DNA of 64,000 nt from Rufibacter glacialis. GTDB taxonomy: Bacteria > Bacteroidota > Bacteroidia > Cytophagales > Hymenobacteraceae. The stretch covers positions 248,001-312,000 of the forward strand of contig NZ_VKKZ01000019.1 in assembly GCF_008271745.1 (NCBI RefSeq), written 5' to 3'. Made by a program: the position numbers and the translations under genes. A model generated the notes under the pieces. It saw only the letters and a program-made list of their open reading frames with translations. It made no database searches and was not told where the DNA came from. Of the stretch, positions 1 through 64,000 are shown in pieces (position 1 is the first letter of the stretch; each line of letters starts with the position of its first letter).

Positions 1-12
1 CAAAAGGCTCGA

Positions 13-38
13 TAGGCCTATCTTCAGAAAAGGGTTTT
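13..38. repeat. GGCC/TTTCTGAAAA-type intergenic palindrome, partial copy
   Basis: Contains AGGCCTATCTTCAGAAAAG, which closely matches the copy at 20557-20597. It is one member of a dispersed intergenic family described in the findings. The rest of 1-187 shows no gene. Confidence 0.5.
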
Positions 39-187
39 TCTGCATGCTTTATATAAGGCAATCACCAAATTTGAGAAGACAATGTAAGTGATTTATGCAG
101 AAGTAGGTGCCCCATTCTTTACAATTTCAGGGAGGCAATAAACAAATTTCCGTTTTAAGCATCGTTTCACAATAAGCGATTGGAAAC

Positions 188-224
188 GAAAAAGCCCGCC
201 TTCTGGGTAGAAGAACGGGCTTTC
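188..224 (-). terminator. Terminator of the atpDC operon
   Basis: On the minus strand an AAAGCCCG/CGGGCTTT stem with an internal TTCT/AGAA pairing is followed by a short T run. It lies 20-60 bp after the atpC stop, as expected for the end of the operon. Confidence 0.7.
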
Positions 225-245
225 AAATGGAAAACAGGAAAGGAT

Positions 246-494
246 TTAGGCGGTTACGGCTTCGGCCAGGACAATGATCTTGTTGTCCAGAACCTCTACA
301 ACTCCCCCGTCAATCTGGAACACCACTGGAGCACCGGTAGCGGGCGTGATTCTTACTGGTCCGTTGGCCAGGGCACTGATGAGGGCGGCGTGGTTATTCA
401 ACACTTCAAACCCACCGTTGATGCCTGGGAACTTCACCGACGTCACGTCGCCTTCAAAGACTCTTTTATCTGGGGTGATGATTTCTAAATACAT
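246..494 (-). CDS. atpC: F1Fo ATP synthase epsilon subunit
   Basis: This is the epsilon subunit of the F1 central stalk, which couples rotation of the gamma subunit to the catalytic head. The 82 residues cover only the N-terminal beta-sandwich domain (start MYLEIITPDKRVFEGDV, conserved NNHAALISAL segment near residues 33-42). The C-terminal two-helix domain of the roughly 135-residue enterobacterial subunit is absent; such short forms are usual in Bacteroidota. It follows atpD on the same strand after 92 bp, and that gap is filled by a long inverted repeat. Identification is firm; the lack of the inhibitory domain is read directly from the length. Confidence 0.95.
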   Translation of the reverse strand: MYLEIITPDKRVFEGDVTSVKFPGINGGFEVLNNHAALISALANGPVRITPATGAPVVFQIDGGVVEVLDNKIIVLAEAVTA

Positions 495-504
495 TTCTTA
501 GGAG

Positions 505-577
505 TTCTGAGTCTTGAGTCTTGAGTTCTGAGTCTAAATCTTTCCAGACTCAGGACTCAGAACTCAAGACTCAGAAC
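505..577. repeat. Inverted GAGTC/GAACTC repeat between atpD and atpC
   Basis: About 30 bp built of GAGTCTTGAGTTCTGAGTC-type words is followed, after a spacer near AAATCTTTCC, by its near-exact reverse complement. The RNA would form a long hairpin inside the atpDC transcript. The same words recur at 17516-17549, 21807-21857, 21918-21950 and 22184-22247. Confidence 0.85.
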
Positions 578-586
578 TAATGAATA

Positions 587-2101
<1,515 letters not shown>

Positions 2102-2140
2102 TTATAATTATTTAGATAGATACTCACTTCTTTCAGGCTG

Positions 2141-2148
2141 CAAAAATA
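2141..2148 (-). promoter_or_regulatory. -7 promoter box for atpDC
   Basis: Minus-strand TATTTTTG matches the Bacteroidota TAnnTTTG box. A transcript starting about 6 bp downstream would have a leader near 40 nt. No clear -33 TTG is seen at the expected spacing. Confidence 0.6.
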
Positions 2149-2663
2149 GGGGTTTATCTCTGCAATTCCATAGAAGTAGGTAAAAAGTTTTGTCACCGGA
2201 ATTTCAGGCGTTGCCAAGGGGAAAAAGTTGCTGTTTCTGGCCTGATTTGCTGGAAACCGGCCAGAAACGCGGGTATGCTGGGCATGGCAAAGCCAGGTTG
2301 GCCTCAGAAGCTGATAGGAAGAATGCCATTGGCTTTTTGGGGAGAGCCGTTTTCAAGCCTCCTCTACTGGGCCAAGGAAAGACTTCATCTCCTGTAGGCG
2401 CAGGGCTTTTCAAGGGGAAGACGCTCTTTTCTATAGAGCTGCGGGGTAGTTTCAGGTTCAGCCATGCCTATTATGAGGCGATTGTCTTACAGTAGTTGGG
2501 TATTCCAACTCATGCTGGGGCCAACTTGAGAACTTAAACCACAGAAATGGTAGAACGAACTTATTATTACCTGCAAGAGAGGGTAGCCCTACAAGAAGGG
2601 TAACGGGAAGATATCCTGGGTTTCCCTAAACGGTTTGGCCGTTTCTGCGCCGGGTAAAAGGAG
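2149..2663. other. Gap of about 515 bp between atpD and the small paralogue pair
   Basis: No convincing gene. Open frames here (for example 2190-2495 plus) have no family features and differ in frame from both flanking units. It holds a copy of the palindromic family at 2231-2270, where TTTCTGGCC faces GGCCAGAAACGCG, and a further GGTTTGGCCGTTTCTG near 2630-2645. Confidence 0.6.
2231..2270. repeat. GGCC-type palindromic intergenic element
   Basis: GTTTCTGGCC and GGCCAGAAACGCG arms flank a centre that includes ATTTGCTGGAAA. It is related to the dispersed family but has diverged. Confidence 0.45.
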
Positions 2664-2903
2664 CTATGCAGCTGATGGGCAGGTACGGCGGGCTTTTTCC
2701 TGCTCCTGCTGGTTCAGGAAATGCAAGGCCCGTTCCCATTCAAATTCGCTGCGCAGGTGCACAAACACATAATTCCCGTGCTTTACCATGCGCACATCTT
2801 CCAGCACCTGCGGCAACCGGGGATCTTGGGCGGGCAAGGTGTAGGTATGGATAGGCGTGGCAGACTTGAGGTAAAAGGAGAGGGTGATGGTGGAGGCTTC
2901 CAT
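2664..2903 (-). CDS. Hypothetical protein, paralogue of the upstream gene
   Basis: A 79-residue protein of no family I recognise. It begins MEASTITLSFYLKS and aligns over its whole length with the first 70 residues of the gene just upstream (2909-3316): both share TITL..Y..S..PI.T..LPA..DP.L, then a G.Y stretch with leucines, then an EF..AR/RAL..F end. Five bases separate the upstream stop from this ATG, so the two are almost certainly co-transcribed and arose by tandem duplication. There is no signal peptide or membrane segment. The fold looks like a compact alternating beta/alpha domain; no function is inferred. Confidence 0.65.
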   Translation of the reverse strand: MEASTITLSFYLKSATPIHTYTLPAQDPRLPQVLEDVRMVKHGNYVFVHLRSEFEWERALHFLNQQEQEKARRTCPSAA

Positions 2904-2908
2904 AATTA

Positions 2909-3316
2909 TTATAGTCCGTTCAGGGTTACTTGAAAGATGGCTTTGATCCAGTCCAACCGGAAACTGGTGCCGGAAGGGGTTCTGGCGGCAAGCGGCGGCG
3001 CGGGAGCATACGTCTCCAGCGGAAATGCCTGCGCGGGAGCCGTGGTTGGGCGTTTAGCAGCCTTTTTGCGCAAACGGCCCCTAAACCGGTGGTGCCGGCT
3101 GGCGTTGCCAATAGCCGGAAAGAGGACCCGCGCCTGCCTGAACTCCCGGGCGTCCAGGAGCCGGAGGCAATAATACTGCCCGCAGGGAATCACTTCCAGG
3201 CACTCTCTGAGGCGGGCCAGGGCAGGGTCATGGCTCCTTGCTGGCAAAGTGGCAATGGGTTGCGTTGACCTGTAATAGACAACCAGGGTGATGGTGGGTA
3301 GGGCTTCGTTTTGCAT
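2909..3316 (-). CDS. Hypothetical protein with a paralogous N-terminal domain and basic tail
   Basis: A 135-residue protein. Residues 1-65 (MQNEALPTITLVVYYRSTQP onward) are paralogous to the following 79-residue gene. Residues about 70-135 form an extension rich in Arg, Lys, Pro and Ala (HHRFRGRLRKKAAKRP), likely disordered and possibly nucleic-acid or membrane binding. The conserved core and the 5-bp spacing to its partner support it being a real gene. The tail is absent from the partner and could have been added by read-through. Function unknown. Confidence 0.6.
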   Translation of the reverse strand: MQNEALPTITLVVYYRSTQPIATLPARSHDPALARLRECLEVIPCGQYYCLRLLDAREFRQARVLFPAIGNASRHHRFRGRLRKKAAKRPTTAPAQAFPLETYAPAPPLAARTPSGTSFRLDWIKAIFQVTLNGL

Positions 3317-3450
3317 GGCAGGGTACCTGTTTTAGGGGAACCTGGGTAAGTCTACGCACTCCCTTCCAGCTTGACCAGCGCCGCCGTGAAGCTTAACCAA
3401 AACATAACCCCGGGACCACGGCGCGCTAACCTGCGGGTAACAATTTCTTC

Positions 3451-3485
3451 ATTTAGAGCGCGTTTTCTGAAAAATGGCCCCAAAA
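3451..3485. repeat. GGCC/TTTTCTGAAAA intergenic palindrome
   Basis: ATTTAGAGCGCGTTTTCTGA continues as AAAATGGCCCCAAAA. This is a typical copy of the dispersed family, lying between the divergent hypothetical pair and purL. Confidence 0.6.
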
Positions 3486-3525
3486 GGAAGCTGAAAATAG
3501 GGGCGCTCCATCTAAAAGAAATCTT

Positions 3526-3533
3526 TATTTTTG
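3526..3533 (+). promoter_or_regulatory. -7 promoter box for purL
   Basis: TATTTTTG matches TAnnTTTG. It overlaps the TTG at 3531, the 5'-most possible purL start, so that codon would lie upstream of the transcript. This favours the TTG at 3564. Confidence 0.65.
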
Positions 3534-3563
3534 CCCCGTCTTATCACCAAACCAATATCCGTC

Positions 3564-5783
3564 TTGGAAACCCAGACCCTGACTACCGTAGATACCGCCC
3601 AGAAATTGGGCCTCTTGCCCGAAGAGTTTGACCGCATCAAAGAAATCCTGGGCCGCACGCCTAATTTCACTGAGCTCAGCATTTTCTCTGTGATGTGGTC
3701 TGAGCACTGCTCTTATAAGAACTCAATCGTTTGGCTTAAAACCCTTCCCAAAGACTCTCCGCGCATGCTGGCGAAAGCCGGTGAGGAGAATGCCGGGTTG
3801 GTAGACATCGGCGGCGGGCTGGCCTGCTCTTTCAAGATAGAATCACACAACCACCCGTCTGCCCTGGAGCCTTACCAAGGCGCAGCCACCGGCGTGGGCG
3901 GCATCAACCGCGATATCTTCACCATGGGGGCCCGGCCCATCGCGCAGCTGAACTCGCTGCGGTTCGGGAACCCCAACTCAGATAAAACCAAGCGCCTGTT
4001 GCGCGGCGTAGTGAAAGGCATCGGGGACTATGGCAACGCCTTCGGGATTCCTACCGTGGGCGGCGAGCTATTCTTTGATGACTGCTACAACGTGAACCCG
4101 CTGGTGAACGCTTTCTCCGCGGGTATTGTGGAAGTGGGCAAAACCGCCAGCGCCACCTCGCATGGGGTAGGTAACCCGGTGTTCATCATTGGGGCCGCCA
4201 CGGGCAAAGACGGAATCCACGGCGCGGCCTTCGCGTCTAAAGACCTCACCGAAGACTCCGTGAACGATCTTCCCTCTGTACAGGTGGGTGACCCCTTCCA
4301 GGAGAAATTGCTTTTAGAGGCTACTTTGGAGGTTCTGGCCACCAACCGCGTGATCGGGATGCAGGACATGGGTGCCGCCGGTATCACCTGCTCTACCTCA
4401 GAGATGAGTGCCAAGGGCGAACATGGCATGGAGATCTGGCTGGACAAAGTGCCTACCCGCCAGGCCAACATGCAGCCGTTTGAGATCCTGCTCTCTGAAA
4501 GCCAGGAACGTATGCTGGTGGTGATGGAGAAAGGGGCCGAGGACCTGATCCATCAGATCTGCGACAAGTGGGACATGTCCTGCGCTCAGATTGGCGAGGT
4601 AACTGATTCTAAGCGTCTGCGCTACTACGTGAAAGGCGAATTGGTAGCGGACGTGCCTGCCGATGACCTGGTATTGGGTGGCGGCGCTCCGGTGTACCAC
4701 CGCGAGTACCGGGAGCCCGCTTATTTCCAGGAAGCCAAGAAGTTCTCCATTGACAGCGTACAAGAGCCCACTGATTATAAAGAAGTAGCCGAGTTTTTGG
4801 CCACGCACCCCAATATCGCCTCCAAGCGCTGGGTATACAAGCAGTATGACTCCATGATTGGGACGGCCACCTTGACCACCAATCGCCCCGCTGATGCCGG
4901 CATTGTGAAGGTGAAAGGGTCTGACAAGGCCATTGCCATCACCGTAGACTGCAACAGCCGCTACGTGAACGCTGACCCAGAGGAAGGTACCGCCATTGCC
5001 GTAGCCGAAGCGGCCCGTAACATTGTCTGCGCCGGCGGTGAGCCTGTGGCCATCACCAACTGCCTCAACTTCGGGAACCCGTACGTACCTGAGGTGTATT
5101 GGCAGTTTGTAGGCGCCATCAAAGGCATGGGCAAAGCCTGTACCGCGTTCGGTACGCCCGTGACCGGCGGTAACGTGAGTTTCTATAACCAATCCTCAGA
5201 TGAAGGTCCGGTATTCCCTACGCCTACCATTGGCATGTTGGGGATTGTGGAAGACAAATCCAAGACCATGACGCTGGCCTTCCAGAACGAAGGAGATGCG
5301 ATCTACCTGCTGGGTGATCCGGCCAATGACATTGCCTCCAGTGAGTACCTGTATTCGTACCACGGCGTGAAGCTGTCACCGGCCCCGGCTTTTGATATGG
5401 AAAAAGAGTTGCTGCTGCAGAAAACCGTGGCCAGCCTCATCCAGGGAGGCCAGATCCAGTCGGCCCATGACTGCGCCGATGGAGGTTTGTACATCACCTT
5501 GCTGGAGTCTGCCATGCCCAATGAACTGGGTTTCTCTATCTCCACGGATGCTGATTTCAGAAAAGACGCCTATTTATTCGGCGAGAGCCAGGGCCGCGTT
5601 GTGGTGAGCGTTTCCGCTGCCCAGCAGGAGGCTTTTGAGAAATCAGTTTCTGGTAACGGCCTGACTTTCAAAAAAATTGGTGCGGTAACCGCCCGCTACT
5701 GCGAGGTAGACGGCGAGGTGTTTCATGCCATTCAGGTCATTAAAAACAGCTATGACACCGCGCTGGAGCGGATTATGGAATAA
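3564..5783 (+). CDS. purL: Phosphoribosylformylglycinamidine synthase subunit PurL
   Basis: Converts FGAR to FGAM with ATP and glutamine-derived ammonia in purine biosynthesis. About 739 residues, the small-type PurL that works with separate PurS and PurQ (not in this window). Visible features are the MWSEHCSYKN segment, the catalytic SHNHPS motif near residues 94-99 followed by YQGAATGVGG, MQDMGAAGITCS, and the second AIRS-like half with TGGNVSFYNQ. The longer frame starts at TTG 3531, but the -7 box overlaps that codon; TTG 3564 gives METQTLTTVD, which fits the family N-terminus. The start is therefore inferred and the product is firm. Confidence 0.97.
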   Translation: METQTLTTVDTAQKLGLLPEEFDRIKEILGRTPNFTELSIFSVMWSEHCSYKNSIVWLKTLPKDSPRMLAKAGEENAGLVDIGGGLACSFKIESHNHPSALEPYQGAATGVGGINRDIFTMGARPIAQLNSLRFGNPNSDKTKRLLRGVVKGIGDYGNAFGIPTVGGELFFDDCYNVNPLVNAFSAGIVEVGKTASATSHGVGNPVFIIGAATGKDGIHGAAFASKDLTEDSVNDLPSVQVGDPFQEKLLLEATLEVLATNRVIGMQDMGAAGITCSTSEMSAKGEHGMEIWLDKVPTRQANMQPFEILLSESQERMLVVMEKGAEDLIHQICDKWDMSCAQIGEVTDSKRLRYYVKGELVADVPADDLVLGGGAPVYHREYREPAYFQEAKKFSIDSVQEPTDYKEVAEFLATHPNIASKRWVYKQYDSMIGTATLTTNRPADAGIVKVKGSDKAIAITVDCNSRYVNADPEEGTAIAVAEAARNIVCAGGEPVAITNCLNFGNPYVPEVYWQFVGAIKGMGKACTAFGTPVTGGNVSFYNQSSDEGPVFPTPTIGMLGIVEDKSKTMTLAFQNEGDAIYLLGDPANDIASSEYLYSYHGVKLSPAPAFDMEKELLLQKTVASLIQGGQIQSAHDCADGGLYITLLESAMPNELGFSISTDADFRKDAYLFGESQGRVVVSVSAAQQEAFEKSVSGNGLTFKKIGAVTARYCEVDGEVFHAIQVIKNSYDTALERIME

Positions 5784-5809
5784 ATTTTTTGAAAATTTTT
5801 CGCGGAGTG

Positions 5810-5840
5810 TTTGCGCTGAATGAATTCTTTTCTACCTTTG
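5810..5840 (+). promoter_or_regulatory. Promoter of tRNA-Gln
   Basis: TTTG at 5810-5813, a spacer of exactly 19 nt, then TACCTTTG at 5833-5840. This is the full Bacteroidota sigma-ABfr type consensus (TTTG-N19-TAnnTTTG). The mature tRNA starts 39 bp after the box. Confidence 0.85.
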
Positions 5841-5878
5841 CAACACCAAACGACAACGATAGGTTGTCAGCGGGAAAT

Positions 5879-5951
5879 TGTCCGATGGTGTAACTGGCAA
5901 CACGTCTGATTTTGGTTCAGAAGAGTCCAGGTTCGAAACCTGGTCGGACAA
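5879..5951 (+). tRNA. tRNA-Gln (anticodon UUG)
   Basis: Cloverleaf is visible by eye. The acceptor arms TGTCCGA and TCGGACA are exact complements. The anticodon stem TCTGA/TCAGA encloses loop TTTTGGT, giving anticodon TTG. The T arm is CCAGG-TTCGAAA-CCTGG. The discriminator is A and the CCA end is not encoded (CCT follows). Confidence 0.95.
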
Positions 5952-5957
5952 CCTAGA

Positions 5958-5990
5958 AAGCCTCTTAGAGAAATCTGAGAGGCTTTTTTT
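5958..5990 (+). terminator. Terminator after tRNA-Gln
   Basis: AAGCCTCT and AGAGGCTT form a stem followed directly by a run of seven T, a few bases after the tRNA 3' end. Confidence 0.85.
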
Positions 5991-6358
5991 ATGCCCTTTG
6001 ATTTGGCGCTGAGGAAGAATTAGGAATGCCCGATAGAACTAATCGTAAGGCTAGCCCAAGGTAACTTGAAGAGAGGAAGAAGAGATTTTAAAGGCGTAGG
6101 TTTGCCGCTCTCAGGACAGGAGTTTTGACAAATAGCTCCCGCCTCACTGGAGAAAGGGACGTAAGGATTCTTGTAGCCGATTTTCTCCGTGGGGTACCGG
6201 TTTGGGGAGTCAATGGCTATCCCTTTAGTATAACCGGGTATGGCGTAAAAAGGTATGTGTCTGATTTTCAATCTTTCACAAATCCATAATAAATCCGATT
6301 TTCCGTAGTTATACCAGAAAGTTCATGGAATAGTACCTTGTAATTTTTGGCTACATCG
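5991..6358. other. Gap of about 370 bp between tRNA-Gln and prs
   Basis: No gene is supported. Minus-strand open frames at 6020-6271 and 6268-6450 have no family signature, and the second overlaps the prs promoter and start. A short AAGAATTAGGAATG word at 6014-6027 belongs to the AATTAGGAATT repeat group seen at 12779-12805 and 14158-14262. Confidence 0.5.
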
Positions 6359-6389
6359 TTTGAGCCTATAAAAATTAGAAGTAATTTTG
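6359..6389 (+). promoter_or_regulatory. Promoter of prs
   Basis: TTTG at 6359-6362, 19 nt spacer, TAATTTTG at 6382-6389. An exact TTTG-N19-TAnnTTTG match. It places the transcript start near 6396 and sets the ATG at 6419 as the true start. Confidence 0.85.
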
Positions 6390-6418
6390 CGACTTCATTT
6401 GGTAACCACCTTCTCCTC

Positions 6419-7351
<933 letters not shown>

Positions 7352-7354
7352 CGG

Positions 7355-7387
7355 TTAGTTGCTAATTGTCAGTGATTAGTTGTTAGT
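7355..7387. repeat. TTAGTTGCTAATTG/TGATTAGTTGTTAG intergenic repeat
   Basis: Low-complexity words related to those at 13023-13062 and 18510-18545, where they occur in the opposite orientation. Found just after the prs stop. Confidence 0.55.
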
Positions 7388-7409
7388 CTGAAATAGGAAT
7401 GCTGGTGCC

Positions 7410-7435
7410 CTTGTTGGTGTTATCACCAACAAGTA
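7410..7435. repeat. GTTGGTGTTATCACCAAC palindrome
   Basis: TTGTTGGTG and CACCAACAA arms around a 4-nt centre. Further copies occur at 22017-22037 and 22136-22160. Confidence 0.7.
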
Positions 7436-7532
7436 GAAAGGCAGGAGCAATAAAAAAGAGGTCATGTGTCTTGCATCTTGATACATGTGTCTCTCAAAAG
7501 AGTTTTTCCATTTTTTATTTATATCCATTTTT

Positions 7533-8117
7533 ATGCAAAGCTTAGAGATTATAGGGTTTAAAAGAGCAAATCTCGGTAAATCCGAAGCCAAAGCGCTTCG
7601 TGAGGAAGCTCAAGTTCCATGCGTGTTGTACGGCGGTGCTGAGCAAGTTCACTTCTCTGCCCCGGCTATCCTGTTCCGTGACTTGGTGTACTCTCCTGAG
7701 GTTTACCAGGTTGATTTGAACATTGAAGGCACGCACTACACGGCCATCATGCAAGACCTTCAGTTCCACCCAGTGAACGAAATGTTGCTGCACGTGGACT
7801 TCCTGTTACTGCAAGACGAGAAAGAAGTGAAAGTTGACGTGCCTGTACGTTTCGTGGGTACTTCTCCAGGAGTAATGGCCGGTGGTAAATTGGTGACCAA
7901 ACTGCGCAAGCTGCGCGTGAAAGCACTTCCTGCCAACCTGCCAGATTCTATCGCGGTTGATATCTCTGAACTGGAGTTAGGTAAGTCTATCAAAGTGAAC
8001 AAAATCACGCCTGAGAACTACCAGATCCTGACCAACCCACTTTCACCGGTGGCTACGGTAACGGTACCAAGAGCTCTGAAAAGCGCTCAGACAGAAGAGA
8101 AAAAAGGCAAGAAATAA
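7533..8117 (+). CDS. rplY: 50S ribosomal protein L25/general stress protein Ctc
   Basis: 5S rRNA-binding ribosomal protein of the long CTC/TL5 type: an N-terminal L25 beta-barrel (residues 1-90, MQSLEIIGFKRANLGKSEAK, then VPCVLYGG) plus a C-terminal TL5 domain (about 95-180) and a Lys-rich tail ending EEKKGKK. 194 residues from the ATG at 7533. The frame reaches back to 7485, but MCLSKEFFHFLFISIF is not family-like. Codon use (CGT, GGT, GCT, GTT) is that of a highly expressed gene and contrasts with purL nearby. Confidence 0.95.
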   Translation: MQSLEIIGFKRANLGKSEAKALREEAQVPCVLYGGAEQVHFSAPAILFRDLVYSPEVYQVDLNIEGTHYTAIMQDLQFHPVNEMLLHVDFLLLQDEKEVKVDVPVRFVGTSPGVMAGGKLVTKLRKLRVKALPANLPDSIAVDISELELGKSIKVNKITPENYQILTNPLSPVATVTVPRALKSAQTEEKKGKK

Positions 8118-8140
8118 GCCTGATCTTTTTCCAGTCTTTG

Positions 8141-8175
8141 AAAACCCTGTTCTGCCTTTGGCAGGGCAGGGTTTT
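8141..8175 (+). terminator. Terminator of rplY
   Basis: AAAACCCTG (8141-8149) pairs with CAGGGTTTT (8167-8175), and an inner CTGCC/GGCAG pairing completes the hairpin. TCTGTTTTT follows. Confidence 0.8.
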
Positions 8176-8526
8176 CTGTTTTTAGGCCATTTTAGAAGAA
8201 GAAGTCGGCAACCATCTGCATTTAGTGTTTAAAGCCTGCTTTATCAAAGACGGGCCCTAAAAGGTATTGGCAGAGACACTCGTAGGAGCTGCGCACACTA
8301 CGAGGTCATTCAAAGTTCTGGGTCTTGGGTTCTGAGTTCTTGCTGGCGCGAGTCTTTAAACTCGTGACTGAGGATGAGGCGAGTCTCCAGACTCGCCGGG
8401 AACCATCAGCCGGGTGCTGTAAGGTCAGGTGAAGATACTTTTACAGAAGAGCGGGTGTAAGAGTAGGGTACTCCCTGGTTGCCCATGCGCGAGAACCAAG
8501 GCCATTTAGGAGCCGGTTTCCTGAAA
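8176..8526. other. Repeat-bearing gap between rplY and the sugar cluster
   Basis: No gene. It contains GTTCTGGGTCTTGGGTTCTG words (8315-8334), a GGCGCGAGTCTTTAAACTCG hairpin (8345-8361) and a perfect GGCGAGTCTCCAGACTCGCC palindrome (8380-8399). Confidence 0.6.
8380..8399. repeat. GGCGAGTCTCCAGACTCGCC palindrome
   Basis: Perfect 20-bp palindrome, with near copies at 12965-12984 and 21886-21904. A recurrent hairpin unit of this genome. Confidence 0.75.
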
Positions 8527-9663
8527 TCAGCCTCTGAACGTCGTTTTGATCACTTCTGCCACACGTTCCTGGTCAGCGGGGGTAAGGTTGGTGCCGGAAG
8601 GAAGGCACAGGCCGCGGGAGAACAGATCATCGCTGGTGCCGTCGCCGAAATAGTCACAGCGTTGGTAGAGCGGCTGCCGGTGCATGGGGTACCAGAGAGG
8701 GCGGCTTTCAATCTGTGCTTCCAGCAGTCTGAGGCGCAAGGCCTCTGGATTTAGGCGGCAGCCTTTCTTGAGGGTGAGGCAACTGAGCCAGCGGTTAGAG
8801 TAGAACCCTTCCGGCTCTGGCTGCCATTCTATTTCTTCCACGTCCTGCAGCAGGTGGCGGTAGGTGTCAAACACCTTTCTCTTTTGCCGTACCCGTTCTT
8901 CCAGCACTTCCAGTTGTCCGCGCCCAATGCCCGCAGAGATGTTGCTCATGCGGTAATTGTAGCCCATGGCCGTGTGGTGGTAGTAGGGCAGGTCGTCTTT
9001 GGCCTGGGTGGCCAGCCACCGGGCCTGCTCCACTAATTTCGGGTCAGCAGATACCAACGCGCCGCCGCCGGAAGTAGTGATAATCTTGTTCCCGTTGAAG
9101 GAGTAGACGCCCACCTGGCCAAAAGTCCCCAGCAATTGGTCCTGGTAGCGGGAGCCCAAAGCCTCGGCCGCGTCTTCCAGGAGCGGCACCCCGTAACGTT
9201 GGGTTACTTCCTGGATTTCCCGCAGGCGGGCGGGCATGCCGTACAGGTGCACCAGCAGCAGGGCTTTGGGGAGTCTGCCTTTCCTTTGGCGGTCGCGCAG
9301 GGCGTCTTCCAGGGCGGTGGGGCAGAGGTTCCAGGTGCCAGGTTCGCTGTCAATCAATACGGGCGTGGCCCCTACGTACCGGATAGGGTTGGTGCTGGCC
9401 ACAAAGGTGAACGTGGAGCAGAAAACCTCATCACCGGGGCCTACGCCCAGGGCCAGTAAGGCCAGATGCAGGGCGGCGGTACCGGAGGAAAGAGCGGCAG
9501 CGGCTGGCACGGCCGTATAGGCAGCCAGTTCCTGCTCAAACCCGTCTACGTTGGCTCCGGCCGTGGTAATCCAGTTCTGGTCAAACGCCTGTTGCACATA
9601 CTGCTGTTCCTGTCCTCCCATGTGCGGGGGAGAAAGGTAAATAAAAGGGGAGGGTTGGCTCAT
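8527..9663 (-). CDS. DegT/DnrJ/EryC1/StrS-family PLP aminotransferase (PglE-like)
   Basis: 378 residues of the sugar aminotransferase family, which transfers an amino group from glutamate to a nucleotide-linked keto sugar. Visible are the N-terminal SPPHMGGQEQQYV, SSGTAALHLALLALGVGPGD, the LLEDAAEALGS segment with the PLP-binding Asp, and the Schiff-base Lys in SFNGNKIITTSGGG. It is the last gene of a three-gene unit, overlapping the acetyltransferase by ATGA. That context points to UDP-N-acetyl-4-amino-6-deoxy sugar (bacillosamine-type) synthesis; the exact substrate is an inference. No 4,6-dehydratase is nearby. Confidence 0.9.
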   Translation of the reverse strand: MSQPSPFIYLSPPHMGGQEQQYVQQAFDQNWITTAGANVDGFEQELAAYTAVPAAAALSSGTAALHLALLALGVGPGDEVFCSTFTFVASTNPIRYVGATPVLIDSEPGTWNLCPTALEDALRDRQRKGRLPKALLLVHLYGMPARLREIQEVTQRYGVPLLEDAAEALGSRYQDQLLGTFGQVGVYSFNGNKIITTSGGGALVSADPKLVEQARWLATQAKDDLPYYHHTAMGYNYRMSNISAGIGRGQLEVLEERVRQKRKVFDTYRHLLQDVEEIEWQPEPEGFYSNRWLSCLTLKKGCRLNPEALRLRLLEAQIESRPLWYPMHRQPLYQRCDYFGDGTSDDLFSRGLCLPSGTNLTPADQERVAEVIKTTFRG

Positions 9664-10319
9664 GCAATCTGTTCAATAACCCGGGCTGGCACCCCTACGG
9701 CGGTGCAGTAACTGGGCAAGTCTTTGGTGACCACGGCCCCGGCGCCAATGGTAGTGAAAGCCCCTACTTTCTGGTTCTGTAACACGGTGCTGTTGGTGCC
9801 TCCGTACACGCCGGTACCCAACTGTACGCAGCCGCTGATGGTTACCTGGGGCATGAGCGAGCAGAAATCCCCGATCACCGCGTCATGGCCAATGGTGCAG
9901 GCCAGGTTCAGGAGAACGTGCCGGCCCAGCGTGACGTTATGGGTGAGCACGCTGTTCTGGCAGACAATGGTGCCTTCGCCCAGGCAAAGCTTCTGTTCAG
10001 GAGTATGCAGCACCGAAGGGTGCACCAGTACCGGGAAGCGCAGCATAGGGTTCAGCAGCCGGTCGGCCACATCGGTCTTGGCCTGGCAATTGCCTATGGC
10101 AATGGTGACATCCAGGGGGCTTTCTGTGGTGTTGAGTTCTTCCACCTGGCCCAGGTACGGGTAGCCGCAGATGTCAGGGTGGGCAGGAGGAACATCGTCA
10201 TAAAACCCAATGATGTCCCATCTGGGCGTGACGTGGTTGATCTGGTGGAGGAGCATCAGCACCTCCCTGCCTAATCCGCCGGCACCTACAATCGCAATTC
10301 TATGTTTTTCCACGCTCAT
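9660..10319 (-). CDS. NeuD/PglD-family sugar O/N-acetyltransferase
   Basis: 219 residues with the two-part PglD layout: an N-terminal Rossmann-like region (residues 1-75, IAIVGAGGLGREVLMLL, then IIGFYDD) and a C-terminal left-handed beta-helix of hexapeptide repeats (about 95-215). The catalytic His lies in TIGHDAVIGDFC, and a conserved GVPARVIEQ end follows. Such enzymes acetylate the 4-amino group of UDP-4-amino-sugars or O-acetylate sialic acids. Placement between a phosphoglycosyl transferase and a sugar aminotransferase, with ATGA overlaps on both sides, favours the PglD role. Confidence 0.9.
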   Translation of the reverse strand: MSVEKHRIAIVGAGGLGREVLMLLHQINHVTPRWDIIGFYDDVPPAHPDICGYPYLGQVEELNTTESPLDVTIAIGNCQAKTDVADRLLNPMLRFPVLVHPSVLHTPEQKLCLGEGTIVCQNSVLTHNVTLGRHVLLNLACTIGHDAVIGDFCSLMPQVTISGCVQLGTGVYGGTNSTVLQNQKVGAFTTIGAGAVVTKDLPSYCTAVGVPARVIEQIA

Positions 10320-10939
10320 GAAGAGGAAGTGTTGGAGGAGCCCGTAAAGCGCTCCATGGTGGCTGTGCCTGGGGCAGAGATGCCTTCGGGCCTAAATAAA
10401 TGCTTGACGGTGCGCCACAGAATAAGCGCATCTACCCGCAGAGACACGTGCTCTACGTACCATAGGTCATACCTGAATTTCTCTTCCCAGCGCAGCAGGT
10501 TGCGGCCGTTGACCTGGGCCCAGCCGGTAATGCCGGGCTTTACCTGGTGTCGGCGCGCCTGTTCCGGGGTGTACAGTGGGAGGTACTCCATGAGCAGGGG
10601 CCGGGGGCCTACCACGCTCATCTGCCCCCGTAACACGTGAAGCAACTGCGGTAGTTCGTCTAAGGAGGTCTTCCTGATAAATTTTCCCAGGGGCGTGAGC
10701 CGCTGGGCATCTGGTAAAAGCTGGCCGTGTTGGTCGCGCGCCTGGGTCATGGTCACAAACTTGCAGAATGTGAACGGTTTGCCGTGCAGACCCGGGCGCT
10801 GTTGCCGGAACAAGACGTGCCCACCAAACCCTAGCCACAGGACCGCCGCCACCAGAAGCATGACCGGCCAGAGCAGCAACAGGGCACTGGTAGCCAGCAA
10901 AAGATCCAGAAAGCGTTTTCCGTAAGGAAGGTATGGCAT
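10316..10939 (-). CDS. Polyprenyl-phosphate sugar phosphotransferase (PglC/WcaJ-type)
   Basis: Initiating phosphoglycosyl transferase that loads a sugar-1-phosphate onto undecaprenyl phosphate. 207 residues from ATG 10939 (MPYLPYGKRFLDLLLA). A membrane hairpin at about residues 12-35 is followed by the cytosolic catalytic domain: KFVTM, then RKTSLDELPQL with the Asp-Glu pair, the GQMSVVGPRP motif, and KPGITGWAQVNGRN. The single hairpin and small size match the monotopic PglC class. The first gene of a three-gene operon. It makes the first lipid-linked sugar of a surface glycan or glycoprotein; which one cannot be told here. Confidence 0.9.
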   Translation of the reverse strand: MPYLPYGKRFLDLLLATSALLLLWPVMLLVAAVLWLGFGGHVLFRQQRPGLHGKPFTFCKFVTMTQARDQHGQLLPDAQRLTPLGKFIRKTSLDELPQLLHVLRGQMSVVGPRPLLMEYLPLYTPEQARRHQVKPGITGWAQVNGRNLLRWEEKFRYDLWYVEHVSLRVDALILWRTVKHLFRPEGISAPGTATMERFTGSSNTSSS

Positions 10940-11059
10940 ACAACTCAACTTGGGTGTACGCGCAGGTAGGGGTTACCGCGCGGTTTCTGCCCCTTTTCCG
11001 GGAAAGCAGCCTTGAAACGAAAGTACGATTCTCTGCGCAGATTCTAGTAATTTGCGGGC

Positions 11060-11872
11060 ATGATTCAATTCCCGAACGCGAAGATAAACCTGGGTCTGCA
11101 ACTGGTGGAGAAACGACCAGACGGGTTCCATAACCTGCTGTCCTGTTTTTACCCCGTGGGCTGGACCGATGCGCTGGAGATTCTGCCCACGGAAGGAGAA
11201 GCTTCGTTTACGCTGTCGGGGTTGCCGGTGCCCGGTGCGCCAACCGCTAACCTGTGCTGGAAAGCGTACCAGTTGCTGCGCCGCGACTTTGCCTTGCCGG
11301 CCATTCAGATGCACCTGCACAAAGTCATTCCCATGGGTGCGGGCTTGGGCGGCGGCTCTGCCGATGCCGCTTTCACCCTCAAGATCCTGAACCAGCTCTT
11401 TGCCTTGCAGCTGACGGAGGAGGCCCTGGAAGACTATGCCCGCCAATTGGGCAGCGACTGTGCCTTCTTCATCAGGAACCAACCGGTGCTGGCGGTAGAG
11501 AAAGGCGATGTGTTTGAAACGGTTCCGCTTGATTTGGTGGGTTGGCACCTGGTGCTGGTCTATCCCAACCTGGTCATCAGCACGGCAGAAGCCTACGCCG
11601 GCGTTTCGCCCCGGTTCCCGGAAAACGACCTGAAAACGATGTTAGCGCAGGAGGTGGCAACCTGGAGGGATCGGGTGGTGAATGACTTTGAGCACAGCCT
11701 GTTCCCCAAGTATCCGGTGCTGGGGCAGGTGAAGGCGCAGTTGTATGAGATGGGGGCGGTCTATGCTTCCATGTCGGGCTCGGGGTCCACCATGTACGGG
11801 CTGTTCAAGGCCGCGCCTCCGCAGCCGCTGCCGTTCCCGGCGGAGTACTCAGTTTGGCAGGGAATCCTGTAG
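11060..11872 (+). CDS. ispE: 4-diphosphocytidyl-2-C-methyl-D-erythritol kinase
   Basis: GHMP kinase of the MEP isoprenoid pathway that phosphorylates CDP-ME. 270 residues starting MIQFPNAKINLGLQLVEKRP with the substrate-binding Lys. The ATP-binding glycine loop PMGAGLGGGSADAAF lies near residues 93-107, and MSGSGSTMYGLF near 237-248. It is divergent from the sugar cluster. Its last 24 bp overlap the 3' end of the convergent DMT permease gene, an unusually tight convergence. Confidence 0.96.
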   Translation: MIQFPNAKINLGLQLVEKRPDGFHNLLSCFYPVGWTDALEILPTEGEASFTLSGLPVPGAPTANLCWKAYQLLRRDFALPAIQMHLHKVIPMGAGLGGGSADAAFTLKILNQLFALQLTEEALEDYARQLGSDCAFFIRNQPVLAVEKGDVFETVPLDLVGWHLVLVYPNLVISTAEAYAGVSPRFPENDLKTMLAQEVATWRDRVVNDFEHSLFPKYPVLGQVKAQLYEMGAVYASMSGSGSTMYGLFKAAPPQPLPFPAEYSVWQGIL

Positions 11873-12772
11873 TTTGCGTTGCCGGCGGTTTTTCATCGCC
11901 TCCAAAATAGGGTGCAGGAACACGCTGAACAGGATAATGCTGGCCCCGTAATAAAACCCCGCCGACATCTGCTCGCCTTCCTTGAAAATGAACCACGCCA
12001 GGATGATGCCATACACCGGCTCCATGTTCACGGTCAGGTTCATGGTGTAGGCACTGAACTTCTGCATCAGGCGCACCGCGCCGGTGTAGGCGTACACGGT
12101 GCAGACCAGTGCCAAGATGCCAATCCAAAGCACATCAGACCAGGTAATGGCTAGTTGCAGGGTACCCGTTTCAGTCAGCCAGGTGCGGTAGAAAGGCAGG
12201 AACAGGGCGGTGGCTAAAAAGGCGCCGGCCATCTCATAGCAGGTGATGGTGGCGGGTGCATGGGTTTTGGTCAGGTTGCTGTTGATGATGGTGAAGCAGG
12301 CTGCCAGAAACGCAGAGCCCAACGCCATGCTGATGCCCACCACGTGGTCAAACTCAAACCGAAAAATGATGTACAGCCCGATGATGATGAGCACGGCCAG
12401 CCCTACCTCGTGCGGTTTTATCTTCTTCTTGGTGAACATGGGTTCCAGGAGAGAGGTCCAAAGGCTGGCCGTAGACATGCCCGCCAGGCAGATAGACACC
12501 GAGGACACTCGGGCTGAGGCGAAGAACAGGATCCAGTGGGCAGCGATCATGAATCCCACGGCCACAATCTTTACAATGTTCTGCCGGCCAATCCGGAAAG
12601 ACCCACCCCTGAACCTGATCACCAGCGCCAGGGCCGCCGCCGCCAGAAGGGTGCGGTACAATACCAGTTCCACCGCCGGAATAGAGATGAATTTCCCTAA
12701 AATAGCCGTGAAACCCCATAGCAAGATAATGAAGTGGAGTTCCAGGAAATCTTTGAAGCGAGGGGTCTGCAC
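11849..12772 (-). CDS. EamA/DMT-superfamily permease
   Basis: 307 residues with about ten hydrophobic segments arranged as two EamA repeats. The first repeat includes ELHFIILLWGFTAILGKFIS and the second includes LVCTVYAYTGAVRLMQKFSA followed by NMEPVYGIILAWFIF. The tail is basic and cytosolic (MKNRRQRKLQ). Family members export amino acids, nucleobases or other small metabolites; the substrate cannot be inferred. It overlaps ispE by 24 bp at the 3' ends. Confidence 0.9.
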   Translation of the reverse strand: MQTPRFKDFLELHFIILLWGFTAILGKFISIPAVELVLYRTLLAAAALALVIRFRGGSFRIGRQNIVKIVAVGFMIAAHWILFFASARVSSVSICLAGMSTASLWTSLLEPMFTKKKIKPHEVGLAVLIIIGLYIIFRFEFDHVVGISMALGSAFLAACFTIINSNLTKTHAPATITCYEMAGAFLATALFLPFYRTWLTETGTLQLAITWSDVLWIGILALVCTVYAYTGAVRLMQKFSAYTMNLTVNMEPVYGIILAWFIFKEGEQMSAGFYYGASIILFSVFLHPILEAMKNRRQRKLQDSLPN

Positions 12773-13067
12773 TTTGAATAATTAAGAATTGGGAATTAGG
12801 AATGGTTGGGTCGTTTCAGGGCTGATTTCTGCCAAATGGCCATGAAACAGGAGCAGCAGTCTTGTATTTGTCTATGGCTTTCTAATGCTGGCGCGAGTTT
12901 AAGGGCTATTTTTTTAAAAGGGCAGGTAAATGAAAACAACGGCTTGTCCTTTATTCACTTCTGGCGCGAGTCTCCAGACTCGCATCCTCCTTGGTCACGA
13001 GACTGCAGTCTCGCGCCAGAACCCTACTACCACTAGCAACTAATCACTAACAACCAACAACTACATT
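12773..13067. other. Repeat-rich gap of 295 bp
   Basis: No gene. In order it holds an AATTAAGAATTGGGAATTAGG word (12779-12805), a palindromic GTTTCAGGGC/GGCCATGAAAC element (12811-12851), TTTAAGGGC/AAAAGGGCAG (12895-12932), the paired CTGGCGCGAGTCTCCAGACTCGC/GAGACTGCAGTCTCGCGCCAG hairpins (12961-13020), and ACTAGCAACTAATCACTAAC words (13026-13062). Confidence 0.7.
12961..13020. repeat. Double GCGAGTCTC hairpin with outer CTGGCGCGAG/CTCGCGCCAG pairing
   Basis: CTGGCGCGAGTCT at the left pairs with AGTCTCGCGCCAG at the right, while GCGAGTCTCCAGACTCGC inside is itself palindromic. Two alternative folds are possible. Confidence 0.7.
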
Positions 13068-14150
13068 CTATCGGGGTACCGTTCGGTAGAGCACGATGCC
13101 AATGACGGTGAACACGGCCAAGGGTACAAAGGCCGCCACCTGCGGCGGAATACCACCCACTGAGGCCAGGCTTCGGCTCATCATCACGAAGATGATGAAG
13201 ATAAAGGCCAGCACAAAGCCCAGCGCAATCTGCAGACCCACGCCGCCGCGTACTTTGCGCGAACTCAGGATTACCCCAATAATGGTGAGGACGATAATAG
13301 CGAAGGGATAGCTCATGCGCTCGTACTTCTCCGTCATGTACATCTCCACGTCTGTGGCGCCCCGCAGTTGCTTTTCATCAATGAGGGCGTTCAACTCGGC
13401 GTTGGTGAGGGTTTCTTTGAGGCGGTAGGTGCTGGCAAAGTCTTTGGGCAGCAGGTTGAGGGTGGTGTCTATGGCGCCGCCATGCACCACCGTTTCCTGG
13501 TCGCCGTTGAAGGTGCGCAGGGTATACGAATCCAGGTGCCACTTCTGCTTGGTGCTGTCCCAGCGGATAGACTCAGAGGAGAGTTTCTGGACCAGTTCCT
13601 GCTTCCGGATGGTTTCCAGGGTGAATTTGTAGCCCACGTCGGCGTGGTTGTTATAGCTTTCCAGGTAGGCGTAGGTGTCTGGCCCAATGCGGAAGTGCAC
13701 GTTGCGGCCCTCAAAGGTATAGGGGTTTTTCACGTACTTGATCTCAAAGGCCACCCGCGTCTTGTTGGCGGTAGGGATCACGTATGAGGCGAAAAAAAAG
13801 ATAAAGATTCCTATAATAACGGACCCGATGATATAAGGAACCAGCATCCGCTTGAACGATACCCCACTGCTCAGGATCGCCACAATCTCTGTATGCGAGG
13901 CCAGCTTGGCCGTCACGAACACCGTGGCAATGAAAACGGTAATGGGACTGAGCATGTTGATGTAATGCGGAATCATGTTCATGTAGTAATCTACCAGAAT
14001 GATCTTCACAGAGAGGTTATGCTGAATGAAGTCATCATTCTTCTCCACAAAGTCAATCACGCAGATCACCGCAATCAAGATGATCACCACAAACACAAAC
14101 GTGGTCAGGAACTTCTTGAGAATGTAATTGTCTAATAGCTTCAGTTTCAC
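13068..14150 (-). CDS. LptF/LptG-family LPS export permease
   Basis: Inner-membrane permease of the YjgP/YjgQ family that, with LptB, extracts lipopolysaccharide and passes it to LptC/A. 360 residues: N-terminal TM helices at about 12-35 and 55-80, a third near 100-125, a periplasmic beta-jellyroll domain (about 130-265), and three C-terminal TM helices (270-355). The start MKLKLLDNYILKKFLTTFVF is typical. It follows tgt on the same strand after 107 bp of AT-rich inverted repeat, so the two are probably one unit. Confidence 0.9.
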   Translation of the reverse strand: MKLKLLDNYILKKFLTTFVFVVIILIAVICVIDFVEKNDDFIQHNLSVKIILVDYYMNMIPHYINMLSPITVFIATVFVTAKLASHTEIVAILSSGVSFKRMLVPYIIGSVIIGIFIFFFASYVIPTANKTRVAFEIKYVKNPYTFEGRNVHFRIGPDTYAYLESYNNHADVGYKFTLETIRKQELVQKLSSESIRWDSTKQKWHLDSYTLRTFNGDQETVVHGGAIDTTLNLLPKDFASTYRLKETLTNAELNALIDEKQLRGATDVEMYMTEKYERMSYPFAIIVLTIIGVILSSRKVRGGVGLQIALGFVLAFIFIIFVMMSRSLASVGGIPPQVAAFVPLAVFTVIGIVLYRTVPR

Positions 14151-14157
14151 CTTGTAT

Positions 14158-14262
14158 CAATTAGGAATTAGGAATTAAGAATTAGGAATGGCTCTTAAGT
14201 AGAATAGGAGGAAGTACCTTCTCCAATGATTCTTAATTCCTAATTCTTAATTCTTAATTAAA
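14158..14262. repeat. Inverted AATTAGGAATTAAGAATTAGG repeat between tgt and lptF/G
   Basis: Left arm 14158-14190 (TTAGGAATTAGGAATTAAG words) and right arm 14230-14262 (CCTAATTCTTAATTC words) are reverse complements about 40 bp apart. The hairpin would sit inside the tgt-lptF/G transcript. Confidence 0.7.
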
Positions 14263-15388
14263 GTCTCGTCATTAGTTTCTTCACCATTACGTCCTTCCAG
14301 GCCCTGAACGTACCCGCCAAAATCTGCTCACGCGCCTGACCCACCAGCCACAGGTAGAAGGTGAGGTTGTGCACGCTGGCAATCTGGGCGCCCAGCATCT
14401 CAGTGGCGTGCATGAGGTGACGCAAATAGGCTTTGGAATAGAAGGTGCTCGCGTAGCCACCCAATTCCGCGTCAATGGGCGAGTAATCTTCTTTCCAGCG
14501 CTCGTTCCTGATGTTGATGATGCCTTGCGTGGTGAACAGCATGCCGTTACGGGCATTACGGGTAGGTAGCACACAATCAAACATGTCTACGCCCAGGGCG
14601 ATGTTCTCCAAAATGTTAGCCGGCGTGCCCACGCCCATGAGGTAACGCGGTTTGTCGGTGGGCAGTATGTCGCAGACCAGCTCGGTCATCTCGTACATCA
14701 TCTCCGCGGGTTCCCCTACAGACAAGCCACCGATGGCGTTGCCCGGACGGTTCTTGGAGGCAATGGTCTCGGCAGATTGAATGCGCAAATCTTTGTAAGT
14801 GCTGCCCTGCACAATTGGGAAAAGCGTTTGCTCATAGCCGTACTTGCTTTCTGTGGAGTCAAAGCGGTCAATGCAGCGCTGGAGCCAGCGGTGCGTGCGC
14901 TCCATGGAGTTGCGGGCATAGTTGTAATCACAAGGGTAGGGCGTACACTCGTCAAAGGCCATGATGATGTCGGCGCCAATGGTGCGCTGCGTATCCATCA
15001 CGTTCTCTGGGGTGAACAGGTGGCTGGAACCGTCAATGTGCGACCGGAACTTCACGCCGTCTTCAATGATCTTGCGGGTGCCTGACAAAGAGAACACCTG
15101 GTACCCGCCGCTGTCCGTGAGAATAGGTTTGTCCCAGCCGTTGAATTTATGCAGCCCGCCGGCCTTCTCCAGCACGTTGAGTCCCGGCCGAAGGTACAGG
15201 TGGTAGGTATTGCCCAGAATGATCTGGGCTTTTACGTCTTCTTTGAGCTCGCGTTGGTGCACGGCCTTCACGGTGCCGGCGGTACCCACCGGCATGAAAA
15301 TAGGGGTTTGTATGGTGCCGTGGGCGGTAGTCAAGACACCGGCACGGGCTTTTGAAGCGGGATCGTTCGCTACTAAATCAAAGGTCAT
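14258..15388 (-). CDS. tgt: Queuine tRNA-ribosyltransferase (TGT)
   Basis: Exchanges guanine 34 for preQ1 in GUN-anticodon tRNAs. 376 residues from ATG 15388 (MTFDLVANDPASKARAG). Seen are TPIFMPVGTAGTVKAV, GNTYHLYLRPG, the catalytic Asp in ILTDSGGYQVFSL, GGLSVGEP, the nucleophile Asp in GVDMFDCVLPTRNAR, and the HLMHATEMLG zinc region. The open frame continues 31 codons upstream, but those residues are not family-like. A TATCTTTG box lies about 85 bp upstream of the ATG. Confidence 0.97.
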   Translation of the reverse strand: MTFDLVANDPASKARAGVLTTAHGTIQTPIFMPVGTAGTVKAVHQRELKEDVKAQIILGNTYHLYLRPGLNVLEKAGGLHKFNGWDKPILTDSGGYQVFSLSGTRKIIEDGVKFRSHIDGSSHLFTPENVMDTQRTIGADIIMAFDECTPYPCDYNYARNSMERTHRWLQRCIDRFDSTESKYGYEQTLFPIVQGSTYKDLRIQSAETIASKNRPGNAIGGLSVGEPAEMMYEMTELVCDILPTDKPRYLMGVGTPANILENIALGVDMFDCVLPTRNARNGMLFTTQGIINIRNERWKEDYSPIDAELGGYASTFYSKAYLRHLMHATEMLGAQIASVHNLTFYLWLVGQAREQILAGTFRAWKDVMVKKLMTRL

Positions 15389-15470
15389 GGGCAAGGGGTA
15401 AAATGCTGGGGAAACCTTCTGTAGGCAAGGAACAAATTGATTCTCAACTTGCCCGAGTTTCTCCAAACGG

Positions 15471-15478
15471 CAAAGATA
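15471..15478 (-). promoter_or_regulatory. -7 promoter box for tgt
   Basis: Minus-strand TATCTTTG. It sits inside the upstream extension of the tgt frame, supporting the downstream ATG. Confidence 0.6.
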
Positions 15479-15533
15479 CAAACAACCTTTTGTTCCACCG
15501 CCCCGCGGGTAGGCTGCTCCAGAATTTTTGTGC

Positions 15534-15541
15534 TATTTTTG
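15534..15541 (+). promoter_or_regulatory. -7 promoter box for the GT2 gene
   Basis: TATTTTTG. It overlaps the first codons of the longest open frame (15528), arguing that translation begins later, for example at TTG 15561. With the tgt box, this forms a back-to-back promoter pair. Confidence 0.55.
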
Positions 15542-15560
15542 GATTCAGTTTTCATTCGCT

Positions 15561-16691
15561 TTGGACCCACTTTTTTTACTGTCTACTTCGCTGTTCTACC
15601 TGCTGGGCGCCTGTGTGCTGGTGCAGTTGTTTTATGCCCTTTATTATTTCCTGCCGCTGGCGTTTCACAAAAAACCAGAAGAGATTGCCCCGGCAGAGCT
15701 GCCTTCCCTATCAATTCTGGTGGCCGCCCACAATGAGGCAGAGAACCTGCAGGAACTGTTGCCCCTGCTGGTGCAACAGGAGTATCCGCAACCGGTGGAG
15801 ATCATCATCATAGATGACCGTTCCCATGATGGGTCTCACCTGCTGGTGGGCGAGTACAAATTAGAGTACCCCAACATAAAACTGGTGCGCGTCAAAGAAA
15901 CGCCGCCCCATATGAGCCCTAAGAAATACGCGCTGTTCCTGGGCATCAAAGCCGCTCAGCATGAGCACTTACTGCTCACAGACGCAGATTGCCGGCCGCT
16001 CTCTGCGCGGTGGGCGCAGGAAATGGCCAGTGGTTTTTCCGGCGAAAAGGATATCGTTTTAGGGGTTTCCCCGTATATGCAGATATATGGATTCTTAAAT
16101 CATTTGATCCGCTATGAAACCTTCTTGACTGCAATGCAGTATCTGTCGTTTGCCAAGAGGGGGCAAGCATACATGGGAGTGGGCCGTAACCTGGCCTATA
16201 CTAAATCCACGTTTTCAAGGAACAAAGGCTTTTCCTCCCACATCAGGTCTTTGGGGGGTGATGATGATTTATTTGTGCAGGAAGCTGCCCAACACTCTGC
16301 CGTCCAGATTGTGATTGAGCCTGCCGCCCAGACAAGCAGTGCCCCGGAAACCCGATGGCGCGACTGGTGGCGGCAGAAACGAAGGCATTTGGCGGCAGGG
16401 CGGCAGTACCATAAAAATAAACAGCTCAGACTCGGACTTTTTGTCCTGTCAAACGTGTTATTTTACGTAATATCACCTGTTCTTTTAGGTTTGCAGTACC
16501 AACCACTATGGGTTGGCCTCATTATTGGAGGAAGATACGTTGCTCTCTACGGAGCATACTTACCGGTGGCCCGCCGCCTGCAAGTATCCCTCAAATGGTG
16601 GCTCCTGCCTATTTTGGAACTGGGGTATTACCTCAATTACATAGGGATCGGGATCTCTGTTTTAACGGTTAAAAAGGTAAGATGGAAGTAA
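15561..16691 (+). CDS. Family 2 glycosyltransferase, membrane-bound
   Basis: About 376 residues. An N-terminal TM helix (LGACVLVQLFYALYYFLPL) is followed by a GT-A catalytic domain: SILVAAHNEAENL, the IIIIDDRS nucleotide-binding Asp pair, LLLTDADC as the DxD metal site, and LGGDDDLF with a WWRQKRRH segment as the acceptor/Q(Q)RRW-like region. Two or three C-terminal TM helices follow. It probably builds a surface polysaccharide or glycolipid. The start is uncertain because the -7 box overlaps the longer frame; TTG 15561 (LDPLFLLSTS) is the best guess. Its last 10 bp overlap the sigma factor gene, implying translational coupling. Confidence 0.88.
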   Translation: MDPLFLLSTSLFYLLGACVLVQLFYALYYFLPLAFHKKPEEIAPAELPSLSILVAAHNEAENLQELLPLLVQQEYPQPVEIIIIDDRSHDGSHLLVGEYKLEYPNIKLVRVKETPPHMSPKKYALFLGIKAAQHEHLLLTDADCRPLSARWAQEMASGFSGEKDIVLGVSPYMQIYGFLNHLIRYETFLTAMQYLSFAKRGQAYMGVGRNLAYTKSTFSRNKGFSSHIRSLGGDDDLFVQEAAQHSAVQIVIEPAAQTSSAPETRWRDWWRQKRRHLAAGRQYHKNKQLRLGLFVLSNVLFYVISPVLLGLQYQPLWVGLIIGGRYVALYGAYLPVARRLQVSLKWWLLPILELGYYLNYIGIGISVLTVKKVRWK

Positions 16692-17290
16692 ATAAGCAAT
16701 TCTCCGCGAAAGCGAAACATGATTTTAAACTGATTCAGTCAGCGGTAGAAGACGGAGATGAGAAGGCCTACGCAGAACTGATGCAGATATACAAGAAGCC
16801 AGTTTACCACGTAGTCCTCAAGATGGTGCGCAACGCTGATGATGCCGAGGACCTCACCATTGAAGCCTTCGCCAAAGCCTTCCGTAACCTGCACAAGTTC
16901 AACCCGGAGTATGCGTTCAGTACGTGGCTTTTCCGTATCGCCACCAACAACTGCATTGACTTCATCCGGAAGAACAAGATCAAGACCATGAGCATTGACT
17001 CAGCCATCAAGATCGACAACGGCGATGAGATCACCATTGATTTCAAAGACAACAACCTGAACCCGCAGGAGTCTGCCATCAAGAACCAGAAGATTGAGAT
17101 CATGCAGTACATCGTGAGCAAACTGCCCGACAAGTACCAGCGCCTGGTGACCCTCCGTTACTTTGACGAATTGTCATACGAAGAGATCGCCACCGAACTC
17201 AGTGCCCCCCTGGGAACCGTGAAAGCCCAACTTCACCGCGCCCGCGAGTTGCTCTATGACATGGTAAAGAACAAGAAACACCTTATCTAA
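16682..17290 (+). CDS. ECF-type RNA polymerase sigma factor (RpoE-like)
   Basis: 202 residues with sigma-70 region 2 (about 25-95, including DAEDLTIEAFAKAF and FSTWLFRIATNNCIDFIRK) and region 4 (about 140-195, LPDKYQRLVTLRYFDELSYE then GTVKAQLHRARELL). Region 3 is absent, so this is a group IV/ECF factor. No anti-sigma gene is adjacent. It overlaps the GT2 gene by 10 bp and ends at a strong terminator, so the two form a bicistron. Confidence 0.92.
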   Translation: MEVNKQFSAKAKHDFKLIQSAVEDGDEKAYAELMQIYKKPVYHVVLKMVRNADDAEDLTIEAFAKAFRNLHKFNPEYAFSTWLFRIATNNCIDFIRKNKIKTMSIDSAIKIDNGDEITIDFKDNNLNPQESAIKNQKIEIMQYIVSKLPDKYQRLVTLRYFDELSYEEIATELSAPLGTVKAQLHRARELLYDMVKNKKHLI

Positions 17291-17342
17291 GGATATAAGA
17301 CACAGGATACAAGACATAAGATTTTCTCCTGTTGAGATATTG

Positions 17343-17371
17343 AAGGAAGCAGCCCTAAGGCTGCTTCCTTT
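17343..17371 (+). terminator. Terminator after the sigma factor gene
   Basis: AAGGAAGCAGCC and GGCTGCTTCCTT form a perfect 12-bp stem with a 3-nt loop, followed by TGTTT. Confidence 0.85.
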
Positions 17372-17410
17372 GTTTCAGGCCAGTTTTCTGAAAATAGAGG
17401 CATAAAACGC
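17371..17410. repeat. GGCC/TTTTCTGAAAA intergenic palindrome
   Basis: TGTTTCAGGCCAGTTTTCTG then AAAATAGAGGCATAAAACGC. Its arms GTTTCAGGCC and GGCATAAAAC mark the element ends well; one of the best-preserved copies. Confidence 0.7.
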
Positions 17411-17422
17411 ATTTCCCTTTTC

Positions 17423-17452
17423 TGTACGGACAGGTCGCGACCTGTCCGTACA
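17423..17452. repeat. Perfect 30-bp palindrome centred on TCGCGA
   Basis: TGTACGGACAGGTCG is followed immediately by its exact reverse complement, with no spacer. It lies between the sigma factor terminator and rsmG. No second copy occurs in the window. Confidence 0.9.
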
Positions 17453-17567
17453 TTTCTGGAATGTTTTGAGGGCCCTTTCTTAAAAACAAACCTAAAGCAG
17501 CGGCATTCAGACAAAACCCTGGACTTATAACTCCGGACTCAGAACTCCTTTTAAGAACTCCTTTTCT

Positions 17568-17575
17568 TATCTTTG
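17568..17575 (+). promoter_or_regulatory. -7 promoter box for rsmG, suggesting a leaderless mRNA
   Basis: TATCTTTG ends 5 bp before the rsmG ATG at 17581. With the start point 5-7 nt after the box, transcription would begin at or next to the ATG. Confidence 0.55.
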
Positions 17576-17580
17576 AGGCT

Positions 17581-18222
17581 ATGAACGCAGCCTCTGTGAA
17601 TATCCTGACCCATTATTTCCCTGACCTCACCCCAGAGCAGCAACAGCAGTTTTCCCGTCTGGCAGAGCTGTACGTGGAATGGAACGAGAAAATCAACGTG
17701 ATTTCCCGCAAAGACATGGAGAACCTGATGGTGAACCATCTCCTGCACTCGTTGGGCATTGCCAAGGTGGTGCAGTTTCCGGCGGGCACCTCGGTGATGG
17801 ACGTAGGCACTGGCGGTGGTTTGCCTGGTTTGCCCTTGGCTATTCTGTTCCCTGAGGTAAGGTTCCACTTGGTGGACTCCATTGGCAAGAAGATCCATGT
17901 GGTGCAGGAGATTGCCCAGGAACTGCGGCTCCACAACGTGAAAGCCACCCACACCCGTGCCGAGCAGGTGCACGAGAAATATGACTTCATTGTGAGTCGC
18001 GCCGTGGCCCGGTTGGCTACTTTCTACCACTGGATTCAGTTCAGCTACAAGAAAGAATCAGTGCCCACCCAAGGGCTGTACTACCTCAAAGGCGGCGATT
18101 TAACCGAGGAACTGGCTGAGTCTGGCCTGCTGCACGAGGTGTTTGAGCTAAGTACTTATTTCCAGGAAGAGTTCTTTGAGACGAAGAAAGTAGTGTACGT
18201 GCCAGTGCACCCAACTGCGTAA
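17581..18222 (+). CDS. rsmG: 16S rRNA (guanine527-N7)-methyltransferase
   Basis: SAM-dependent methyltransferase that makes m7G527 in 16S rRNA. 213 residues, the usual length. An N-terminal helical cap (HYFPDLTPEQQQQFSRLAEL) is followed by NVISRKDMENLMVNHLLHSL, the SAM-binding VMDVGTGGGLPGLPLAI, LVDSIGKK, and the FIVSRAVARL motif. The gene appears to have its own promoter only five bases upstream. Confidence 0.96.
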   Translation: MNAASVNILTHYFPDLTPEQQQQFSRLAELYVEWNEKINVISRKDMENLMVNHLLHSLGIAKVVQFPAGTSVMDVGTGGGLPGLPLAILFPEVRFHLVDSIGKKIHVVQEIAQELRLHNVKATHTRAEQVHEKYDFIVSRAVARLATFYHWIQFSYKKESVPTQGLYYLKGGDLTEELAESGLLHEVFELSTYFQEEFFETKKVVYVPVHPTA

Positions 18223-18268
18223 GTTGTTTTAGAGGTAAGCAGACTCAATACAAGATTTAAATAAAGGT

Positions 18269-18316
18269 ATAAAATACAGAAAGCCACTTCTATGAGAGTG
18301 GCTTTCTGTATTTTAT
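18269..18316. terminator. Bidirectional terminator between rsmG and the HEAT-cyclophilin gene
   Basis: ATAAAATACAGAAAGCCAC and its exact reverse complement form a 19-bp stem with a 10-nt loop. A/T runs on both outer sides serve the two convergent genes. Confidence 0.9.
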
Positions 18317-18356
18317 AGGAATCAGTAAGAATAGGGGAGTACCCAGATTCATATTA

Positions 18357-18447
18357 TTTGTCATCTTGGAAAGATCTTGTGGGCGAACGGTAGTAGCATT
18401 TCTTAGATGTCTTTCTAGTTCTCCCACAAGATCCTTCCAGGATGACA
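18357..18447. repeat. Long imperfect inverted repeat (GTCATCTTGGAAAGATCTTG unit)
   Basis: GTCATCTTGGAAAGATCTTG plus TGGG at the left pairs with CCCACAAGATCCTTCCAGGA plus TGAC at the right, about 40 bp apart. Non-coding, between convergent genes, and followed by ACTAGCAACTAACCACTAAT words at 18513-18545. Confidence 0.75.
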
Positions 18448-18542
18448 AAGAGAGAAAGCAGGATAACAAAGAGGGATAGATGGTATTACTCATCTTTTAC
18501 TGTGTCTCTAATTACTAGCAACTAACCACTAATTACTAACTA

Positions 18543-20489
18543 TTACCGCACCAACTCCACCTTCTCAATTCTATCCCCAATGTTCAGCTGGTGCACTACC
18601 TCCATGCCTTTGACCACGCGGGCGAAGATGGTGTAGCGGCCGTCCAGGTGCGGGGTGGGGGAATGGGTGATGAACCATTGGCAGCTTTCGGTGTCTTTGC
18701 CGGCACTGGCCATGCCCACGTAGCCTTCCAAGTAATTCAAATCCGCGAACTCAGAGCGGATGGCGTAGTCGGTGGAGCCCCAGCCGTCGCCGCGGGGACA
18801 GCCACCCTGGGCCACGAAATTGGGCACCACCCGGTGGAAGTTCTTGCCGTTGTAGAAGCCTTTCTCCAGCAGTTCCACAAAGTTGGCCACCGAGCCGGGC
18901 GCATCCTCCACCAGCAATTCAAAGGTGATCTCGCCTTTTGACGTCTTTAGGCGGGCCTTCTGGTTTTTCTGCAGCTGGTTCACCGCGGCCCAGTTGATAG
19001 GATGGCTGAAGGGCGTGGCCGGGGTAGGGGCGGCGGTCTTGCCATCCAGGTAATCCAGGGTTTTCTGCAGTTCCAGGTACGTCTCTATGTCGCGGGGCAG
19101 GGTGAGTTTATCTTTGGCTTGGGTCAGGAAAGAGCGGTCTGGATAGGCGTTCTTCAGGTTCAGTTCCGGGTTCCGGATGGCGCCCGCGGCTATGCCCACC
19201 AGCGCCACATCCCCGGACTGGATGGCCCGCTGAAACAGTTGGTTAAACGCAGGAGCGGCCGCCACGTCAAACTCTTTGCGGGCTCTCATGGCTACCAAGG
19301 CCTCCATGCCCGCCGTACTGATGGCCGGATGTTTTGCCTGAAACGTCTGCTGCTCCAGGAACGGGTACTGGGTAGGGTCCTTGCTCAGCGCGGTAAGCAA
19401 GGCCGCTTGCTCATAAGGGCTCTTTGCCTTCGTAAAACGTTCCTGAATCTGCTGGCCTATCACTTTCTTTTGGTCGGCCGGGGCCGAAGAAAGTGCCGCT
19501 CCCAGCAAGGTGGCGCGCACCCGCCAGTCCTGTTGCTTCTGGGTAGCTTCCAGAAGCCGGGCAGATTCCGCTGGTGGGGCCTTGGCGACCAGATACTCGG
19601 CGGCACTCAGGGCTACCAGGGCATGGGCATCTGAGAGGGCGTTCCAGGCGGCCGCTTGCACCCCTGCGTACGGCAGTTGGTACAGGGGCCGCACGGCGTT
19701 CAGGCGCACGCGGTAATCGGGGTCTTTTTGCAAAACGGTGCCCAAAACAGCGGCCACGCCTACGGTATCGGTCATTTTGCCCAGCGCCTGAGCAGCGCCC
19801 ATGCGGACATTTGCGCTGGGGTCTTGCTGCACCACCTGGAACAATTGCGCTTTGGCCAGACTAGCATCTAGTTTAGGAGTACGGGCCAGAAACTGCGAGG
19901 CCCCCAGTCGGGCGTCTTCAGCGGGGGCTTCCAGCAGGGCGGCCGCCTTTTTCACGGCGGCCTCATAGCTCAACTTCCGTTGGCCCGACCGGTACAAGGC
20001 CCAGGCTTGGGCGGCTTGCAGATCTGCGGGGGCAGTATAGCGGGAAATCATTTCAAGCCCGTCCTGGGTGGCGCTTTTTCCCCAGGCCTCCAGAATCTCC
20101 GCGCGGGCGGGCACGTTCTGTTCCCGGTCATACGCTGCCTGGAGGGCGGGTTCAGATAAGGTGCTGTTCATTTGCCCCAGGGCATAGGCCGCTGCCTTCC
20201 TTACCTCGGGTTCAGGGTCTTGCAACAGCGTGGCGAGGGCCGGAATGGCGGTGCTGTCCTGCACAGAGCCAAAAGCCAGGGCTGCCTCACGGCGGTACAT
20301 GGTTTCTGGGCGCTGCAGGAACGGAAGCAGGTCGGTGGTTTTGCGTTCATCCTGCAGGGTGTAGATCCGGCGGAGGGTGGCGTCACTGAATTTGTTCACG
20401 GTGCCGGCGCTCTGGCTTTGCTGGGCGGGTTGGCGGCAGGCAGCGGCCAGCAGCAGAAGGAAGGCAGTATTTCTGAGTTGCTTTTTCAT
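18543..20489 (-). CDS. HEAT-repeat lipoprotein with C-terminal cyclophilin-type peptidyl-prolyl isomerase
   Basis: 648 residues from ATG 20489 (MKKQLRNTAFLLLLAAAC), a lipoprotein signal with lipobox LAAAC and Cys18 as the lipid anchor. Residues about 40-430 are HEAT repeats (for example AIPALATLLQDPEPEVRKAA and ANVRMGAAQALGKM). Residues about 510-648 are a cyclophilin domain with FHRVVPNFVAQGG, QWFITHSPTPHLDGRYTIFA and the active-site Arg in FHRV. It probably assists folding of periplasmic or outer-membrane proteins, with the HEAT array as a binding scaffold; that role is inferred. The fusion is known in Cytophagales. Confidence 0.9.
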   Translation of the reverse strand: MKKQLRNTAFLLLLAAACRQPAQQSQSAGTVNKFSDATLRRIYTLQDERKTTDLLPFLQRPETMYRREAALAFGSVQDSTAIPALATLLQDPEPEVRKAAAYALGQMNSTLSEPALQAAYDREQNVPARAEILEAWGKSATQDGLEMISRYTAPADLQAAQAWALYRSGQRKLSYEAAVKKAAALLEAPAEDARLGASQFLARTPKLDASLAKAQLFQVVQQDPSANVRMGAAQALGKMTDTVGVAAVLGTVLQKDPDYRVRLNAVRPLYQLPYAGVQAAAWNALSDAHALVALSAAEYLVAKAPPAESARLLEATQKQQDWRVRATLLGAALSSAPADQKKVIGQQIQERFTKAKSPYEQAALLTALSKDPTQYPFLEQQTFQAKHPAISTAGMEALVAMRARKEFDVAAAPAFNQLFQRAIQSGDVALVGIAAGAIRNPELNLKNAYPDRSFLTQAKDKLTLPRDIETYLELQKTLDYLDGKTAAPTPATPFSHPINWAAVNQLQKNQKARLKTSKGEITFELLVEDAPGSVANFVELLEKGFYNGKNFHRVVPNFVAQGGCPRGDGWGSTDYAIRSEFADLNYLEGYVGMASAGKDTESCQWFITHSPTPHLDGRYTIFARVVKGMEVVHQLNIGDRIEKVELVR

Positions 20490-20556
20490 AAATGGGCTTG
20501 GGCACGGAAGATACAAAAGAGTCCTGAGTCTGCGTTGCCTTAAGAATCACGTGAGC

Positions 20557-20597
20557 CGTGTTTTTAGCCTATTCTTCAGAAAAGGGCACCTAAACGG
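20557..20597. repeat. GGCC/TTTCTGAAAA intergenic palindrome
   Basis: CGTGTTTTTAGCCTATTCTT then CAGAAAAGGGCACCTAAACGG. A full-length copy between divergent genes. Confidence 0.7.
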
Positions 20598-20637
20598 TAG
20601 TAGGATTGGGGGAAATTTGCTGACCTTTGCCGCCGTT

Positions 20638-21828
20638 ATGAGTACTGTTGCCCCTGCTTATTCGTTCCGCTTCTGGATGCTGTGCCTGAGCTCGTTCCTT
20701 TTCTCAGCTAGTTTCAACATGATCATCCCGGAGTTGCCTAACTTCCTGACCCAACTGGGCGGGGCTGATTACAAAGGCTTCATCATTGGCTTGTTCACTT
20801 TGACCGCGGGCCTTTCCCGCCCTTTCAGCGGAAAACTCACGGATACAGTAGGGCGCTTGCCGGTCATGTACTTCGGGGTGGCCGTTTGCATCTTGTGCAG
20901 TCTGCTCTATCCTTTGCTCACCACCGTGGCTGCGTTTCTCATGCTGCGCCTCCTGCACGGCTTTTCCACGGGCTTCACGCCCACGGGCGAGGCCGCCTAT
21001 ATTGCTGACATTGTGCCGCTGGAACGCCGGGGAGCGGCCATCGGGATTTTCGGGTTGGCCGGCAGCTTGGGTTTGGCCGCTGGGCCAGCCATTGGCGGGG
21101 AGTTCAGCCGCCATTTCTCTTTGGATGCGCTGTTTTATTCGTCTTCGGGCATGGCCCTGTTGTCTATTCTGGTGCTGGCCAACCTGAAGGAGACGTTGCC
21201 CCATCCGCAGAAATTCAAGCTGGGCTTGCTGCGCATCAGGAGGAATGAGATTTTTGAACCCCGCGTAATGCCTGCGTTCGTGGTGATGCTGCTCACGCTG
21301 TTCTGCTACGGCGCGGTGCTCACCGTCACCCCTGATTTCAGTGAGCACCTGGGCATCCAGAACAAAGGCCTTTTCTTTACTTTCTATACCGTGGCTTCTA
21401 TTGGAGTGCGTTTCCTGGCCGGAAGGGCCTCTGACCGGTACGGCCGCGTTCCTATTCTGCGGGTTTCCACGCTCCTGATGGCTGTTTCCATGGTGGTGTT
21501 AGGCCTGGCCCAGAGCAAGGCCATGTTCCTGGGAGCCGCCGTGCTGTACGGGTTCGGGACGGGCATGAATTCCCCCACGCTCTACGCCTGGGCCATTGAC
21601 CTGAGCCATTCTGACCGCAGAGGCCGGGCCATGGCCACGGTATACATGGCCTTGGAAGCCGGTATCGGGCTGGGCGCCTTCGCCTCCGGCTGGATCTATG
21701 ACAATGAGGTCAGCGCCATCCCGTACGTTTTCTGGGGAGCGGCTTTCCTTTGCCTCCTGGCGTTCCTGTATGTTTCCGTGGGCAAGTTTCCGAAGAAAAC
21801 AGAGTTTAGTTCTGAGTCCGAGGAATAG
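20638..21828 (+). CDS. Major facilitator superfamily transporter
   Basis: 396 residues from ATG 20638 (MSTVAPAYSFRFWMLCLSSF) with about twelve hydrophobic segments. Seen are the loop 2-3 motif GKLTDTVGRLPVMYFG, TGFTPTGEAAYIADIVPLERRGAAIG in TM5, and a second-half repeat GRASDRYGRVPILR. The layout is that of drug or metabolite exporters of the MFS_1 group; substrate unknown. The open frame extends upstream to 20377 over the divergent gene and the palindrome, and that part is not real. Confidence 0.92.
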   Translation: MSTVAPAYSFRFWMLCLSSFLFSASFNMIIPELPNFLTQLGGADYKGFIIGLFTLTAGLSRPFSGKLTDTVGRLPVMYFGVAVCILCSLLYPLLTTVAAFLMLRLLHGFSTGFTPTGEAAYIADIVPLERRGAAIGIFGLAGSLGLAAGPAIGGEFSRHFSLDALFYSSSGMALLSILVLANLKETLPHPQKFKLGLLRIRRNEIFEPRVMPAFVVMLLTLFCYGAVLTVTPDFSEHLGIQNKGLFFTFYTVASIGVRFLAGRASDRYGRVPILRVSTLLMAVSMVVLGLAQSKAMFLGAAVLYGFGTGMNSPTLYAWAIDLSHSDRRGRAMATVYMALEAGIGLGAFASGWIYDNEVSAIPYVFWGAAFLCLLAFLYVSVGKFPKKTEFSSESEE

Positions 21829-22252
21829 TCCTGAGTTCTGAGTCCAGAGTCCTGAGTTGGGGGTCGGGAGTTTTATTGCACTTGGCACGAGTCTTCAGAC
21901 TCCCGCCAGCCTAAACTTCCTAATTCCAACTCAGAACTCAAGACTCCCATTACAAGTACCCCTTCGCCTGGAGGCGGAACAGCTCTGCATATCGGGTGCC
22001 TTTTCAGGTGCCGTGGTTGGTGTTATCACCAACAACTTTTATTGCGTGGGCCTGCGCAAGGGCAACCACAAGGGATTGCCCCTACAGAGGATTTTAGCCT
22101 GTTTTTGGTGAAAGGCGTTGGAAGCGCATTTGTGGTTGTTGGTGATAACACCAACAACGGTGTCTGAGTTAAACCCTTTCAACATTCCAACTAAAGACTC
22201 AGGACTCAAGACTCAGAACTCAGGACTATTCCTAAGACTCAGGACTCCCTCC
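21829..22252. other. Repeat-dense gap of 424 bp with a gene remnant
   Basis: Contains three blocks of GAGTCCTGAGTTCTGAGTCC words or their complement (21807-21857, 21918-21950, 22184-22247), an ACGAGTCTTCAGACTC hairpin (21888-21903), two GTTGGTGTTATCACCAAC palindromes (22017-22037, 22136-22160), a partial GGCC element (22090-22117) and a 52-bp ABC gene remnant. Open frames here, including the long plus frame 22118-22960, are artefacts. Confidence 0.8.
21950..22001 (-). pseudogene. 3'-terminal remnant of a second ABC exporter gene
   Basis: On the minus strand this encodes GTRYAELFRLQAKGYL followed by TAA, against GGRYAELFRLQAKGYL and TAG at the end of the intact gene at 22253. Differences are almost all synonymous (CGA/AGA, TAT/TAC, GCA/GCC, TAC/TAT). 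The similarity stops abruptly upstream. It is therefore the tail of a former paralogue whose body has been deleted; both copies are followed by the same GAGTC-type repeats. Confidence 0.85.
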
Positions 22253-24106
22253 CTACAAATACCCCTTCGCCTGGAGGCGGAACAGCTCGGCGTATCTTCC
22301 GCCTTTGGCGATGAGGTCTTCATGGGAGCCCATTTCTACGTATTGGCCGTTCTCAATGACCAGGATCCGGTCGGCCATGCGCACGGTGGAGAAGCGGTGC
22401 GAGATCAGGACGGCGGTTTTGCCCTGGGTCAGTTCCGCGAAGCGCTGGAAGACCTCATGCTCTGCGCGGGCGTCCAGGGCGGCGGTGGGCTCATCCAGGA
22501 TCAGGAGCTGGGCGTCGCGCATGTAGGCCCGGCCCAGGGCGATCTTCTGCCACTCACCACCCGACAGATCCACCCCTTTGTTGAACCGCCGCCCGATGAC
22601 CTGATTGTAGCCCTCTGGCAGTTTGGCGATGACCGTGTCTGCCAGGCTTTGCTGCGCCGAGGACTCGATGCGCGAATGGTTTTCTTTTTCCTCAATGCGG
22701 CCAATGGCGATGTTGGTGCCGGCGCTCATCTGGAACCGCACGAAATCCTGGAAAATAACGCCTATTTCGCGGCGCAGATCCGCCGGGTCATATTCCCGCA
22801 GGTCTACGCCGTCCAGCAGAATACGGCCTTCGGTGGGGTCATAGAGGCGGGAGAGCAGCTTGACCATGGTGGTTTTTCCGGCCCCGTTTTCGCCTACCAG
22901 GGCCAGTTTCTCGCCGGCGTGCAGCGTGAAGCTGAGGTTTCTGATGGCCCATTTCTCTGAGTTGCGGTACTGGAAGCCTACGTTCTCAAACGTGAACCCA
23001 ATGCGGATAGGGTGGGGGAAAGGTGGGGCCTGGGTGGTACGTTTAATGCGCGGCTGGAGCTCAAAAAAGTCAAAGAAATCCTGGAGATATAAGGCTCCTT
23101 CGGCCACGCTGGTGAACCGGTTCAGCACTGCTTCCAACAGTCCCCGCAAGCGCATGAAGGAGCCCGATAGGAAGGTGAGCTGCCCTAGGGAGACCTGCCC
23201 CTGTACCGTTTGCAGGAGCAGATACACATAGGCCCCGTAATATCCGGCGCTGCCCAGCGCGGCGAACACGCTGCCCCAGCCGGCCCGGCGGGAGGCCAGT
23301 TTCCGGTTGTCTTTGTAAAACTGGTCAGAAAGCACCTTGAAACGGTCAATGAGGAAACCAGACAGCCCGAAGATCTTCACTTCTTTGGCCGTGTCGTCGC
23401 TGGCGCCGGTCTGGCGCAGATAATCCAGTTCCCGGCGTTCCGGCGTCCAGCCGTGCACCAGGGAGTAGCTGCGCTCATTGAAGTGCGACTCACCTAAGAA
23501 AGCCGGCAGCACCGCCACCAGTAACAAGAGCAGGAGCCAGGGATAGAAGGCGACCAAACCGGCCGCCAGGAACACCATGGTGAGCAGGTCTTGCATCTGG
23601 CCCAGCACCTGGCTCATGAGAACGGTTCGGCTCAGGGTTTGGCGGCGGGCCCGCTCCAGTTTGTCATAGAAAGCTGAGTCCTCAAACTGATCCAAGTCCA
23701 GCTCGGCGGCGTGTTCCATGAGCCGCACCGACGACTGGTTGGCGAACAGGTCGCCCAACAGCCCGTCTAGCAGCGCGATGCCCCGGTTCAGGAAATCAGA
23801 AAGCACGGCCAGGCCGAACTCGATGGCCACCAGCGTGAGCAGGTAACCCAGTAGCTGGTCGTTGGTACGGGTCAGGCGCACCACCTCGTCAATGATCAAC
23901 TGGCCCACGTACAGCATCACCACCGGTACCGCCGCCCTGAACAGGCGCAGCACCACGTTCATGAAGGCCATGCGCGGGCTCGTTTTCCAGACCATTTTCA
24001 AGAAAGGCGGTAAATGCTTGAGGGCACTTACCCGCTCTTTGACCGACAACTGTGGTTTGCCGGGGGGTGGCGTTTTCCTGCCAAGTAAATTATCCCAAAA
24101 TGCCAT
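22253..24106 (-). CDS. ABC exporter, fused permease-ATPase
   Basis: 617 residues. The transmembrane domain (about 30-330) has roughly six helices, including NVVLRLFRAAVPVVMLYVGQ and FYPWLLLLLLVAVLPAFLGE. The nucleotide-binding domain (365-617) has Walker A GENGAGKTT at 405-413, a Q-loop in IGVIFQDF, signature LSGGEWQK near 514, Walker B LLILDEPTAALD near 534, and the switch His in LISHRFST. It matches type IV exporters of lipids, peptides or drugs; it presumably works as a homodimer because no partner gene is adjacent. Substrate unknown. Confidence 0.95.
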   Translation of the reverse strand: MAFWDNLLGRKTPPPGKPQLSVKERVSALKHLPPFLKMVWKTSPRMAFMNVVLRLFRAAVPVVMLYVGQLIIDEVVRLTRTNDQLLGYLLTLVAIEFGLAVLSDFLNRGIALLDGLLGDLFANQSSVRLMEHAAELDLDQFEDSAFYDKLERARRQTLSRTVLMSQVLGQMQDLLTMVFLAAGLVAFYPWLLLLLLVAVLPAFLGESHFNERSYSLVHGWTPERRELDYLRQTGASDDTAKEVKIFGLSGFLIDRFKVLSDQFYKDNRKLASRRAGWGSVFAALGSAGYYGAYVYLLLQTVQGQVSLGQLTFLSGSFMRLRGLLEAVLNRFTSVAEGALYLQDFFDFFELQPRIKRTTQAPPFPHPIRIGFTFENVGFQYRNSEKWAIRNLSFTLHAGEKLALVGENGAGKTTMVKLLSRLYDPTEGRILLDGVDLREYDPADLRREIGVIFQDFVRFQMSAGTNIAIGRIEEKENHSRIESSAQQSLADTVIAKLPEGYNQVIGRRFNKGVDLSGGEWQKIALGRAYMRDAQLLILDEPTAALDARAEHEVFQRFAELTQGKTAVLISHRFSTVRMADRILVIENGQYVEMGSHEDLIAKGGRYAELFRLQAKGYL

Positions 24107-24224
24107 AAGCGGTGAAGTTAGGGAAAAGCCTGCGTATAGCCACCCTGGCTACAAACGAGTGCCTTGCCGCTTGGTTGAGCAAGGCGCAGGAATGCTTCCT
24201 ATAAAAAAGGAAATAAGCCTTAGC

Positions 24225-24265
24225 CGCGTTTTTGTTTCGTTTTCACAGAAACAGGCCCAAAAGAG
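24225..24265. repeat. GGCC/TTTTCACAGAAA intergenic palindrome
   Basis: CGCGTTTTTGTTTCGTTTTC then ACAGAAACAGGCCCAAAAGAGG. A near-identical core recurs at 41068-41106 (CTTTTCACAGAAACAGGCCC). Confidence 0.65.
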
Positions 24266-24385
24266 GTACTATCCTTTTAGAAACCAGAGGCATGGGCAGT
24301 GGTAACCCAGGCAGCTTTACCTTTGCCTTGGCGAAAAGGAGCGGTTTTTCCTTTCCTTCGCGCGTTATTTTCGTAGGTTACTTTT

Positions 24386-25219
24386 ATGGAAGAGTCATTT
24401 TTACAGCGGCTGTGGGGCTTGCATCAGCAGAACCAGCTCCGCATACCCACGGGCTTGCTGTGTCAGTTCCTGAACCGGTTGCTCCAGATGCTGTTTCCGC
24501 CGCTGGCGGAACAACCTTTCAGGGATGCGCAGGCCCTGGCACAGGAGGCTACGTTCCTGGAGCAGGAACTGGAATCGCTGCTGGAAGGGGTGCAGCACAT
24601 CAGCGCGTTTCCGGCGGTTGAAACCGTAGACCGTTTCATGCAGCAGTTGCCTTACCTGCACGAGCAGTTGCTCTCTGACGCCCACTTTATCTTGCAGGAA
24701 GACCCGGCGGCCCGGCACGTGGAAGAAGTGATGCGGTCTTACCCGGGTTTTTACGCCATTGCCGTGTACCGCATCGCCAATGTGCTATACCAGGATGGTG
24801 TGCCCTTGCTGCCGCGCATTCTCTCTGAGTACGCCCATAGCCGCACCGGCATCGACATCCATCCCGGAGCCCGTATTGATTTTCCGTTCTGCATGGACCA
24901 TGGCACCGGTATTGTGATAGGCGAGACCACCGTGATTGGCAAGAACGTAAAGTTGTACCAGGGCGTGACCTTGGGGGCCCTGAGCGTGGCCAAGTACATG
25001 ACCGATCTGAAACGCCACCCCACCCTGGAAGACAACGTGATCATTTACGCCGGGGCCACCATTTTGGGCGGCAGCACGGTGATTGGGGCGCACAGCATCA
25101 TTGGCGGAAACGTATGGCTCACAGAGAGCGTACCGCCTTATTCCAGGCTGTACCACCGTGCCCAGATAAAAGTGAGCCGTTCAGAGTCGCCGGAGAATAT
25201 CCTTGATTTTTCCATTTAG
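24386..25219 (+). CDS. cysE: Serine O-acetyltransferase
   Basis: Makes O-acetylserine from serine and acetyl-CoA, the first step of cysteine synthesis. 277 residues: an N-terminal helical domain (1-150) and a left-handed beta-helix (about 155-260) with SRTGIDIHPGARID, the catalytic His in MDHGTGIVIGET, and a GGNVWLTESVPP end. The protein ends LDFSI; a C-terminal Ile is the residue that inserts into CysK in cysteine synthase complexes. cysK follows on the same strand after about 105 bp with its own promoter. Confidence 0.95.
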   Translation: MEESFLQRLWGLHQQNQLRIPTGLLCQFLNRLLQMLFPPLAEQPFRDAQALAQEATFLEQELESLLEGVQHISAFPAVETVDRFMQQLPYLHEQLLSDAHFILQEDPAARHVEEVMRSYPGFYAIAVYRIANVLYQDGVPLLPRILSEYAHSRTGIDIHPGARIDFPFCMDHGTGIVIGETTVIGKNVKLYQGVTLGALSVAKYMTDLKRHPTLEDNVIIYAGATILGGSTVIGAHSIIGGNVWLTESVPPYSRLYHRAQIKVSRSESPENILDFSI

Positions 25220-25252
25220 TCTACTGACTTTATAGAGTTAGTGAAATAGTTT

Positions 25253-25260
25253 TACATTTG
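25253..25260 (+). promoter_or_regulatory. -7 promoter box for cysK
   Basis: TACATTTG, 64 bp before the ATG. The leader is GC-rich with no recognisable riboswitch. Confidence 0.6.
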
Positions 25261-25324
25261 CACTGGCCCCAAGGCGGCCCTAATAGCCTTCCTTTTCTTT
25301 TTATTCAACCGTATACCCTACGAT

Positions 25325-26239
25325 ATGAAAGCAGAAAGCATTTTACAAACCATCGGCAACACGCCGGTGGTGCGCATCAATAAATTGTTTGGCCCAGAGG
25401 CCCACGTGTGGATGAAGCTGGAACGCGCCAACCCCGGCGGAAGCATCAAAGACCGCATTGCCCTGTCTATGATTGAAGACGCGGAGCAGCGGGGGCTGCT
25501 CAACCCCAACAGCCACATCATTGAACCCACCTCCGGCAACACCGGGGTAGGTCTTGCCATGGTAGCGGCCGTGAAAGGGTATGCGATCACACTGGTCATG
25601 CCAGAGTCCATGTCTATTGAGCGCCGCCGGCTCATGGCCGCCTACGGTGCTAAACTGGAGCTGACCCCTCGGGAAAAAGGCATGAAGGGCGCCATTGAAC
25701 GTGCCCATGAACTGGCCTCTGAGAACGAGAATGCCTGGATTCCCATGCAGTTTGACAACGAAGCCAATACCCGCGTGCACATTGAGACCACCGCGCAGGA
25801 AGTCATACAGGATTTTCCTGACGGGTTTGATTACCTGATCACTGGCGTAGGAACCGGAGGACACATCACGGGCGTGGGCCAAGTGCTCAAAGAGAAGTTC
25901 CCTAACCTGAAAGTGCTGGCTGTAGAGCCTTCGCTGTCACCGGTGTTGAGCGGCGGTGCCCCAGGTCCACACCCCATTCAGGGAGTGGGCGCAGGCTTTA
26001 TCCCCAAGATCATGGACATGTCCGTCTTAGATGGGGTAATTCAAGTAGAACCCAAAGACGCATTTGAATACGCCCGCCGTGCCGCCCAGGAAGAAGGTAT
26101 CTTCATAGGCATCTCGTCTGGCGGTTCTTTGGCTGCCGTGGCCCAGAAACTGACTGAGTTAGAACCAGGTGCCCGCATCCTTACCTTCTGCTATGACACC
26201 GGAGAGCGGTATTTGTCGGTAGAAGGTTTATTTGTGTAA
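25325..26239 (+). CDS. cysK: Cysteine synthase (O-acetylserine sulfhydrylase)
   Basis: PLP enzyme that replaces the acetyl group of O-acetylserine with sulfide. 304 residues, the normal length. The PLP Lys42 lies in NPGGSIKDR, the substrate loop TSGNTG is at 69-74, the phosphate-binding loop is [10 protein letters not shown] near 175, and SSGGSLAA near 262. The gene lies just downstream of cysE, whose C-terminal Ile would fit this active site. CysM cannot be fully excluded, but the context favours CysK. Confidence 0.94.
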
Positions 26240-26256
26240 GAGACACCAAGCCAGTA

Positions 26257-26300
26257 AAAACAGAGGCCGCCCTTGTTTGGACAGGGGTGGCCTCTGTTTT
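26257..26300. terminator. Terminator between cysK and the convergent barrel gene
   Basis: AAAACAGAGGCC and GGCCTCTGTTTT enclose an inner CCCTTGT/ACAGGGG pairing. A/T tracts on both sides allow bidirectional use. Confidence 0.85.
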
Positions 26301-26336
26301 ATGGCAGTTTTTAGGAAATATGCCGGCAAACGGTTT

Positions 26337-27197
26337 CTAGAAAGCGATGCCCAGGCTAAAGCCTAGTCCTCTGATGCCCAGGAAAGGGGCGTTCCCTTTC
26401 ACGGTGACGCCGTTGTTGGTGACGGTGGCCTCTACCTCAGAGTTGCCGGGTAAATCATCCACAATGGACTCAATGTCCTCCTCCAGTTCCCTTTTTTCTT
26501 CGGCGGTCATGGTGCTTAGGTCGGTCCGGCCGTTCATGTCTACTTTCATTTTGCCGTAGTGGCCGCCCATGATAAACCAGTCAAAGGCGATTCGCTTGGC
26601 TATGAGCCACTGAGCCCCCACCATTAAACCGCCTCCTAACCCCTTCACGTTTCCATCTATCGGAATGACATACGTACGGGTGTCTGTGTCATATTCATGG
26701 GAATAGGTGGCGTCCAGGTCCATGTACCTGCCATACAAGGAGAGGTACAGCCCTCTGGCCCCTGGTTTCTTGCCAGAATAGAACCTGATCTCGCCGGTGT
26801 AGGTCTTGTTGGCGGCCGTGGAACGATTCAGGTCCTCCACCAAGCCGTCTTCTTCCTCTTCTAACTGTTCCACCACCTTTTCCACCAAGGGCAGCGACCC
26901 CACGTTAGTTTCCGGCATGAACCGGTAACCCGCTACCAGGGTAGTTTTCCGGGAGATGGACCGTTCATAGCTGAGGCTGTAATTATCAAAAGCCAGCGAC
27001 GAAAGGTTTATTTTGAGGATGTTCTTCCGGAAAACCTCCTCTTTGGTATTGTCCTGGAGCAGGGTAGGCCGAGGAAGGGCTAGGATGGTTTGGCTTCTAG
27101 GCTTTTCCGGTGGGGCAAGCGCCATCATAGAAGACGTCTGGGCCACGCAGGGAAAAGCAGAAACGGCCACAAGAAGAAAGGTAAAAACGTTTTTCAT
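26337..27197 (-). CDS. Putative outer-membrane beta-barrel protein
   Basis: 286 residues with a signal peptide MKNVFTFLLVAVSAFPCVAQ. After a Pro-rich stretch, alternating amphipathic strands begin at KINLSSLAFDNYSLSYERSI and recur (TYTGEIRFYSG, GLYLSLYGRYMDL, GGGLMVGAQWLI). The chain ends in a strand GLGFSLGIAF with C-terminal Phe, the usual outer-membrane assembly signal. Two acidic loops (LEEEEDGLVEDL and EEKRELEEDIESIVDD) would lie outside. It resembles DUF3575-type Bacteroidota barrels, but I cannot name the family with certainty. Role unknown. Confidence 0.75.
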   Translation of the reverse strand: MKNVFTFLLVAVSAFPCVAQTSSMMALAPPEKPRSQTILALPRPTLLQDNTKEEVFRKNILKINLSSLAFDNYSLSYERSISRKTTLVAGYRFMPETNVGSLPLVEKVVEQLEEEEDGLVEDLNRSTAANKTYTGEIRFYSGKKPGARGLYLSLYGRYMDLDATYSHEYDTDTRTYVIPIDGNVKGLGGGLMVGAQWLIAKRIAFDWFIMGGHYGKMKVDMNGRTDLSTMTAEEKRELEEDIESIVDDLPGNSEVEATVTNNGVTVKGNAPFLGIRGLGFSLGIAF

Positions 27198-27502
27198 AGG
27201 TCTGTCTGTTTAATACCTGGCAATGTTTATATTTTAACTTTGATTAACAATACTGCTAAATAGGTATTTCTTCAGGAGTTTTTGCCTGTTTCTTGAGCAG
27301 GTCAGGTGGTCAGCAATTATACAAAGGGTAGGTAAGGCTATTCCGGTAATGCTAAAGGCAAGTTGAGAGTGAGGAAATTGGGAAACGATGGAATGAGGCC
27401 GCTCATGAGGGATCTTCCGTAGAAAAAGAGGAAGGGAGTAGTGAGAAAGTCAGAACCTGTTTATGCGTTGTTTTGGCAATAATGGCAAAAGAAGAGACAA
27501 AA
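27198..27502. other. Gap of about 305 bp upstream of the barrel gene
   Basis: AT-rich 5' flank of the 26337 gene with no consensus -7 box. A TTCAGGAGTTTTTGCCTG word at 27281-27298 may be a degraded GGCC element. No gene seen. Confidence 0.5.
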
Positions 27503-27536
27503 AAAAGCCCTTCCAATTTCCTTGGAAGGGCTTTTA
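27503..27536 (-). terminator. Terminator after tRNA-Ala
   Basis: AAAAGCCCTTCCAA and TTGGAAGGGCTTTT form a 14-bp stem with a T-rich exit on the minus strand, ten bases beyond the tRNA 3' end. Confidence 0.85.
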
Positions 27537-27544
27537 AAAAACTG

Positions 27545-27618
<74 letters not shown>

Positions 27619-27812
27619 GTTTTGATGTTACAAAAGTAACAGGCTTTCTGATAACTACAAAATCTTTTCTGCGCATTTCTGCTTTCCCGGGTGCTTCTTT
27701 TTTCTGCTTCTAACCGGTATTAACCATTGGTTGTGCGGTAAGGGGCTGATACTGTTTTGTTTAATGGGGTATGAATTAGTTGAGGTAAGCTTTTCAATCC
27801 TTGAAAAAAAGT

Positions 27813-27842
27813 AAGGGGCGGACGTTTATTTTCCGCCCCTTT
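27813..27842 (-). terminator. Terminator of the first TonB receptor gene
   Basis: AAGGGGCGGA and TCCGCCCCTT stem. On the minus strand ACTTTTTTTC follows, an ideal U-tract. Confidence 0.85.
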
Positions 27843-27864
27843 TGTAAAAAATGCGCCCTAAACC

Positions 27865-30800
27865 TTACTCAAAGATATAGCGGAGGCCTAATTGCCCTTG
27901 CCATCTGGAAGAGAAGTTGGTGGTCCAGACCGTTGAGGTGGGTTGGTTGAAGGTGAATGTAGGGCGGTTCTGTTGGTTTCGGTTCACAAACCGGACCAGT
28001 TCCACGGCCGCATTGTTCACGCTATAACTACGCCCCCAATCCTCATTGAATAGGTTACCCACGTTGAACACGTCAAAAGTAAGCTGCAAGGTATGTTGCT
28101 TAGCGCCAATGGTGGTGAAGATGTCCTGCGCCAGGCGAAGGTCTACCCGATGCGTCCAGGGGGTTCTGGCGCCGTTCCTTTCAGAGTATTGGCCGCGGCG
28201 GGTTCTCAGATACTCGTCATTCTCAATAAAGGAATTCAAGTCTGCCCATTGCTGCGCGGCAGTACGGGTAACCACCCCAGAAGAAACCAGGTCTACCAAT
28301 CCGCTTTCTTCAATGGTGCGCGGCACGTACAGCAGATCGTTCGCCGTGTTGCCATCATTGTTTACATCACGAGCATACAGGTAGGTGAAGGGCAAGCCCG
28401 ACTGCCCTTCATAAAAGAGGGAAATGGAGGTAGAGAAGTTGTTCAGCCATTTGAACGTGTAGCCGCCGGAAGAGATGATCCGGTGGCGAATGTCAAAGCG
28501 GGAGTAGGAAAGTTCTGGGTCATTTGGGTTCCGGATAATCTGGTTGAACTGCCAGTTAGACAGAGCGGTACTGCTGGCGCCACTGTTTACGTCTTCTGAC
28601 CGGCCGTAGGTGTACGCCACCATAGTGTTAATCCCGTTATTGAAGTTTTTCTGCAATTGGCCCGTTAAAGAATAGGTATAGCCCTTACTCGTGTTGTCAA
28701 GCAAGATCACGTTGGTAAAGCTGTTGGAAACGCGGGCGTTAGAATACAGTGGGCGGTTGTCAGGTCCGGTCAGCGTACTGGTGGGTTCCAGAAGATTAAT
28801 GTCACGGTACACAATGTCATTCAAGGTCTTGGAGTAAATACCTTCCAAGGTGGCAATGATGCCAAGGGGGAGGGTATAATCAACGGCCAGGTTGCTCCGG
28901 AACGTCTGGGGGATCTTGAAGTCTTCCGTGATCAGGTTAATCTCCGTAGAGGTAGTGGGCCCCAGAGTGCGGATCTGGTTGACATCAGAAATAAACCGGT
29001 TAGGCGCCGTCTGATTTAGCAACCGGAGAGTATTATAGTTGAGCCCATTGTTGACAAACTGGTTCGACTGCCACACAAACGGCACCCGACCAGTAAAGAT
29101 GCCCGTACCCCCACGCACCTGTATGGTCTTGTCGCCTTTTACGTCCCAGTTGAAACCCAGGCGGGGTGCCCACAGCAGTAAACCACTGGGGGTCTCGTCT
29201 GTTCTCAGGTTGGTGTACTGGGGAATGTTCTCAAAAGCAGCTTCCACGGCCTGGTTGCGGGCCGGCGCATCAGGGATCACCGGTACATCCAGGCGTACCC
29301 CCAGGGTTAACCGGAAGGTAGGGAACAGGTCTATTTCATCCTGGGCATAGAACCCTAGCTGCATGGCGTTGAATTCAGCGGCCGGGGTGGGGTTGTTAGG
29401 GTCAGTAGAATAGTTCTGTTCAATCTGGAAGGGCCTTCTGGCGTAGAAGTCCTGTACGTTATTGAACTGGTAGTACCCGTTGTAGTTGTTGATGAACAGG
29501 TTCCTGAATTTGAAGAACTCATTGTGGGTACCCAGGGTGATGGTGTGGTTCCCCCGGAAGATGGTGAAGTTGTCGGTGAATTCAAAAATGTCCTGGTCCA
29601 GTTCATTGAAGGCCGAACTACGCTCAGTACCGGCAGAGATGGTATTACTGCCGCTGTTCAGGAACCGGATGGTGACCTGCGGGAACAAGGCGCCAGGCGT
29701 GTCCCGCTTGTCCCTGATTCTGGAGTAACCCACAATCAAGCTGTTGGACAGGCTTTCAGAAAAACGGCTCCTTAACTCAGCTACCGTGCTGTTGGTAATG
29801 CTGTTGAACTGGTACGCATTGTTGCCAAACCGGAAGGTGGTGTTGGTACGGGTGATGTTGTCATCAAAGGCATCCACAAAGTTGTGGCGCAGGGTAAGCT
29901 GGTGCCGGTCGGTGATGTTCCAGTCCAGGCGCCCGAACAGCTTGTTGCTCTCTGTACGGCGGTTTACCGGCCCAAAAGTGCCCGGGTCATACCCGTACCG
30001 GACGCGTAGGGTATCTGCTATCCTTCTAACGTCTTCGGCAGGCACAATGGAGGTAGATTCTCCCAGGTTGAACAGCAGAGGCTCGGTGCGCCGGGTAATC
30101 TCCCCATTCAGGAAGAAGAACAGCTTGTCTTTGACCACTGGTCCGCCTACCCTGAAACCGGTCTGGTAGTCTTTGAATTCAGCGGTTTCCCGTCCGGTCA
30201 CCGGATCATCACCCACGGTGTTCTGGTTGCGGCCGAACCCATAGACAGAGCCTTCCCAGTTGTTGGTGCCCGAGCGGGTGACTGCGTTGATCCCGCCACC
30301 CGTGAAGTTCCCGAATTTTACGTCATACGGCGCCAGCACCACCTGAATCTGGTCAATGGCATCCAGTGAAATGGGCTGCGTGCCGGCTTGCCCTCCGGGG
30401 GTGCCGGTGCCCGCGAGACCAAACACATCGTTGTTCACGGCACCGTCAATAGTGATGTTGTTGTACCGGTTATTGGCCCCGCCCAGAGAGTTGCCTGACG
30501 CTTGGGGAGTGAGCCTGGTAAAATCCTGCAAAGAGCGGTTCAAGGTAGGCAACCGTTCTATCTGTTCGCGGGACACGTTGGTGGCGGCCCCTGTGCGGTC
30601 CGCGTTAATCACGGATCCGCGCTCAGAGACCACCTGCACTTCATTCAAGCCCACCGCATTCTCAGAGAGGCTGACGTCTAACCGAAGGGTCTGGCCCAAA
30701 GACAGGAATATGTTTTCGCGCCTCTGGTCTTGGTAACCAATATAGGTGGTGGTGATGGTGTAAGGCCCTCCCACCCGCATGTTCTGGAGGTTGAAGCGGC

Positions 30801-30999
30801 CAGCTTCATTGGTGCTGGCGGCATATTGGGTGTTAGACGGCGTGTGCACAGCCACCACGGTGGCGCCGGGCAGACCTTCGCCCCGGGCATCTGTTACCTC
30901 ACCGGTCATAGAGGCCGTGGTTGTCCCCTGGCCCCAACTAAGTTGGACCGGTAACCACATCACCAAAAAGAAAAGTACCCTGGTACAAAGTTTTTTCAT
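27865..30999 (-). CDS. Oar-like TonB-dependent outer-membrane receptor (copy 1)
   Basis: 1044 residues from ATG 30999 (MKKLCTRVLFFLVMWLPVQL, signal peptide). Residues about 25-110 form a carboxypeptidase-regulatory-like beta-sandwich (MTGEVTDARGEGLPGATVVA). A plug domain follows at about 120-240 (IERLPTLNRSLQDFTRLTPQ, then ITIDGAVNNDVFG), then a large barrel ending LGLRYIFE. This layout is that of Oar/OmpA-related TonB receptors rather than SusC, and no SusD gene is adjacent. It is a close paralogue of the gene at 31552 but uses GC-rich codons (CGC, ACC, CCC, CTG). Ligand unknown. Confidence 0.93.
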   Translation of the reverse strand: MKKLCTRVLFFLVMWLPVQLSWGQGTTTASMTGEVTDARGEGLPGATVVAVHTPSNTQYAASTNEAGRFNLQNMRVGGPYTITTTYIGYQDQRRENIFLSLGQTLRLDVSLSENAVGLNEVQVVSERGSVINADRTGAATNVSREQIERLPTLNRSLQDFTRLTPQASGNSLGGANNRYNNITIDGAVNNDVFGLAGTGTPGGQAGTQPISLDAIDQIQVVLAPYDVKFGNFTGGGINAVTRSGTNNWEGSVYGFGRNQNTVGDDPVTGRETAEFKDYQTGFRVGGPVVKDKLFFFLNGEITRRTEPLLFNLGESTSIVPAEDVRRIADTLRVRYGYDPGTFGPVNRRTESNKLFGRLDWNITDRHQLTLRHNFVDAFDDNITRTNTTFRFGNNAYQFNSITNSTVAELRSRFSESLSNSLIVGYSRIRDKRDTPGALFPQVTIRFLNSGSNTISAGTERSSAFNELDQDIFEFTDNFTIFRGNHTITLGTHNEFFKFRNLFINNYNGYYQFNNVQDFYARRPFQIEQNYSTDPNNPTPAAEFNAMQLGFYAQDEIDLFPTFRLTLGVRLDVPVIPDAPARNQAVEAAFENIPQYTNLRTDETPSGLLLWAPRLGFNWDVKGDKTIQVRGGTGIFTGRVPFVWQSNQFVNNGLNYNTLRLLNQTAPNRFISDVNQIRTLGPTTSTEINLITEDFKIPQTFRSNLAVDYTLPLGIIATLEGIYSKTLNDIVYRDINLLEPTSTLTGPDNRPLYSNARVSNSFTNVILLDNTSKGYTYSLTGQLQKNFNNGINTMVAYTYGRSEDVNSGASSTALSNWQFNQIIRNPNDPELSYSRFDIRHRIISSGGYTFKWLNNFSTSISLFYEGQSGLPFTYLYARDVNNDGNTANDLLYVPRTIEESGLVDLVSSGVVTRTAAQQWADLNSFIENDEYLRTRRGQYSERNGARTPWTHRVDLRLAQDIFTTIGAKQHTLQLTFDVFNVGNLFNEDWGRSYSVNNAAVELVRFVNRNQQNRPTFTFNQPTSTVWTTNFSSRWQGQLGLRYIFE

Positions 31000-31413
31000 A
31001 AAAATTCCTTTAATCAAAGCTTGAGGATGAACTGATAAGTAGCAGAAATAGCAATAGAGGCAGTGTTTTAGCACTTAAGTCAGAAAGGCTCCTCCGGTAG
31101 AAAACAGGGTGGAGGCGACCAGCCGGGATGGACTGGGAGGGGAACGTCAGTATATAGGAGATCTTTAATACTAACTGATAGGGTATCATTTAGTTAGCTG
31201 CTTCCCTTTACGGTGCCTTTCCGTTCAGGTTAGCCAGATGGTGTAACTTATTTGTTATCTATTTTAATTAAAATAGGCAGGAAATAAAAATGTTATTGGA
31301 ATTGCCATAGAGGTTGTCTTTTGTTCTTCAGCGATACCATGCTGTATATAGCTGGTCGTATTTCCTCCAGAGACAGCATTGGAAACTTAGGTTATGTCAC
31401 CTCAGGGAAAAGT

Positions 31414-31451
31414 CGTTTTGAGCCTGTTTTTTTTAAAAGAGCCAAAAAAGC
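31414..31451. repeat. GGCC-type intergenic palindrome
   Basis: CGTTTTGAGCCTGTTTTTTT then TAAAAGAGCCAAAAAAGC. A degenerate copy in which the GGCC arms have become GCC. Confidence 0.5.
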
Positions 31452-31501
31452 CTACCCTTTAGGATAAGCCTCTGTAAGAAGAGAAAAAGGAAGGCACAAA
31501 A

Positions 31502-31528
31502 AAAGGGCGAACCATTGGTTCGCCCTTT
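31502..31528 (-). terminator. Terminator of the second TonB receptor gene
   Basis: AAAGGGCGAACCA and TGGTTCGCCCTTT form a perfect 13-bp stem with a single central base; a run of T follows on the minus strand. Confidence 0.85.
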
Positions 31529-31551
31529 CTCTAATTGGTTTTGTTGAATCT

Positions 31552-34500
31552 TTATTGGAAGATGTAACGAAGACCAACTTGTCCTTGCCATCTTGAAGAG
31601 AAGGTATTTCCCCAAACTTTTTTAGCTGGCTTGCTGAACGTATAAGTTGGTATATTAGTTGTAGCGTTACGGCTAGCACTTACTAATTCAACAGCAGAGT
31701 TCTGGATAAAGTACTGATGGCCCCAGTCCTTGTTGATCAAGTTGCCAACATTGAAGACATCAAAGCTTAATTGGAACTTATGGTTTTTGCCACCAGCAGC
31801 AAAGAGGAAATCTTGTGTTAAACGTAAATCAACCTGGTGGGTCCATGGCGTGCGGGCACCGTTACGCTCTGTGTATTGTCCACGACGAGTGCTTAGGTAA
31901 GAATCTCCTGAGATGTAGGCATCTAAATCAGCCCACTGCTTGTCATCTACAATGTTGATTTCACTTCTGTCTCTAGGCACATACATCAAGTCGTTACCAG
32001 TGTTACCATCTCCGTTGAGGTCACCTCTGTAAAGGTAGGTGAAAGGAGTGCCAGACTGGCCTTCGTAGAAGAGTGCAATGGAAGTACCAAAGTTGCCCGC
32101 GTAGTTGAAGGTATAACCACCAGTGGCAATGATACGGTGACGAACATCAAAACGAGAATAAGAAAGCTCTGGGTCATTTGGGTTCCAAACGATCTGGTTA
32201 AACTGCCAGTTAGAACGGGCGGTGCTGCTTGTGCCACTGTTCAAGTCTTTAGACTCGCCGTAAGTATAGGCAACCATAGTGTTCAGGCCGTTCTCAAAGT
32301 TCTTTTGTAACTGGCCGGTTAAGCTGTAAGAGTAACCTCTGTTAGCGTTGCTCAACAAGATTGTGTTGGTAAAGCCAGAGTGGACTCCTCTTTGTGTTGG
32401 GTAGGTAGGACGGTTATCGGCACCTACGAGAGTACCAGTAGGCTGTCTCAGGTTCACATCTTGGTATACAATGTCATTAAGGGTTTTAGAATAAATACCC
32501 TCAAGTGTAGCAATGATGCCTAATGGAAGCGTATAGTCAATACCCAAGTTGGTACGGAACGTTTGCGGGATTTTGAAATCATTGGTAACCAAGTTGATCT
32601 CAGCAGTGGTTCCGGCGGTACCTAAATCACGGATTTTATCAATGTTTGGCTCAAAACGAGGCGGGTTGTTGCGGAACAGGGTATTAAATGTAATACCATT
32701 GTTGGTGAATTGGTTAGACAACCAAACAAATGGAACACGGCCGGTGAAGATACCAGTACCACCACGAACTTGGAAGGTTTTGTCGCCTTTCACATCCCAG
32801 TTGAATCCTAAGCGAGGTGCCCACAATAACTGGCCACTAGGAGTTTCATCGGTACGTAAGTCTCTTAACCCGTTGTATGGGAAATAAGCTTTCTCCAATG
32901 CGTAGTTACGGTCAGGAGTATCTGGCATTACCGGGATATCTAAACGTAAACCAAGGGTTAACCTGAAATTGTCGGTTACTGAAATCTCGTCCTGAACGTA
33001 GAAACCTAATTGCATGGCATCAAATTCTGCCGCTGGACGTGGATTGTTGGCATCAGCAGAATATGTTTGCTCTATACGGAAAGGTCTTGGAGCTGGGTTA
33101 CCATTTGCATCAGTTCTGAAGAAGTCTCTGAAGCTGTTGAACTGGTAGTATCCATTACCATTGTTCACGAACAGGTTGCGGAAGCTGAAGAACTCATTGT
33201 GCGTACCTAAAGTCAATGTATGGCGACCTAAGAAGGCAATCAGGTTATCAGTTACTTCAAAGATGTCCTGATCCAACTCATTGAAAGCAGAGCTACGCTC
33301 AGTACCAGCATCAACGTTACCTGTACCACCGTTAGAGTAATTGATTCTGATCATTGGGAAGAGACCACCAGGCGTATCACGTTTATCACGAATTCTTGAG
33401 TATCCCACAATTAAATTGTTAGAAATGCTTTCTGAGAAGCGGCTTCTTAATTCAGCTACTGTACTGTTAGTAGTGCTGGCAAATTCGTAAGCGTTGTTGG
33501 CAAAACGGAAACCATTGGTAAAGCGAGAGATGTTGTCATCAAAAGCGTCAACAAAGTTGTGCCGAAGCGTTAATTGGTGACGGTCTGTGATGTTCCAGTC
33601 TAGGCGGGCAAATATCTTATTACTTTCTGTACGGCGATCAAGAGGACCAAAAGAACCTGCATCATAGCCGTAGTTGGTGTTGAGGTAGTTGTATAACATC
33701 TCCACACTATCTCTTGGTACTGTAGAACCGGCATCACCCAGATTGTTTAAAAGAGGCTCAGACCGACGTGTGATTTCACCATTCAGGAAGAAGAACAATT
33801 TATCTTTAATCACCGGACCGCCAATACGGAAACCAGTCTGGTAATCCTGAAAGTCAGCTGGTTTAGCTTCTGTCACGGGGTCTTTCCCGATAGTTTTCTC
33901 ATTACGCATGAAACCATACACAGAACCTTCCCAGTTGTTTGTTCCTGAGCGGGTAACGGCATTGATACCACCACCCGTGAAGTTACCGAATTTCACGTCA
34001 TAAGGAGCTAATACCACCTGGATCTGGTCAATAGCGTCCAATGAGATAGGCTGAGTACCAGCCTGACCACCAGGAGTACCACTACCAGCTAAACCAAACA
34101 CGTCATTGTTCACGGCACCGTCAATGGTGATGTTGTTGTACCGGTTGTTGGCGCCACCAATTGAGTTACCTGAAGCCTGAGGCGTAAGGCGGGTGAAGTC
34201 TTGTAAAGAGCGGTTAAGGGTAGGTAAGTTTTGAATCTGTTCGCGAGATACGTTAGTGGCGGCTCCGGTGCGGTCTGCATTGATAACAGCACCGCGTTCA
34301 GCAACTACCTGTACTTCAGAAAGCCCTATGGCACCTTGAGAAAGATTGAAGTCTAATCTCAGATTCTGACCCAGGGCAAGAAATATATTCTCTTTGCGCT
34401 GTTCTTGGTACCCTACATAAGTGGCAGTGATAGTGTACGGGCCGCCTACGCGCATGTTCTGTAGGTTGTACCGGCCATTGGCATCAGCACTGGCTGCGTA

Positions 34501-34674
34501 TTGGGTGTTGGAAGGAGTGTGTACTGCCAAAATGGTTGCTCCAGCCAAACCGGCGCCACTAGCTTCTGATAGTACGCCATTCATGGAGGCGGTTGTTGTG
34601 CCTTGACCCCAAGACAGGTGCACAGGCAAACACATCACCACGATGAGCATCAATCGGGTAAACAGGTTTTTCAT
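31552..34674 (-). CDS. Oar-like TonB-dependent outer-membrane receptor (copy 2)
   Basis: 1040 residues from ATG 34674 (MKNLFTRLMLIVVMCLPVHL, signal peptide), with the same order as copy 1: carboxypeptidase-regulatory-like domain, plug, long barrel ending VGLRYIFQ. Most blocks are identical between copies (for example NRYNNITIDGAVNNDVFGLA), while barrel loops near residues 330-350, 480-560 and 850-960 differ in sequence or length. Codons are CGT, GGT, GTA, ACT and CCT, like rplY and unlike copy 1, which suggests strong expression. A TACTTTTG box lies 18-25 bp before the ATG, and TATCTTTG 159-166 bp before it. Confidence 0.93.
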   Translation of the reverse strand: MKNLFTRLMLIVVMCLPVHLSWGQGTTTASMNGVLSEASGAGLAGATILAVHTPSNTQYAASADANGRYNLQNMRVGGPYTITATYVGYQEQRKENIFLALGQNLRLDFNLSQGAIGLSEVQVVAERGAVINADRTGAATNVSREQIQNLPTLNRSLQDFTRLTPQASGNSIGGANNRYNNITIDGAVNNDVFGLAGSGTPGGQAGTQPISLDAIDQIQVVLAPYDVKFGNFTGGGINAVTRSGTNNWEGSVYGFMRNEKTIGKDPVTEAKPADFQDYQTGFRIGGPVIKDKLFFFLNGEITRRSEPLLNNLGDAGSTVPRDSVEMLYNYLNTNYGYDAGSFGPLDRRTESNKIFARLDWNITDRHQLTLRHNFVDAFDDNISRFTNGFRFANNAYEFASTTNSTVAELRSRFSESISNNLIVGYSRIRDKRDTPGGLFPMIRINYSNGGTGNVDAGTERSSAFNELDQDIFEVTDNLIAFLGRHTLTLGTHNEFFSFRNLFVNNGNGYYQFNSFRDFFRTDANGNPAPRPFRIEQTYSADANNPRPAAEFDAMQLGFYVQDEISVTDNFRLTLGLRLDIPVMPDTPDRNYALEKAYFPYNGLRDLRTDETPSGQLLWAPRLGFNWDVKGDKTFQVRGGTGIFTGRVPFVWLSNQFTNNGITFNTLFRNNPPRFEPNIDKIRDLGTAGTTAEINLVTNDFKIPQTFRTNLGIDYTLPLGIIATLEGIYSKTLNDIVYQDVNLRQPTGTLVGADNRPTYPTQRGVHSGFTNTILLSNANRGYSYSLTGQLQKNFENGLNTMVAYTYGESKDLNSGTSSTARSNWQFNQIVWNPNDPELSYSRFDVRHRIIATGGYTFNYAGNFGTSIALFYEGQSGTPFTYLYRGDLNGDGNTGNDLMYVPRDRSEINIVDDKQWADLDAYISGDSYLSTRRGQYTERNGARTPWTHQVDLRLTQDFLFAAGGKNHKFQLSFDVFNVGNLINKDWGHQYFIQNSAVELVSASRNATTNIPTYTFSKPAKKVWGNTFSSRWQGQVGLRYIFQ

Positions 34675-34691
34675 AAAGGGTTTTTTTTGGG

Positions 34692-34699
34692 CAAAAGTA
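34692..34699 (-). promoter_or_regulatory. Proximal -7 box for TonB receptor copy 2
   Basis: Minus-strand TACTTTTG, giving a leader of only about 12 nt. Confidence 0.6.
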
Positions 34700-35049
34700 T
34701 AAAAGGTGAAAAGAAAAGAAGGTAAGGATATTGTTAAATTAACATTAAGAATGTTAACAGAACGGCAAAGAGAGGAAATAGAAAAATCCCTGTGGTAAGA
34801 GGACATCTGTTGTGGTCAGTAATTTGACATCACAAAGATAGAGAGGAAATTGGTTTGTCTGACAAGCATTTGTGAAACTTAATTTTAAGTTTCAGATGAA
34901 CCCCAAGAGAGGCCATTTACGATTTGTTAACGCATTTTTAAATTGTTAACCAAGGCTTAAGGCAAGCGTTTGTTCGTTGGAGGATTAGTAATAATACCAG
35001 CGGTCTGCTGTGGTTTTATCAAAAGCAGAAATTTTTAGAAGGATAATTC
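34700..35049. other. AT-rich gap between TonB receptor copy 2 and the NlpC gene
   Basis: About 350 bp with the two receptor promoter candidates at its left side. Repeated TTTGTTAA/GTTAAC words (34732-34760, 34925-34950) could be regulator half-sites but form no clear operator. No gene seen. Confidence 0.5.
34833..34840 (-). promoter_or_regulatory. Distal -7 box for TonB receptor copy 2
   Basis: Minus-strand TATCTTTG with a TTG about 22 bp upstream; the leader would be near 150 nt. Two start sites are possible. Confidence 0.5.
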
Positions 35050-35706
35050 TTAGATGCCGGGACGCACCGCTTTTACAAATATTTTTTGATAATAAGGCGA
35101 GAATAGGTTGTCTTCTGTGACACCCAAAGAAGTGGAGGCATGGATAAACCATATTTCTTCTGGGTTTACTACTTCAGTCACCATGCCCACGTGGGTAATG
35201 TTGGAAAGGCTGTTAGAGGAGCTGAAGAAAACCAGGTCACCGGCCTTGAGCTCATGGGTAGAGACAGACGGCCCAAACTGGCTTTGCTCAGAAGAGGTGC
35301 GCGGAAGCTGGATGTCAATGGCCTGGAAAGAGGTACACAGAAGGCCCGAGCAATCCATGCCCACGCGGGTGGTGCCCCCAAATTTGTACGGAGTGCCCCG
35401 GAAGGAGCGGGCGGTGGAAATGACTGTCTGTATCTCACGGCTCACGGCCCGGTTGCTGGAAAGCCGGATAGAGCGCGATGGCTTTTTGCTCTTGCTGGAG
35501 ATCCTGATTTCCTTGGTAGGTTTGCGGGTAACTCCTGTGCGGCGGCGTTCCAATCGTTCTTTTCTCTTCAGCTCCGCAATCTCGCTGGCCGACCGGTACT
35601 TGTCATTAGGCTTGCTAAACGTGGAGTAAGAAGACTTACCGCAGGAGCCCAGCAGCAAAGCCAGACTCAACAGAAGGAGAGAAGAAGTTTTAGATACGTG
35701 GTTCAA
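35050..35706 (-). CDS. NlpC/P60-family lipoprotein (peptidoglycan endopeptidase)
   Basis: 218 residues starting MNHVSKTSSLLLLSLALLLG, with lipobox LLGSC and Cys22 as anchor. A basic linker (ELKRKERLERRRTG) precedes the NlpC/P60 domain (about 90-215): nucleophile Cys in GMDCSGLLC, catalytic His in ITHVGMVTEV, and third polar residue His in WFIHAST. It likely cleaves D-Glu-diaminopimelate bonds in cell-wall peptides from the periplasmic face. Monocistronic, with a TATCTTTG box about 40 bp upstream. Confidence 0.93.
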   Translation of the reverse strand: MNHVSKTSSLLLLSLALLLGSCGKSSYSTFSKPNDKYRSASEIAELKRKERLERRRTGVTRKPTKEIRISSKSKKPSRSIRLSSNRAVSREIQTVISTARSFRGTPYKFGGTTRVGMDCSGLLCTSFQAIDIQLPRTSSEQSQFGPSVSTHELKAGDLVFFSSSNSLSNITHVGMVTEVVNPEEIWFIHASTSLGVTEDNLFSPYYQKIFVKAVRPGI

Positions 35707-35740
35707 AGCTATCTCTTAAGCGGCTTGTACTAGGGAACGA

Positions 35741-35748
35741 CAAAGATA
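35741..35748 (-). promoter_or_regulatory. -7 promoter box for the NlpC/P60 gene
   Basis: Minus-strand TATCTTTG; leader about 30 nt. Confidence 0.6.
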
Positions 35749-35946
35749 AACCATTCCCTTTTTTCTGAAAAGTAATTTCAGGCTTTGCTTTTGTAAACGA
35801 TAAGGCAAGTCGGGAATTGTAGGGCCGCTGTGCTTCGCCGGCTGAAACAGGTGCTAAAAGAAGCTGTTCTGGGGCCTTTGCACCAGGCTAAAAGGAAGGG
35901 TTTGTTTTGTTACTAACAGAGAATTAATGGGTTATGTAACAGAGAT

Positions 35947-35982
35947 GTTTCCCTGCTGTTTTTCAGAAAAAGAGCCAAAAAG
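35947..35982. repeat. GGCC-type intergenic palindrome
   Basis: GTTTCCCTGCTGTTTTTCAG then AAAAAGAGCCAAAAAG. A degenerate copy immediately after the esterase stop. Confidence 0.5.
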
Positions 35983-35985
35983 AAT

Positions 35986-36948
35986 TTACCCCCTGCCTTG
36001 CAGGAATTCCACGGCCCGGCGCTCAGAATAGTAGAGGCCCTTGAGGAAATCCTCAGAAAAGCCTACGTGGCCTCCTTCTTTGGGCATTTCCAGGTAAAAA
36101 TCTGGGTTCTGTAGGGCTTGGTCTACGGGGAAGCACTCCTGCGAGAGAAAAGGGTCATTCTGGGCGTTCACCAGCAGCGTGGGAACCTTGATCTTGTGCA
36201 GGTGCGCCACCGAACTGCACCGTTCATAGTAGTCATGGGCGCTTTCAAAGCCGTGCATAGGAGCCGTATACCGGTCATCAAACTGCTCAAAGGTGAGAAT
36301 GCGCTCATAATCCGTTAAGTCCACCTCAAACCGTTGCGCCTTCTCCTTCAGTTTTTCATGGAGCGACTTCAGGAACCGCCGCATGTAGATGCGGTTGGCG
36401 GGTTTGGCCAGTTGCAGGCACGCGCTGTGCATGTGGCAGGGAACAGAGAAGACCGCGGCCCGGGCCACCTGTTCGGGTACCTTGTCCGTCCATTGCCCCA
36501 GGTAATTGAGGGTGAGGTTGCCGCCCATGCTGAAGCCCACCAGGTAAATAGTTTGGTAATTGCCGGTGGCCAGCGCATGGCGCACCACCAGGTCCAGGTC
36601 TTCTACGGCCCCCATGTGGTACGACCGGAGCAGGTGGTTGGGCTCGCCGCTGCAGCTCCTGAAATTCCAGGCCAGGGCGTCCCAGCCGGCCTTGTTCATA
36701 GCGCGTACCATGCCTTTCATGTAGGGCCGGTGGGTGTCGCCCTCCAGGCCATGTGACAAGACCACCAAGGTGCCTGCCCCCACCTGTGACCAGTCCAGGT
36801 CCAGGAAATCCTGATCCGGGGTAGTGATCCTTTCCCGCCGGTACGTCACCGGAGGTAGGCGCCGCAGCACGCTGGGTAGAATGGTCTGGAGATGCCCTTT
36901 GAGCAGATAAGACCGGCTTTGGCCAAAACGGGAGGGGAGAAGCGGCAT
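35986..36948 (-). CDS. YheT-family alpha/beta hydrolase
   Basis: 320 residues from ATG 36948 (MPLLPSRFGQSRSYLLKGHL). The N-terminus KGHLQTILPSV is the hallmark of the YheT/UPF0017 esterase family. The nucleophile elbow is VGFSMGGN near residue 140, with acid residue in VNAQNDPFLS and catalytic His in EGGHVGFSEDF. LVVLSHGLEGDTHRPY forms the oxyanion region. No signal peptide, so cytosolic. Members are short-chain carboxylesterases of unclear physiological substrate. Confidence 0.9.
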   Translation of the reverse strand: MPLLPSRFGQSRSYLLKGHLQTILPSVLRRLPPVTYRRERITTPDQDFLDLDWSQVGAGTLVVLSHGLEGDTHRPYMKGMVRAMNKAGWDALAWNFRSCSGEPNHLLRSYHMGAVEDLDLVVRHALATGNYQTIYLVGFSMGGNLTLNYLGQWTDKVPEQVARAAVFSVPCHMHSACLQLAKPANRIYMRRFLKSLHEKLKEKAQRFEVDLTDYERILTFEQFDDRYTAPMHGFESAHDYYERCSSVAHLHKIKVPTLLVNAQNDPFLSQECFPVDQALQNPDFYLEMPKEGGHVGFSEDFLKGLYYSERRAVEFLQGRG

Positions 36949-36984
36949 AAGGTAGGGTTCCGGGGCAAAAGAAGACCGGAAACG

Positions 36985-37015
36985 CAAAATTACGCCTTTG
37001 AACGGGGTGCCGCAA
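36985..37015 (-). promoter_or_regulatory. Promoter of the YheT-family gene
   Basis: On the minus strand TTG (37013-37015), 20 nt, then TAATTTTG (36985-36992). The frame extension to 36987 overlaps this box, supporting the ATG at 36948. Confidence 0.7.
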
Positions 37016-37132
37016 CTCTATGAGAGGAAGCTATAGTAATTGGACTATATTTATTCATCGGCACTTTGGTTGTATTCACCGTGAAGAGCAGGAGGTAGAG
37101 CTAAAAAATAAAAAAGGAAAGGATGAAGCCTT

Positions 37133-37140
37133 TACTTTTG
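37133..37140 (+). promoter_or_regulatory. -7 promoter box in front of a small ORF
   Basis: TACTTTTG matches TAnnTTTG and precedes the ATG at 37190 by about 50 bp. No clear -33 element. Confidence 0.45.
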
Positions 37141-37189
37141 AGGTATTATTGGTTTATAGAAAAGTTTCTCCCCCTAATTCTCTACAAGA

Positions 37190-37375
37190 ATGCAGTATCT
37201 TGATGCAGTAGAAAATATAACTCCTCAAAGGCAGCTTCCGGGAGAAGTTCTGAAGAGCTTCCTCACGCCCGAGCAAATGATCCAGTTGGCCTATGCCAGA
37301 TTGGCCTACCTGAAAGCCCTTTACAGAAAACAGCTAGGCTTTGAGGGGGAAGAATATACGCAGAAGAGGAGGTAG
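37190..37375 (+). CDS. Small hypothetical protein
   Basis: 61 residues: MQYLDAVENITPQRQLPGEV, then FLTPEQMIQLAYARLAYLKAL, then a basic end. The composition is protein-like, with a predicted amphipathic helix (PEQMIQLAYARLAYLKALYRK), and the -7 box upstream is correctly placed. I do not recognise a family. It could be a real small helical protein or chance. The neighbouring frame 37020-37211 is not supported. Confidence 0.4.
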   Translation: MQYLDAVENITPQRQLPGEVLKSFLTPEQMIQLAYARLAYLKALYRKQLGFEGEEYTQKRR

Positions 37376-37387
37376 TCAGCCCTGCCT

Positions 37388-37425
37388 GGGTTTCCTGTCC
37401 ATTTCTTTCAAAAGAGCCCTAAACC
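37388..37425. repeat. GGCC-type intergenic palindrome
   Basis: GGGTTTCCTGTCCATTTCTT then TCAAAAGAGCCCTAAACC. Arms GGGTTT and CCCTAAACC remain recognisable. Confidence 0.5.
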
Positions 37426-37528
37426 ATAACTCCTATCCAACAACCATTTACAACGCTTCCCTTCCTGGGTTTGAAAAAGGCCACCGGGCAGGGCGTTAGT
37501 AGCCTTTTCTGCCACGTTTTCAAAAAAG

Positions 37529-37570
37529 AAGGCGGTTATCTCTGCTGTGGTAGCCAGAGATAACCGCCTT
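37529..37570 (-). terminator. Terminator of the pst-phoU operon
   Basis: AAGGCGGTTATCTCTG and its exact reverse complement form a 16-bp stem with a 10-nt loop, followed on the minus strand by CTTTTTTG. Confidence 0.9.
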
Positions 37571-37609
37571 GGGGTTTCAAGCGCAACCCTCGCCTGCCAG
37601 GCAGACGAA

Positions 37610-38293
37610 TTACTGAGGATCTTTACCGCGCTTCTTTTTCTGTTTGTGCTTGACCACCTTGGCATCCACGTAGAAGATAATCTCCTCGGCAATGTTGGTG
37701 ATCTGGTCCCCAATGCGCTCCAGCTTCCGGATGATGCCCGAGACCTTGAGGCTCTGGTTGATGTTGTCTGGGTGCGCCTGGATGTACCGGATGATCACCT
37801 TGTCGGTTTTCACGTGGATCTTGTTGAGCAGCTTGTCGCGCTTGATGAGGTCGCGGGCCAGCTCGGTGTTTTCCTCGTAGAAAGCCCGTTGCACATCAGC
37901 CAGCATAGATTCAGCGGCATCATACATCTCCAGTACCCGGGTGGTTTCCAGCAGTTCGGGGTCCACGGGAAAATTGGCTTCCCTGATGAGCTGCGCGATT
38001 CCTTCAGAGGAATCACCGATGCGTTCAATGTTGGCGTTGATTTTCAGGATGGCCATGAGCCAGCGCAGGTCCACGGCCACCGGGTTGTAGAGCGCGAAGA
38101 TGTTCTCGCACATGCGGTCAATCTTGATGTCATAGGCGTTCACCTTCTTTCCGCGTTTGATGATCTTCCGGAGCAGCTCCTCATCCCCATTCAGCAGAGC
38201 GTCTTTCCCGGCCAACATCTGAAACTCCACCAGGCTCCACATTTCGTTTACCTTGTCTTTGATAGCGAGGAGCTCTTTATCTAAATGATTCAT
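37610..38293 (-). CDS. phoU: Phosphate transport regulator PhoU
   Basis: 227 residues from ATG 38293 (MNHLDKELLAIKDKVNEMWS). Two three-helix PhoU repeats, each with the metal-binding E/D-x3-D pattern: NIERIGDSSEGIAQ near residue 77 and KLERIGDQITNIAE near 180. PhoU damps Pst uptake and signals phosphate sufficiency to a PhoR-type kinase; no phoBR genes are in the window. The tail is very basic (KHKQKKKRGKDPQ). The last gene of the cluster, 164 bp after pstB, with a 15-bp perfect hairpin in that gap. Confidence 0.95.
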   Translation of the reverse strand: MNHLDKELLAIKDKVNEMWSLVEFQMLAGKDALLNGDEELLRKIIKRGKKVNAYDIKIDRMCENIFALYNPVAVDLRWLMAILKINANIERIGDSSEGIAQLIREANFPVDPELLETTRVLEMYDAAESMLADVQRAFYEENTELARDLIKRDKLLNKIHVKTDKVIIRYIQAHPDNINQSLKVSGIIRKLERIGDQITNIAEEIIFYVDAKVVKHKQKKKRGKDPQ

Positions 38294-38386
38294 GGGTCTA
38301 GAAGCTTTTCTGGGTGTTAAATAGAGGATAATATAAACAACTTTCGTCAGAACAACGGGATACTCCTTGGCCAAAGAGGCGCCGAG

Positions 38387-38430
38387 GCCTGTTTAAGGCC
38401 TGTTTCTGCAAAACGAGGCCTTAAACAGGC
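38387..38430. repeat. Hairpin/GGCC-type element between pstB and phoU
   Basis: GCCTGTTTAAGGCCT (38387-38401) and its exact complement AGGCCTTAAACAGGC (38416-38430) around a centre holding TTTCTGCAAAA. A well-paired member of the dispersed family located inside an operon. Confidence 0.75.
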
Positions 38431-38457
38431 TTTCATTCCGGGCCAGTGGCCCCGGGC

Positions 38458-39222
38458 TTACCCAAAGCGGCCGGTGATGTAGTCCTCGGTGCGTTTGTCT
38501 TTGGGGTTGGTGAAGATGGTCTTGGTTTTGGCATGCTCCACCAGTTCACCCATGTAGAAAAAAGCGGTGGTATCACTTACCCGACCGGCCTGCTGCATGT
38601 TGTGGGTTACAATCACAATGGTGTACTGCTCCTTCAGTTGGTGGATCAGCTCCTCAATCTTAGCCGTGGAGATGGGGTCCAGCGCCGAGGCGGGTTCATC
38701 CATGAGCAGCACCGAGGGGGAGATGGCCAGGGCCCGGGCAATGCACAGACGCTGTTGCTGCCCCCCAGACAACGCCAGGGCAGACTTGTTCAGGTTGTCC
38801 TTCACCTCGTTCCATAGGGCCGCCTGGTGCAGGGCTTTCTCGGCGGCCTCTGCCAAGGCGGCCTTGTTAGACATGCCCTGGATCTTGAGCCCGTAGACCA
38901 CGTTTTCATAGATGCTCTTAGGGAACGGGTTGGGTTTCTGGAACACCATGCCCACCCGCTTGCGCAATTCATCTACCAGCACGTTCTTGGCGTAGATGTT
39001 CTCCCCGTCCAGCAGGATCTCGCCTTCGGTCTTGAAGCCATCTATATAATCATTCATGCGGTTGAAGATGCGCAGGAAGGTAGACTTTCCGCAGCCGGAA
39101 GGCCCAATGAAGGCTGTCACGGTCTTTTCCTCCATGGCAACGTTGATGCCTTTGAGCGCATGGAAGTCACCGTAGTAGGCGTTGATATCCCTGGCTTCTA
39201 ACTTTATCTGTTTTTTGCTCAT
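38458..39222 (-). CDS. pstB: Phosphate ABC transporter ATP-binding protein
   Basis: 254 residues. Walker [10 protein letters not shown] near residue 40, Q-loop in [15 protein letters not shown], the PstB-specific [14 protein letters not shown], signature [14 protein letters not shown], Walker [13 protein letters not shown], and switch His in [12 protein letters not shown]. It energises PstCA uptake of inorganic phosphate. It begins 10 bp after the pstA stop. Confidence 0.98.
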
Positions 39223-39232
39223 GCTTGTGTGC

Positions 39233-40090
39233 TTACCACTTTATTTTTTTCTGCTGTTTGTTCCGTAGGTATACGGCAATGCCATTGAGCAGGAAGGTGA
39301 TCAATAATAACATGATGATGGCCGCCGCCGCATTCACCAGGAACTCGGCCTGGGGCCGGGAGGTCCAGTTGAAGATCTGGATAGGCAACACGGTGAACTC
39401 ATCATTGGGCGAGGAAGGCACGAACGGCACATAGGCCAGCGCACCCACCACCACCAGCGGCGCGGCTTCCCCTACGGCCCGGGAGAGGGACATGATCACG
39501 CCCGTCAGGATTCCGCCAAACGCGGCGGGCAGCACCTGCAGCCACGTGGTCTGCCATTTGGTGGCGCCCAGGGCAAAAGAACCCTGGCGCACCGTCTGCG
39601 GCACCGCTTTGAGCGACTCACGCGTGGTCACGATCACAATGGGTAGTACCAGGAGCGAAAGGGTCATGGCGCCGGCCAGCAGGCTACTGCCCATGCCCAT
39701 CTGCCGCACAAAGATCTCCAGACCCAGCAGACCGTAGATGATGGAAGGCACCCCCGCCAGGTTGGCGATGTTGATCTCCAGAAAAGAGGCCATCTTGGTT
39801 TTCTTGGTGTATTCCTCCAGGTAGACCCCGGCGGAAATGCCCAGCGGGAAGGCGATGAGGCTGGTGAGTACCAGGATCCAGAGGGTACCGGCCCAGGCCG
39901 TGAGAATACCAGAGCGGCTGGCCCTTCTGGAGGGCAGGCTGGTGAGGAAGTCCCAGTCAATGCGGGCCAGGCCCTCAGAGAGGATGTTGATCAGGAGCGC
40001 CGCCAGGAACACCAGCCCAATCAGCATGCAGAAGATGCCGAAGACCTGGAAGGCCTTGTCTTTGATTCGGTTGCGGGTTGAGTTAGTCAT
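39233..40090 (-). CDS. pstA: Phosphate ABC transporter permease PstA
   Basis: 285 residues with six predicted TM helices (the first is [20 protein letters not shown]) and the EAA-type coupling loop near residue 160-180 ([20 protein letters not shown], then KWQTTW). The segment [15 protein letters not shown] is typical of PstA. Overlaps pstC by 8 bp, suggesting translational coupling. Confidence 0.96.
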
Positions 40091-40958
40091 ACTTCTCCTG
40101 ATATTTCTTTTTGATCCAGAAGCTGAGGTTGTTCAGCGCGAAGGTGAACACGAACAGCACCAGGCCCGCCGCGAAGATGGTGCGGTATTCCAGTGAGCCG
40201 TGCGGCACGTCGCCCAGGCTTACCTGCACAATGTAGGTGGTGATGGTCTCAATGGGCACCAGCGGGTTGAGCGTGAACCGGGGCTGCTGGCCGGCGGCAA
40301 TGGCCACCAACATGGTTTCGCCCACCGCCCTTGAGATAGCCAGGATCACCGAGACGATGATCCCGGAGGATGCGGCCGGCACCATTACCTTGAAGGCGGT
40401 CTGCAGGCGGGTAGAGCCCATGCCATAGGCCGCCTCGCGCAGGGATTTTGGCACCGCGCTAATGGCGTCTTCGCTCAAGGAGGAGATCATGGGAATGATC
40501 ATGATGCCCATCACGATACCCGCGGAAAGGGCGTTGAAGCCCGCCAGGTTAGGAATGAAGCCTTGCAGGAACGGCGTGACCACGGTAAGGGCGAAGAACC
40601 CGTACACCACCGTAGGGATGGTGGCCAGCACCTCCAGCACGGGCTTGATGGTGCTCTTCAGCCGCGCCGGCGCGTACTCATTAAGGTATATGGCAATGGT
40701 GAGGCCCAGGGGCAAGGCCACCGCAATGGCAATGGCTGTGGTCAGGAATGTGCCTGCCACCAGCGGCAGAATCCCGAATTCCTTTTTGGCGAAAAGCGGC
40801 GTCCATTCCGTTCCGGTGATGAATTCAATGATGGACACCTTCTGGAAGAAGGGGATGGAACCTGAGAGCAGCACCCAGATAATCCCAATGGTGACCAGGA
40901 TGGTGATGGTAGCCGCCAGCCACAAAAGGCCCTCTATGATTTTCTCCGATAGTTTCAA
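40083..40958 (-). CDS. pstC: Phosphate ABC transporter permease PstC
   Basis: 291 residues with six TM helices starting at [20 protein letters not shown]. Family motifs are [27 protein letters not shown], the coupling loop [20 protein letters not shown], and [15 protein letters not shown]. It pairs with PstA to form the phosphate channel. It lies 268 bp downstream of pstS, beyond a strong hairpin. Confidence 0.96.
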
Positions 40959-41067
40959 ACCTTGGGAGTTTAGTTTCGGCTGGGCCGCAAAAGGGGCCTA
41001 GCCGGTTTGGTTGACATTTAGTACTAGCTTGTCCTGCCGCGTACTCCGCAGGCAGGAAGGGTGAGCC

Positions 41068-41106
41068 GGGTTTTAGACCTCTTTTCACAGAAACAGGCCC
41101 AAAATG
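41068..41106. repeat. GGCC/TTTTCACAGAAA intergenic palindrome
   Basis: GGGTTTTAGACCTCTTTTCA then CAGAAACAGGCCCAAAATG, almost the same core as the copy at 24225-24265. Confidence 0.65.
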
Positions 41107-41156
41107 AAGGTGGACTTACCTAGGAAGGCTTCCTCCTTGGCTTGTGGGCCTGCCGG

Positions 41157-41210
41157 GGAAAAGCGGTTTAAGGGGTGTTTTAAGAAAAATGACCCTTAAA
41201 CCGCTTTTCC
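41157..41210 (-). terminator. Intercistronic hairpin after pstS (attenuator or mRNA-stabilising stem)
   Basis: GGAAAAGCGGTTTAAGGG and CCCTTAAACCGCTTTTCC form an 18-bp stem. There is no long U-tract on the minus strand, so partial termination or 3' protection of the pstS message is more likely than full termination. Arms also fit the GGTTTAAGGG form of the dispersed palindrome. Confidence 0.7.
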
Positions 41211-41226
41211 TCTGTGAAAGGTCCGC

Positions 41227-42219
41227 TTACTTCTTCAGCCCAGAAACGAACTCTTGGAACTTCTGTTTCTGCTTCTTGATCTCTTCTTCTGGCATGGCAA
41301 TGTAGCCCACCTCAGTGCTCAAGGCATTGGCATTGTCCAGGTAGAATTCCACGAACTCCACCACCTCTGGTCGGCTGGCGGCTTTGGAGTTCACGTAGAT
41401 GAACAGAGGTCTGGAAAGCGGGGCATACGTGCCGTTTTTCACCGTCTCTGGGGAAGGCAGGATAGCGCCTTTCCCGTTCGTGTCATTCTGGTCATCTATG
41501 GCTACGGCTTTCAGTTTTGCTTTGTTCTCCACGTAGTACGCGTACCCAAAGAAACCCAGGGCGAACTTATCTGTAGACACGCCCTGCACCAGCACGTTGT
41601 CGTCTTCAGAGGCGGTAAAGTCGCCGCGGCTGGCGTGGCTCTTGCCTACCACGGCCTCTGTGAAATAGTCATAGGTGCCAGACTCTACGCCGGCGCCAAA
41701 CAAGTGAATCTCCTGGTCAGGCCATTCCGGACGGATCTGGTTCCATCTGGTGATCTTGCCTTGGGCGGCAGGCTCCCAGATTTTCTTCAGTTCGGCTACG
41801 GTCATGGTAGAAGCCCAGGTGTTCTCTGGGTGCACCACCACGGTGAGGCCGTCATAGGTTACCGGCAGTTCCAGGTAGGTGATGTTGTTTTCCTGCGCCA
41901 TTTTGGCTTCGCTCTCTGAGATAGAGCGCGAGGAGTTGTTGATGTCCGTCTCGCCGCGCACGAATTTCTTGAACCCGCCGCCGGTGCCAGACACCCCCAC
42001 GGTCACTTTCACGTCTGGTGCCTCGGTCCGGAATTCCTCGGCCACGGCCTCCGTGATAGGGTACACGGTAGAGGAGCCATCAATCTGGATGCTGCCAGTG
42101 AGATTGTCGTCGGTGCCGTTTGATTCTTTGGAGTTTCCGCCGCAGGCTCCTAAAAACAGGGTGCCGGTCACCAGCAAGGCTGCTTTGAGGGTAGAAAGGT
42201 TCAGGTTCATTTTTTTCAT
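41227..42219 (-). CDS. pstS: Phosphate-binding lipoprotein PstS
   Basis: 330 residues starting [20 protein letters not shown], with lipobox FLGAC and Cys26 as anchor. The mature part has the PBP-like phosphate-binding signature: [38 protein letters not shown], and [13 protein letters not shown]. It binds inorganic phosphate in the periplasm and delivers it to PstCA. It lies 34 bp after the porin gene stop, so the porin and PstS are co-transcribed. Confidence 0.97.
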
Positions 42220-42253
42220 GGTGTATACGTGTTCTGTTTAAGTCAATGGAACG

Positions 42254-43537
42254 TTAGAAATTGAACTGAGCCTGGATCCTGAGCATCTGGCCGTTCTGCC
42301 GGTTGTTCAGCGCTTTGCCGTCTCGGTTGGTCCGGTCAGAGATAGTGTACTGAGTTGCGAGCTCAAAGTTGGGCAAGGGCTGCCATTCCACCCCAATCTC
42401 GGTTTCGTACACCTTGCTGAAGCGGGCATCCGTCTCGGTTTTCTTGCCGCCTTCATAGAACTGCGCCTTGACGAAAGGAACGAGATGGTGCTTTCCTATG
42501 CTGACCAGGTACATGGCCTGGGCATAGCCCCCGTGCAGGTCTTTGGTTTGGATGGTGTTGGTGGCCGGGTCAAACTCAGGGCCTTCGCCTACGTTGTATT
42601 CGGCCTGGAACCCGAACGGCTGGGGGTACATCACAAGGCTGGCGGCCACGCGTTGGTCTTTGAAGTCGCCGCCTTTGATGGCGGTGCTGCTCAACTGGTC
42701 TGCCGTGACCGTGTAGGTGCCGGTGTAGGCCTGCAGGCTGGGCTCTATGATCTGCCCGTTTTTCAGGGCGAAGGGGTAGGTAACCCGGGCTACCACGTGC
42801 TGGCTGTTGTTGGCCTCTGCGCGGTTGGCCGTCTGGCCGTTGTAGATCCCCAGCCCAAACACGCCGTAGTCACCTGAGCCTTTGAGGCGGCTGTTGGCCA
42901 GTTCACTGAATCTTTTTCTGATGTGGGCCGGGGCCCAGTAGAACATCACGCCCAGGTCACGCTCATTGGGCAAGGCGCTGTTGAGGGCGTCATTCCGGTC
43001 TTGGGTAAGGCGGTTCTGGCTGGACTGCAGGTTCTCAAACCCGTAGGGGATCTTGCTTTGCCCCACCCGCAGCCTGAATTCCTTTTCCTTGTCTAAGGAA
43101 AGGTCAAAATAGGCGTCTCTGAGTTGCACGAAGTGGAGGCTGGAACTACCGGAAGGCGTAGAGGCCAGATCTGGCTGGATATACAGATACACCCGGTCAT
43201 GGACGTTGCCGCTGAACACCAAACGGGCTCTCCGGATCAGGAAGCCGCCGCCTTCGCCCACCGATTTGTCGTATTCGGTTTTAAAGGAGGGGTTGGTTTC
43301 CAGCAGGCGGTTGTAGCGGAACTGCACATACCCCCTGAGGGAGATTTTGTCATACCACTTTGATTCGGCCTGTTTAGGGGCCACTGGCGCCGCAGCGGCA
43401 TCAGTGGTCACTACTGAGTCTTTGGCCGGAATGGTTTGGGCCGTAGCTACGCTTTGCGGAAGTGTCAATGCAATACTAAGAATAAGGCCTAACGCATACC
43501 GGTGCCCGGGTATTCTTTTGTTTATGGGTGAGAACAT
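42254..43537 (-). CDS. Phosphate-selective porin of the OprO/OprP type
   Basis: 427 residues from ATG 43537 (MFSPINKRIPGHRYALGLIL, signal peptide ending near VATAQT). A long beta-barrel with WYDKISLRGYVQFRYNRLLE at the first strand, FLIRRARLVFSGNVHDRVYL, the loop VGQSKIPYGFENLQSSQNRL, NERDLGVMFYW and a C-terminal strand LRIQAQFNF. It would bring phosphate or polyphosphate across the outer membrane. First gene of the pst cluster, with a TACTTTTG box about 175 bp upstream. Confidence 0.92.
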   Translation of the reverse strand: MFSPINKRIPGHRYALGLILSIALTLPQSVATAQTIPAKDSVVTTDAAAAPVAPKQAESKWYDKISLRGYVQFRYNRLLETNPSFKTEYDKSVGEGGGFLIRRARLVFSGNVHDRVYLYIQPDLASTPSGSSSLHFVQLRDAYFDLSLDKEKEFRLRVGQSKIPYGFENLQSSQNRLTQDRNDALNSALPNERDLGVMFYWAPAHIRKRFSELANSRLKGSGDYGVFGLGIYNGQTANRAEANNSQHVVARVTYPFALKNGQIIEPSLQAYTGTYTVTADQLSSTAIKGGDFKDQRVAASLVMYPQPFGFQAEYNVGEGPEFDPATNTIQTKDLHGGYAQAMYLVSIGKHHLVPFVKAQFYEGGKKTETDARFSKVYETEIGVEWQPLPNFELATQYTISDRTNRDGKALNNRQNGQMLRIQAQFNF

Positions 43538-43710
43538 AAGCAAAATTAAAAATGGTCTTGGCCGGCCGCTGCTCAAGGGTAGTCACGACCTTAAGTAGCT
43601 GAAATGCCGTAGCCTTGGGCGGGAAAGAAGTCTGAACGTTTTTCAGGCCTGGTTTTCCCTTTGTAGACGCCTGTAGTCAGCAGGTGTAAAGCGTTCCCAA
43701 TAACATGGTG

Positions 43711-43718
43711 CAAAAGTA
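43711..43718 (-). promoter_or_regulatory. -7 promoter box for the porin-pst operon
   Basis: Minus-strand TACTTTTG with ATTG 17 nt upstream. The leader is about 165 nt, long enough for regulation. The PhoB box of this phylum is not well defined and I cannot assign one. Confidence 0.55.
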
Positions 43719-44028
43719 GAGGCATAGTATTGCCCCAATATTACTGCTATGTTACCTAATTGTTAAGAAAACGGAAGTCACCAGGTGCGGGCAACGAAAG
43801 AAAAAGGCAGGGCCTATTTTTCGGTTAAGTTCATGGGCAAGTTTACCCCGCAGGGTGGGTTTAGCAGGCTTTTTAAGAAAATGCCGCCTAAACAGGCGAT
43901 TGGTGAGGGATGGAAAATAAAGTGCGGGCCGGGGGAAACCGGGAAAGCCATTTTGGGGTATGAGGTTAATTATCTTATATTTAATCACGCTTTTTTCATG
44001 AAATAGCTTGCGCTGAAACTATATTCTT
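43719..44028. other. Gap of about 310 bp between the porin promoter and the STAS-like gene
   Basis: Non-coding by composition. It holds a palindromic element at 43857-43895 (GGGTTTAGCAGGC, TTTTTAAGAAAA, GCCGCCTAAACAGG). A possible short plus frame at 43785-44006 simply reads through that element. Confidence 0.55.
43857..43895. repeat. GGCC-type intergenic palindrome
   Basis: GGGTTTAGCAGGCTTTTTAA then GAAAATGCCGCCTAAACAGG. Good arm symmetry (GTTTAG / CTAAAC). Confidence 0.65.
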
Positions 44029-44466
44029 ATGGGGAAGACGATCCTACTGATTGAGCCTTACATGTCTATCTGGGTAGACACCAAAACCAATATCCTGTAC
44101 GTGGACTGGTGGGGAGCCATCACCAAAGAGAATGTGTTAGACGGGTGCCGGCTGCTGCTAAGCATGCTGGAGAAAGAGACCTGCAACATGATCATCAACA
44201 ACAACGCCAACGTTACCTCCCATTGGAAGGCTACCGCTATCTGGGCCGCCACCATCGGTTTCCTGGAACTGGACAAGACCACGTGCGCTTATTTTGCCTG
44301 GGTCAAACCTCCTCAAAGCAACCTGTCATCTGACTATGTGGCCCGCCTGGATACCCGAAAAGTACAGGTGAAAATATTTGATAGCCAGTTAGCCGCCGAG
44401 CGGTGGCTGCTTTCAGTACAGCAAAACCTCCCGCAGAAAGAGGAAGCCGTAGAGGAGGCAGCCTGA
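44029..44466 (+). CDS. STAS/SpoIIAA-like hypothetical protein
   Basis: 145 residues. The order of predicted elements (WVDTKTNILYVDWWGAIT, a helix VLDGCRLLLSMLEKE, then CNMIINNNANVT, then FLELDKTTCAYFAWVKPP, then VQVKIFDSQLAAERWLLSVQ) resembles the STAS-like SpoIIAA fold found in small Bacteroidota regulators. The phosphorylatable Ser/Thr of true anti-anti-sigma factors is not obvious. Cytosolic, acidic tail. No partner kinase of the SpoIIAB type is adjacent; sensory kinases follow downstream. Function uncertain. Confidence 0.65.
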   Translation: MGKTILLIEPYMSIWVDTKTNILYVDWWGAITKENVLDGCRLLLSMLEKETCNMIINNNANVTSHWKATAIWAATIGFLELDKTTCAYFAWVKPPQSNLSSDYVARLDTRKVQVKIFDSQLAAERWLLSVQQNLPQKEEAVEEAA

Positions 44467-44973
44467 GCAGCCATCCCGGAAAAACCAGGTTGGCGGCGGT
44501 CCTTCATATTCTGGTCCAGCAGACCGGGCAGCGGTGAGGAGCCTGGCCACCGAGGAAGGGGGGCAGATTATGAAAAATCCCTGCAGACATGGACCGGGTG
44601 CTGCCTGAACCAAGCCTTAGCCAAAAGCCTGATGGCTACTTTGCGCCTTGTGGCCTTGTTCCGCCCAGGAGGGCCTTGCCCAGAGATTACTTTTGTTTAC
44701 CACTTTTTACCCGGGCACAGATCCTTCAAATAGTGAATAGATAAACAGCTGTGCAGAGGCCCAAAGGAGGAGATCGGTTTTTATCCTGTTTTACAGAAAA
44801 TATGGCCTAAACGCGGTCTCCCACCCGGCGGTTCTTGCGTAGGCAAGGGCAGCGAAAATTCTTCCCAACCTTCTACAGACCGCCCTGTTTACTTGTGGCA
44901 AGAGCGCCAATGGTTAGAACCATCCTGTGTAGTTGGCCTTAATTTTATAGATTTAGGATATTAAACGAAGAAA
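44467..44973. other. Gap of about 500 bp before the first PAS kinase
   Basis: No supported gene. It contains one of the clearest palindromic elements at 44775-44816 and no -7 box consensus. Confidence 0.55.
44775..44816. repeat. GGCC/TTTTACAGAAAA intergenic palindrome
   Basis: CGGTTTTTATCCTGTTTTAC then AGAAAATATGGCCTAAACGCGG. A well-preserved copy. Confidence 0.7.
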
Positions 44974-47169
44974 GTGGCTGATAATTCAAGTTCTGCCGTT
45001 CAAAACCGGCAAAGCTCCATGAAGTGGGAGAAGTTGGCGCAGCTGTCATTGGACATGATCTGCACCTTTGATAGAGATGGGTTCTACACCTATGCGAGTG
45101 AGGCCAGCATGGGCATGCTGGGATATGAGAGTGCAGAACTGGTAGGTCGGCATTTTACTGCCTTGCTGCACCCCGATGACTTAGAAAAAACCAACAGTGC
45201 TTTCCAAACCGTTCTGCATGGTGCTAAAAGTAAGGACTTTGAGAACCGGTTGGTGCACAAGCAGGGCAACCTGGTGCCTGTTCTGTGGTCATCTGCGCTG
45301 TCTGAGGAGGATGGCACTATTTACTGTGTGGTGCGGGACATCACCGAGCTGGAAGCGGGCAGACGCAGGTTAGAGGAGAGTGAGCACCGGTACAGAGCCT
45401 TGTTTGAGAACAACCCAGACATTGTCTACCTGGAAAACTGCGAAGGATTGCTTCTGGAGGTGAACAAGGGCTTTTGTGACATGTGGGGGATCTCCGCGGA
45501 AGAGGCCATCCACCAACCCTCGGTGTCTTTCCTGCCAGCAGAGGCGGTTTCCTCCGCTGAAGAGGCCCTGCAACAGGTGCTGCGGGGCAACACCATCCGG
45601 GAGGACCTGGAGATGGTCAAAGGAAACAAAAAGCTGGTATTCCATACCATCCAATACCCGGTCATGGTCAATGGAGAGGTGATAGGGGCCCAAACCATCG
45701 CCAGAGACATCACGTCCACGGTCTTAGCCTACCAGACCATCCAGAGCCAGGCCATGAAGCTGAATAACATCCTGGAGAGCATCACAGATGCCTTCCTTAC
45801 CCTGGACAAAGACTGGCGCATTACCTATTTCAACAAAGAGGCAGAGCAGTTGCTTCCATTTGACCGGGCCAAGCACCTGGGCGTGAACATTTGGGATCTT
45901 TTCCCCGAGGAGGTAGGAGGTCCGGCGTATTTGCTGTACCACCAGGCCATAGCAACCGGGAAGACCACCGTGTTCACCACCTTCCTGGTGGCCCACAACA
46001 AGTGGTTCCAAGTCAAAGCATACCCTTCTGGAGAGGGCCTTTCCATCTATTTTGATGACGTCACCGAGAAAGTGAACACGCAGGGGGAGTTAGAGAAGCT
46101 CTCTTTGGTGGCCAGCAAGTCTAACAACGGCATGTTGATCATTGACAAAGACGGGGTCATTGAGTGGGTGAATGAAGGGTTCTCAAGGTTGCACGGCTAT
46201 GGCCTGGAAGAGGCAGTAGGCAAGCGGCCCTTTGACCTGTTGCACCACCCCACCGTAGATGTCTCCCTTTATAAAAGCCTCAATGAGAAGCTGGGCCAGG
46301 GAGAATCTGTGTCTTTTGAGATTCTGAACCGCACTAAATCAGGGGAAGGCCTTTGGGTGAGCGTAGAGATCAGCCCGGTCTTTGACGAGGCCGGGAACAT
46401 CACCCAATTTGTAGTGGTGCAGACAGACATCTCTGCCCTGAAGCAGTCTGAGCAGGAACTCACGAAATTGGCCAATGACCTTTACCGGCAGAAAAGCGAT
46501 CTGCAGCAATTCTCCTACATCATCTCCCACAACCTGAGAGGACCTGTGGCCAATGCCCTGGGCCTGACAGACCTCCTCATGGAAGTGCCCAGCGATACCG
46601 TGGTCTTCAGCAAGTCATTGCGATTCCTGCAGCAGAGCGTCAAGAAGTTAGATGCGGTGCTCATGGATGTGAACACCATTCTGGGGGTACGGGACAGCAA
46701 AGGCAACCTGGAGGTAGAGCAGGTAGATATCCTCAATGTGTTAGAGCAGGCCCTGTCTTCGTTTAAAGAACCCCTCTCTTCCACCGGGGCAAAGGTGATC
46801 ATAGACGTGGAGGAAGACATGCGCGTGAGGGCCAACAAAGCGTATTTACACAGTATTTTTTATAATCTGCTGTCAAACTCCATTAAATACCGGTCAGAAG
46901 AGCGAAGCCTGGAGATTCGGGTTAAATGCTTTGAATATGCCGAGAACAGGATGGTCATCTCCTTTTCAGACAACGGGACCGGTTTTGATATGGACAAGGC
47001 GAAAGACAACATCTTTAAACTATACAAGCGGTTCCACACGGAACAGGAGGGGCGGGGTATGGGATTGTTCCTGATCAAAAGTCACTTAGACGCCATGGAC
47101 GGTCATGTGGAAGTCACCAGCCGGGTAGGCGAAGGCACCAAATTCATGTTGTTCTTATCCTTGAAATAA
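44974..47169 (+). CDS. Multi-PAS sensor histidine kinase, orphan (1)
   Basis: 731 residues from GTG 44974; ATG at residue 16 (45019, MKWEKLAQLS) is an alternative. No membrane segment, so cytosolic. Four PAS domains (about 15-130, 140-250, 270-375, 380-500) joined by coiled coils. A HisKA region has the phospho-acceptor His in QQFSYIISHNLRGPVAN near residue 520, and an HATPase_c domain follows with N-box LLSNSIKYRS, SDNGTGFDM and GRGMGLFLI. No response regulator is adjacent. Signal unknown. The PAS-rich cytosolic form is common in Cytophagales. Confidence 0.9.
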   Translation: MADNSSSAVQNRQSSMKWEKLAQLSLDMICTFDRDGFYTYASEASMGMLGYESAELVGRHFTALLHPDDLEKTNSAFQTVLHGAKSKDFENRLVHKQGNLVPVLWSSALSEEDGTIYCVVRDITELEAGRRRLEESEHRYRALFENNPDIVYLENCEGLLLEVNKGFCDMWGISAEEAIHQPSVSFLPAEAVSSAEEALQQVLRGNTIREDLEMVKGNKKLVFHTIQYPVMVNGEVIGAQTIARDITSTVLAYQTIQSQAMKLNNILESITDAFLTLDKDWRITYFNKEAEQLLPFDRAKHLGVNIWDLFPEEVGGPAYLLYHQAIATGKTTVFTTFLVAHNKWFQVKAYPSGEGLSIYFDDVTEKVNTQGELEKLSLVASKSNNGMLIIDKDGVIEWVNEGFSRLHGYGLEEAVGKRPFDLLHHPTVDVSLYKSLNEKLGQGESVSFEILNRTKSGEGLWVSVEISPVFDEAGNITQFVVVQTDISALKQSEQELTKLANDLYRQKSDLQQFSYIISHNLRGPVANALGLTDLLMEVPSDTVVFSKSLRFLQQSVKKLDAVLMDVNTILGVRDSKGNLEVEQVDILNVLEQALSSFKEPLSSTGAKVIIDVEEDMRVRANKAYLHSIFYNLLSNSIKYRSEERSLEIRVKCFEYAENRMVISFSDNGTGFDMDKAKDNIFKLYKRFHTEQEGRGMGLFLIKSHLDAMDGHVEVTSRVGEGTKFMLFLSLK

Positions 47170-47609
47170 AGGCAGAAAGTGAAAAAAAGGATGGAATCAC
47201 GGGCTTGTTAAAACCGAGGCACTACCCTGTGTCTTAGCATGTCCGCTAAGGAAGCTGGCAGCAAATAGAATGGGGTTTCTCCGGCCTTTTAAGTAAACCA
47301 TTGCTAAACCTGTACCTGCTCTGTTGAGAATAGCCTACGTGATTTGGCTTTTTTCAAATCCACTTTTTACCCCAAGCTCCCACGTGGCGCCCCCTCTCTT
47401 GGAAGTACGATCTAGCTTTGATGAATTGAAATATAGAATAATCCATATCAAGATTACTTTATTTACGTTAGTCCTTTTAAAAGAAAAAGTATTCTTATCC
47501 TGTAAAAGGCCAAGTCATACTACCTTCATCTGTTACGAAAACGCTGCGATCAAAGCCTATTCAGGTATTTAAGATTTTTATATAGCCCTCAAAAGTGCCT
47601 ATCAGGAAA
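47170..47609. other. Gap of about 440 bp between the two PAS kinases
   Basis: AT-richer than its surroundings, with no supported gene and no clear terminator or promoter box. Confidence 0.5.
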
Positions 47610-49550
47610 ATGTCTACCAGCCACCCCACAGACCTCTACCGGAATTCCTTTGAACACTCCCCCGAGCCCACTCTCCTGATTGCCCCGGATTACCTTGTCA
47701 TTGACGCGAACCGCGCGGCACGGCTCCTGTACGGATTTACGGAAGTGGAATTGGCAGGGAAGGAATGGCTTGCCCTAACAGAAGCATCCGGTTTACGGCC
47801 AGAGGAAATCACAAAGGAAGCACTGGCGAAGGACAGTATGCGGTTGCCTCATATAGGGGTAAAGAAAAATGGGGAACGTTTCCACTGCACGCTCTCTGTG
47901 GCTCCGTTGGAAGCCGGAACTGGAAAGGGACTAATCTGTACTATTTTACCCCATGCGCAGCAAACGGCATCTTCGGCAAAAGGAGCAGGGGTAGCGGAAG
48001 ACGGGGCACCCGAGGTTTCTGCCTTTTCAACGCCACCTTCGCCTGGCCAGCCGCCGGAAGCCCAGGACCAACTGAACGCCCTGAAACTGACCCGGATTTA
48101 TGACAACCTCACCGAAGTTATCTACCTGTATGAGGTGATCCACAACACCTCGTTCCGGTTTGAGTCCGTTAACAGCGCGTTCCTGCGGGTGACAGGGCTA
48201 CGGAAAGAGCAGGTGGTAGGCCGGTACGTAGAAGAGGTGATTCCGGAGCCCTCCTTGACCCTTGTTCGGGCTAAATACGCCCAGGCAATTGAGACGGGAC
48301 AAACGGTCAGGTGGGAAGAGGTGACGCCTTACCCCACGGGCGTGAAAACCGGCCTGGTCTCGGTGACACCCCTTTATGATGAACACCAGATCTGCACCAG
48401 CCTGTTGGGAACCGTGACCGACATCACCGATATCCGGGCCGCCGAGAAAGACCTCAAGGTCAGCAACGAGCGCTATGAATACGCCACCAAGGCCACCAGA
48501 GACGCCATCTATGACTGGAACGTGGTCACCGGTGATTTCCACCTGGGCGAGGGCTTCGCGAAGCTGTTCGGTTTTGATGCCCCCAGCACCGCCGACGGCC
48601 TCCATTTCTGGGATAATTACCTTCATCCCGAAGATCGGGCGGCGGTGCACCGGTCGCTGGACCATTTTCTGGGAAATGACGGGCAGGAGCAATGGGAGTT
48701 TGACTACCGGTTTCGGCGGGCCGATGGATCGTATGCCTACGTGGCCGACCAAGCCTTCGCCGTACGGGACACTGATGGAAAGCTCCTGCGGGTAGTGGGC
48801 GCCATCCAGGACCTGACCACGCGCAAGGAGCATGAGGCCGAGCGGGAACTGCTGATTTCCCACCTTACCCAGCGCAACACGGAGCTGGAGCAATTTTCCT
48901 TCATCACCTCCCATAACCTGCGGGCTCCTATCTCCAATCTGATCGGGCTGGCCCACCTCCTGGACCCAGAGGCTACAGACCAGGCCCAGACTCACTTCAT
49001 TGTCTCTAAGATCAAAGAATCTGCCCAACAGCTCAATAGCATTGTAGAAGACCTGTCTGAGATTCTGGTGGTGAGAGGCAGCCAGCAGGAGGGGGCCGAA
49101 TGCATCAGCCTTCGGGTGGCTTTTGAAGGAGTCTGCCAAGCCGAGCAAGAGCTTCTAACCGAAGCCGGTGCCACCATAGAGGCAGATTTCTCTGGCGGCG
49201 ACAGCGTGTATTTCTCGCCGGAATACCTGCGGAACATCTTTCTGAACCTACTCACAAACTCGGTTAAATTCCGTTCACCAGCCCGAAACCTGGTGATCAA
49301 ACTCCAGACCGAGACATTAGGGGGTAGACGCCAATTGACTTTTTCAGACAACGGGGTAGGGATTGATTTGGGGCGTTACGGCGGTAGAATGTTTCTTTAC
49401 CAGCGTTTCCAGGCCAAGGAAGGCAGTAAAGGAATCGGGCTTTTCATGGTCCAGGAGCAACTACGGGCCATGGGCGGAAGCATTTCAGTAGCCAGTGAGG
49501 TAAACGTGGGCACCACCTTCACCATCCTTTTCGGGGAAAACCCCGCTTAA
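47610..49550 (+). CDS. Multi-PAS sensor histidine kinase, orphan (2)
   Basis: 646 residues from ATG 47610 (MSTSHPTDLYRNSFEHSPEP), preceded by AGGAAA. The GTG at 47595 is less likely. PAS domains at about 10-110, 155-275 and 285-410; the third has the PAS_3-like WEFDYRFRRADGSYAYVADQ. The HisKA-like segment is LEQFSFITSHNLRAPISNLI near 440, and HATPase_c has LLTNSVKFRS, FSDNGVGIDL and GSKGIGLFMVQ. It resembles kinase 1 in the catalytic half (FSxIxSHNLRxPxxN), so the pair may be old duplicates with replaced sensors. No response regulator is nearby. Confidence 0.9.
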   Translation: MSTSHPTDLYRNSFEHSPEPTLLIAPDYLVIDANRAARLLYGFTEVELAGKEWLALTEASGLRPEEITKEALAKDSMRLPHIGVKKNGERFHCTLSVAPLEAGTGKGLICTILPHAQQTASSAKGAGVAEDGAPEVSAFSTPPSPGQPPEAQDQLNALKLTRIYDNLTEVIYLYEVIHNTSFRFESVNSAFLRVTGLRKEQVVGRYVEEVIPEPSLTLVRAKYAQAIETGQTVRWEEVTPYPTGVKTGLVSVTPLYDEHQICTSLLGTVTDITDIRAAEKDLKVSNERYEYATKATRDAIYDWNVVTGDFHLGEGFAKLFGFDAPSTADGLHFWDNYLHPEDRAAVHRSLDHFLGNDGQEQWEFDYRFRRADGSYAYVADQAFAVRDTDGKLLRVVGAIQDLTTRKEHEAERELLISHLTQRNTELEQFSFITSHNLRAPISNLIGLAHLLDPEATDQAQTHFIVSKIKESAQQLNSIVEDLSEILVVRGSQQEGAECISLRVAFEGVCQAEQELLTEAGATIEADFSGGDSVYFSPEYLRNIFLNLLTNSVKFRSPARNLVIKLQTETLGGRRQLTFSDNGVGIDLGRYGGRMFLYQRFQAKEGSKGIGLFMVQEQLRAMGGSISVASEVNVGTTFTILFGENPA

Positions 49551-49974
49551 TCAAAGAACCCGGTTGATGCGCTTCTTTGCCAGGAATTGACCTCAGGTGA
49601 AGAACTTTGCCCTGGTACGCCAAGAGGCAGGCTCCACCACCTTCATTGTACAACAGGAACAGGTTTGCATGCCTTTGCCACAGTGTTTCATTTTCAAGCT
49701 ATTTTATTGGATTAAATACTTAAAAGAGGGTATTGACATCGCCTGGGGGTATTTGCAACTTGTACCTATAGGTAGTTGGCACAAGATCCAGAAGGTAGTT
49801 GCCATTAAAATTGGATAGCAGTAGACAATAACCGGTATTTGGCAAGCTTCTCCCCGAAGCTAACTCAACGAAGCCAAAGCTGATTATGGTAGGCACCACA
49901 TCTTGTCTGAAGGGGGAATGGATTTTCCCGGAAGCGGTAGGCTCTGGTTTACTTATCTTTTAAAACCAATCAAA
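49551..49974. other. Gap of about 420 bp before the lectin-protease gene
   Basis: No gene supported. The in-frame extension of the lectin gene reaches TTG 49903 but adds only a short segment with no signal peptide. TATCTTTT at 49954-49961 is one mismatch from the -7 consensus and lies 14-21 bp before the ATG. Confidence 0.5.
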
Positions 49975-51474
49975 ATGCCACATCTTAATTGGGAGTCTTT
50001 GGGTGGTGTCATTACCACAAACATCTCTTCGGTTAGTTGGTCTGCAAACAGAATAGACAATTTTGCCCGGGGAACAGACAATGCCTTGTACCACCGATGG
50101 TGGAACGGCAGTTCTTGGGGCGGTTGGGAAAGTCTGGGAGGCTTTATCACTAGTGAGCCAGTTGCCGTGAGTTGGGGAGCCAATCGCCTGGACGTTTTTG
50201 CGAAAGGCACTGACAATGCCGTACATCACCGCTGGTGGAACGGGAGTTCCTGGGGTGGTTGGGAAAGTCTGGGAGGTATCATCACCAGCAACATAAGTGC
50301 CGTCTGCTGGGGACCTAACAGAATTGACCTGTTTGCAAAAGGCACTGATAATGCCCTGTACCACAAGTGGTGGAACGGCAGCGCCTGGGGCGGCTGGGAA
50401 AGCCTGGGAGGCGCATTTGTAGGCGATCCGGTGGCGGTTAGCTGGGGCGGCAACCGGTTAGATATTTTTGTCAGGGGAACAGACAATGCCATGCACCACC
50501 GGTGGTGGAACGGGAGTTCTTGGGGAGGCTGGGAATCTTTAGGAGGCATTCTCACCAGTAACATAGCCGCTGATTGCTGGGGTGCCAACCGCATTGACTG
50601 CTTTGTGCGGGGAACCGACAACGGACTCTACCACAAATGGTGGAACGGCAGCTCCTGGGGCGGATGGGAAAGCCTGGGAGGTGTCATCACCAGCGACCCG
50701 TCGGTGGTGAGTTGGTCAGGTAACCGGCTAGATGTGTTCGCGAAAGGCACAGACGGCGCCGTCTGGCACCGGTGGTGGAACGGCAGTTCCTGGGGAGGCT
50801 GGGAAACACTGGGCGGGGTGATCACCAGCGAGGTATCGGTTACCTCCTGGGCGCCGAACCGGCTCGACCTCTTTGTGAGGGGTACCAACAACGCGATGTT
50901 CCATAAGTGGTGGAACGGGTCGGCCTGGGGGCCAGGAGTCGCGAACCAAACTCTTACGGTCCATATCAAAATCCTTGCTAACCCCACCAACTTCACGGTA
51001 GACGAGATGTTCACCCAGATGCGGAACATATTCGCAGTTGCTGGAATAGAGGTAGTACGCGGCTCCACGGAGATTCTCAATGTCGCCTTGCCTGCCATTG
51101 CCCCCCTGAACGATATTGATACTGCTAGCTGCACCCGCGGCAACCCATCGGCTGAGCAGATTGCCTTGAGCAACAACCGCAATAATGCCGCGGCCAACCA
51201 TGTGGTGGTTTACATGTGCCGGTCGGTTTCCAGCGACAGCGGCTCCCTGAACGGCTGTGCCTCGTTCCCCACCAACCGGCCCATGGCGGTGGTGGCTTCC
51301 TATGCCTCGCGCTACACCCTGGCCCATGAGGTAGGGCACGTGCTGGGGCTCTCCCACGTGAATGACAACAACCGCCTCATGACGAGCAACGGAACGTATA
51401 ATATCACCAATCCTCCGCCTGATCTGGTTGCATCTGAGGTAACCACCATGCTTGCAAGTAATCTTTCTGTATAG
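49975..51474 (+). CDS. Seven-bladed PLL-type lectin propeller fused to a metzincin-like metalloprotease
   Basis: 499 residues from ATG 49975 ([11 protein letters not shown]). Residues 6-320 are exactly seven 45-residue repeats of the form WESLGG..T...[22 protein letters not shown], as in the Photorhabdus PLL/PHL fucose-binding lectins. After a short linker, residues about 325-499 form a zinc protease domain with [11 protein letters not shown] at 451-461 (HExxHxxGxxH) and a downstream Met in NRLMTSNG as the Met-turn. Three Cys in this domain suggest an extracellular environment, yet neither start gives a Sec signal, and no T9SS C-terminal domain is present. The lectin would target glycans and the protease would act locally; this is inferred. 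A HEAT-repeat gene follows after 17 bp. Confidence 0.88.
49990..50934 (+). repeat. Seven 135-bp coding repeats (lectin propeller blades)
   Basis: Seven in-frame units of 45 codons with no gaps. Odd units (1, 3, 5) share NIS/NIA, NRID and ALYHKWW-type residues; even units (2, 4, 6) share DPVAVSW, NRLD and HHRWW-type residues, and unit 7 is mixed. This suggests amplification by two-blade steps. Units differ mostly at third codon positions. Confidence 0.92.
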
Positions 51475-51491
51475 AACCTAAACGTACGGTT

Positions 51492-51950
51492 ATGCCCATC
51501 AATAAAGAGGAGCTCAAAAGGATGATCAACCTGGATGAGCCAGAGTATGAAGCCCTTGTTAGTAGGTTGTCGGCAGAGGATATCCCCACGCTGGTGGAGC
51601 TGTCAAAGGAGCCGGACCTTGCCATTGCCACCAAGGCGATCAGTTGCCTGGGCCATATGGGAAATGAGCGTGCCCTGGCAGGGCTACGGGAAGCCGTGGA
51701 CCATCAAGACCCGGTACGGCGCGTGGCAGCGGCTAATTCCCTGCAGAACATGGCAAACGTGCAAGGGAGCGTGCAACTGTTAGAAAGGCTTTTAGATGAT
51801 AATGACATTGGAGTTAGGAAGTTCGCGCTGAAAACCGTGGAGGCCGGCAATATCTCGCAGTTGAAGGAAAAAGTGCGGGTGATGAACGAGCGGGAGGTCA
51901 ACCCTTCTCTGAAAACCCTTTCCCAGCAGGTGTTGCAAAGATTACGGTAA
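51492..51950 (+). CDS. HEAT-repeat protein linked to the lectin-protease
   Basis: 152 residues, all helical, with three to four HEAT/PBS-lyase-type repeats: LVELSKEPDLAIATKAISCL, ALAGLREAVDHQDPVRRVAA, and LLERLLDDNDIGVRKFALKT. No signal peptide or membrane helix. It starts 17 bp after the lectin-protease stop and is very likely co-transcribed. A chaperone, inhibitor or immunity-like partner for the protease is conceivable but only inferred from position. Confidence 0.75.
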   Translation: MPINKEELKRMINLDEPEYEALVSRLSAEDIPTLVELSKEPDLAIATKAISCLGHMGNERALAGLREAVDHQDPVRRVAAANSLQNMANVQGSVQLLERLLDDNDIGVRKFALKTVEAGNISQLKEKVRVMNEREVNPSLKTLSQQVLQRLR

Positions 51951-52549
51951 TTAATAAGGGACCGGCCTTACTTGATTAACGCCCCCTGCTCTGAAGGGGT
52001 TGCTCCAGGGTTCCCCTGGCCGCCTCACCAGGGCACCAGGAGGGGTGTTGTCAGATAGTAAACGGAGTCGGGATCTGTTTTAATTACCCTTTGTGCCTTA
52101 TATCAAGCTTATTGTCTGTCAAAGCAAAGCTATGAAAAGCCCGAAGGCTTCTGTCTTCGGGCTTTTCATAGCTTTGCTTTTGTTTCTTTTAAATAGCTTT
52201 ATACAGTTACTGTGACCATTTTACCGCGCGTTTAAGTATGCCTGCTAATGTTGAGAACTTGCCCCTTCTGAGAATATATCAGTTAATGGTATTCTACCAG
52301 GTAAAGGCTGGTAAGAATTCTTCTATTTGGTAAATCCCTTAAAGTCCCCATTATTGCTACCATTAACCCTTTCCGTTAGAAGGATCATAGTAGGTAAAAA
52401 CAGGTTTAATATTTATAATGGGCAGACTGGGGTATGTGCTAGCTATAGTGGGTGAACTTGCCAACGGTGAATTAAGTACGTTGAGCCCATCCGGAGTTAA
52501 TTTTTACCAAACCTATTGAACAAAGACCAGAAGCGTGTCATTAAATTAA
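51951..52549. other. Gap of about 600 bp with a long perfect hairpin
   Basis: No gene. The only structure is the 26-bp stem at 52121-52180. The AT-rich remainder (52190-52540) has no family-like open frame. Confidence 0.6.
52121..52180 (+). terminator. Terminator-like hairpin with 26-bp perfect stem
   Basis: AAAGCAAAGCTATGAAAAGC followed by CCGAAG pairs exactly with the 26 bases at 52155-52180 around the loop GCTTCTGT; TTGTTTCTTTT follows. It lies 170 bp after the HEAT gene stop and is presumably its terminator, though unusually long. Confidence 0.8.
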
Positions 52550-52900
52550 ATGGAAGAGCACCGGATATATAGAATGGCCTTTGCCAGTGTTTACCCGCAC
52601 TATGTTTCAAAAGCCGAGAAAAAAGGCCGCACCAAGGCAGAGGTAGATGACATCATCTGTTGGTTGACAGGATACGACCAACAAGCCTTGCAGGAACAAA
52701 TTGACCAGAAGACAGACTTTAAAACCTTTTTCGCGCAGGCCCCCCACTTACACCCCAATGCGGCAAAGATCACAGGGGTGATTTGTGGGTACCGGGTAGA
52801 AGAAATAGAAGACCCGCTCATGCAGAAGATCCGTTACCTGGATAAGCTGATTGACGAACTGGCCAAAGGAAAGACCCTGGAAAAGATCATGCGGAAATAA
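52550..52900 (+). CDS. DUF2200 family protein
   Basis: 116 residues. [71 protein letters not shown] and [15 protein letters not shown] form the characteristic pattern of this small cytosolic family, found in many bacteria with no known biochemical role. Basic, helix-rich, no membrane segment. Stands alone. Confidence 0.9.
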
Positions 52901-53037
52901 AAGGTCTTGCTCTTTGGCCCATACCACAGATAAAGGTCTAAAAGCATGAAATTCCTACCAGGGATTATCTCTTCCGTTACCTCTCTATTCCCTGAGAAGG
53001 ACTAGCGAACTCTTTGCAGGGCATCAGTTACTGGCCC

Positions 53038-53973
53038 TTAAGCAGGCGTCCAATAAACCCGGTCGTGTTTCACCGTCTTCTTCAAGCCCAACGCGGGCAA
53101 CCTTTCTTGGGTTGTGCCCAGATAGGTAAAGTGCGGCAAATCTGAGATAACCGTCTGGAACCAGCCGTGCCGGGCCAGGATAGCGCGCACCGTCGGCTGG
53201 CTGTGCTCGTTTATATCAAGGGCCAGCATGGCAATATGCTGCGAAGCCCCAGGCGGCGAAGCCGAAGAAAGGACTGACTTAGAGAAGTGCTTGCTGAAAT
53301 ACAGCCCCTGGGCTTCTAATAGCAGGATTTCCTTTATTTGGCTGCTTGTCTCCAGCCCTCGGATTCGGGCAGCCTCCTGAGCGCTCAGCTTTCCGCGCTG
53401 CTGCCAGTGGGCAAGACCCGGGAGCACGCGGCGGCTCCATATCTTTTCCGTGTCCCGGTAGCTGCGCCGGGCCGCCCAGGTGCCGCGCGGGGTAATGCGT
53501 AGGTTCTTCTGGGCGGCCTCCTGGCGGGCCGCGAGCAGGGCCTTCATCGCCTCCGTCTGCAGCTCCACGGGAATGTTACCGATCTTCTCCCGCCGGGTGC
53601 TTACCTGGGCCTGCCAATGGGCGCAGTCCTCAGCATGGGCGAAAATCACCGAAGGCATGTGCACCACGCTGTCCTGCGCCACGAAAACCGCCCCGTGTTC
53701 CTTTAAAAGCCTCTGCGCCACCCAGTCGCTTGCTTCCGGCAAAGGAAACCCAGAGGGCAGATTCTGCTCAAACAACGATCTGTCCCGAGTGGTGATGGCG
53801 GTATTGTCCGTTGCCTCTGGGGCGGGAGCAATGGTGGGGTTGGAAGGAGATACGGTGGCCGCTGATTCTTTTGCAGGCCCTGGAAACCCGAGCGACAGCC
53901 AACCTCCACCCAACAGGAAAAGGCAAACGGATAAGAGGGATTTGTTCCTGAAAAGCTTCTTAGGCGGCATCAA
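53038..53973 (-). CDS. Putative peptidase M15-like (VanY/D-Ala-D-Ala carboxypeptidase-like) secreted protein
   Basis: 311 residues with an N-terminal signal or anchor (KSLLSVCLFLLGGGWLSLGF) and a Pro/Ala/Thr-rich linker to about residue 70. The C-terminal part has PPGASQHIAMLALDINEH, recalling the SxHxxGxAxD zinc site of M15 peptidases, and GWFQTVISDLPHFTYLG, recalling the closing His motif. The Gly of the first motif is replaced and the catalytic Glu is Asp (SDLPHF), so activity is uncertain. A role in trimming peptidoglycan peptides is a family-based inference. Confidence 0.6.
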   Translation of the reverse strand: MMPPKKLFRNKSLLSVCLFLLGGGWLSLGFPGPAKESAATVSPSNPTIAPAPEATDNTAITTRDRSLFEQNLPSGFPLPEASDWVAQRLLKEHGAVFVAQDSVVHMPSVIFAHAEDCAHWQAQVSTRREKIGNIPVELQTEAMKALLAARQEAAQKNLRITPRGTWAARRSYRDTEKIWSRRVLPGLAHWQQRGKLSAQEAARIRGLETSSQIKEILLLEAQGLYFSKHFSKSVLSSASPPGASQHIAMLALDINEHSQPTVRAILARHGWFQTVISDLPHFTYLGTTQERLPALGLKKTVKHDRVYWTPA

Positions 53974-54132
53974 TCAACGAGTACGGTTGGGTTGCTTGAA
54001 TAAAGCTACGAAGTTTGGTTGTAGATACACGTAGGGCGGGGTGGTTTCTGCTATCAAATGTGAAGTATCATCATTAAGAGGCCCATTGATGCCTGCTATC
54101 GTTGTTCCAGAATACATGACATATTGATGGTG

Positions 54133-54608
54133 TTATGGCTTGTGTGTTGATTTCCTTTTGAAGGTTATATAGAACAACATCTTAGCTGAAGGCACCATGC
54201 CAGACCCATTATAATAATACTGATTATATGATTCCCTCATCCACACCATCTCAGTTTCATTTACAATATGGAGCAAGAACGTTGAAGAAGATGAGTCATC
54301 GTCGTGGTCAATGTAGATATACTTGGTGCCAGCGATGTCAGAGATTGAGTAGAATCCTGAATTCAATGTCCCTGTAGAATGGTTTTGCCTGAAGTGCCTA
54401 TTTGTTATGAATGCTTCCCCATGGTTAGTGATACCACCTCTTTCGTGAATCTTCTGGTTGGATGAGTTATAGTGTTCGTACTTTTCATTTACTACAAACC
54501 AATCACCCTGGATCAATTCTTCAGTTGTCTTGGGTCTGGCTCTAGCTCTTCCTCTTTGCAGCTCAAAACCAGGAGTGCAGACAGAAAAATTAACAGGTAT
54601 TTCCTCAT
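54133..54608 (-). pseudogene. Lipocalin-like small lipoprotein, interrupted by a one-base frameshift
   Basis: ATG at 54608 gives MRKYLLIFLSALLVLSCKEE, a clear lipoprotein signal (lipobox LVLSC), but the frame stops after EELEPDPRQLKN at about 54513. The other frame, open from the same place, reads KTTEELIQGDWFVVNEKYEH and runs 127 residues from the TTG at 54516 to the stop at 54133, with LIQGDW being the usual start of small lipocalin-like domains. Adding one A within CCCAAGAC near 54529 restores a single protein of about 158 residues. Either the gene is broken or there is a sequencing error. Confidence 0.75.
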
Positions 54609-54861
54609 AGGAACTGATGATTATTTACAAAGCAAATATACCAAGACAAACATTGAGTAGGGCCACTATCAGTCTTATCTTCCAATATACCTTCTAACTC
54701 GTCAGCGAACTATAATCAATAGGTATAAAAGTCAGACAAACAACATGCTAGAGTGTCAGATGTATTACTTTAGGGAAGAGTGAAGAAATGATAACCTATT
54801 AGGCGTGAGTATGATATAGATTCAGCTTAAATTTAATTGTTTTACTAAGTTTTACCCCTAA
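54609..54861. other. AT-rich gap between the broken lipoprotein and the attachment site
   Basis: No gene or clear signal seen. Confidence 0.5.
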
Positions 54862-54900
54862 AAACGAAAAACCCTTCAGCGTGATGCTAAAGGGCTTTTC
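54862..54900 (-). terminator. Terminator of the disrupted tRNA-Arg gene
   Basis: On the minus strand AGCCCTTTAGC and GCTGAAGGGTTTTT form a stem with a U-tract, just beyond the tRNA 3' end. It shows that this side is the original chromosomal flank. Confidence 0.75.
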
Positions 54901-54902
54901 TG

Positions 54903-54947
54903 TGGTCGCGTAGGGAGTCGAACCCCAAACCTTCTGATTCGTAGTCA
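54903..54947 (-). other. 3' half of tRNA-Arg: attachment site at the left end of an integrated element
   Basis: On the minus strand it reads ACTACGAATCAG (anticodon loop CTACGAA, anticodon ACG, and 3' stem TCAG), then a variable region, then the T arm and the 3' acceptor CGCGACC with discriminator A. The 5' side of the anticodon stem is GTGA instead of the expected CTGA, and no D arm or 5' acceptor lies upstream. The tRNA is therefore cut in the anticodon stem. An integrase gene begins 150 bp away. The intact tRNA should lie at the other end of the element, outside the window. Confidence 0.85.
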
Positions 54948-55098
54948 CCACCTCGGTTGTTGTTGATATATATTAATGTTTGTTTTTAGTTTGTTTTAGC
55001 AGATTTTAGTGCTCTTGTTGGTTAGTTGTTTATGGGTGTTTGTTGTTTTTTCTCTGATTTGTGTGCAAATTGTGTGAAAATAAATCAGAAACAAACCC
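54948..55098. promoter_or_regulatory. Element end region between att site and integrase
   Basis: About 150 bp rich in TGTTTGTT/TTTGTTTTTAG words and GTGTGCAAATTGTGTGAAAAT direct repeats, plausible recombinase arm-binding sites. No gene. Confidence 0.4.
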
Positions 55099-56391
55099 AT
55101 GGCAGGAGTATTAACTACTATATTTTTGGATACTAGAAGGCCAAGAAAAGATGGCACCTATCCAGTTAAGTTAAGGCTTACCCATCTTAGAGAAAGAAAA
55201 TACTTTCCCACAGCTTACTTCTTAACAGCTGAAGATTTTGCAAAGACACAGGCTGAGCGGGCGAGGGGAGAGTTTAAAGAAATTCAAATTGCGTTGCGGG
55301 CAATGGAAGCCCATGCCACCGAGGTGATAAAAAAATTGCCTGTATTCTCATTTGATGCCTTTGAAAGAGCATATTCCAAGGTGGATACTTATAACGATGT
55401 GTTTGATTCTTTTTCTCAAGCGGTAAATCGGTTAGTTGAAAATGGACAGGTTGGCACAGCGAAAACCTATGAGAATGCTCAAGTTTCCTTGCTTTCATTT
55501 ATCCTTAAGGAGCCTACCACTCAGAACAAAGGGTTAACACTGAAAGAGGCAACAGCTAAAAAAGAGAACTTGCTGAAAAAGAAGAAACCTCTTCCATTTG
55601 CTGCAATCACTCCTGCATTTCTCAAAGATTATGAACGATGGATGATTCAATCCGGCAAATCAAGTACTACTATTGGAATATATTTAAGAAATCTAAGGGC
55701 CTTATTTAACGAAGCAATGGCATCAGGAGATATTCCAGCAGAAATCTATCCGTTTGGGAAAAGAAAATACCAGATACCTGCGGGGCGTAACACCAAAAAA
55801 GCCCTCACCAAGCAGGAGATTGCCAAAATTTTCGCCTATGAACCGAGGCACGACAGCGAGGCTAAAGCCCGTGACTACTGGTGCTTTTCTTATCTCTGTA
55901 ACGGTATCAACTTAAAGGACGTCGCTCGCCTAAGATATCGACAAGTTACCGAGGAAACGATTTCCTTTATAAGGGCTAAAACCGAACGTACTACCCGGCA
56001 TGACCAGAAGGTAATAAAGGTGCCACTGTTGGCAGAGTCTGCCAAAATAATTGAAAGGTGGGGCAACAAGCCGGCCTTAGCAAATTCCTATGTTTTCCCT
56101 ATACTGCAGGAGGGGCATACTCCCGATAGGGAGATGGCTGCAGTGACACAGGCAATTAAAAGCATCAATAGGTACATGAAGAGGATAGCAGCGGAGGTGG
56201 GGATTGAGATGAATGTCACCACCTACTCAGCAAGGCATTCATTCTCTACAGTGCTGAAAAGGGCAGGGGTGTCTACGGCCATGATTTCTGAGTCTCTAGG
56301 CCACTCCTCAGAGAAGACTACGCAGAGTTACCTCGACAGCTTTGAGGACGATGCTAAGCGCCAAATTGCCTCACATTTAACTGATTTCTGA
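55099..56391 (+). CDS. Tyrosine recombinase/site-specific integrase
   Basis: 430 residues. An N-terminal arm-binding region (GVLTTIFLDTRRPRKDGTYP, then VKLRLTHLRERKYF) is followed by a SAM-like core-binding domain (about 105-215) and the catalytic domain (225-425). The catalytic set is visible: Arg in LKDVARLRYRQ, Lys in FIRAKTERT, the box-II TTYSARHSFSTVLKRAG with His-x-x-Arg-like ARH, His/Gly in SLGHSSEKTTQ and the nucleophile Tyr in SYLDSF. It resembles integrases of Bacteroidota conjugative and mobilisable elements. Adjacent to the tRNA-Arg half-site that is its likely target. Confidence 0.95.
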   Translation: MAGVLTTIFLDTRRPRKDGTYPVKLRLTHLRERKYFPTAYFLTAEDFAKTQAERARGEFKEIQIALRAMEAHATEVIKKLPVFSFDAFERAYSKVDTYNDVFDSFSQAVNRLVENGQVGTAKTYENAQVSLLSFILKEPTTQNKGLTLKEATAKKENLLKKKKPLPFAAITPAFLKDYERWMIQSGKSSTTIGIYLRNLRALFNEAMASGDIPAEIYPFGKRKYQIPAGRNTKKALTKQEIAKIFAYEPRHDSEAKARDYWCFSYLCNGINLKDVARLRYRQVTEETISFIRAKTERTTRHDQKVIKVPLLAESAKIIERWGNKPALANSYVFPILQEGHTPDREMAAVTQAIKSINRYMKRIAAEVGIEMNVTTYSARHSFSTVLKRAGVSTAMISESLGHSSEKTTQSYLDSFEDDAKRQIASHLTDF

Positions 56392-56445
56392 AAAAACCGT
56401 ATTACGTTCTTTCTTAGTGAAGCCTGAATAAACTCATAATGATAT

Positions 56446-57534
56446 ATGGCAGATATAATGGAAGACGGACTTGAGCATTCAGAGGAATGGCTCCCCTTTG
56501 ACGACGGTATCACCCGGGACAAAGAGTATTACTATAATTTCTACTCCACTATTGTCTATAGACACCCCTACTTTTCCTATGTCCCTGAGCCACCTGAGCA
56601 GTTCACCATTAAACCTGCTTTTTCCGAGATTTACCCTTACTTGATTCCTAAGTACACCCACCATGACAAGTACTCTTTCAATTGTATCACCCCTGAGGAT
56701 TTTAATGAGAAGTCCATCCAGGTAGGGTTGTGCCATTGGATTCAGCGGCACCCCCCGGGTGAGGTGGAGGCCTTCCTTGATTTCCAGTATGGAGGTTACA
56801 TAGCCCGGGCAACCCCAAAGGGAGACCCAACCGCTTTCTTGGATTACCTCATCTCCACTGTCCAGACCTATAATGACCCAACCAGCACCCATAACAGATG
56901 GGATGAGGGGGATTACGAAAGGTTAAAGGCTATGGGAAAATGGATTAGGTCCCATCCCGGGTACATTGATTCATTCAACCAAAGGCTAAGGGCTTGGGTA
57001 AGCCTCAGCTATGGCTTCAAAGAAAGGTCAGGCAGAGAATTAGAGATTCTGATTCAAGAGAAGATGAAGTCCCAAATTGAGTTCGTTCCAGATGAAAAGG
57101 AACTAGTCCCGCATAATCTAAATGAAAACCCTGACTATAAATTTGATGCTGAAAAAGCCATTGTTCTAAAGAGGCTGGGATTCCTTTCGGGGTACATAGC
57201 GGTTGGCAGGAAAATCATGGACCAGGAGGACTACCATAGATTGGTGGAATATACCTTGCGGATGGTAAAGGAGGGAGGCTTGCCTGATGGCCTTAACCCA
57301 ATAACCAATGTCGATGTCTCCCAACGCCATATCCTGCGCACATATTACCTGATTCACAAAGAACTTTATGGGATAAGGCCAAAAAGGCCATATTTCATTG
57401 ATTTCTTATTTGAGGTGTTCCCGAACCATTTCAATGATGAAAAAGCGGAAAGGTCAATCATACTTGAGGGATTTTCAAAGAGCCCGCCATTTTACGGAGT
57501 TGACGTGGACAAATGGGGTAAGATAGGTAAGTAA
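56446..57534 (+). CDS. Hypothetical protein of an integrated element
   Basis: 362 residues (ATG 56446, or ATG 56458 as MEDGLEHSEEW), rich in Tyr, Pro and charged residues, with no signal or membrane segment. I recognise no domain. The C-terminal third (SQRHILRTYYLIHKELYGIR, then PKRPYFIDFLFEVFPNHF) looks like a compact helical domain of the kind that often precedes an HTH gene in Bacteroidota islands, so a regulatory or excision role is possible but unproven. It lies 54 bp after the integrase and 78 bp before the HTH gene on the same strand. Confidence 0.75.
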   Translation: MADIMEDGLEHSEEWLPFDDGITRDKEYYYNFYSTIVYRHPYFSYVPEPPEQFTIKPAFSEIYPYLIPKYTHHDKYSFNCITPEDFNEKSIQVGLCHWIQRHPPGEVEAFLDFQYGGYIARATPKGDPTAFLDYLISTVQTYNDPTSTHNRWDEGDYERLKAMGKWIRSHPGYIDSFNQRLRAWVSLSYGFKERSGRELEILIQEKMKSQIEFVPDEKELVPHNLNENPDYKFDAEKAIVLKRLGFLSGYIAVGRKIMDQEDYHRLVEYTLRMVKEGGLPDGLNPITNVDVSQRHILRTYYLIHKELYGIRPKRPYFIDFLFEVFPNHFNDEKAERSIILEGFSKSPPFYGVDVDKWGKIGK

Positions 57535-57612
57535 GGTAAGAACTTCTTACCTATTTCTTGCCGCCTGATTAAAGCCTAATCTTGTGTCGTTAATATAATT
57601 AAACGATACGTG

Positions 57613-57939
57613 ATGACAGGATTAACATTTGACCAGCTACCCAACGCGGTAGCAACCATGCTCCACAAGATGGAGTCGCTTGAGCAAAGGCTCATGCAAT
57701 TACTTACCTCTTCCCCCGCGGATGACAGACCTATGGGCGTAACCGAGGCGGCGGAGTTTCTCGGCATTCCCAAGAACACCCTCTACGGGATGACCAGCCG
57801 CAGGGAGATACTTTGTTTCAAAGCAGGGAAGCACCTGAAGTTCCGCAGGAAGGACCTGTGGGACTGGGTCATGGAAGGTCGGCAGGAGACCGCCGCCCAA
57901 ATCCAGTCAGCCGCAAGGAAGGGGGTGCGCCGTGCATAG
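57613..57939 (+). CDS. Helix-turn-helix (excisionase-type, MerR-like) DNA-binding protein
   Basis: 108 residues from ATG 57613 (GTG 57610 is also possible). A leading coiled coil (AVATMLHKMESLEQRLMQLL) is followed by a winged HTH of the excisionase family at about 42-90: PMGVTEAAEFLGIPKNTLYG and CFKAGKHLKFRRKDLWDWVM. Proteins like this direct excision or activate the replication module of islands. Its 3' end overlaps the next gene by 8 bp. Confidence 0.88.
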   Translation: MTGLTFDQLPNAVATMLHKMESLEQRLMQLLTSSPADDRPMGVTEAAEFLGIPKNTLYGMTSRREILCFKAGKHLKFRRKDLWDWVMEGRQETAAQIQSAARKGVRRA

Positions 57940-59284
57940 CTCCTTCAACCTGCAACAGTTTCTGTCCGCCACGGCAGTAAAAGCCCACGTGGAGTTTCCG
58001 GTGGAGGCCTTCCCAGCGCCCCTCCAAAAGATTATTAAAGACCTTTGGGATTATCTCCTTTATCCGGTGGACTTCACGGGCAGCTCCCTGCTCATGGCCA
58101 TGGGTGTTGCCGTAGGTAATGCCCTTAAAGTACAGGTGAAGAAGGGTTGGCTGGAAAGCACCTTGCTTTATATGGCCTTAGTGGGTAGGCCCGGCACAGC
58201 CAAAAGCCATCCGCTTTCGTTCGCCCTCAGTCCCCTGCATAAGCGCGACAGGGGGTTGTACCTTACGCACAGGGAGGAGATGAAAGAATACAAACGGGAA
58301 CTGGCCCAGCATAAAAAGGATAAAGGTGGGATGCCGCCGCCTGACAAGCCGATTGTCAGCAAGAGCGTCATCCAGGACAGCACACCCGAGGCGCTGCTGG
58401 AGGTGCTACAGAACAACCCCAGGGGCCTGGTCCTTTACATGGACGAATTGATGGGGTACCTCAACAACTTCAACCGCTACAGCCAAGGGAGCGAGCAGGA
58501 GATGTGGCTAACCATCTGGAGCCAGAAGCACCTTATCCAGGACCGCAAGTCCGGAGAGCCCATCAATATCCCCAGTCCCTTTGTGGCCGTCGTAGGCACC
58601 ATCCAGGATGGCATGCTGGAAAGCATGGCCAAAGGAGGGCGCAGCGTCAACGGCTTCCTAGACCGTTTCCTTTTCGCAAAGCCTAAGAATCTGGAGAAGG
58701 CATACTGGTCCCAGGTTGAGATAGATTCCTCCGTGGAGGAGGAGTGGGAGAAGTATATGGATAACCTTTTCGAAATACCCATGGAACTGAACGAGGAAGG
58801 GAGCCCGAGCCCGAAAGTCCTCCTTTACTCACCTGCGGGCCATGCCCTTCTCTCGGAATGGCAGAGATACAATACCGACCTGGTGAACTCCGCCCCCACG
58901 GATTCACTGGCGGGAATGTACGTAAAGATGGAGACCCAATGCATCAGACTGTCGCTTGTCCTTCAAGCTGCCATCTGGGCCACCTGCGAGGGGGATTTAG
59001 ACCGGGTAGGTACTCAGGCCGTGCAGGGGGCTATTATGCTCACGGAGTATTTTCGCCGCACGGGCACCGAGGTCAACGACATCATCACCAACTATAGCCC
59101 TCTTGACAGCCTGCCTGAGGACAGGAGGAGGTACTATGAATCTCTGCCCAACGAGTTCTCCAAAGCAGAGGCCCTGAACTTGGCGTTGGACCATGGGATT
59201 AAGCCTCGCACACTGGCAGACTTCCTCAATAAGGCAACCCTCTTCCGGAACACAGGGCATGGCAAATACATAAAACTTATCTAA
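57932..59284 (+). CDS. DUF3987 helicase/primase-associated ATPase
   Basis: 450 residues from GTG 57932, preceded by GGAAGGGGG. DUF3987 region at about 20-400, with a P-loop GRPGTAKSH near residue 88, Walker B LVLYMDELMG near 168 and VVGTIQDGMLES as the sensor-like segment. In Bacteroidota islands this protein works with a Toprim primase, presumably in replication of the excised circle. It overlaps the HTH gene by 8 bp, so translation is probably coupled. Confidence 0.9.
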   Translation: MHSSFNLQQFLSATAVKAHVEFPVEAFPAPLQKIIKDLWDYLLYPVDFTGSSLLMAMGVAVGNALKVQVKKGWLESTLLYMALVGRPGTAKSHPLSFALSPLHKRDRGLYLTHREEMKEYKRELAQHKKDKGGMPPPDKPIVSKSVIQDSTPEALLEVLQNNPRGLVLYMDELMGYLNNFNRYSQGSEQEMWLTIWSQKHLIQDRKSGEPINIPSPFVAVVGTIQDGMLESMAKGGRSVNGFLDRFLFAKPKNLEKAYWSQVEIDSSVEEEWEKYMDNLFEIPMELNEEGSPSPKVLLYSPAGHALLSEWQRYNTDLVNSAPTDSLAGMYVKMETQCIRLSLVLQAAIWATCEGDLDRVGTQAVQGAIMLTEYFRRTGTEVNDIITNYSPLDSLPEDRRRYYESLPNEFSKAEALNLALDHGIKPRTLADFLNKATLFRNTGHGKYIKLI

Positions 59285-59384
59285 GGCACCTCTGCATTTC
59301 CCGCACTATCTGCACTTTGGGTTTCTTCACACCTGGGCAAAATGCGGATAGTGCGGATAATGCGGGCCATCACAAGAAAAAGGG
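59285..59384. promoter_or_regulatory. Iteron-like repeats between the ATPase and primase genes
   Basis: The right part reads GCGGATAGT-GCGGATAAT-GCGGG, three units with a 9-bp period. The left part CCCGCACTATCTGCACTTTG is an imperfect inverse of it. About 25 bp separate the two arms. It could be a replication origin or an operator of the module. Confidence 0.55.
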
Positions 59385-60421
59385 ATGAATACATACCAAT
59401 ATAACCTCCAGCGCTACAGCGGGCCGGGTAGCCGTTATGACTGCCCGGAGTGCAGAAAGAGGAAGCGCTTCACCCGGTACGTAGATAGAGAAACAGGGGA
59501 GACCCTACATCCGTCGGTCGGGCTGTGTGATAGAAAGGGGAGCTGCGGGTACCACCTAAGCCCCAGTGAGTATCTGCGGAGAAACGGGATTTCCTTCAGT
59601 TCGGCCCCAGCCCCGAGGGCAATGCAGCACAAACCAAAGTCACCTTCTTACATAAAGCATTCTTTGGTGAAGGCGAGTAGGAAGGCTTTCCAAAGGAACC
59701 ACTTCTTTATTTTCCTGACTAACATTTTTGGGGCGGATGTCGCTAAGGAGTTAGCTGACCTTTACCTTATAGGAACCTCCAAATACTGGCCCGGAGCCAC
59801 GGTCTTTTGGCAGGTGGACTGCGAAAATAGGGTACGCACTGGCAAGGTCATGCTTTATGACCTCCAGACGGGAAAACGTGTAAAGGAACCCTGCAGCAGG
59901 ATACACTGGGCACATTGCCTTGTAAATGACCCCCACTTCCGGCTAAGTCAATGCTTATTCGGGGAGCACCTCCTGAGAGAATATCCCGGCAAACCGGTGG
60001 TTATCGTGGAGAGCGAGAAGTCCGCCCTTATCGCCAGCGCCTACTACCACGAGTATGTTTGGCTCGCCAGCGGAGGTATATCCCAACTGAACATGGAGAA
60101 GTGCCTGTCCCTAAAAGGGCGGAACATAACGCTCATTCCTGACGCCGATGCATTCCTGGCATGGCAAGAGAAGGCACGGATTTTGGAAAAAGACCTCGAG
60201 CAAAGGGTAAAAGTTTCCAGGGCCTTGGAGGACATAGCCACTGAAACCGAGCGAGGGGAAGGTTGGGACATTGCCGACTTCCTGCTGAAGAAAAAATTAA
60301 AGGGTTTATTGAATATTTAAAACAAAGTAATAAAAATTTTAATAAACCCTTTAATAAGAACATAGATGAATTGAATGAGGCGCTGTCCGATGAACAGGAA
60401 GCAGATAGCTATGTCCTGTAG
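59385..60421 (+). CDS. DUF6371 Toprim-like primase protein, with -1 frame continuation
   Basis: The zero frame encodes 311 residues (stop at 60320). An N-terminal zinc ribbon (YDCPECRKRKRFTRYVD, then LCDRKGSCGYHLSP) is followed by a Toprim-like domain near 200-270 (VVIVESEKSALIASAYY, then TLIPDADAFLAW with acidic residues). After the A6 run at 60291-60296 the -1 frame is open for another 40 codons (KIKGFIEYLKQSNKN, then IDELNEALSDEQEADSYVL) and ends at TAG 60421. The zero frame ends in an unlikely KKKLKGLLNI. Either a programmed -1 slip or a one-base indel makes the longer protein. It partners with the DUF3987 ATPase. Confidence 0.8.
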
Positions 60422-60637
60422 GAGTTACAGAAAGTGCGAGGTTCACAGACCATTAAATCTGGGGTTGATTAGCCATCTTCAAGGAATGGACAGCTTTACT
60501 AAGTAGCTTCTTGTGCCTCTAGTGACCTTTTGCATGAGTAGTAGCGGGGTCGGCTGATTAACATTCCATTTGTCACAGTGCCATAAAAGTTCTGGCTTTC
60601 GAACTACTATCAAACCCTCTATCACTTATACAGCTAG
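60422..60637. other. Boundary between the replication module and the AT-rich Hachiman cargo
   Basis: About 215 bp between convergent units; base composition begins to drop here. No strong hairpin or gene. Confidence 0.5.
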
Positions 60638-62740
60638 TTAAGAGTTCGTTATTTTAATTCCGTCAAAGAAATAGTCCAAAATGTATTTATCAAATTCGTC
60701 TAAATTATTTGTCCTTTCTATGGTCATTTCTTTTCCAATTTCTTTAAGTTGTTCAACTACACTATGAATTGTCAATTCGCTATCATAGAAATCAATAACT
60801 TTGGATTCGTGAATTTTTTTTGAAATCATTCTAGGTAAACCATATTCTTCTAGTTGAAATACAACTCTGGGTAGAAATGCGTGGGAGCACCACCTTATGA
60901 ATTTAGAAATGTCATACTGCTTATTCTTTAATATTCTTTTTTGTAAGGTGTTTAAGTCATTTAAAAGAGTTGAAAACTTATAGGTTACATTTCTTTCTAA
61001 AAGAAAGAACTTATCGATACCTACGTCGCAATCTTCAAGTTCTTTCAATAATTCGGGTATAGATTTAGTCCAGTTATATGCTATAATCTTAATGAACTCA
61101 ACAAAGGTTTTATAACCTGTATCCCAGTTTCCAGGTTGTAATTTTATAATCTTATATAAAAGTCTATCCCAGTTTTTTGGATTAAACTCATTCAAATAAT
61201 ACAATCCATTCCATTCGTTCGGATTCTTTGTTAAGTCAATAGCAATCGCTTTAATTAATTCAGAATTGCTTGATTGGAAAGCAGATTCAGATTTTAATTC
61301 TTCATATACCTGAACTCCTATGAGTTCAGCCATTTCGTTATTATAAATTTTTAATTTTGCAACTTGTTCTTTTGATAACAAGCCTTCATATTTATTTTCG
61401 TCTAAATCTCCCAGTAGCTCTTCTGGAAAAAGGATTTCTAATTGAGTGTGACCTTCTTCTGGTGGCTTTTCTAGAATATATATTTTACCAATAAAATGCT
61501 TAAACATTCTACCGCCTCTACCAATAATATTTTTATAGGTAAAATCATCTAATTTTACACTTCCTTTTCTATTTCTCCAGATTATTACATTTTCAGCCGA
61601 AGTATTGACTCCTTCTATAATTGAGGAGGTTGAAATCAAGTTTCTAATACCAGTTGCTTCTTCAAATAGTTTTACCTGGATTTGACTTAGTGAACGGTGT
61701 AATCTCCCATTATGAACGCCAATTTCACGTCTGACTAATTTTGTTAAACTCCAATTGACATCATAATTTTTAGAAAGCCAATCTGCGAACATTTCAAGAA
61801 GTTTATTTTTTGCAGGCTCGTAATTGTCAAGAAATAAATTTGTTAAACTATCTATATTAGAATATGTTCCAGCATATATTAAAGACTTTCCTTTATTTTG
61901 AGATAATATTTCTAAAAGTTTTTTGCTTTTTTCTTCATTGCCACTTATTTGATTGTATAATTCGTGCTTCTCTAAAAAAACAGTATTAAAATCCAATCTT
62001 ATAAACTCCATGTCATCAGTAAAAGGATTGCTATCCAAAGACGTGATATTTGGTGCTAAATAATATTTCTGATTAGATTTTGCGCCAAATTTAATCATAG
62101 CCCGAATCAAACTAGGAGAACGTTCTTTATCATACTTGCTACTAGCTTTATAAAATTCATCAATTATCATAATGTCAAACGATTCAACATTATTGATGTA
62201 ACTTATAGCTCTTTCTTGAGGAAAAATAAATATGTTCTTATCTTCCAATTTTTCATCTGATGTTGTGATTATTTTATAATCATTTGCGAACTTTTTATAT
62301 ATTCTCCTTCTGGTTTCATCAGTTAATGCTAATGTTGGAACTATTATTAAAACATTTTTTGGTTTTTTGATTTTGATATAAGCATCAATCACAAAGCTTT
62401 TTCCAAAACTTGTTGGTGCGCTTACAGCAATACTTTTACCTTCTAAAAGGTTTTTAAGTAAAAAGGATTGTTCTCTGTGGAGAGTTAACGGTTTGTCTTC
62501 ACCTACGTCAACCTTAAAGGCATTATAAACGAATCTCTCTTCCCAATTTGAAGTTTCTGGTTCTAAATAGGGGAAAAGTCCTGTTTCTCTAATTAAATGA
62601 TTTATTAAAGGATTGTAGGATAAATTATTAATGCTATGATAATCCAATAGCTTAATTAGTTCTTGTCTGGCTCGATTTTCTTGGTTGTTAATTAGAAGCC
62701 CGTTAATTACATGGCACTGGTTAAAAATTTGTTCTTGCAT
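60638..62740 (-). CDS. hamB: Hachiman anti-phage helicase HamB
   Basis: 700 residues of a superfamily 2 helicase. Motif I APTSFGKSF near residues 108-116, motif II MIIDEFYKAS near 195 (DEFY for DExH), motif III YYLAPNITSL, motif V STSSIIEGVNTSAENVII, and motif VI NIIGRGGRMFKHF. The C-terminal half is helical and lacks known domains. It lies 2 bp downstream of HamA, the standard Hachiman order. In studied systems HamB monitors DNA and releases the HamA nuclease when the genome or phage DNA is damaged or altered. Strongly AT-rich, unlike the chromosome, so acquired. Confidence 0.9.
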   Translation of the reverse strand: MQEQIFNQCHVINGLLINNQENRARQELIKLLDYHSINNLSYNPLINHLIRETGLFPYLEPETSNWEERFVYNAFKVDVGEDKPLTLHREQSFLLKNLLEGKSIAVSAPTSFGKSFVIDAYIKIKKPKNVLIIVPTLALTDETRRRIYKKFANDYKIITTSDEKLEDKNIFIFPQERAISYINNVESFDIMIIDEFYKASSKYDKERSPSLIRAMIKFGAKSNQKYYLAPNITSLDSNPFTDDMEFIRLDFNTVFLEKHELYNQISGNEEKSKKLLEILSQNKGKSLIYAGTYSNIDSLTNLFLDNYEPAKNKLLEMFADWLSKNYDVNWSLTKLVRREIGVHNGRLHRSLSQIQVKLFEEATGIRNLISTSSIIEGVNTSAENVIIWRNRKGSVKLDDFTYKNIIGRGGRMFKHFIGKIYILEKPPEEGHTQLEILFPEELLGDLDENKYEGLLSKEQVAKLKIYNNEMAELIGVQVYEELKSESAFQSSNSELIKAIAIDLTKNPNEWNGLYYLNEFNPKNWDRLLYKIIKLQPGNWDTGYKTFVEFIKIIAYNWTKSIPELLKELEDCDVGIDKFFLLERNVTYKFSTLLNDLNTLQKRILKNKQYDISKFIRWCSHAFLPRVVFQLEEYGLPRMISKKIHESKVIDFYDSELTIHSVVEQLKEIGKEMTIERTNNLDEFDKYILDYFFDGIKITNS

Positions 62741-62742
62741 GT

Positions 62743-63663
62743 TTAATCTCTATAGGCTTTTGCTATTTGAATGAATTTATCAACAATTTTATTTTTATCT
62801 GCAATTGGAAACAGAATAATATGGAAATTTATTTTATCATATAAATGAACATCTGTGCATTTTTGAATTTGTTTTTTAAAGTATTGTGTTGCTCTGTCTT
62901 GATGATAATCAATAATACTTTGCTTGTATTCTGATGTTAAATCAGTTCCTGATTTTGTTTGTTCGCATTCGTATAAAAGCAAAATTGGAATATTTAAAAT
63001 TGGTTTTACTTTATCGATTGATATTCCTTGTGAAAGACTTGCTTTAATTTTTATTCTTAAATCATCAGAAATCTGGTCATAATCGTTTATGTCACTTAAA
63101 TTGGTGATTATACTATTTTCTTTTTTAATCTTTTCTAAGCTAATAGAGTCTTTGACCGAGGCAACAATGGTGTCTAATCGAGTATTTTCAATATTGTTGT
63201 AAAATTTAGATTCTCCAAACCAAAGCGAAAATGAATCTTCAGATTCTATGACAATGTGAACGCTGTCAGAACCTTTAGCTTCATCTCCTGTATTTTGCTT
63301 GTAAAAAATCTTTGGCACAATTGGAAGTGCAGAGTAATGGTTTTTCATAATTCCATAAAGTACAATTTCAGCTATTTCACTACCTCTTCCTATTGCATCA
63401 ACAGATTCTACTAACCTTAATTTTTTTGCAGACTCTGCTAGAATTGAACCTGCACCATCACTCAGCAACGCTTTTCTCTCACCATGGCTTAAAGCTGTTT
63501 CTGTAATATTATCCCAAACAAAATTTTGAAACTTTTCATATCTCCATTTTCCGTTTTCAAAGTCGTTGATTATGCCAAGAACAGATTTGTTGGAAGTCGG
63601 ACTTAAAGAGTCATCTAACTTAATGTTATCAAATATATCATTGACTATGATTTCAAATTTCAT
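62743..63663 (-). CDS. hamA: Hachiman anti-phage effector HamA (DUF1837)
   Basis: 306 residues of the DUF1837 family. The hallmark block is GRGSEIAEIVLYGIMKNHYS (from residue 93), ALPIVPKIFYKQNTGDEAKG, SDSVHIVIE and SLWFGESKFYNNIEN. Glu96, Asp133 and Glu151-x-Lys153 match a PD-(D/E)xK-like nuclease arrangement. HamA is the DNase effector held inactive by HamB. Translation of HamB starts 2 bp after this stop, so the two are co-translated. The upstream partial gene on the same strand, 55 bp away, may share its promoter. Confidence 0.92.
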   Translation of the reverse strand: MKFEIIVNDIFDNIKLDDSLSPTSNKSVLGIINDFENGKWRYEKFQNFVWDNITETALSHGERKALLSDGAGSILAESAKKLRLVESVDAIGRGSEIAEIVLYGIMKNHYSALPIVPKIFYKQNTGDEAKGSDSVHIVIESEDSFSLWFGESKFYNNIENTRLDTIVASVKDSISLEKIKKENSIITNLSDINDYDQISDDLRIKIKASLSQGISIDKVKPILNIPILLLYECEQTKSGTDLTSEYKQSIIDYHQDRATQYFKKQIQKCTDVHLYDKINFHIILFPIADKNKIVDKFIQIAKAYRD

Positions 63664-63718
63664 TCTTAATTTATTTAATGATGCTCACCTGTTTGGCTTA
63701 AAATATTTTTGAAACTTC

Positions 63719-64000
63719 TTAGCTGTTGTTATATTTAGGTATTTTCTTTTTTATCATCTCATTGTCAATAGCATCTGATATTAATTTATGGTCAACCTGT
63801 TTTCCTTTAACTTTAGATGGCCAATGTATTCTATAATTTGCTAAGTAGGAATACAATATTGATGTGCCTTTTATTTGCATGTGTTTCTTGTATATTAAAT
63901 ATCCTTCTCCATTCTCATAATCACCTTTTTTGTAATTCTTCACTTCACTTGAAAAGATTTCTAATTTTTGGTCAATACTTATTAATTTATTTATTAGTTC
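63719..64000 (-). CDS. Partial gene at the right edge, unknown function
   Basis: The frame is open from the window edge to a stop at 63719, giving at least 93 residues of a longer protein. The visible start (ELINKLISIDQKLEIFSSEV) is a likely coiled coil. It is followed by KNYKKGDYENGEGYLIYKKH and a basic, Lys-rich end (PSKVKGKQVDHKLISDAID). A GTG at 63943 could be an internal start, but the frame is open beyond it. AT-rich like the Hachiman genes, on the same strand, 55 bp upstream of hamA. I do not recognise the family; it may be part of the defence unit or another cargo gene. Confidence 0.6.
   Translation of the reverse strand, partial: ELINKLISIDQKLEIFSSEVKNYKKGDYENGEGYLIYKKHMQIKGTSILYSYLANYRIHWPSKVKGKQVDHKLISDAIDNEMIKKKIPKYNNS

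What the first reader, a model, noticed from the sequence alone, without database searches (positions are those of the whole stretch)
49975..51950. Seven-bladed PLL-type lectin fused to a metzincin protease, with a HEAT-repeat partner gene
One 499-residue protein carries exactly seven 45-residue [14 protein letters not shown]-type blades, the architecture of PLL/PHL fucose-binding lectins from Photorhabdus, followed by a zinc protease with [11 protein letters not shown] and a downstream Met-turn. I know of PLL lectins and of metzincins separately, but not of this fusion as a described system. It has no visible Sec signal and no T9SS domain although a lectin-protease should act outside, and a small HEAT-repeat gene begins 17 bp later. 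A glycan-targeted protease with a dedicated chaperone or inhibitor is a testable idea.
Basis: partly seen in the sequence, partly recalled or inferred. Interest (0 to 1): 0.8.

Follow-up and report, generated by a model that had tools for sequence, protein, structure and literature searches.

The report
Lectin-guided protease with HEAT-repeat partner
A bacterium carries a protein-cutting enzyme joined to a ring-shaped, probably sugar-binding part, next to a small partner gene; relatives in other bacteria keep the enzyme and the partner but swap the front part, which suggests a conserved, re-aimable two-gene device whose job is not yet known.

Summary
In detail: ORF 49975-51474 (499 aa) has seven 45-residue PLL/DUF346 units and a metzincin domain ([11 protein letters not shown], Met-turn); a 152-aa HEAT gene starts 17 bp later. 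AlphaFold2 gives 28 propeller strands and a metzincin order; Foldseek's best hits are PHL/PLL2. The emphasis needs correcting: the conserved thing is not the PLL-protease fusion but the protease-HEAT pair. I found 14 further loci of this protease, from three named phyla plus that of a 'Deltaproteobacteria' record, two on plasmids; 15 of 15 have the partner directly downstream (14 score as HEAT_2 in Pfam, one only by alignment). Searched on its own, the partner's close relatives lie in exactly the records or genomes that hold the protease. The N-terminus is swapped: PLL, bulb-type lectin, LGFP, DUF6623, DUF5648, a CxxC repeat, an unassigned repeat, or almost nothing. No Sec-like start was seen in 13 proteins scanned. 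The window's genome lacks both contractile sheath families tested. Best reading: a bacterial chimerolectin-type protease, held or released without Sec, aimed by an exchangeable module, with HEAT as cytosolic inhibitor or immunity partner. The HEAT role and target are inferred; a joined-chain model showed no confident interface. New variant of a known kind.

The parts
49975..51474 (+). Lectin-metzincin chimera, 499 aa (start codon not certain; in-frame ATG 49918 and TTG 49903 upstream)
49987..50931 (+). Seven 45-residue PLL/DUF346 units (residues 5-319), seven-bladed beta-propeller
   Evidence: 28 strands in residues 6-313; PHL/PLL2, TM 0.83 by target length
50935..51474 (+). Metzincin catalytic domain (residues 321-499), the conserved core of the family
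51130..51132 (+). Invariant Cys (residue 386; 15 of 15 loci), possible disulfide partner of Cys428
   Evidence: pairing is inference
51256..51258 (+). Invariant Cys (residue 428; 15 of 15 loci)
   Evidence: pairing is inference
51325..51357 (+). Zinc-binding motif [11 protein letters not shown] (residues 451-461)
   Evidence: all three His and the Glu invariant in 15 of 15
51379..51381 (+). Met-turn Met469 (invariant in 15 of 15)
51492..51950 (+). HEAT-repeat partner, 152 aa, no signal peptide by eye
52121..52180 (+). Perfect 26-nt inverted repeat with T-rich tail, terminator-like, after the two genes

Best explanation
The two genes form a small, horizontally spread module: a minimal metzincin protease whose N-terminal module decides what it sticks to, plus a HEAT-repeat protein that works only with it. 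In this genome the module is a seven-bladed PLL-type lectin, so the enzyme should dock on fucosylated or O-methylated glycans through several weak sites and then cut proteins there. Neither protein shows a Sec signal, and this genome lacks both contractile sheath families tested, so I think the protease accumulates in the cytosol and acts when the cell lyses, is eaten, or exports it by a non-classical route, much as fungal cytoplasmic lectin-protease chimeras do. The HEAT protein would cap or hold the protease while it is inside (inhibitor or immunity protein). Shown: architecture, conserved zinc site, exclusive HEAT pair with correlated divergence, swapped N-termini, patchy spread. Inferred: sugar specificity, activity, route out, HEAT as inhibitor, target cell.
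For: Pair: 15 of 15 loci have the partner gene next. HEAT searched on its own finds the same 2 of 72,556 plasmid records as the protease. In 200 family genomes (the listed handles agree between the two calls), strong hits for either gene are the same 3 genomes. In 222 genomes of the family of L016 (Fibrisoma), the protease is in 3 and the stand-alone HEAT hits are in the same 3. Correlated divergence: r 0.74 over 15 loci, 0 of 10,000 permutations as high; 0.66 without two near-duplicates (0 of 10,000), and 0.50 and 0.56 in thinned sets of 10 and 9 (54 and 15 of 10,000); HEAT diverges 1.5-1.6 times as far. Swapped N-termini on proteases that are 66-74% identical: PLL in the window, B_lectin in L003/L004, CxxC repeats in L011. 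The cassette DUF6623-protease, HEAT, solo DUF6623 recurs in Fibrisoma, in a genome of Sphaerotilus's phylum (L034) and in one of L019's phylum (L035). No Sec-like N-terminus in 13 of 15 proteins scanned (highest 12-mer mean hydropathy 1.31, against 2.14 and 2.21 in two controls). No PF04984 or PF05943 match in the window's 99.95%-complete genome. Precedents: PLLs lack a recognised signal; cytoplasmic fungal lectins and MOA.
Against: No activity, binding or localisation data. The joined-chain model of L013 protease + HEAT gave good separate domains (pLDDT 77.5) but pTM 0.48, i.e. no confident interface; a capping mode is not shown. Two invariant cysteines suggest a disulfide, which the cytosol would not favour; this fits activation outside but equally fits direct export. 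Of the N-terminal modules only PLL and B_lectin are sugar binders that I know of (recalled); LGFP, DUF6623, DUF5648 and the other repeats are not established lectins here. PF04984 matches occur in 9 of 13 carrier genomes (8 over the cut-off), which does not exclude contractile delivery elsewhere. L012 has almost no N-terminal module, so targeting is not obligatory. Correlated divergence is expected of any two genes transferred together.
Confidence: 0.42

Rival explanations
1. HEAT is a dedicated chaperone or export adaptor: it keeps the chimera soluble or hands it to a non-Sec exporter, and the protease is an ordinary secreted exo-enzyme that attacks glycoproteins for food or competition.
For: Strict adjacency and exclusivity fit a chaperone as well as an inhibitor; HEAT folds are general binding platforms, and the model's HEAT part matches alphaRep binders and CpcE/CpcF. 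PLL2/PLL3 are found outside without a recognised signal.
Against: The HEAT family stays with the C-terminal protease domain whatever the N-terminal module is, so it is unlikely to serve folding of the lectin part. No secretion gene was recognised among the window neighbours scanned or annotated near the two plasmid loci; neighbours of the other loci were not annotated.
Confidence: 0.22
2. A cytosolic conflict or stress-response protease: the N-terminal module senses an invader or damage product, the protease cleaves the HEAT protein or a cell target, and nothing is exported.
For: No Sec-like starts. HEAT proteins occur in defence-like systems; the window HEAT matches PADLOC HEAT-ARM_XIII over about 100 of 1972 positions, E 4.3e-10. 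A zincin paired with a small, fast-diverging protein that it cleaves is described in other bacterial conflict systems (PMC7159879, passage). Patchy, partly plasmid-borne spread.
Against: The protease has no PADLOC match. Known sugar binders among the N-terminal modules (PLL, B_lectin; recalled) act on extracellular sugars, and an invariant Cys pair suggests an oxidising site of action.
Confidence: 0.18
3. An effector delivered by a contractile injection system, with HEAT as immunity protein.
For: PF04984 matches (any contractile sheath, prophages included) in 9 of 13 carrier genomes, 8 over the cut-off; exchanged N-termini and a fast-diverging partner resemble effector-immunity pairs. Zincin-type toxin domains of such systems are described (PMC3482391, passages).
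Against: The window's own genome and three others (G185, G594, G595) have no PF04984 match, and 11 of 13 have no T6SS sheath (PF05943) match; no such gene is annotated near the two plasmid loci. PF04984 and PF05943 cover sheaths only.
Confidence: 0.07

Closest known systems
PLL/PHL seven-bladed lectins of Photorhabdus (PF03984 DUF346)
   Same: Seven blades, 41-42% identity to PHL and PLL2 in the fold search, E 1.3e-91 to PLL2, no recognised signal peptide.
   Different: The Photorhabdus PLLs with solved structures are propellers alone; here the propeller carries a C-terminal metzincin and a HEAT partner. Sugar binding is untested.
Fungal chimerolectin proteases, MOA of Marasmius oreades
   Same: N-terminal lectin plus C-terminal protease; fungal predator-directed lectins are described as kept in the cytoplasm, and fruiting-body lectins as lacking a classical signal (PMC6272156 passages).
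   Different: MOA has a beta-trefoil lectin and a papain-like Ca/Mn-dependent protease (abstract start of PMC8244254; passages); here a propeller and a zinc metzincin. I recall no HEAT partner for MOA and did not test it.
PGBD-matrixin-PLL protein of a Paenibacillus amylolyticus plasmid (WP_338709029.1)
   Same: Also joins a PLL-type propeller (PLL3, E 3.4e-125; Pfam listed no DUF346 hit at E 0.01) to a metzincin; no signal peptide by eye.
   Different: Reverse order, clear Matrixin domain (E 6.2e-31), extra peptidoglycan-binding domain, similarity to this protease mainly around the zinc motif; no HEAT gene among the five other genes listed within about 4 kb, in a gene table that is incomplete.
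Serralysin (AprA-type) with its neighbouring inhibitor (AprI/Inh)
   Same: A bacterial metzincin with a dedicated inhibitor gene next door (recalled, no call).
   Different: That inhibitor is a periplasmic beta-barrel and the enzyme leaves by type I secretion (recalled); here a HEAT protein, and no RTX repeats were reported by Pfam.
Polymorphic toxin-immunity systems
   Same: Modular exchange of one end, one conserved neighbouring partner gene, patchy spread.
   Different: There the C-terminal toxin domain varies (abstract of PMC3482391); here the catalytic end is constant and the N-terminal end varies.

Membership tests
PLL-type lectin (DUF346) | Seven W-motif repeats above the Pfam cut-off | tested here: met
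   7 stretches, 151.9 bits against 22; 7 units of 45 aa
PLL-type lectin (DUF346) | Seven-bladed propeller of four-stranded blades | tested here: met
   AlphaFold2 model, 28 strands in residues 6-313, ten-residue blocks of residues 11-310 at pLDDT 78-92; best Foldseek hits PHL/PLL2
PLL-type lectin (DUF346) | Binding of L-fucose or O-methylated sugars | not testable with these tools
   Needs protein and glycan binding; binding-site residues were not mapped one by one
Metzincin metalloprotease | HExxHxxGxxH plus Met-turn, conserved in homologues | tested here: met
   Invariant in 15 of 15 loci
Metzincin metalloprotease | Metzincin fold | tested here: met
   Strand/helix order in the window model, though residues 461-473 are below pLDDT 50; Foldseek of the L013 chain: archaemetzincin, fragilysin, ADAM, MMP at E about 1e-4 to 1e-3
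Matrixin (Pfam PF00413 / M10) | Clear match to the family profile | tested here: inconclusive
   24.2 bits against cut-off 24 for the window; 13 of 14 relatives fall below it, L034 is above at 24.5, and L004, L019 and L034 pass a Reprolysin model instead or as well
Chimerolectin protease (MOA-like) | Lectin domain fused to protease, no Sec signal | tested here: met
   the signal test is a hydropathy scan, not SignalP, and sugar binding is not shown
Chimerolectin protease (MOA-like) | Homology of the protease to MOA (papain-like) | tested here: not met
   The protease is a metzincin; it may work like, but is not a member of, the MOA family
HEAT-repeat protein (partner) | Match to Pfam HEAT models | tested here: met
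   Window above cut-off; HEAT_2 at E 0.01 or better in 12 of 12 rows of A2 and in L033; L034 matches below the cut-off (23.1 of 27.7) and L035 has no Pfam match, placed only by alignment, 45% identical to L016's partner
Toxin-immunity pair | Partner binds and neutralises the toxin | tested here: inconclusive
   Joined-chain model pTM 0.48, no confident interface
Toxin-immunity pair | Partner always adjacent and exclusive | tested here: met
   15 of 15 adjacent; reciprocal searches agree once weak generic HEAT hits are set aside
Known anti-phage system | Match to described defence proteins | tested here: not met
   No PADLOC match for the protease; three matches of the partner, to HEAT stretches of larger models or weak

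The most novel reading that the evidence does not exclude
A so far undescribed bacterial family of chimerolectin-type metzincins: one protease head re-aimed by at least seven exchangeable front modules and kept silent in the cytosol by its own HEAT-repeat inhibitor, passed between phyla on plasmids and islands as a lysis-released defence against grazers or rival cells.
Probability: 0.27. Interest if true: 0.8.

Novelty: new variant of a known kind. Interest (0 to 1): 0.6.

Why it matters
If right, bacteria have their own version of the fungal lectin-protease weapon, with natural domain swaps showing which front modules a single catalytic head can accept, and a HEAT protein as a new kind of metzincin inhibitor. 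Even if the mechanism is different, an exclusive protease-HEAT pair found across several phyla, annotated piecewise as 'matrixin' or 'hypothetical' and 'HEAT repeat' proteins where annotation was seen, deserves a name and a test. It also suggests a role, targeting, for LGFP, DUF6623 and DUF5648 repeats.

Tried and rejected
Unique PLL-protease fusion: rejected as the defining point, because relatives swap the N-terminus and Paenibacillus has another PLL-matrixin.

HEAT as chance neighbour: rejected (15 of 15; reciprocal searches). Weak HEAT hits in G125 (E 8.9e-4, 689-aa frame), G669 and G765 (E about 1e-9, frames over 1000 aa) were set aside as generic HEAT proteins. Weak protease hits G105 and G121 (E 9.1e-4 and 1.8e-4, 29% and 38% identity over 91 and 57 residues that include the zinc motif) were set aside as other metzincins; their proteins start with a hydrophobic stretch (G121 by scan; G105 by eye). 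Three viral-contig hits matched only 16-24 residues at the motif and were dropped.

Correlated divergence: weaker, though still above most permutations, when near-duplicates and close relatives are removed.

Phage origin: no match in 50,697 phage records. Contractile delivery in the window's genome: no sheath match.

Literature: no paper describing the pair was seen in the listings. Searches found no paper; some searches listed 15 of 55, 12 of 27 and 15 of 17. The chimerolectin review PMC12355970 holds no 'metallo', 'zinc' or 'peptidase' at a word start. I saw passages of PMC12355970, PMC12203525, PMC6943638, PMC6272156, PMC7159879 (all 7 places) and PMC3482391 (12 of 53 places; its two 'HEAT repeat' places were not shown and its text is cut), and the abstract and outline of PMC13324453; no whole paper.

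Limits: no SignalP, no model coordinates, so the Cys386-Cys428 distance and sugar sites were not measured. In the hydropathy scan L003 (starts at a contig end) and L033 (start unknown) were left out, and the starts of L004, L019, L034 and L035 are approximate. The neighbours of most loci were not annotated.

Full report
What is there. The 499-residue ORF at 49975-51474 holds seven 45-residue units (residues 5-319) that score as DUF346/PLL repeats (7 stretches, E 3.5e-45) and match the solved lectin PLL2 at E 1.3e-91. The units are 58-82% identical to each other. The rest is a domain with [11 protein letters not shown] and a Met-turn; Pfam Matrixin just reaches its cut-off (24.2 against 24). 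The HEAT gene starts 17 bp after the stop, and a perfect 26-nt inverted repeat with a T-rich tail follows at 52121-52180, so the two genes look like one transcription unit (inference).

Fold. AlphaFold2 on the window protein (8-row alignment) gave pLDDT 76.8, pTM 0.63, 28 strands in the propeller and a metzincin-like order of strands and helices in the rest; the stretch after the zinc motif (461-473) is below pLDDT 50. Foldseek puts PHL and PLL2 first (TM 0.83 by target length). A second model, of the L013 protease and HEAT genes read as one chain, gave pLDDT 77.5 and pTM 0.48; its matches (E about 1e-4 to 1e-3) include archaemetzincin, fragilysin, ADAM and MMP for one part and alphaRep and CpcE-CpcF for the other.

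Relatives. With the catalytic domain as query I found 14 further loci: two in the window's own family (L003, L004), two plasmids (Spirosoma L011, Streptomyces L012), seven in genome contigs (L013-L019), and three more in whole-genome searches (L033-L035). By record titles they span Bacteroidota, Actinomycetota, Pseudomonadota and the phylum of a record titled Deltaproteobacteria. The family is rare. Matches, starting genomes included: 3 strong of 200 in the family sample (5 with two weak ones), 1 of 395 in the phylum sample, 3 of 222, 2 of 299, 2 of 235. No phage record matched.

The pair. All 15 loci have the partner gene immediately downstream on the same strand. HEAT_2 matches 12 of 12 rows of A2 and L033; L034 matches below the cut-off; L035 has no Pfam match and is placed by alignment, 45% identical to L016's partner. 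Asked the other way round, the window's HEAT protein finds only the same two plasmids and the same three genomes among 200 (plus one weak generic hit); the HEAT alignment finds a stand-alone gene in the same three among 222 (plus two weak hits inside frames over 1000 aa). Distances of the two genes across the loci correlate (r 0.74, 0 of 10,000 permutations); without near-duplicates r is 0.66 (0 of 10,000) and in thinned sets of 10 and 9 loci 0.50 and 0.56 (54 and 15 of 10,000). HEAT diverges 1.5-1.6 times as far. Correlation is expected of genes that travel together; exclusivity is the stronger point.

Swapped N-termini. PLL propeller: window. Bulb-type lectin: L003, L004. Three WRFCTKC-type repeats: L011. 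LGFP repeats: L013, L014, L015, L018. DUF6623: L016, L017, L034, L035. DUF5648: L019. An unassigned repeat, seven units by eye: L033. Almost nothing: L012. Close proteases carry different modules (window, L003/L004 and L011 are 66-74% identical across modules), while the DUF6623 cassette, with a second solo DUF6623 gene after the partner in 4 of 4 loci, recurs in three groups. Both patterns point to module exchange and horizontal spread.

Location. A hydropathy scan of 13 of the 15 N-termini found no Sec-like stretch (highest 1.31; two controls 2.14 and 2.21). That is a rough test with some approximate starts. Photorhabdus PLLs also have no recognised signal peptide although PLL2 and PLL3 were found outside (PMC12203525 passage). 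Fungal fruiting-body lectins have no classical signal and are kept in the cytoplasm for an eater; MOA is a lectin-protease among the predator-directed ones (PMC6272156 passages). The window's genome has no match to either contractile sheath family, though 9 of 13 carriers match PF04984 and 2 of 13 PF05943.

Mechanism. I commit to a lectin-guided protease kept in check in the cytosol by HEAT and acting after release (0.42). The main rival is HEAT as chaperone or export adaptor (0.22), then an intracellular conflict protease (0.18) and injected effector (0.07). Against my choice: the joined-chain model gave no confident interface; two invariant cysteines would suit an oxidising place; several modules are not known to bind sugar; nothing has been measured.

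Known or new. PLL lectins, metzincins and lectin-protease chimeras are known kinds. The Paenibacillus protein shows that a PLL-matrixin fusion arose elsewhere too, and a Nocardia plasmid protein joins a BP39L-like lectin stretch (E 2.5e-26) to a papain-type domain. The protease-HEAT pair with exchangeable front was not seen in the papers listed or the passages read (some lists were capped); subscription literature is mostly not in that library.

Noticed in passing
window 60638-63663 (-): A Hachiman defence pair: HamB helicase (E 8.6e-243) and HamA DUF1837 (E 3.8e-133) by PADLOC, in a 4-kb stretch of 32% GC.
   Followed up: partly
window 55099-60320 (+): A tyrosine integrase with Arm-DNA-binding domain, followed by ORFs that look replication-related by eye (not matched to families; no PADLOC match), looks like an integrated element next to the Hachiman pair; it begins about 3.1 kb after the HEAT gene.
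   Followed up: partly
L019:4918-6465: The first strand of the protease domain (RVRLHLKV) is separated from the rest by DUF5648-type repeats, as if repeats were inserted in the domain or the metagenome assembly is rearranged.
   Followed up: no
L016:6982-7428, L017:6981-7427, L034:565-1005, L035:2495-2935: A solo DUF6623 gene follows the partner gene wherever the protease carries DUF6623 (4 of 4 loci, Pfam); a possible free copy of the binding module.
   Followed up: partly
L044:3869-5410 (Nocardia plasmid): A protein whose N-terminal part matches the BP39L propeller lectin (E 2.5e-26) and whose C-terminus matches Peptidase_C70, a papain-like protease: another lectin-protease arrangement.
   Followed up: partly
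L043:2909-4705 (Paenibacillus plasmid): Peptidoglycan-binding domain, matrixin and PLL-type repeats in one protein, laid out somewhat like an animal MMP with a propeller at the end (the MMP comparison is recalled).
   Followed up: partly
L012:7872-8003: The short N-terminus of the Streptomyces protein (MFFPVS...DGVCPHNG) resembles a worn single copy of the Spirosoma CxxC repeat (by eye).
   Followed up: no
L042 (own genome, contig C20, 257162-257239): One marginal further DUF346 hit in the window's genome (22 bits, at the cut-off, one stop inside the frame); it may be a remnant or chance.
   Followed up: no
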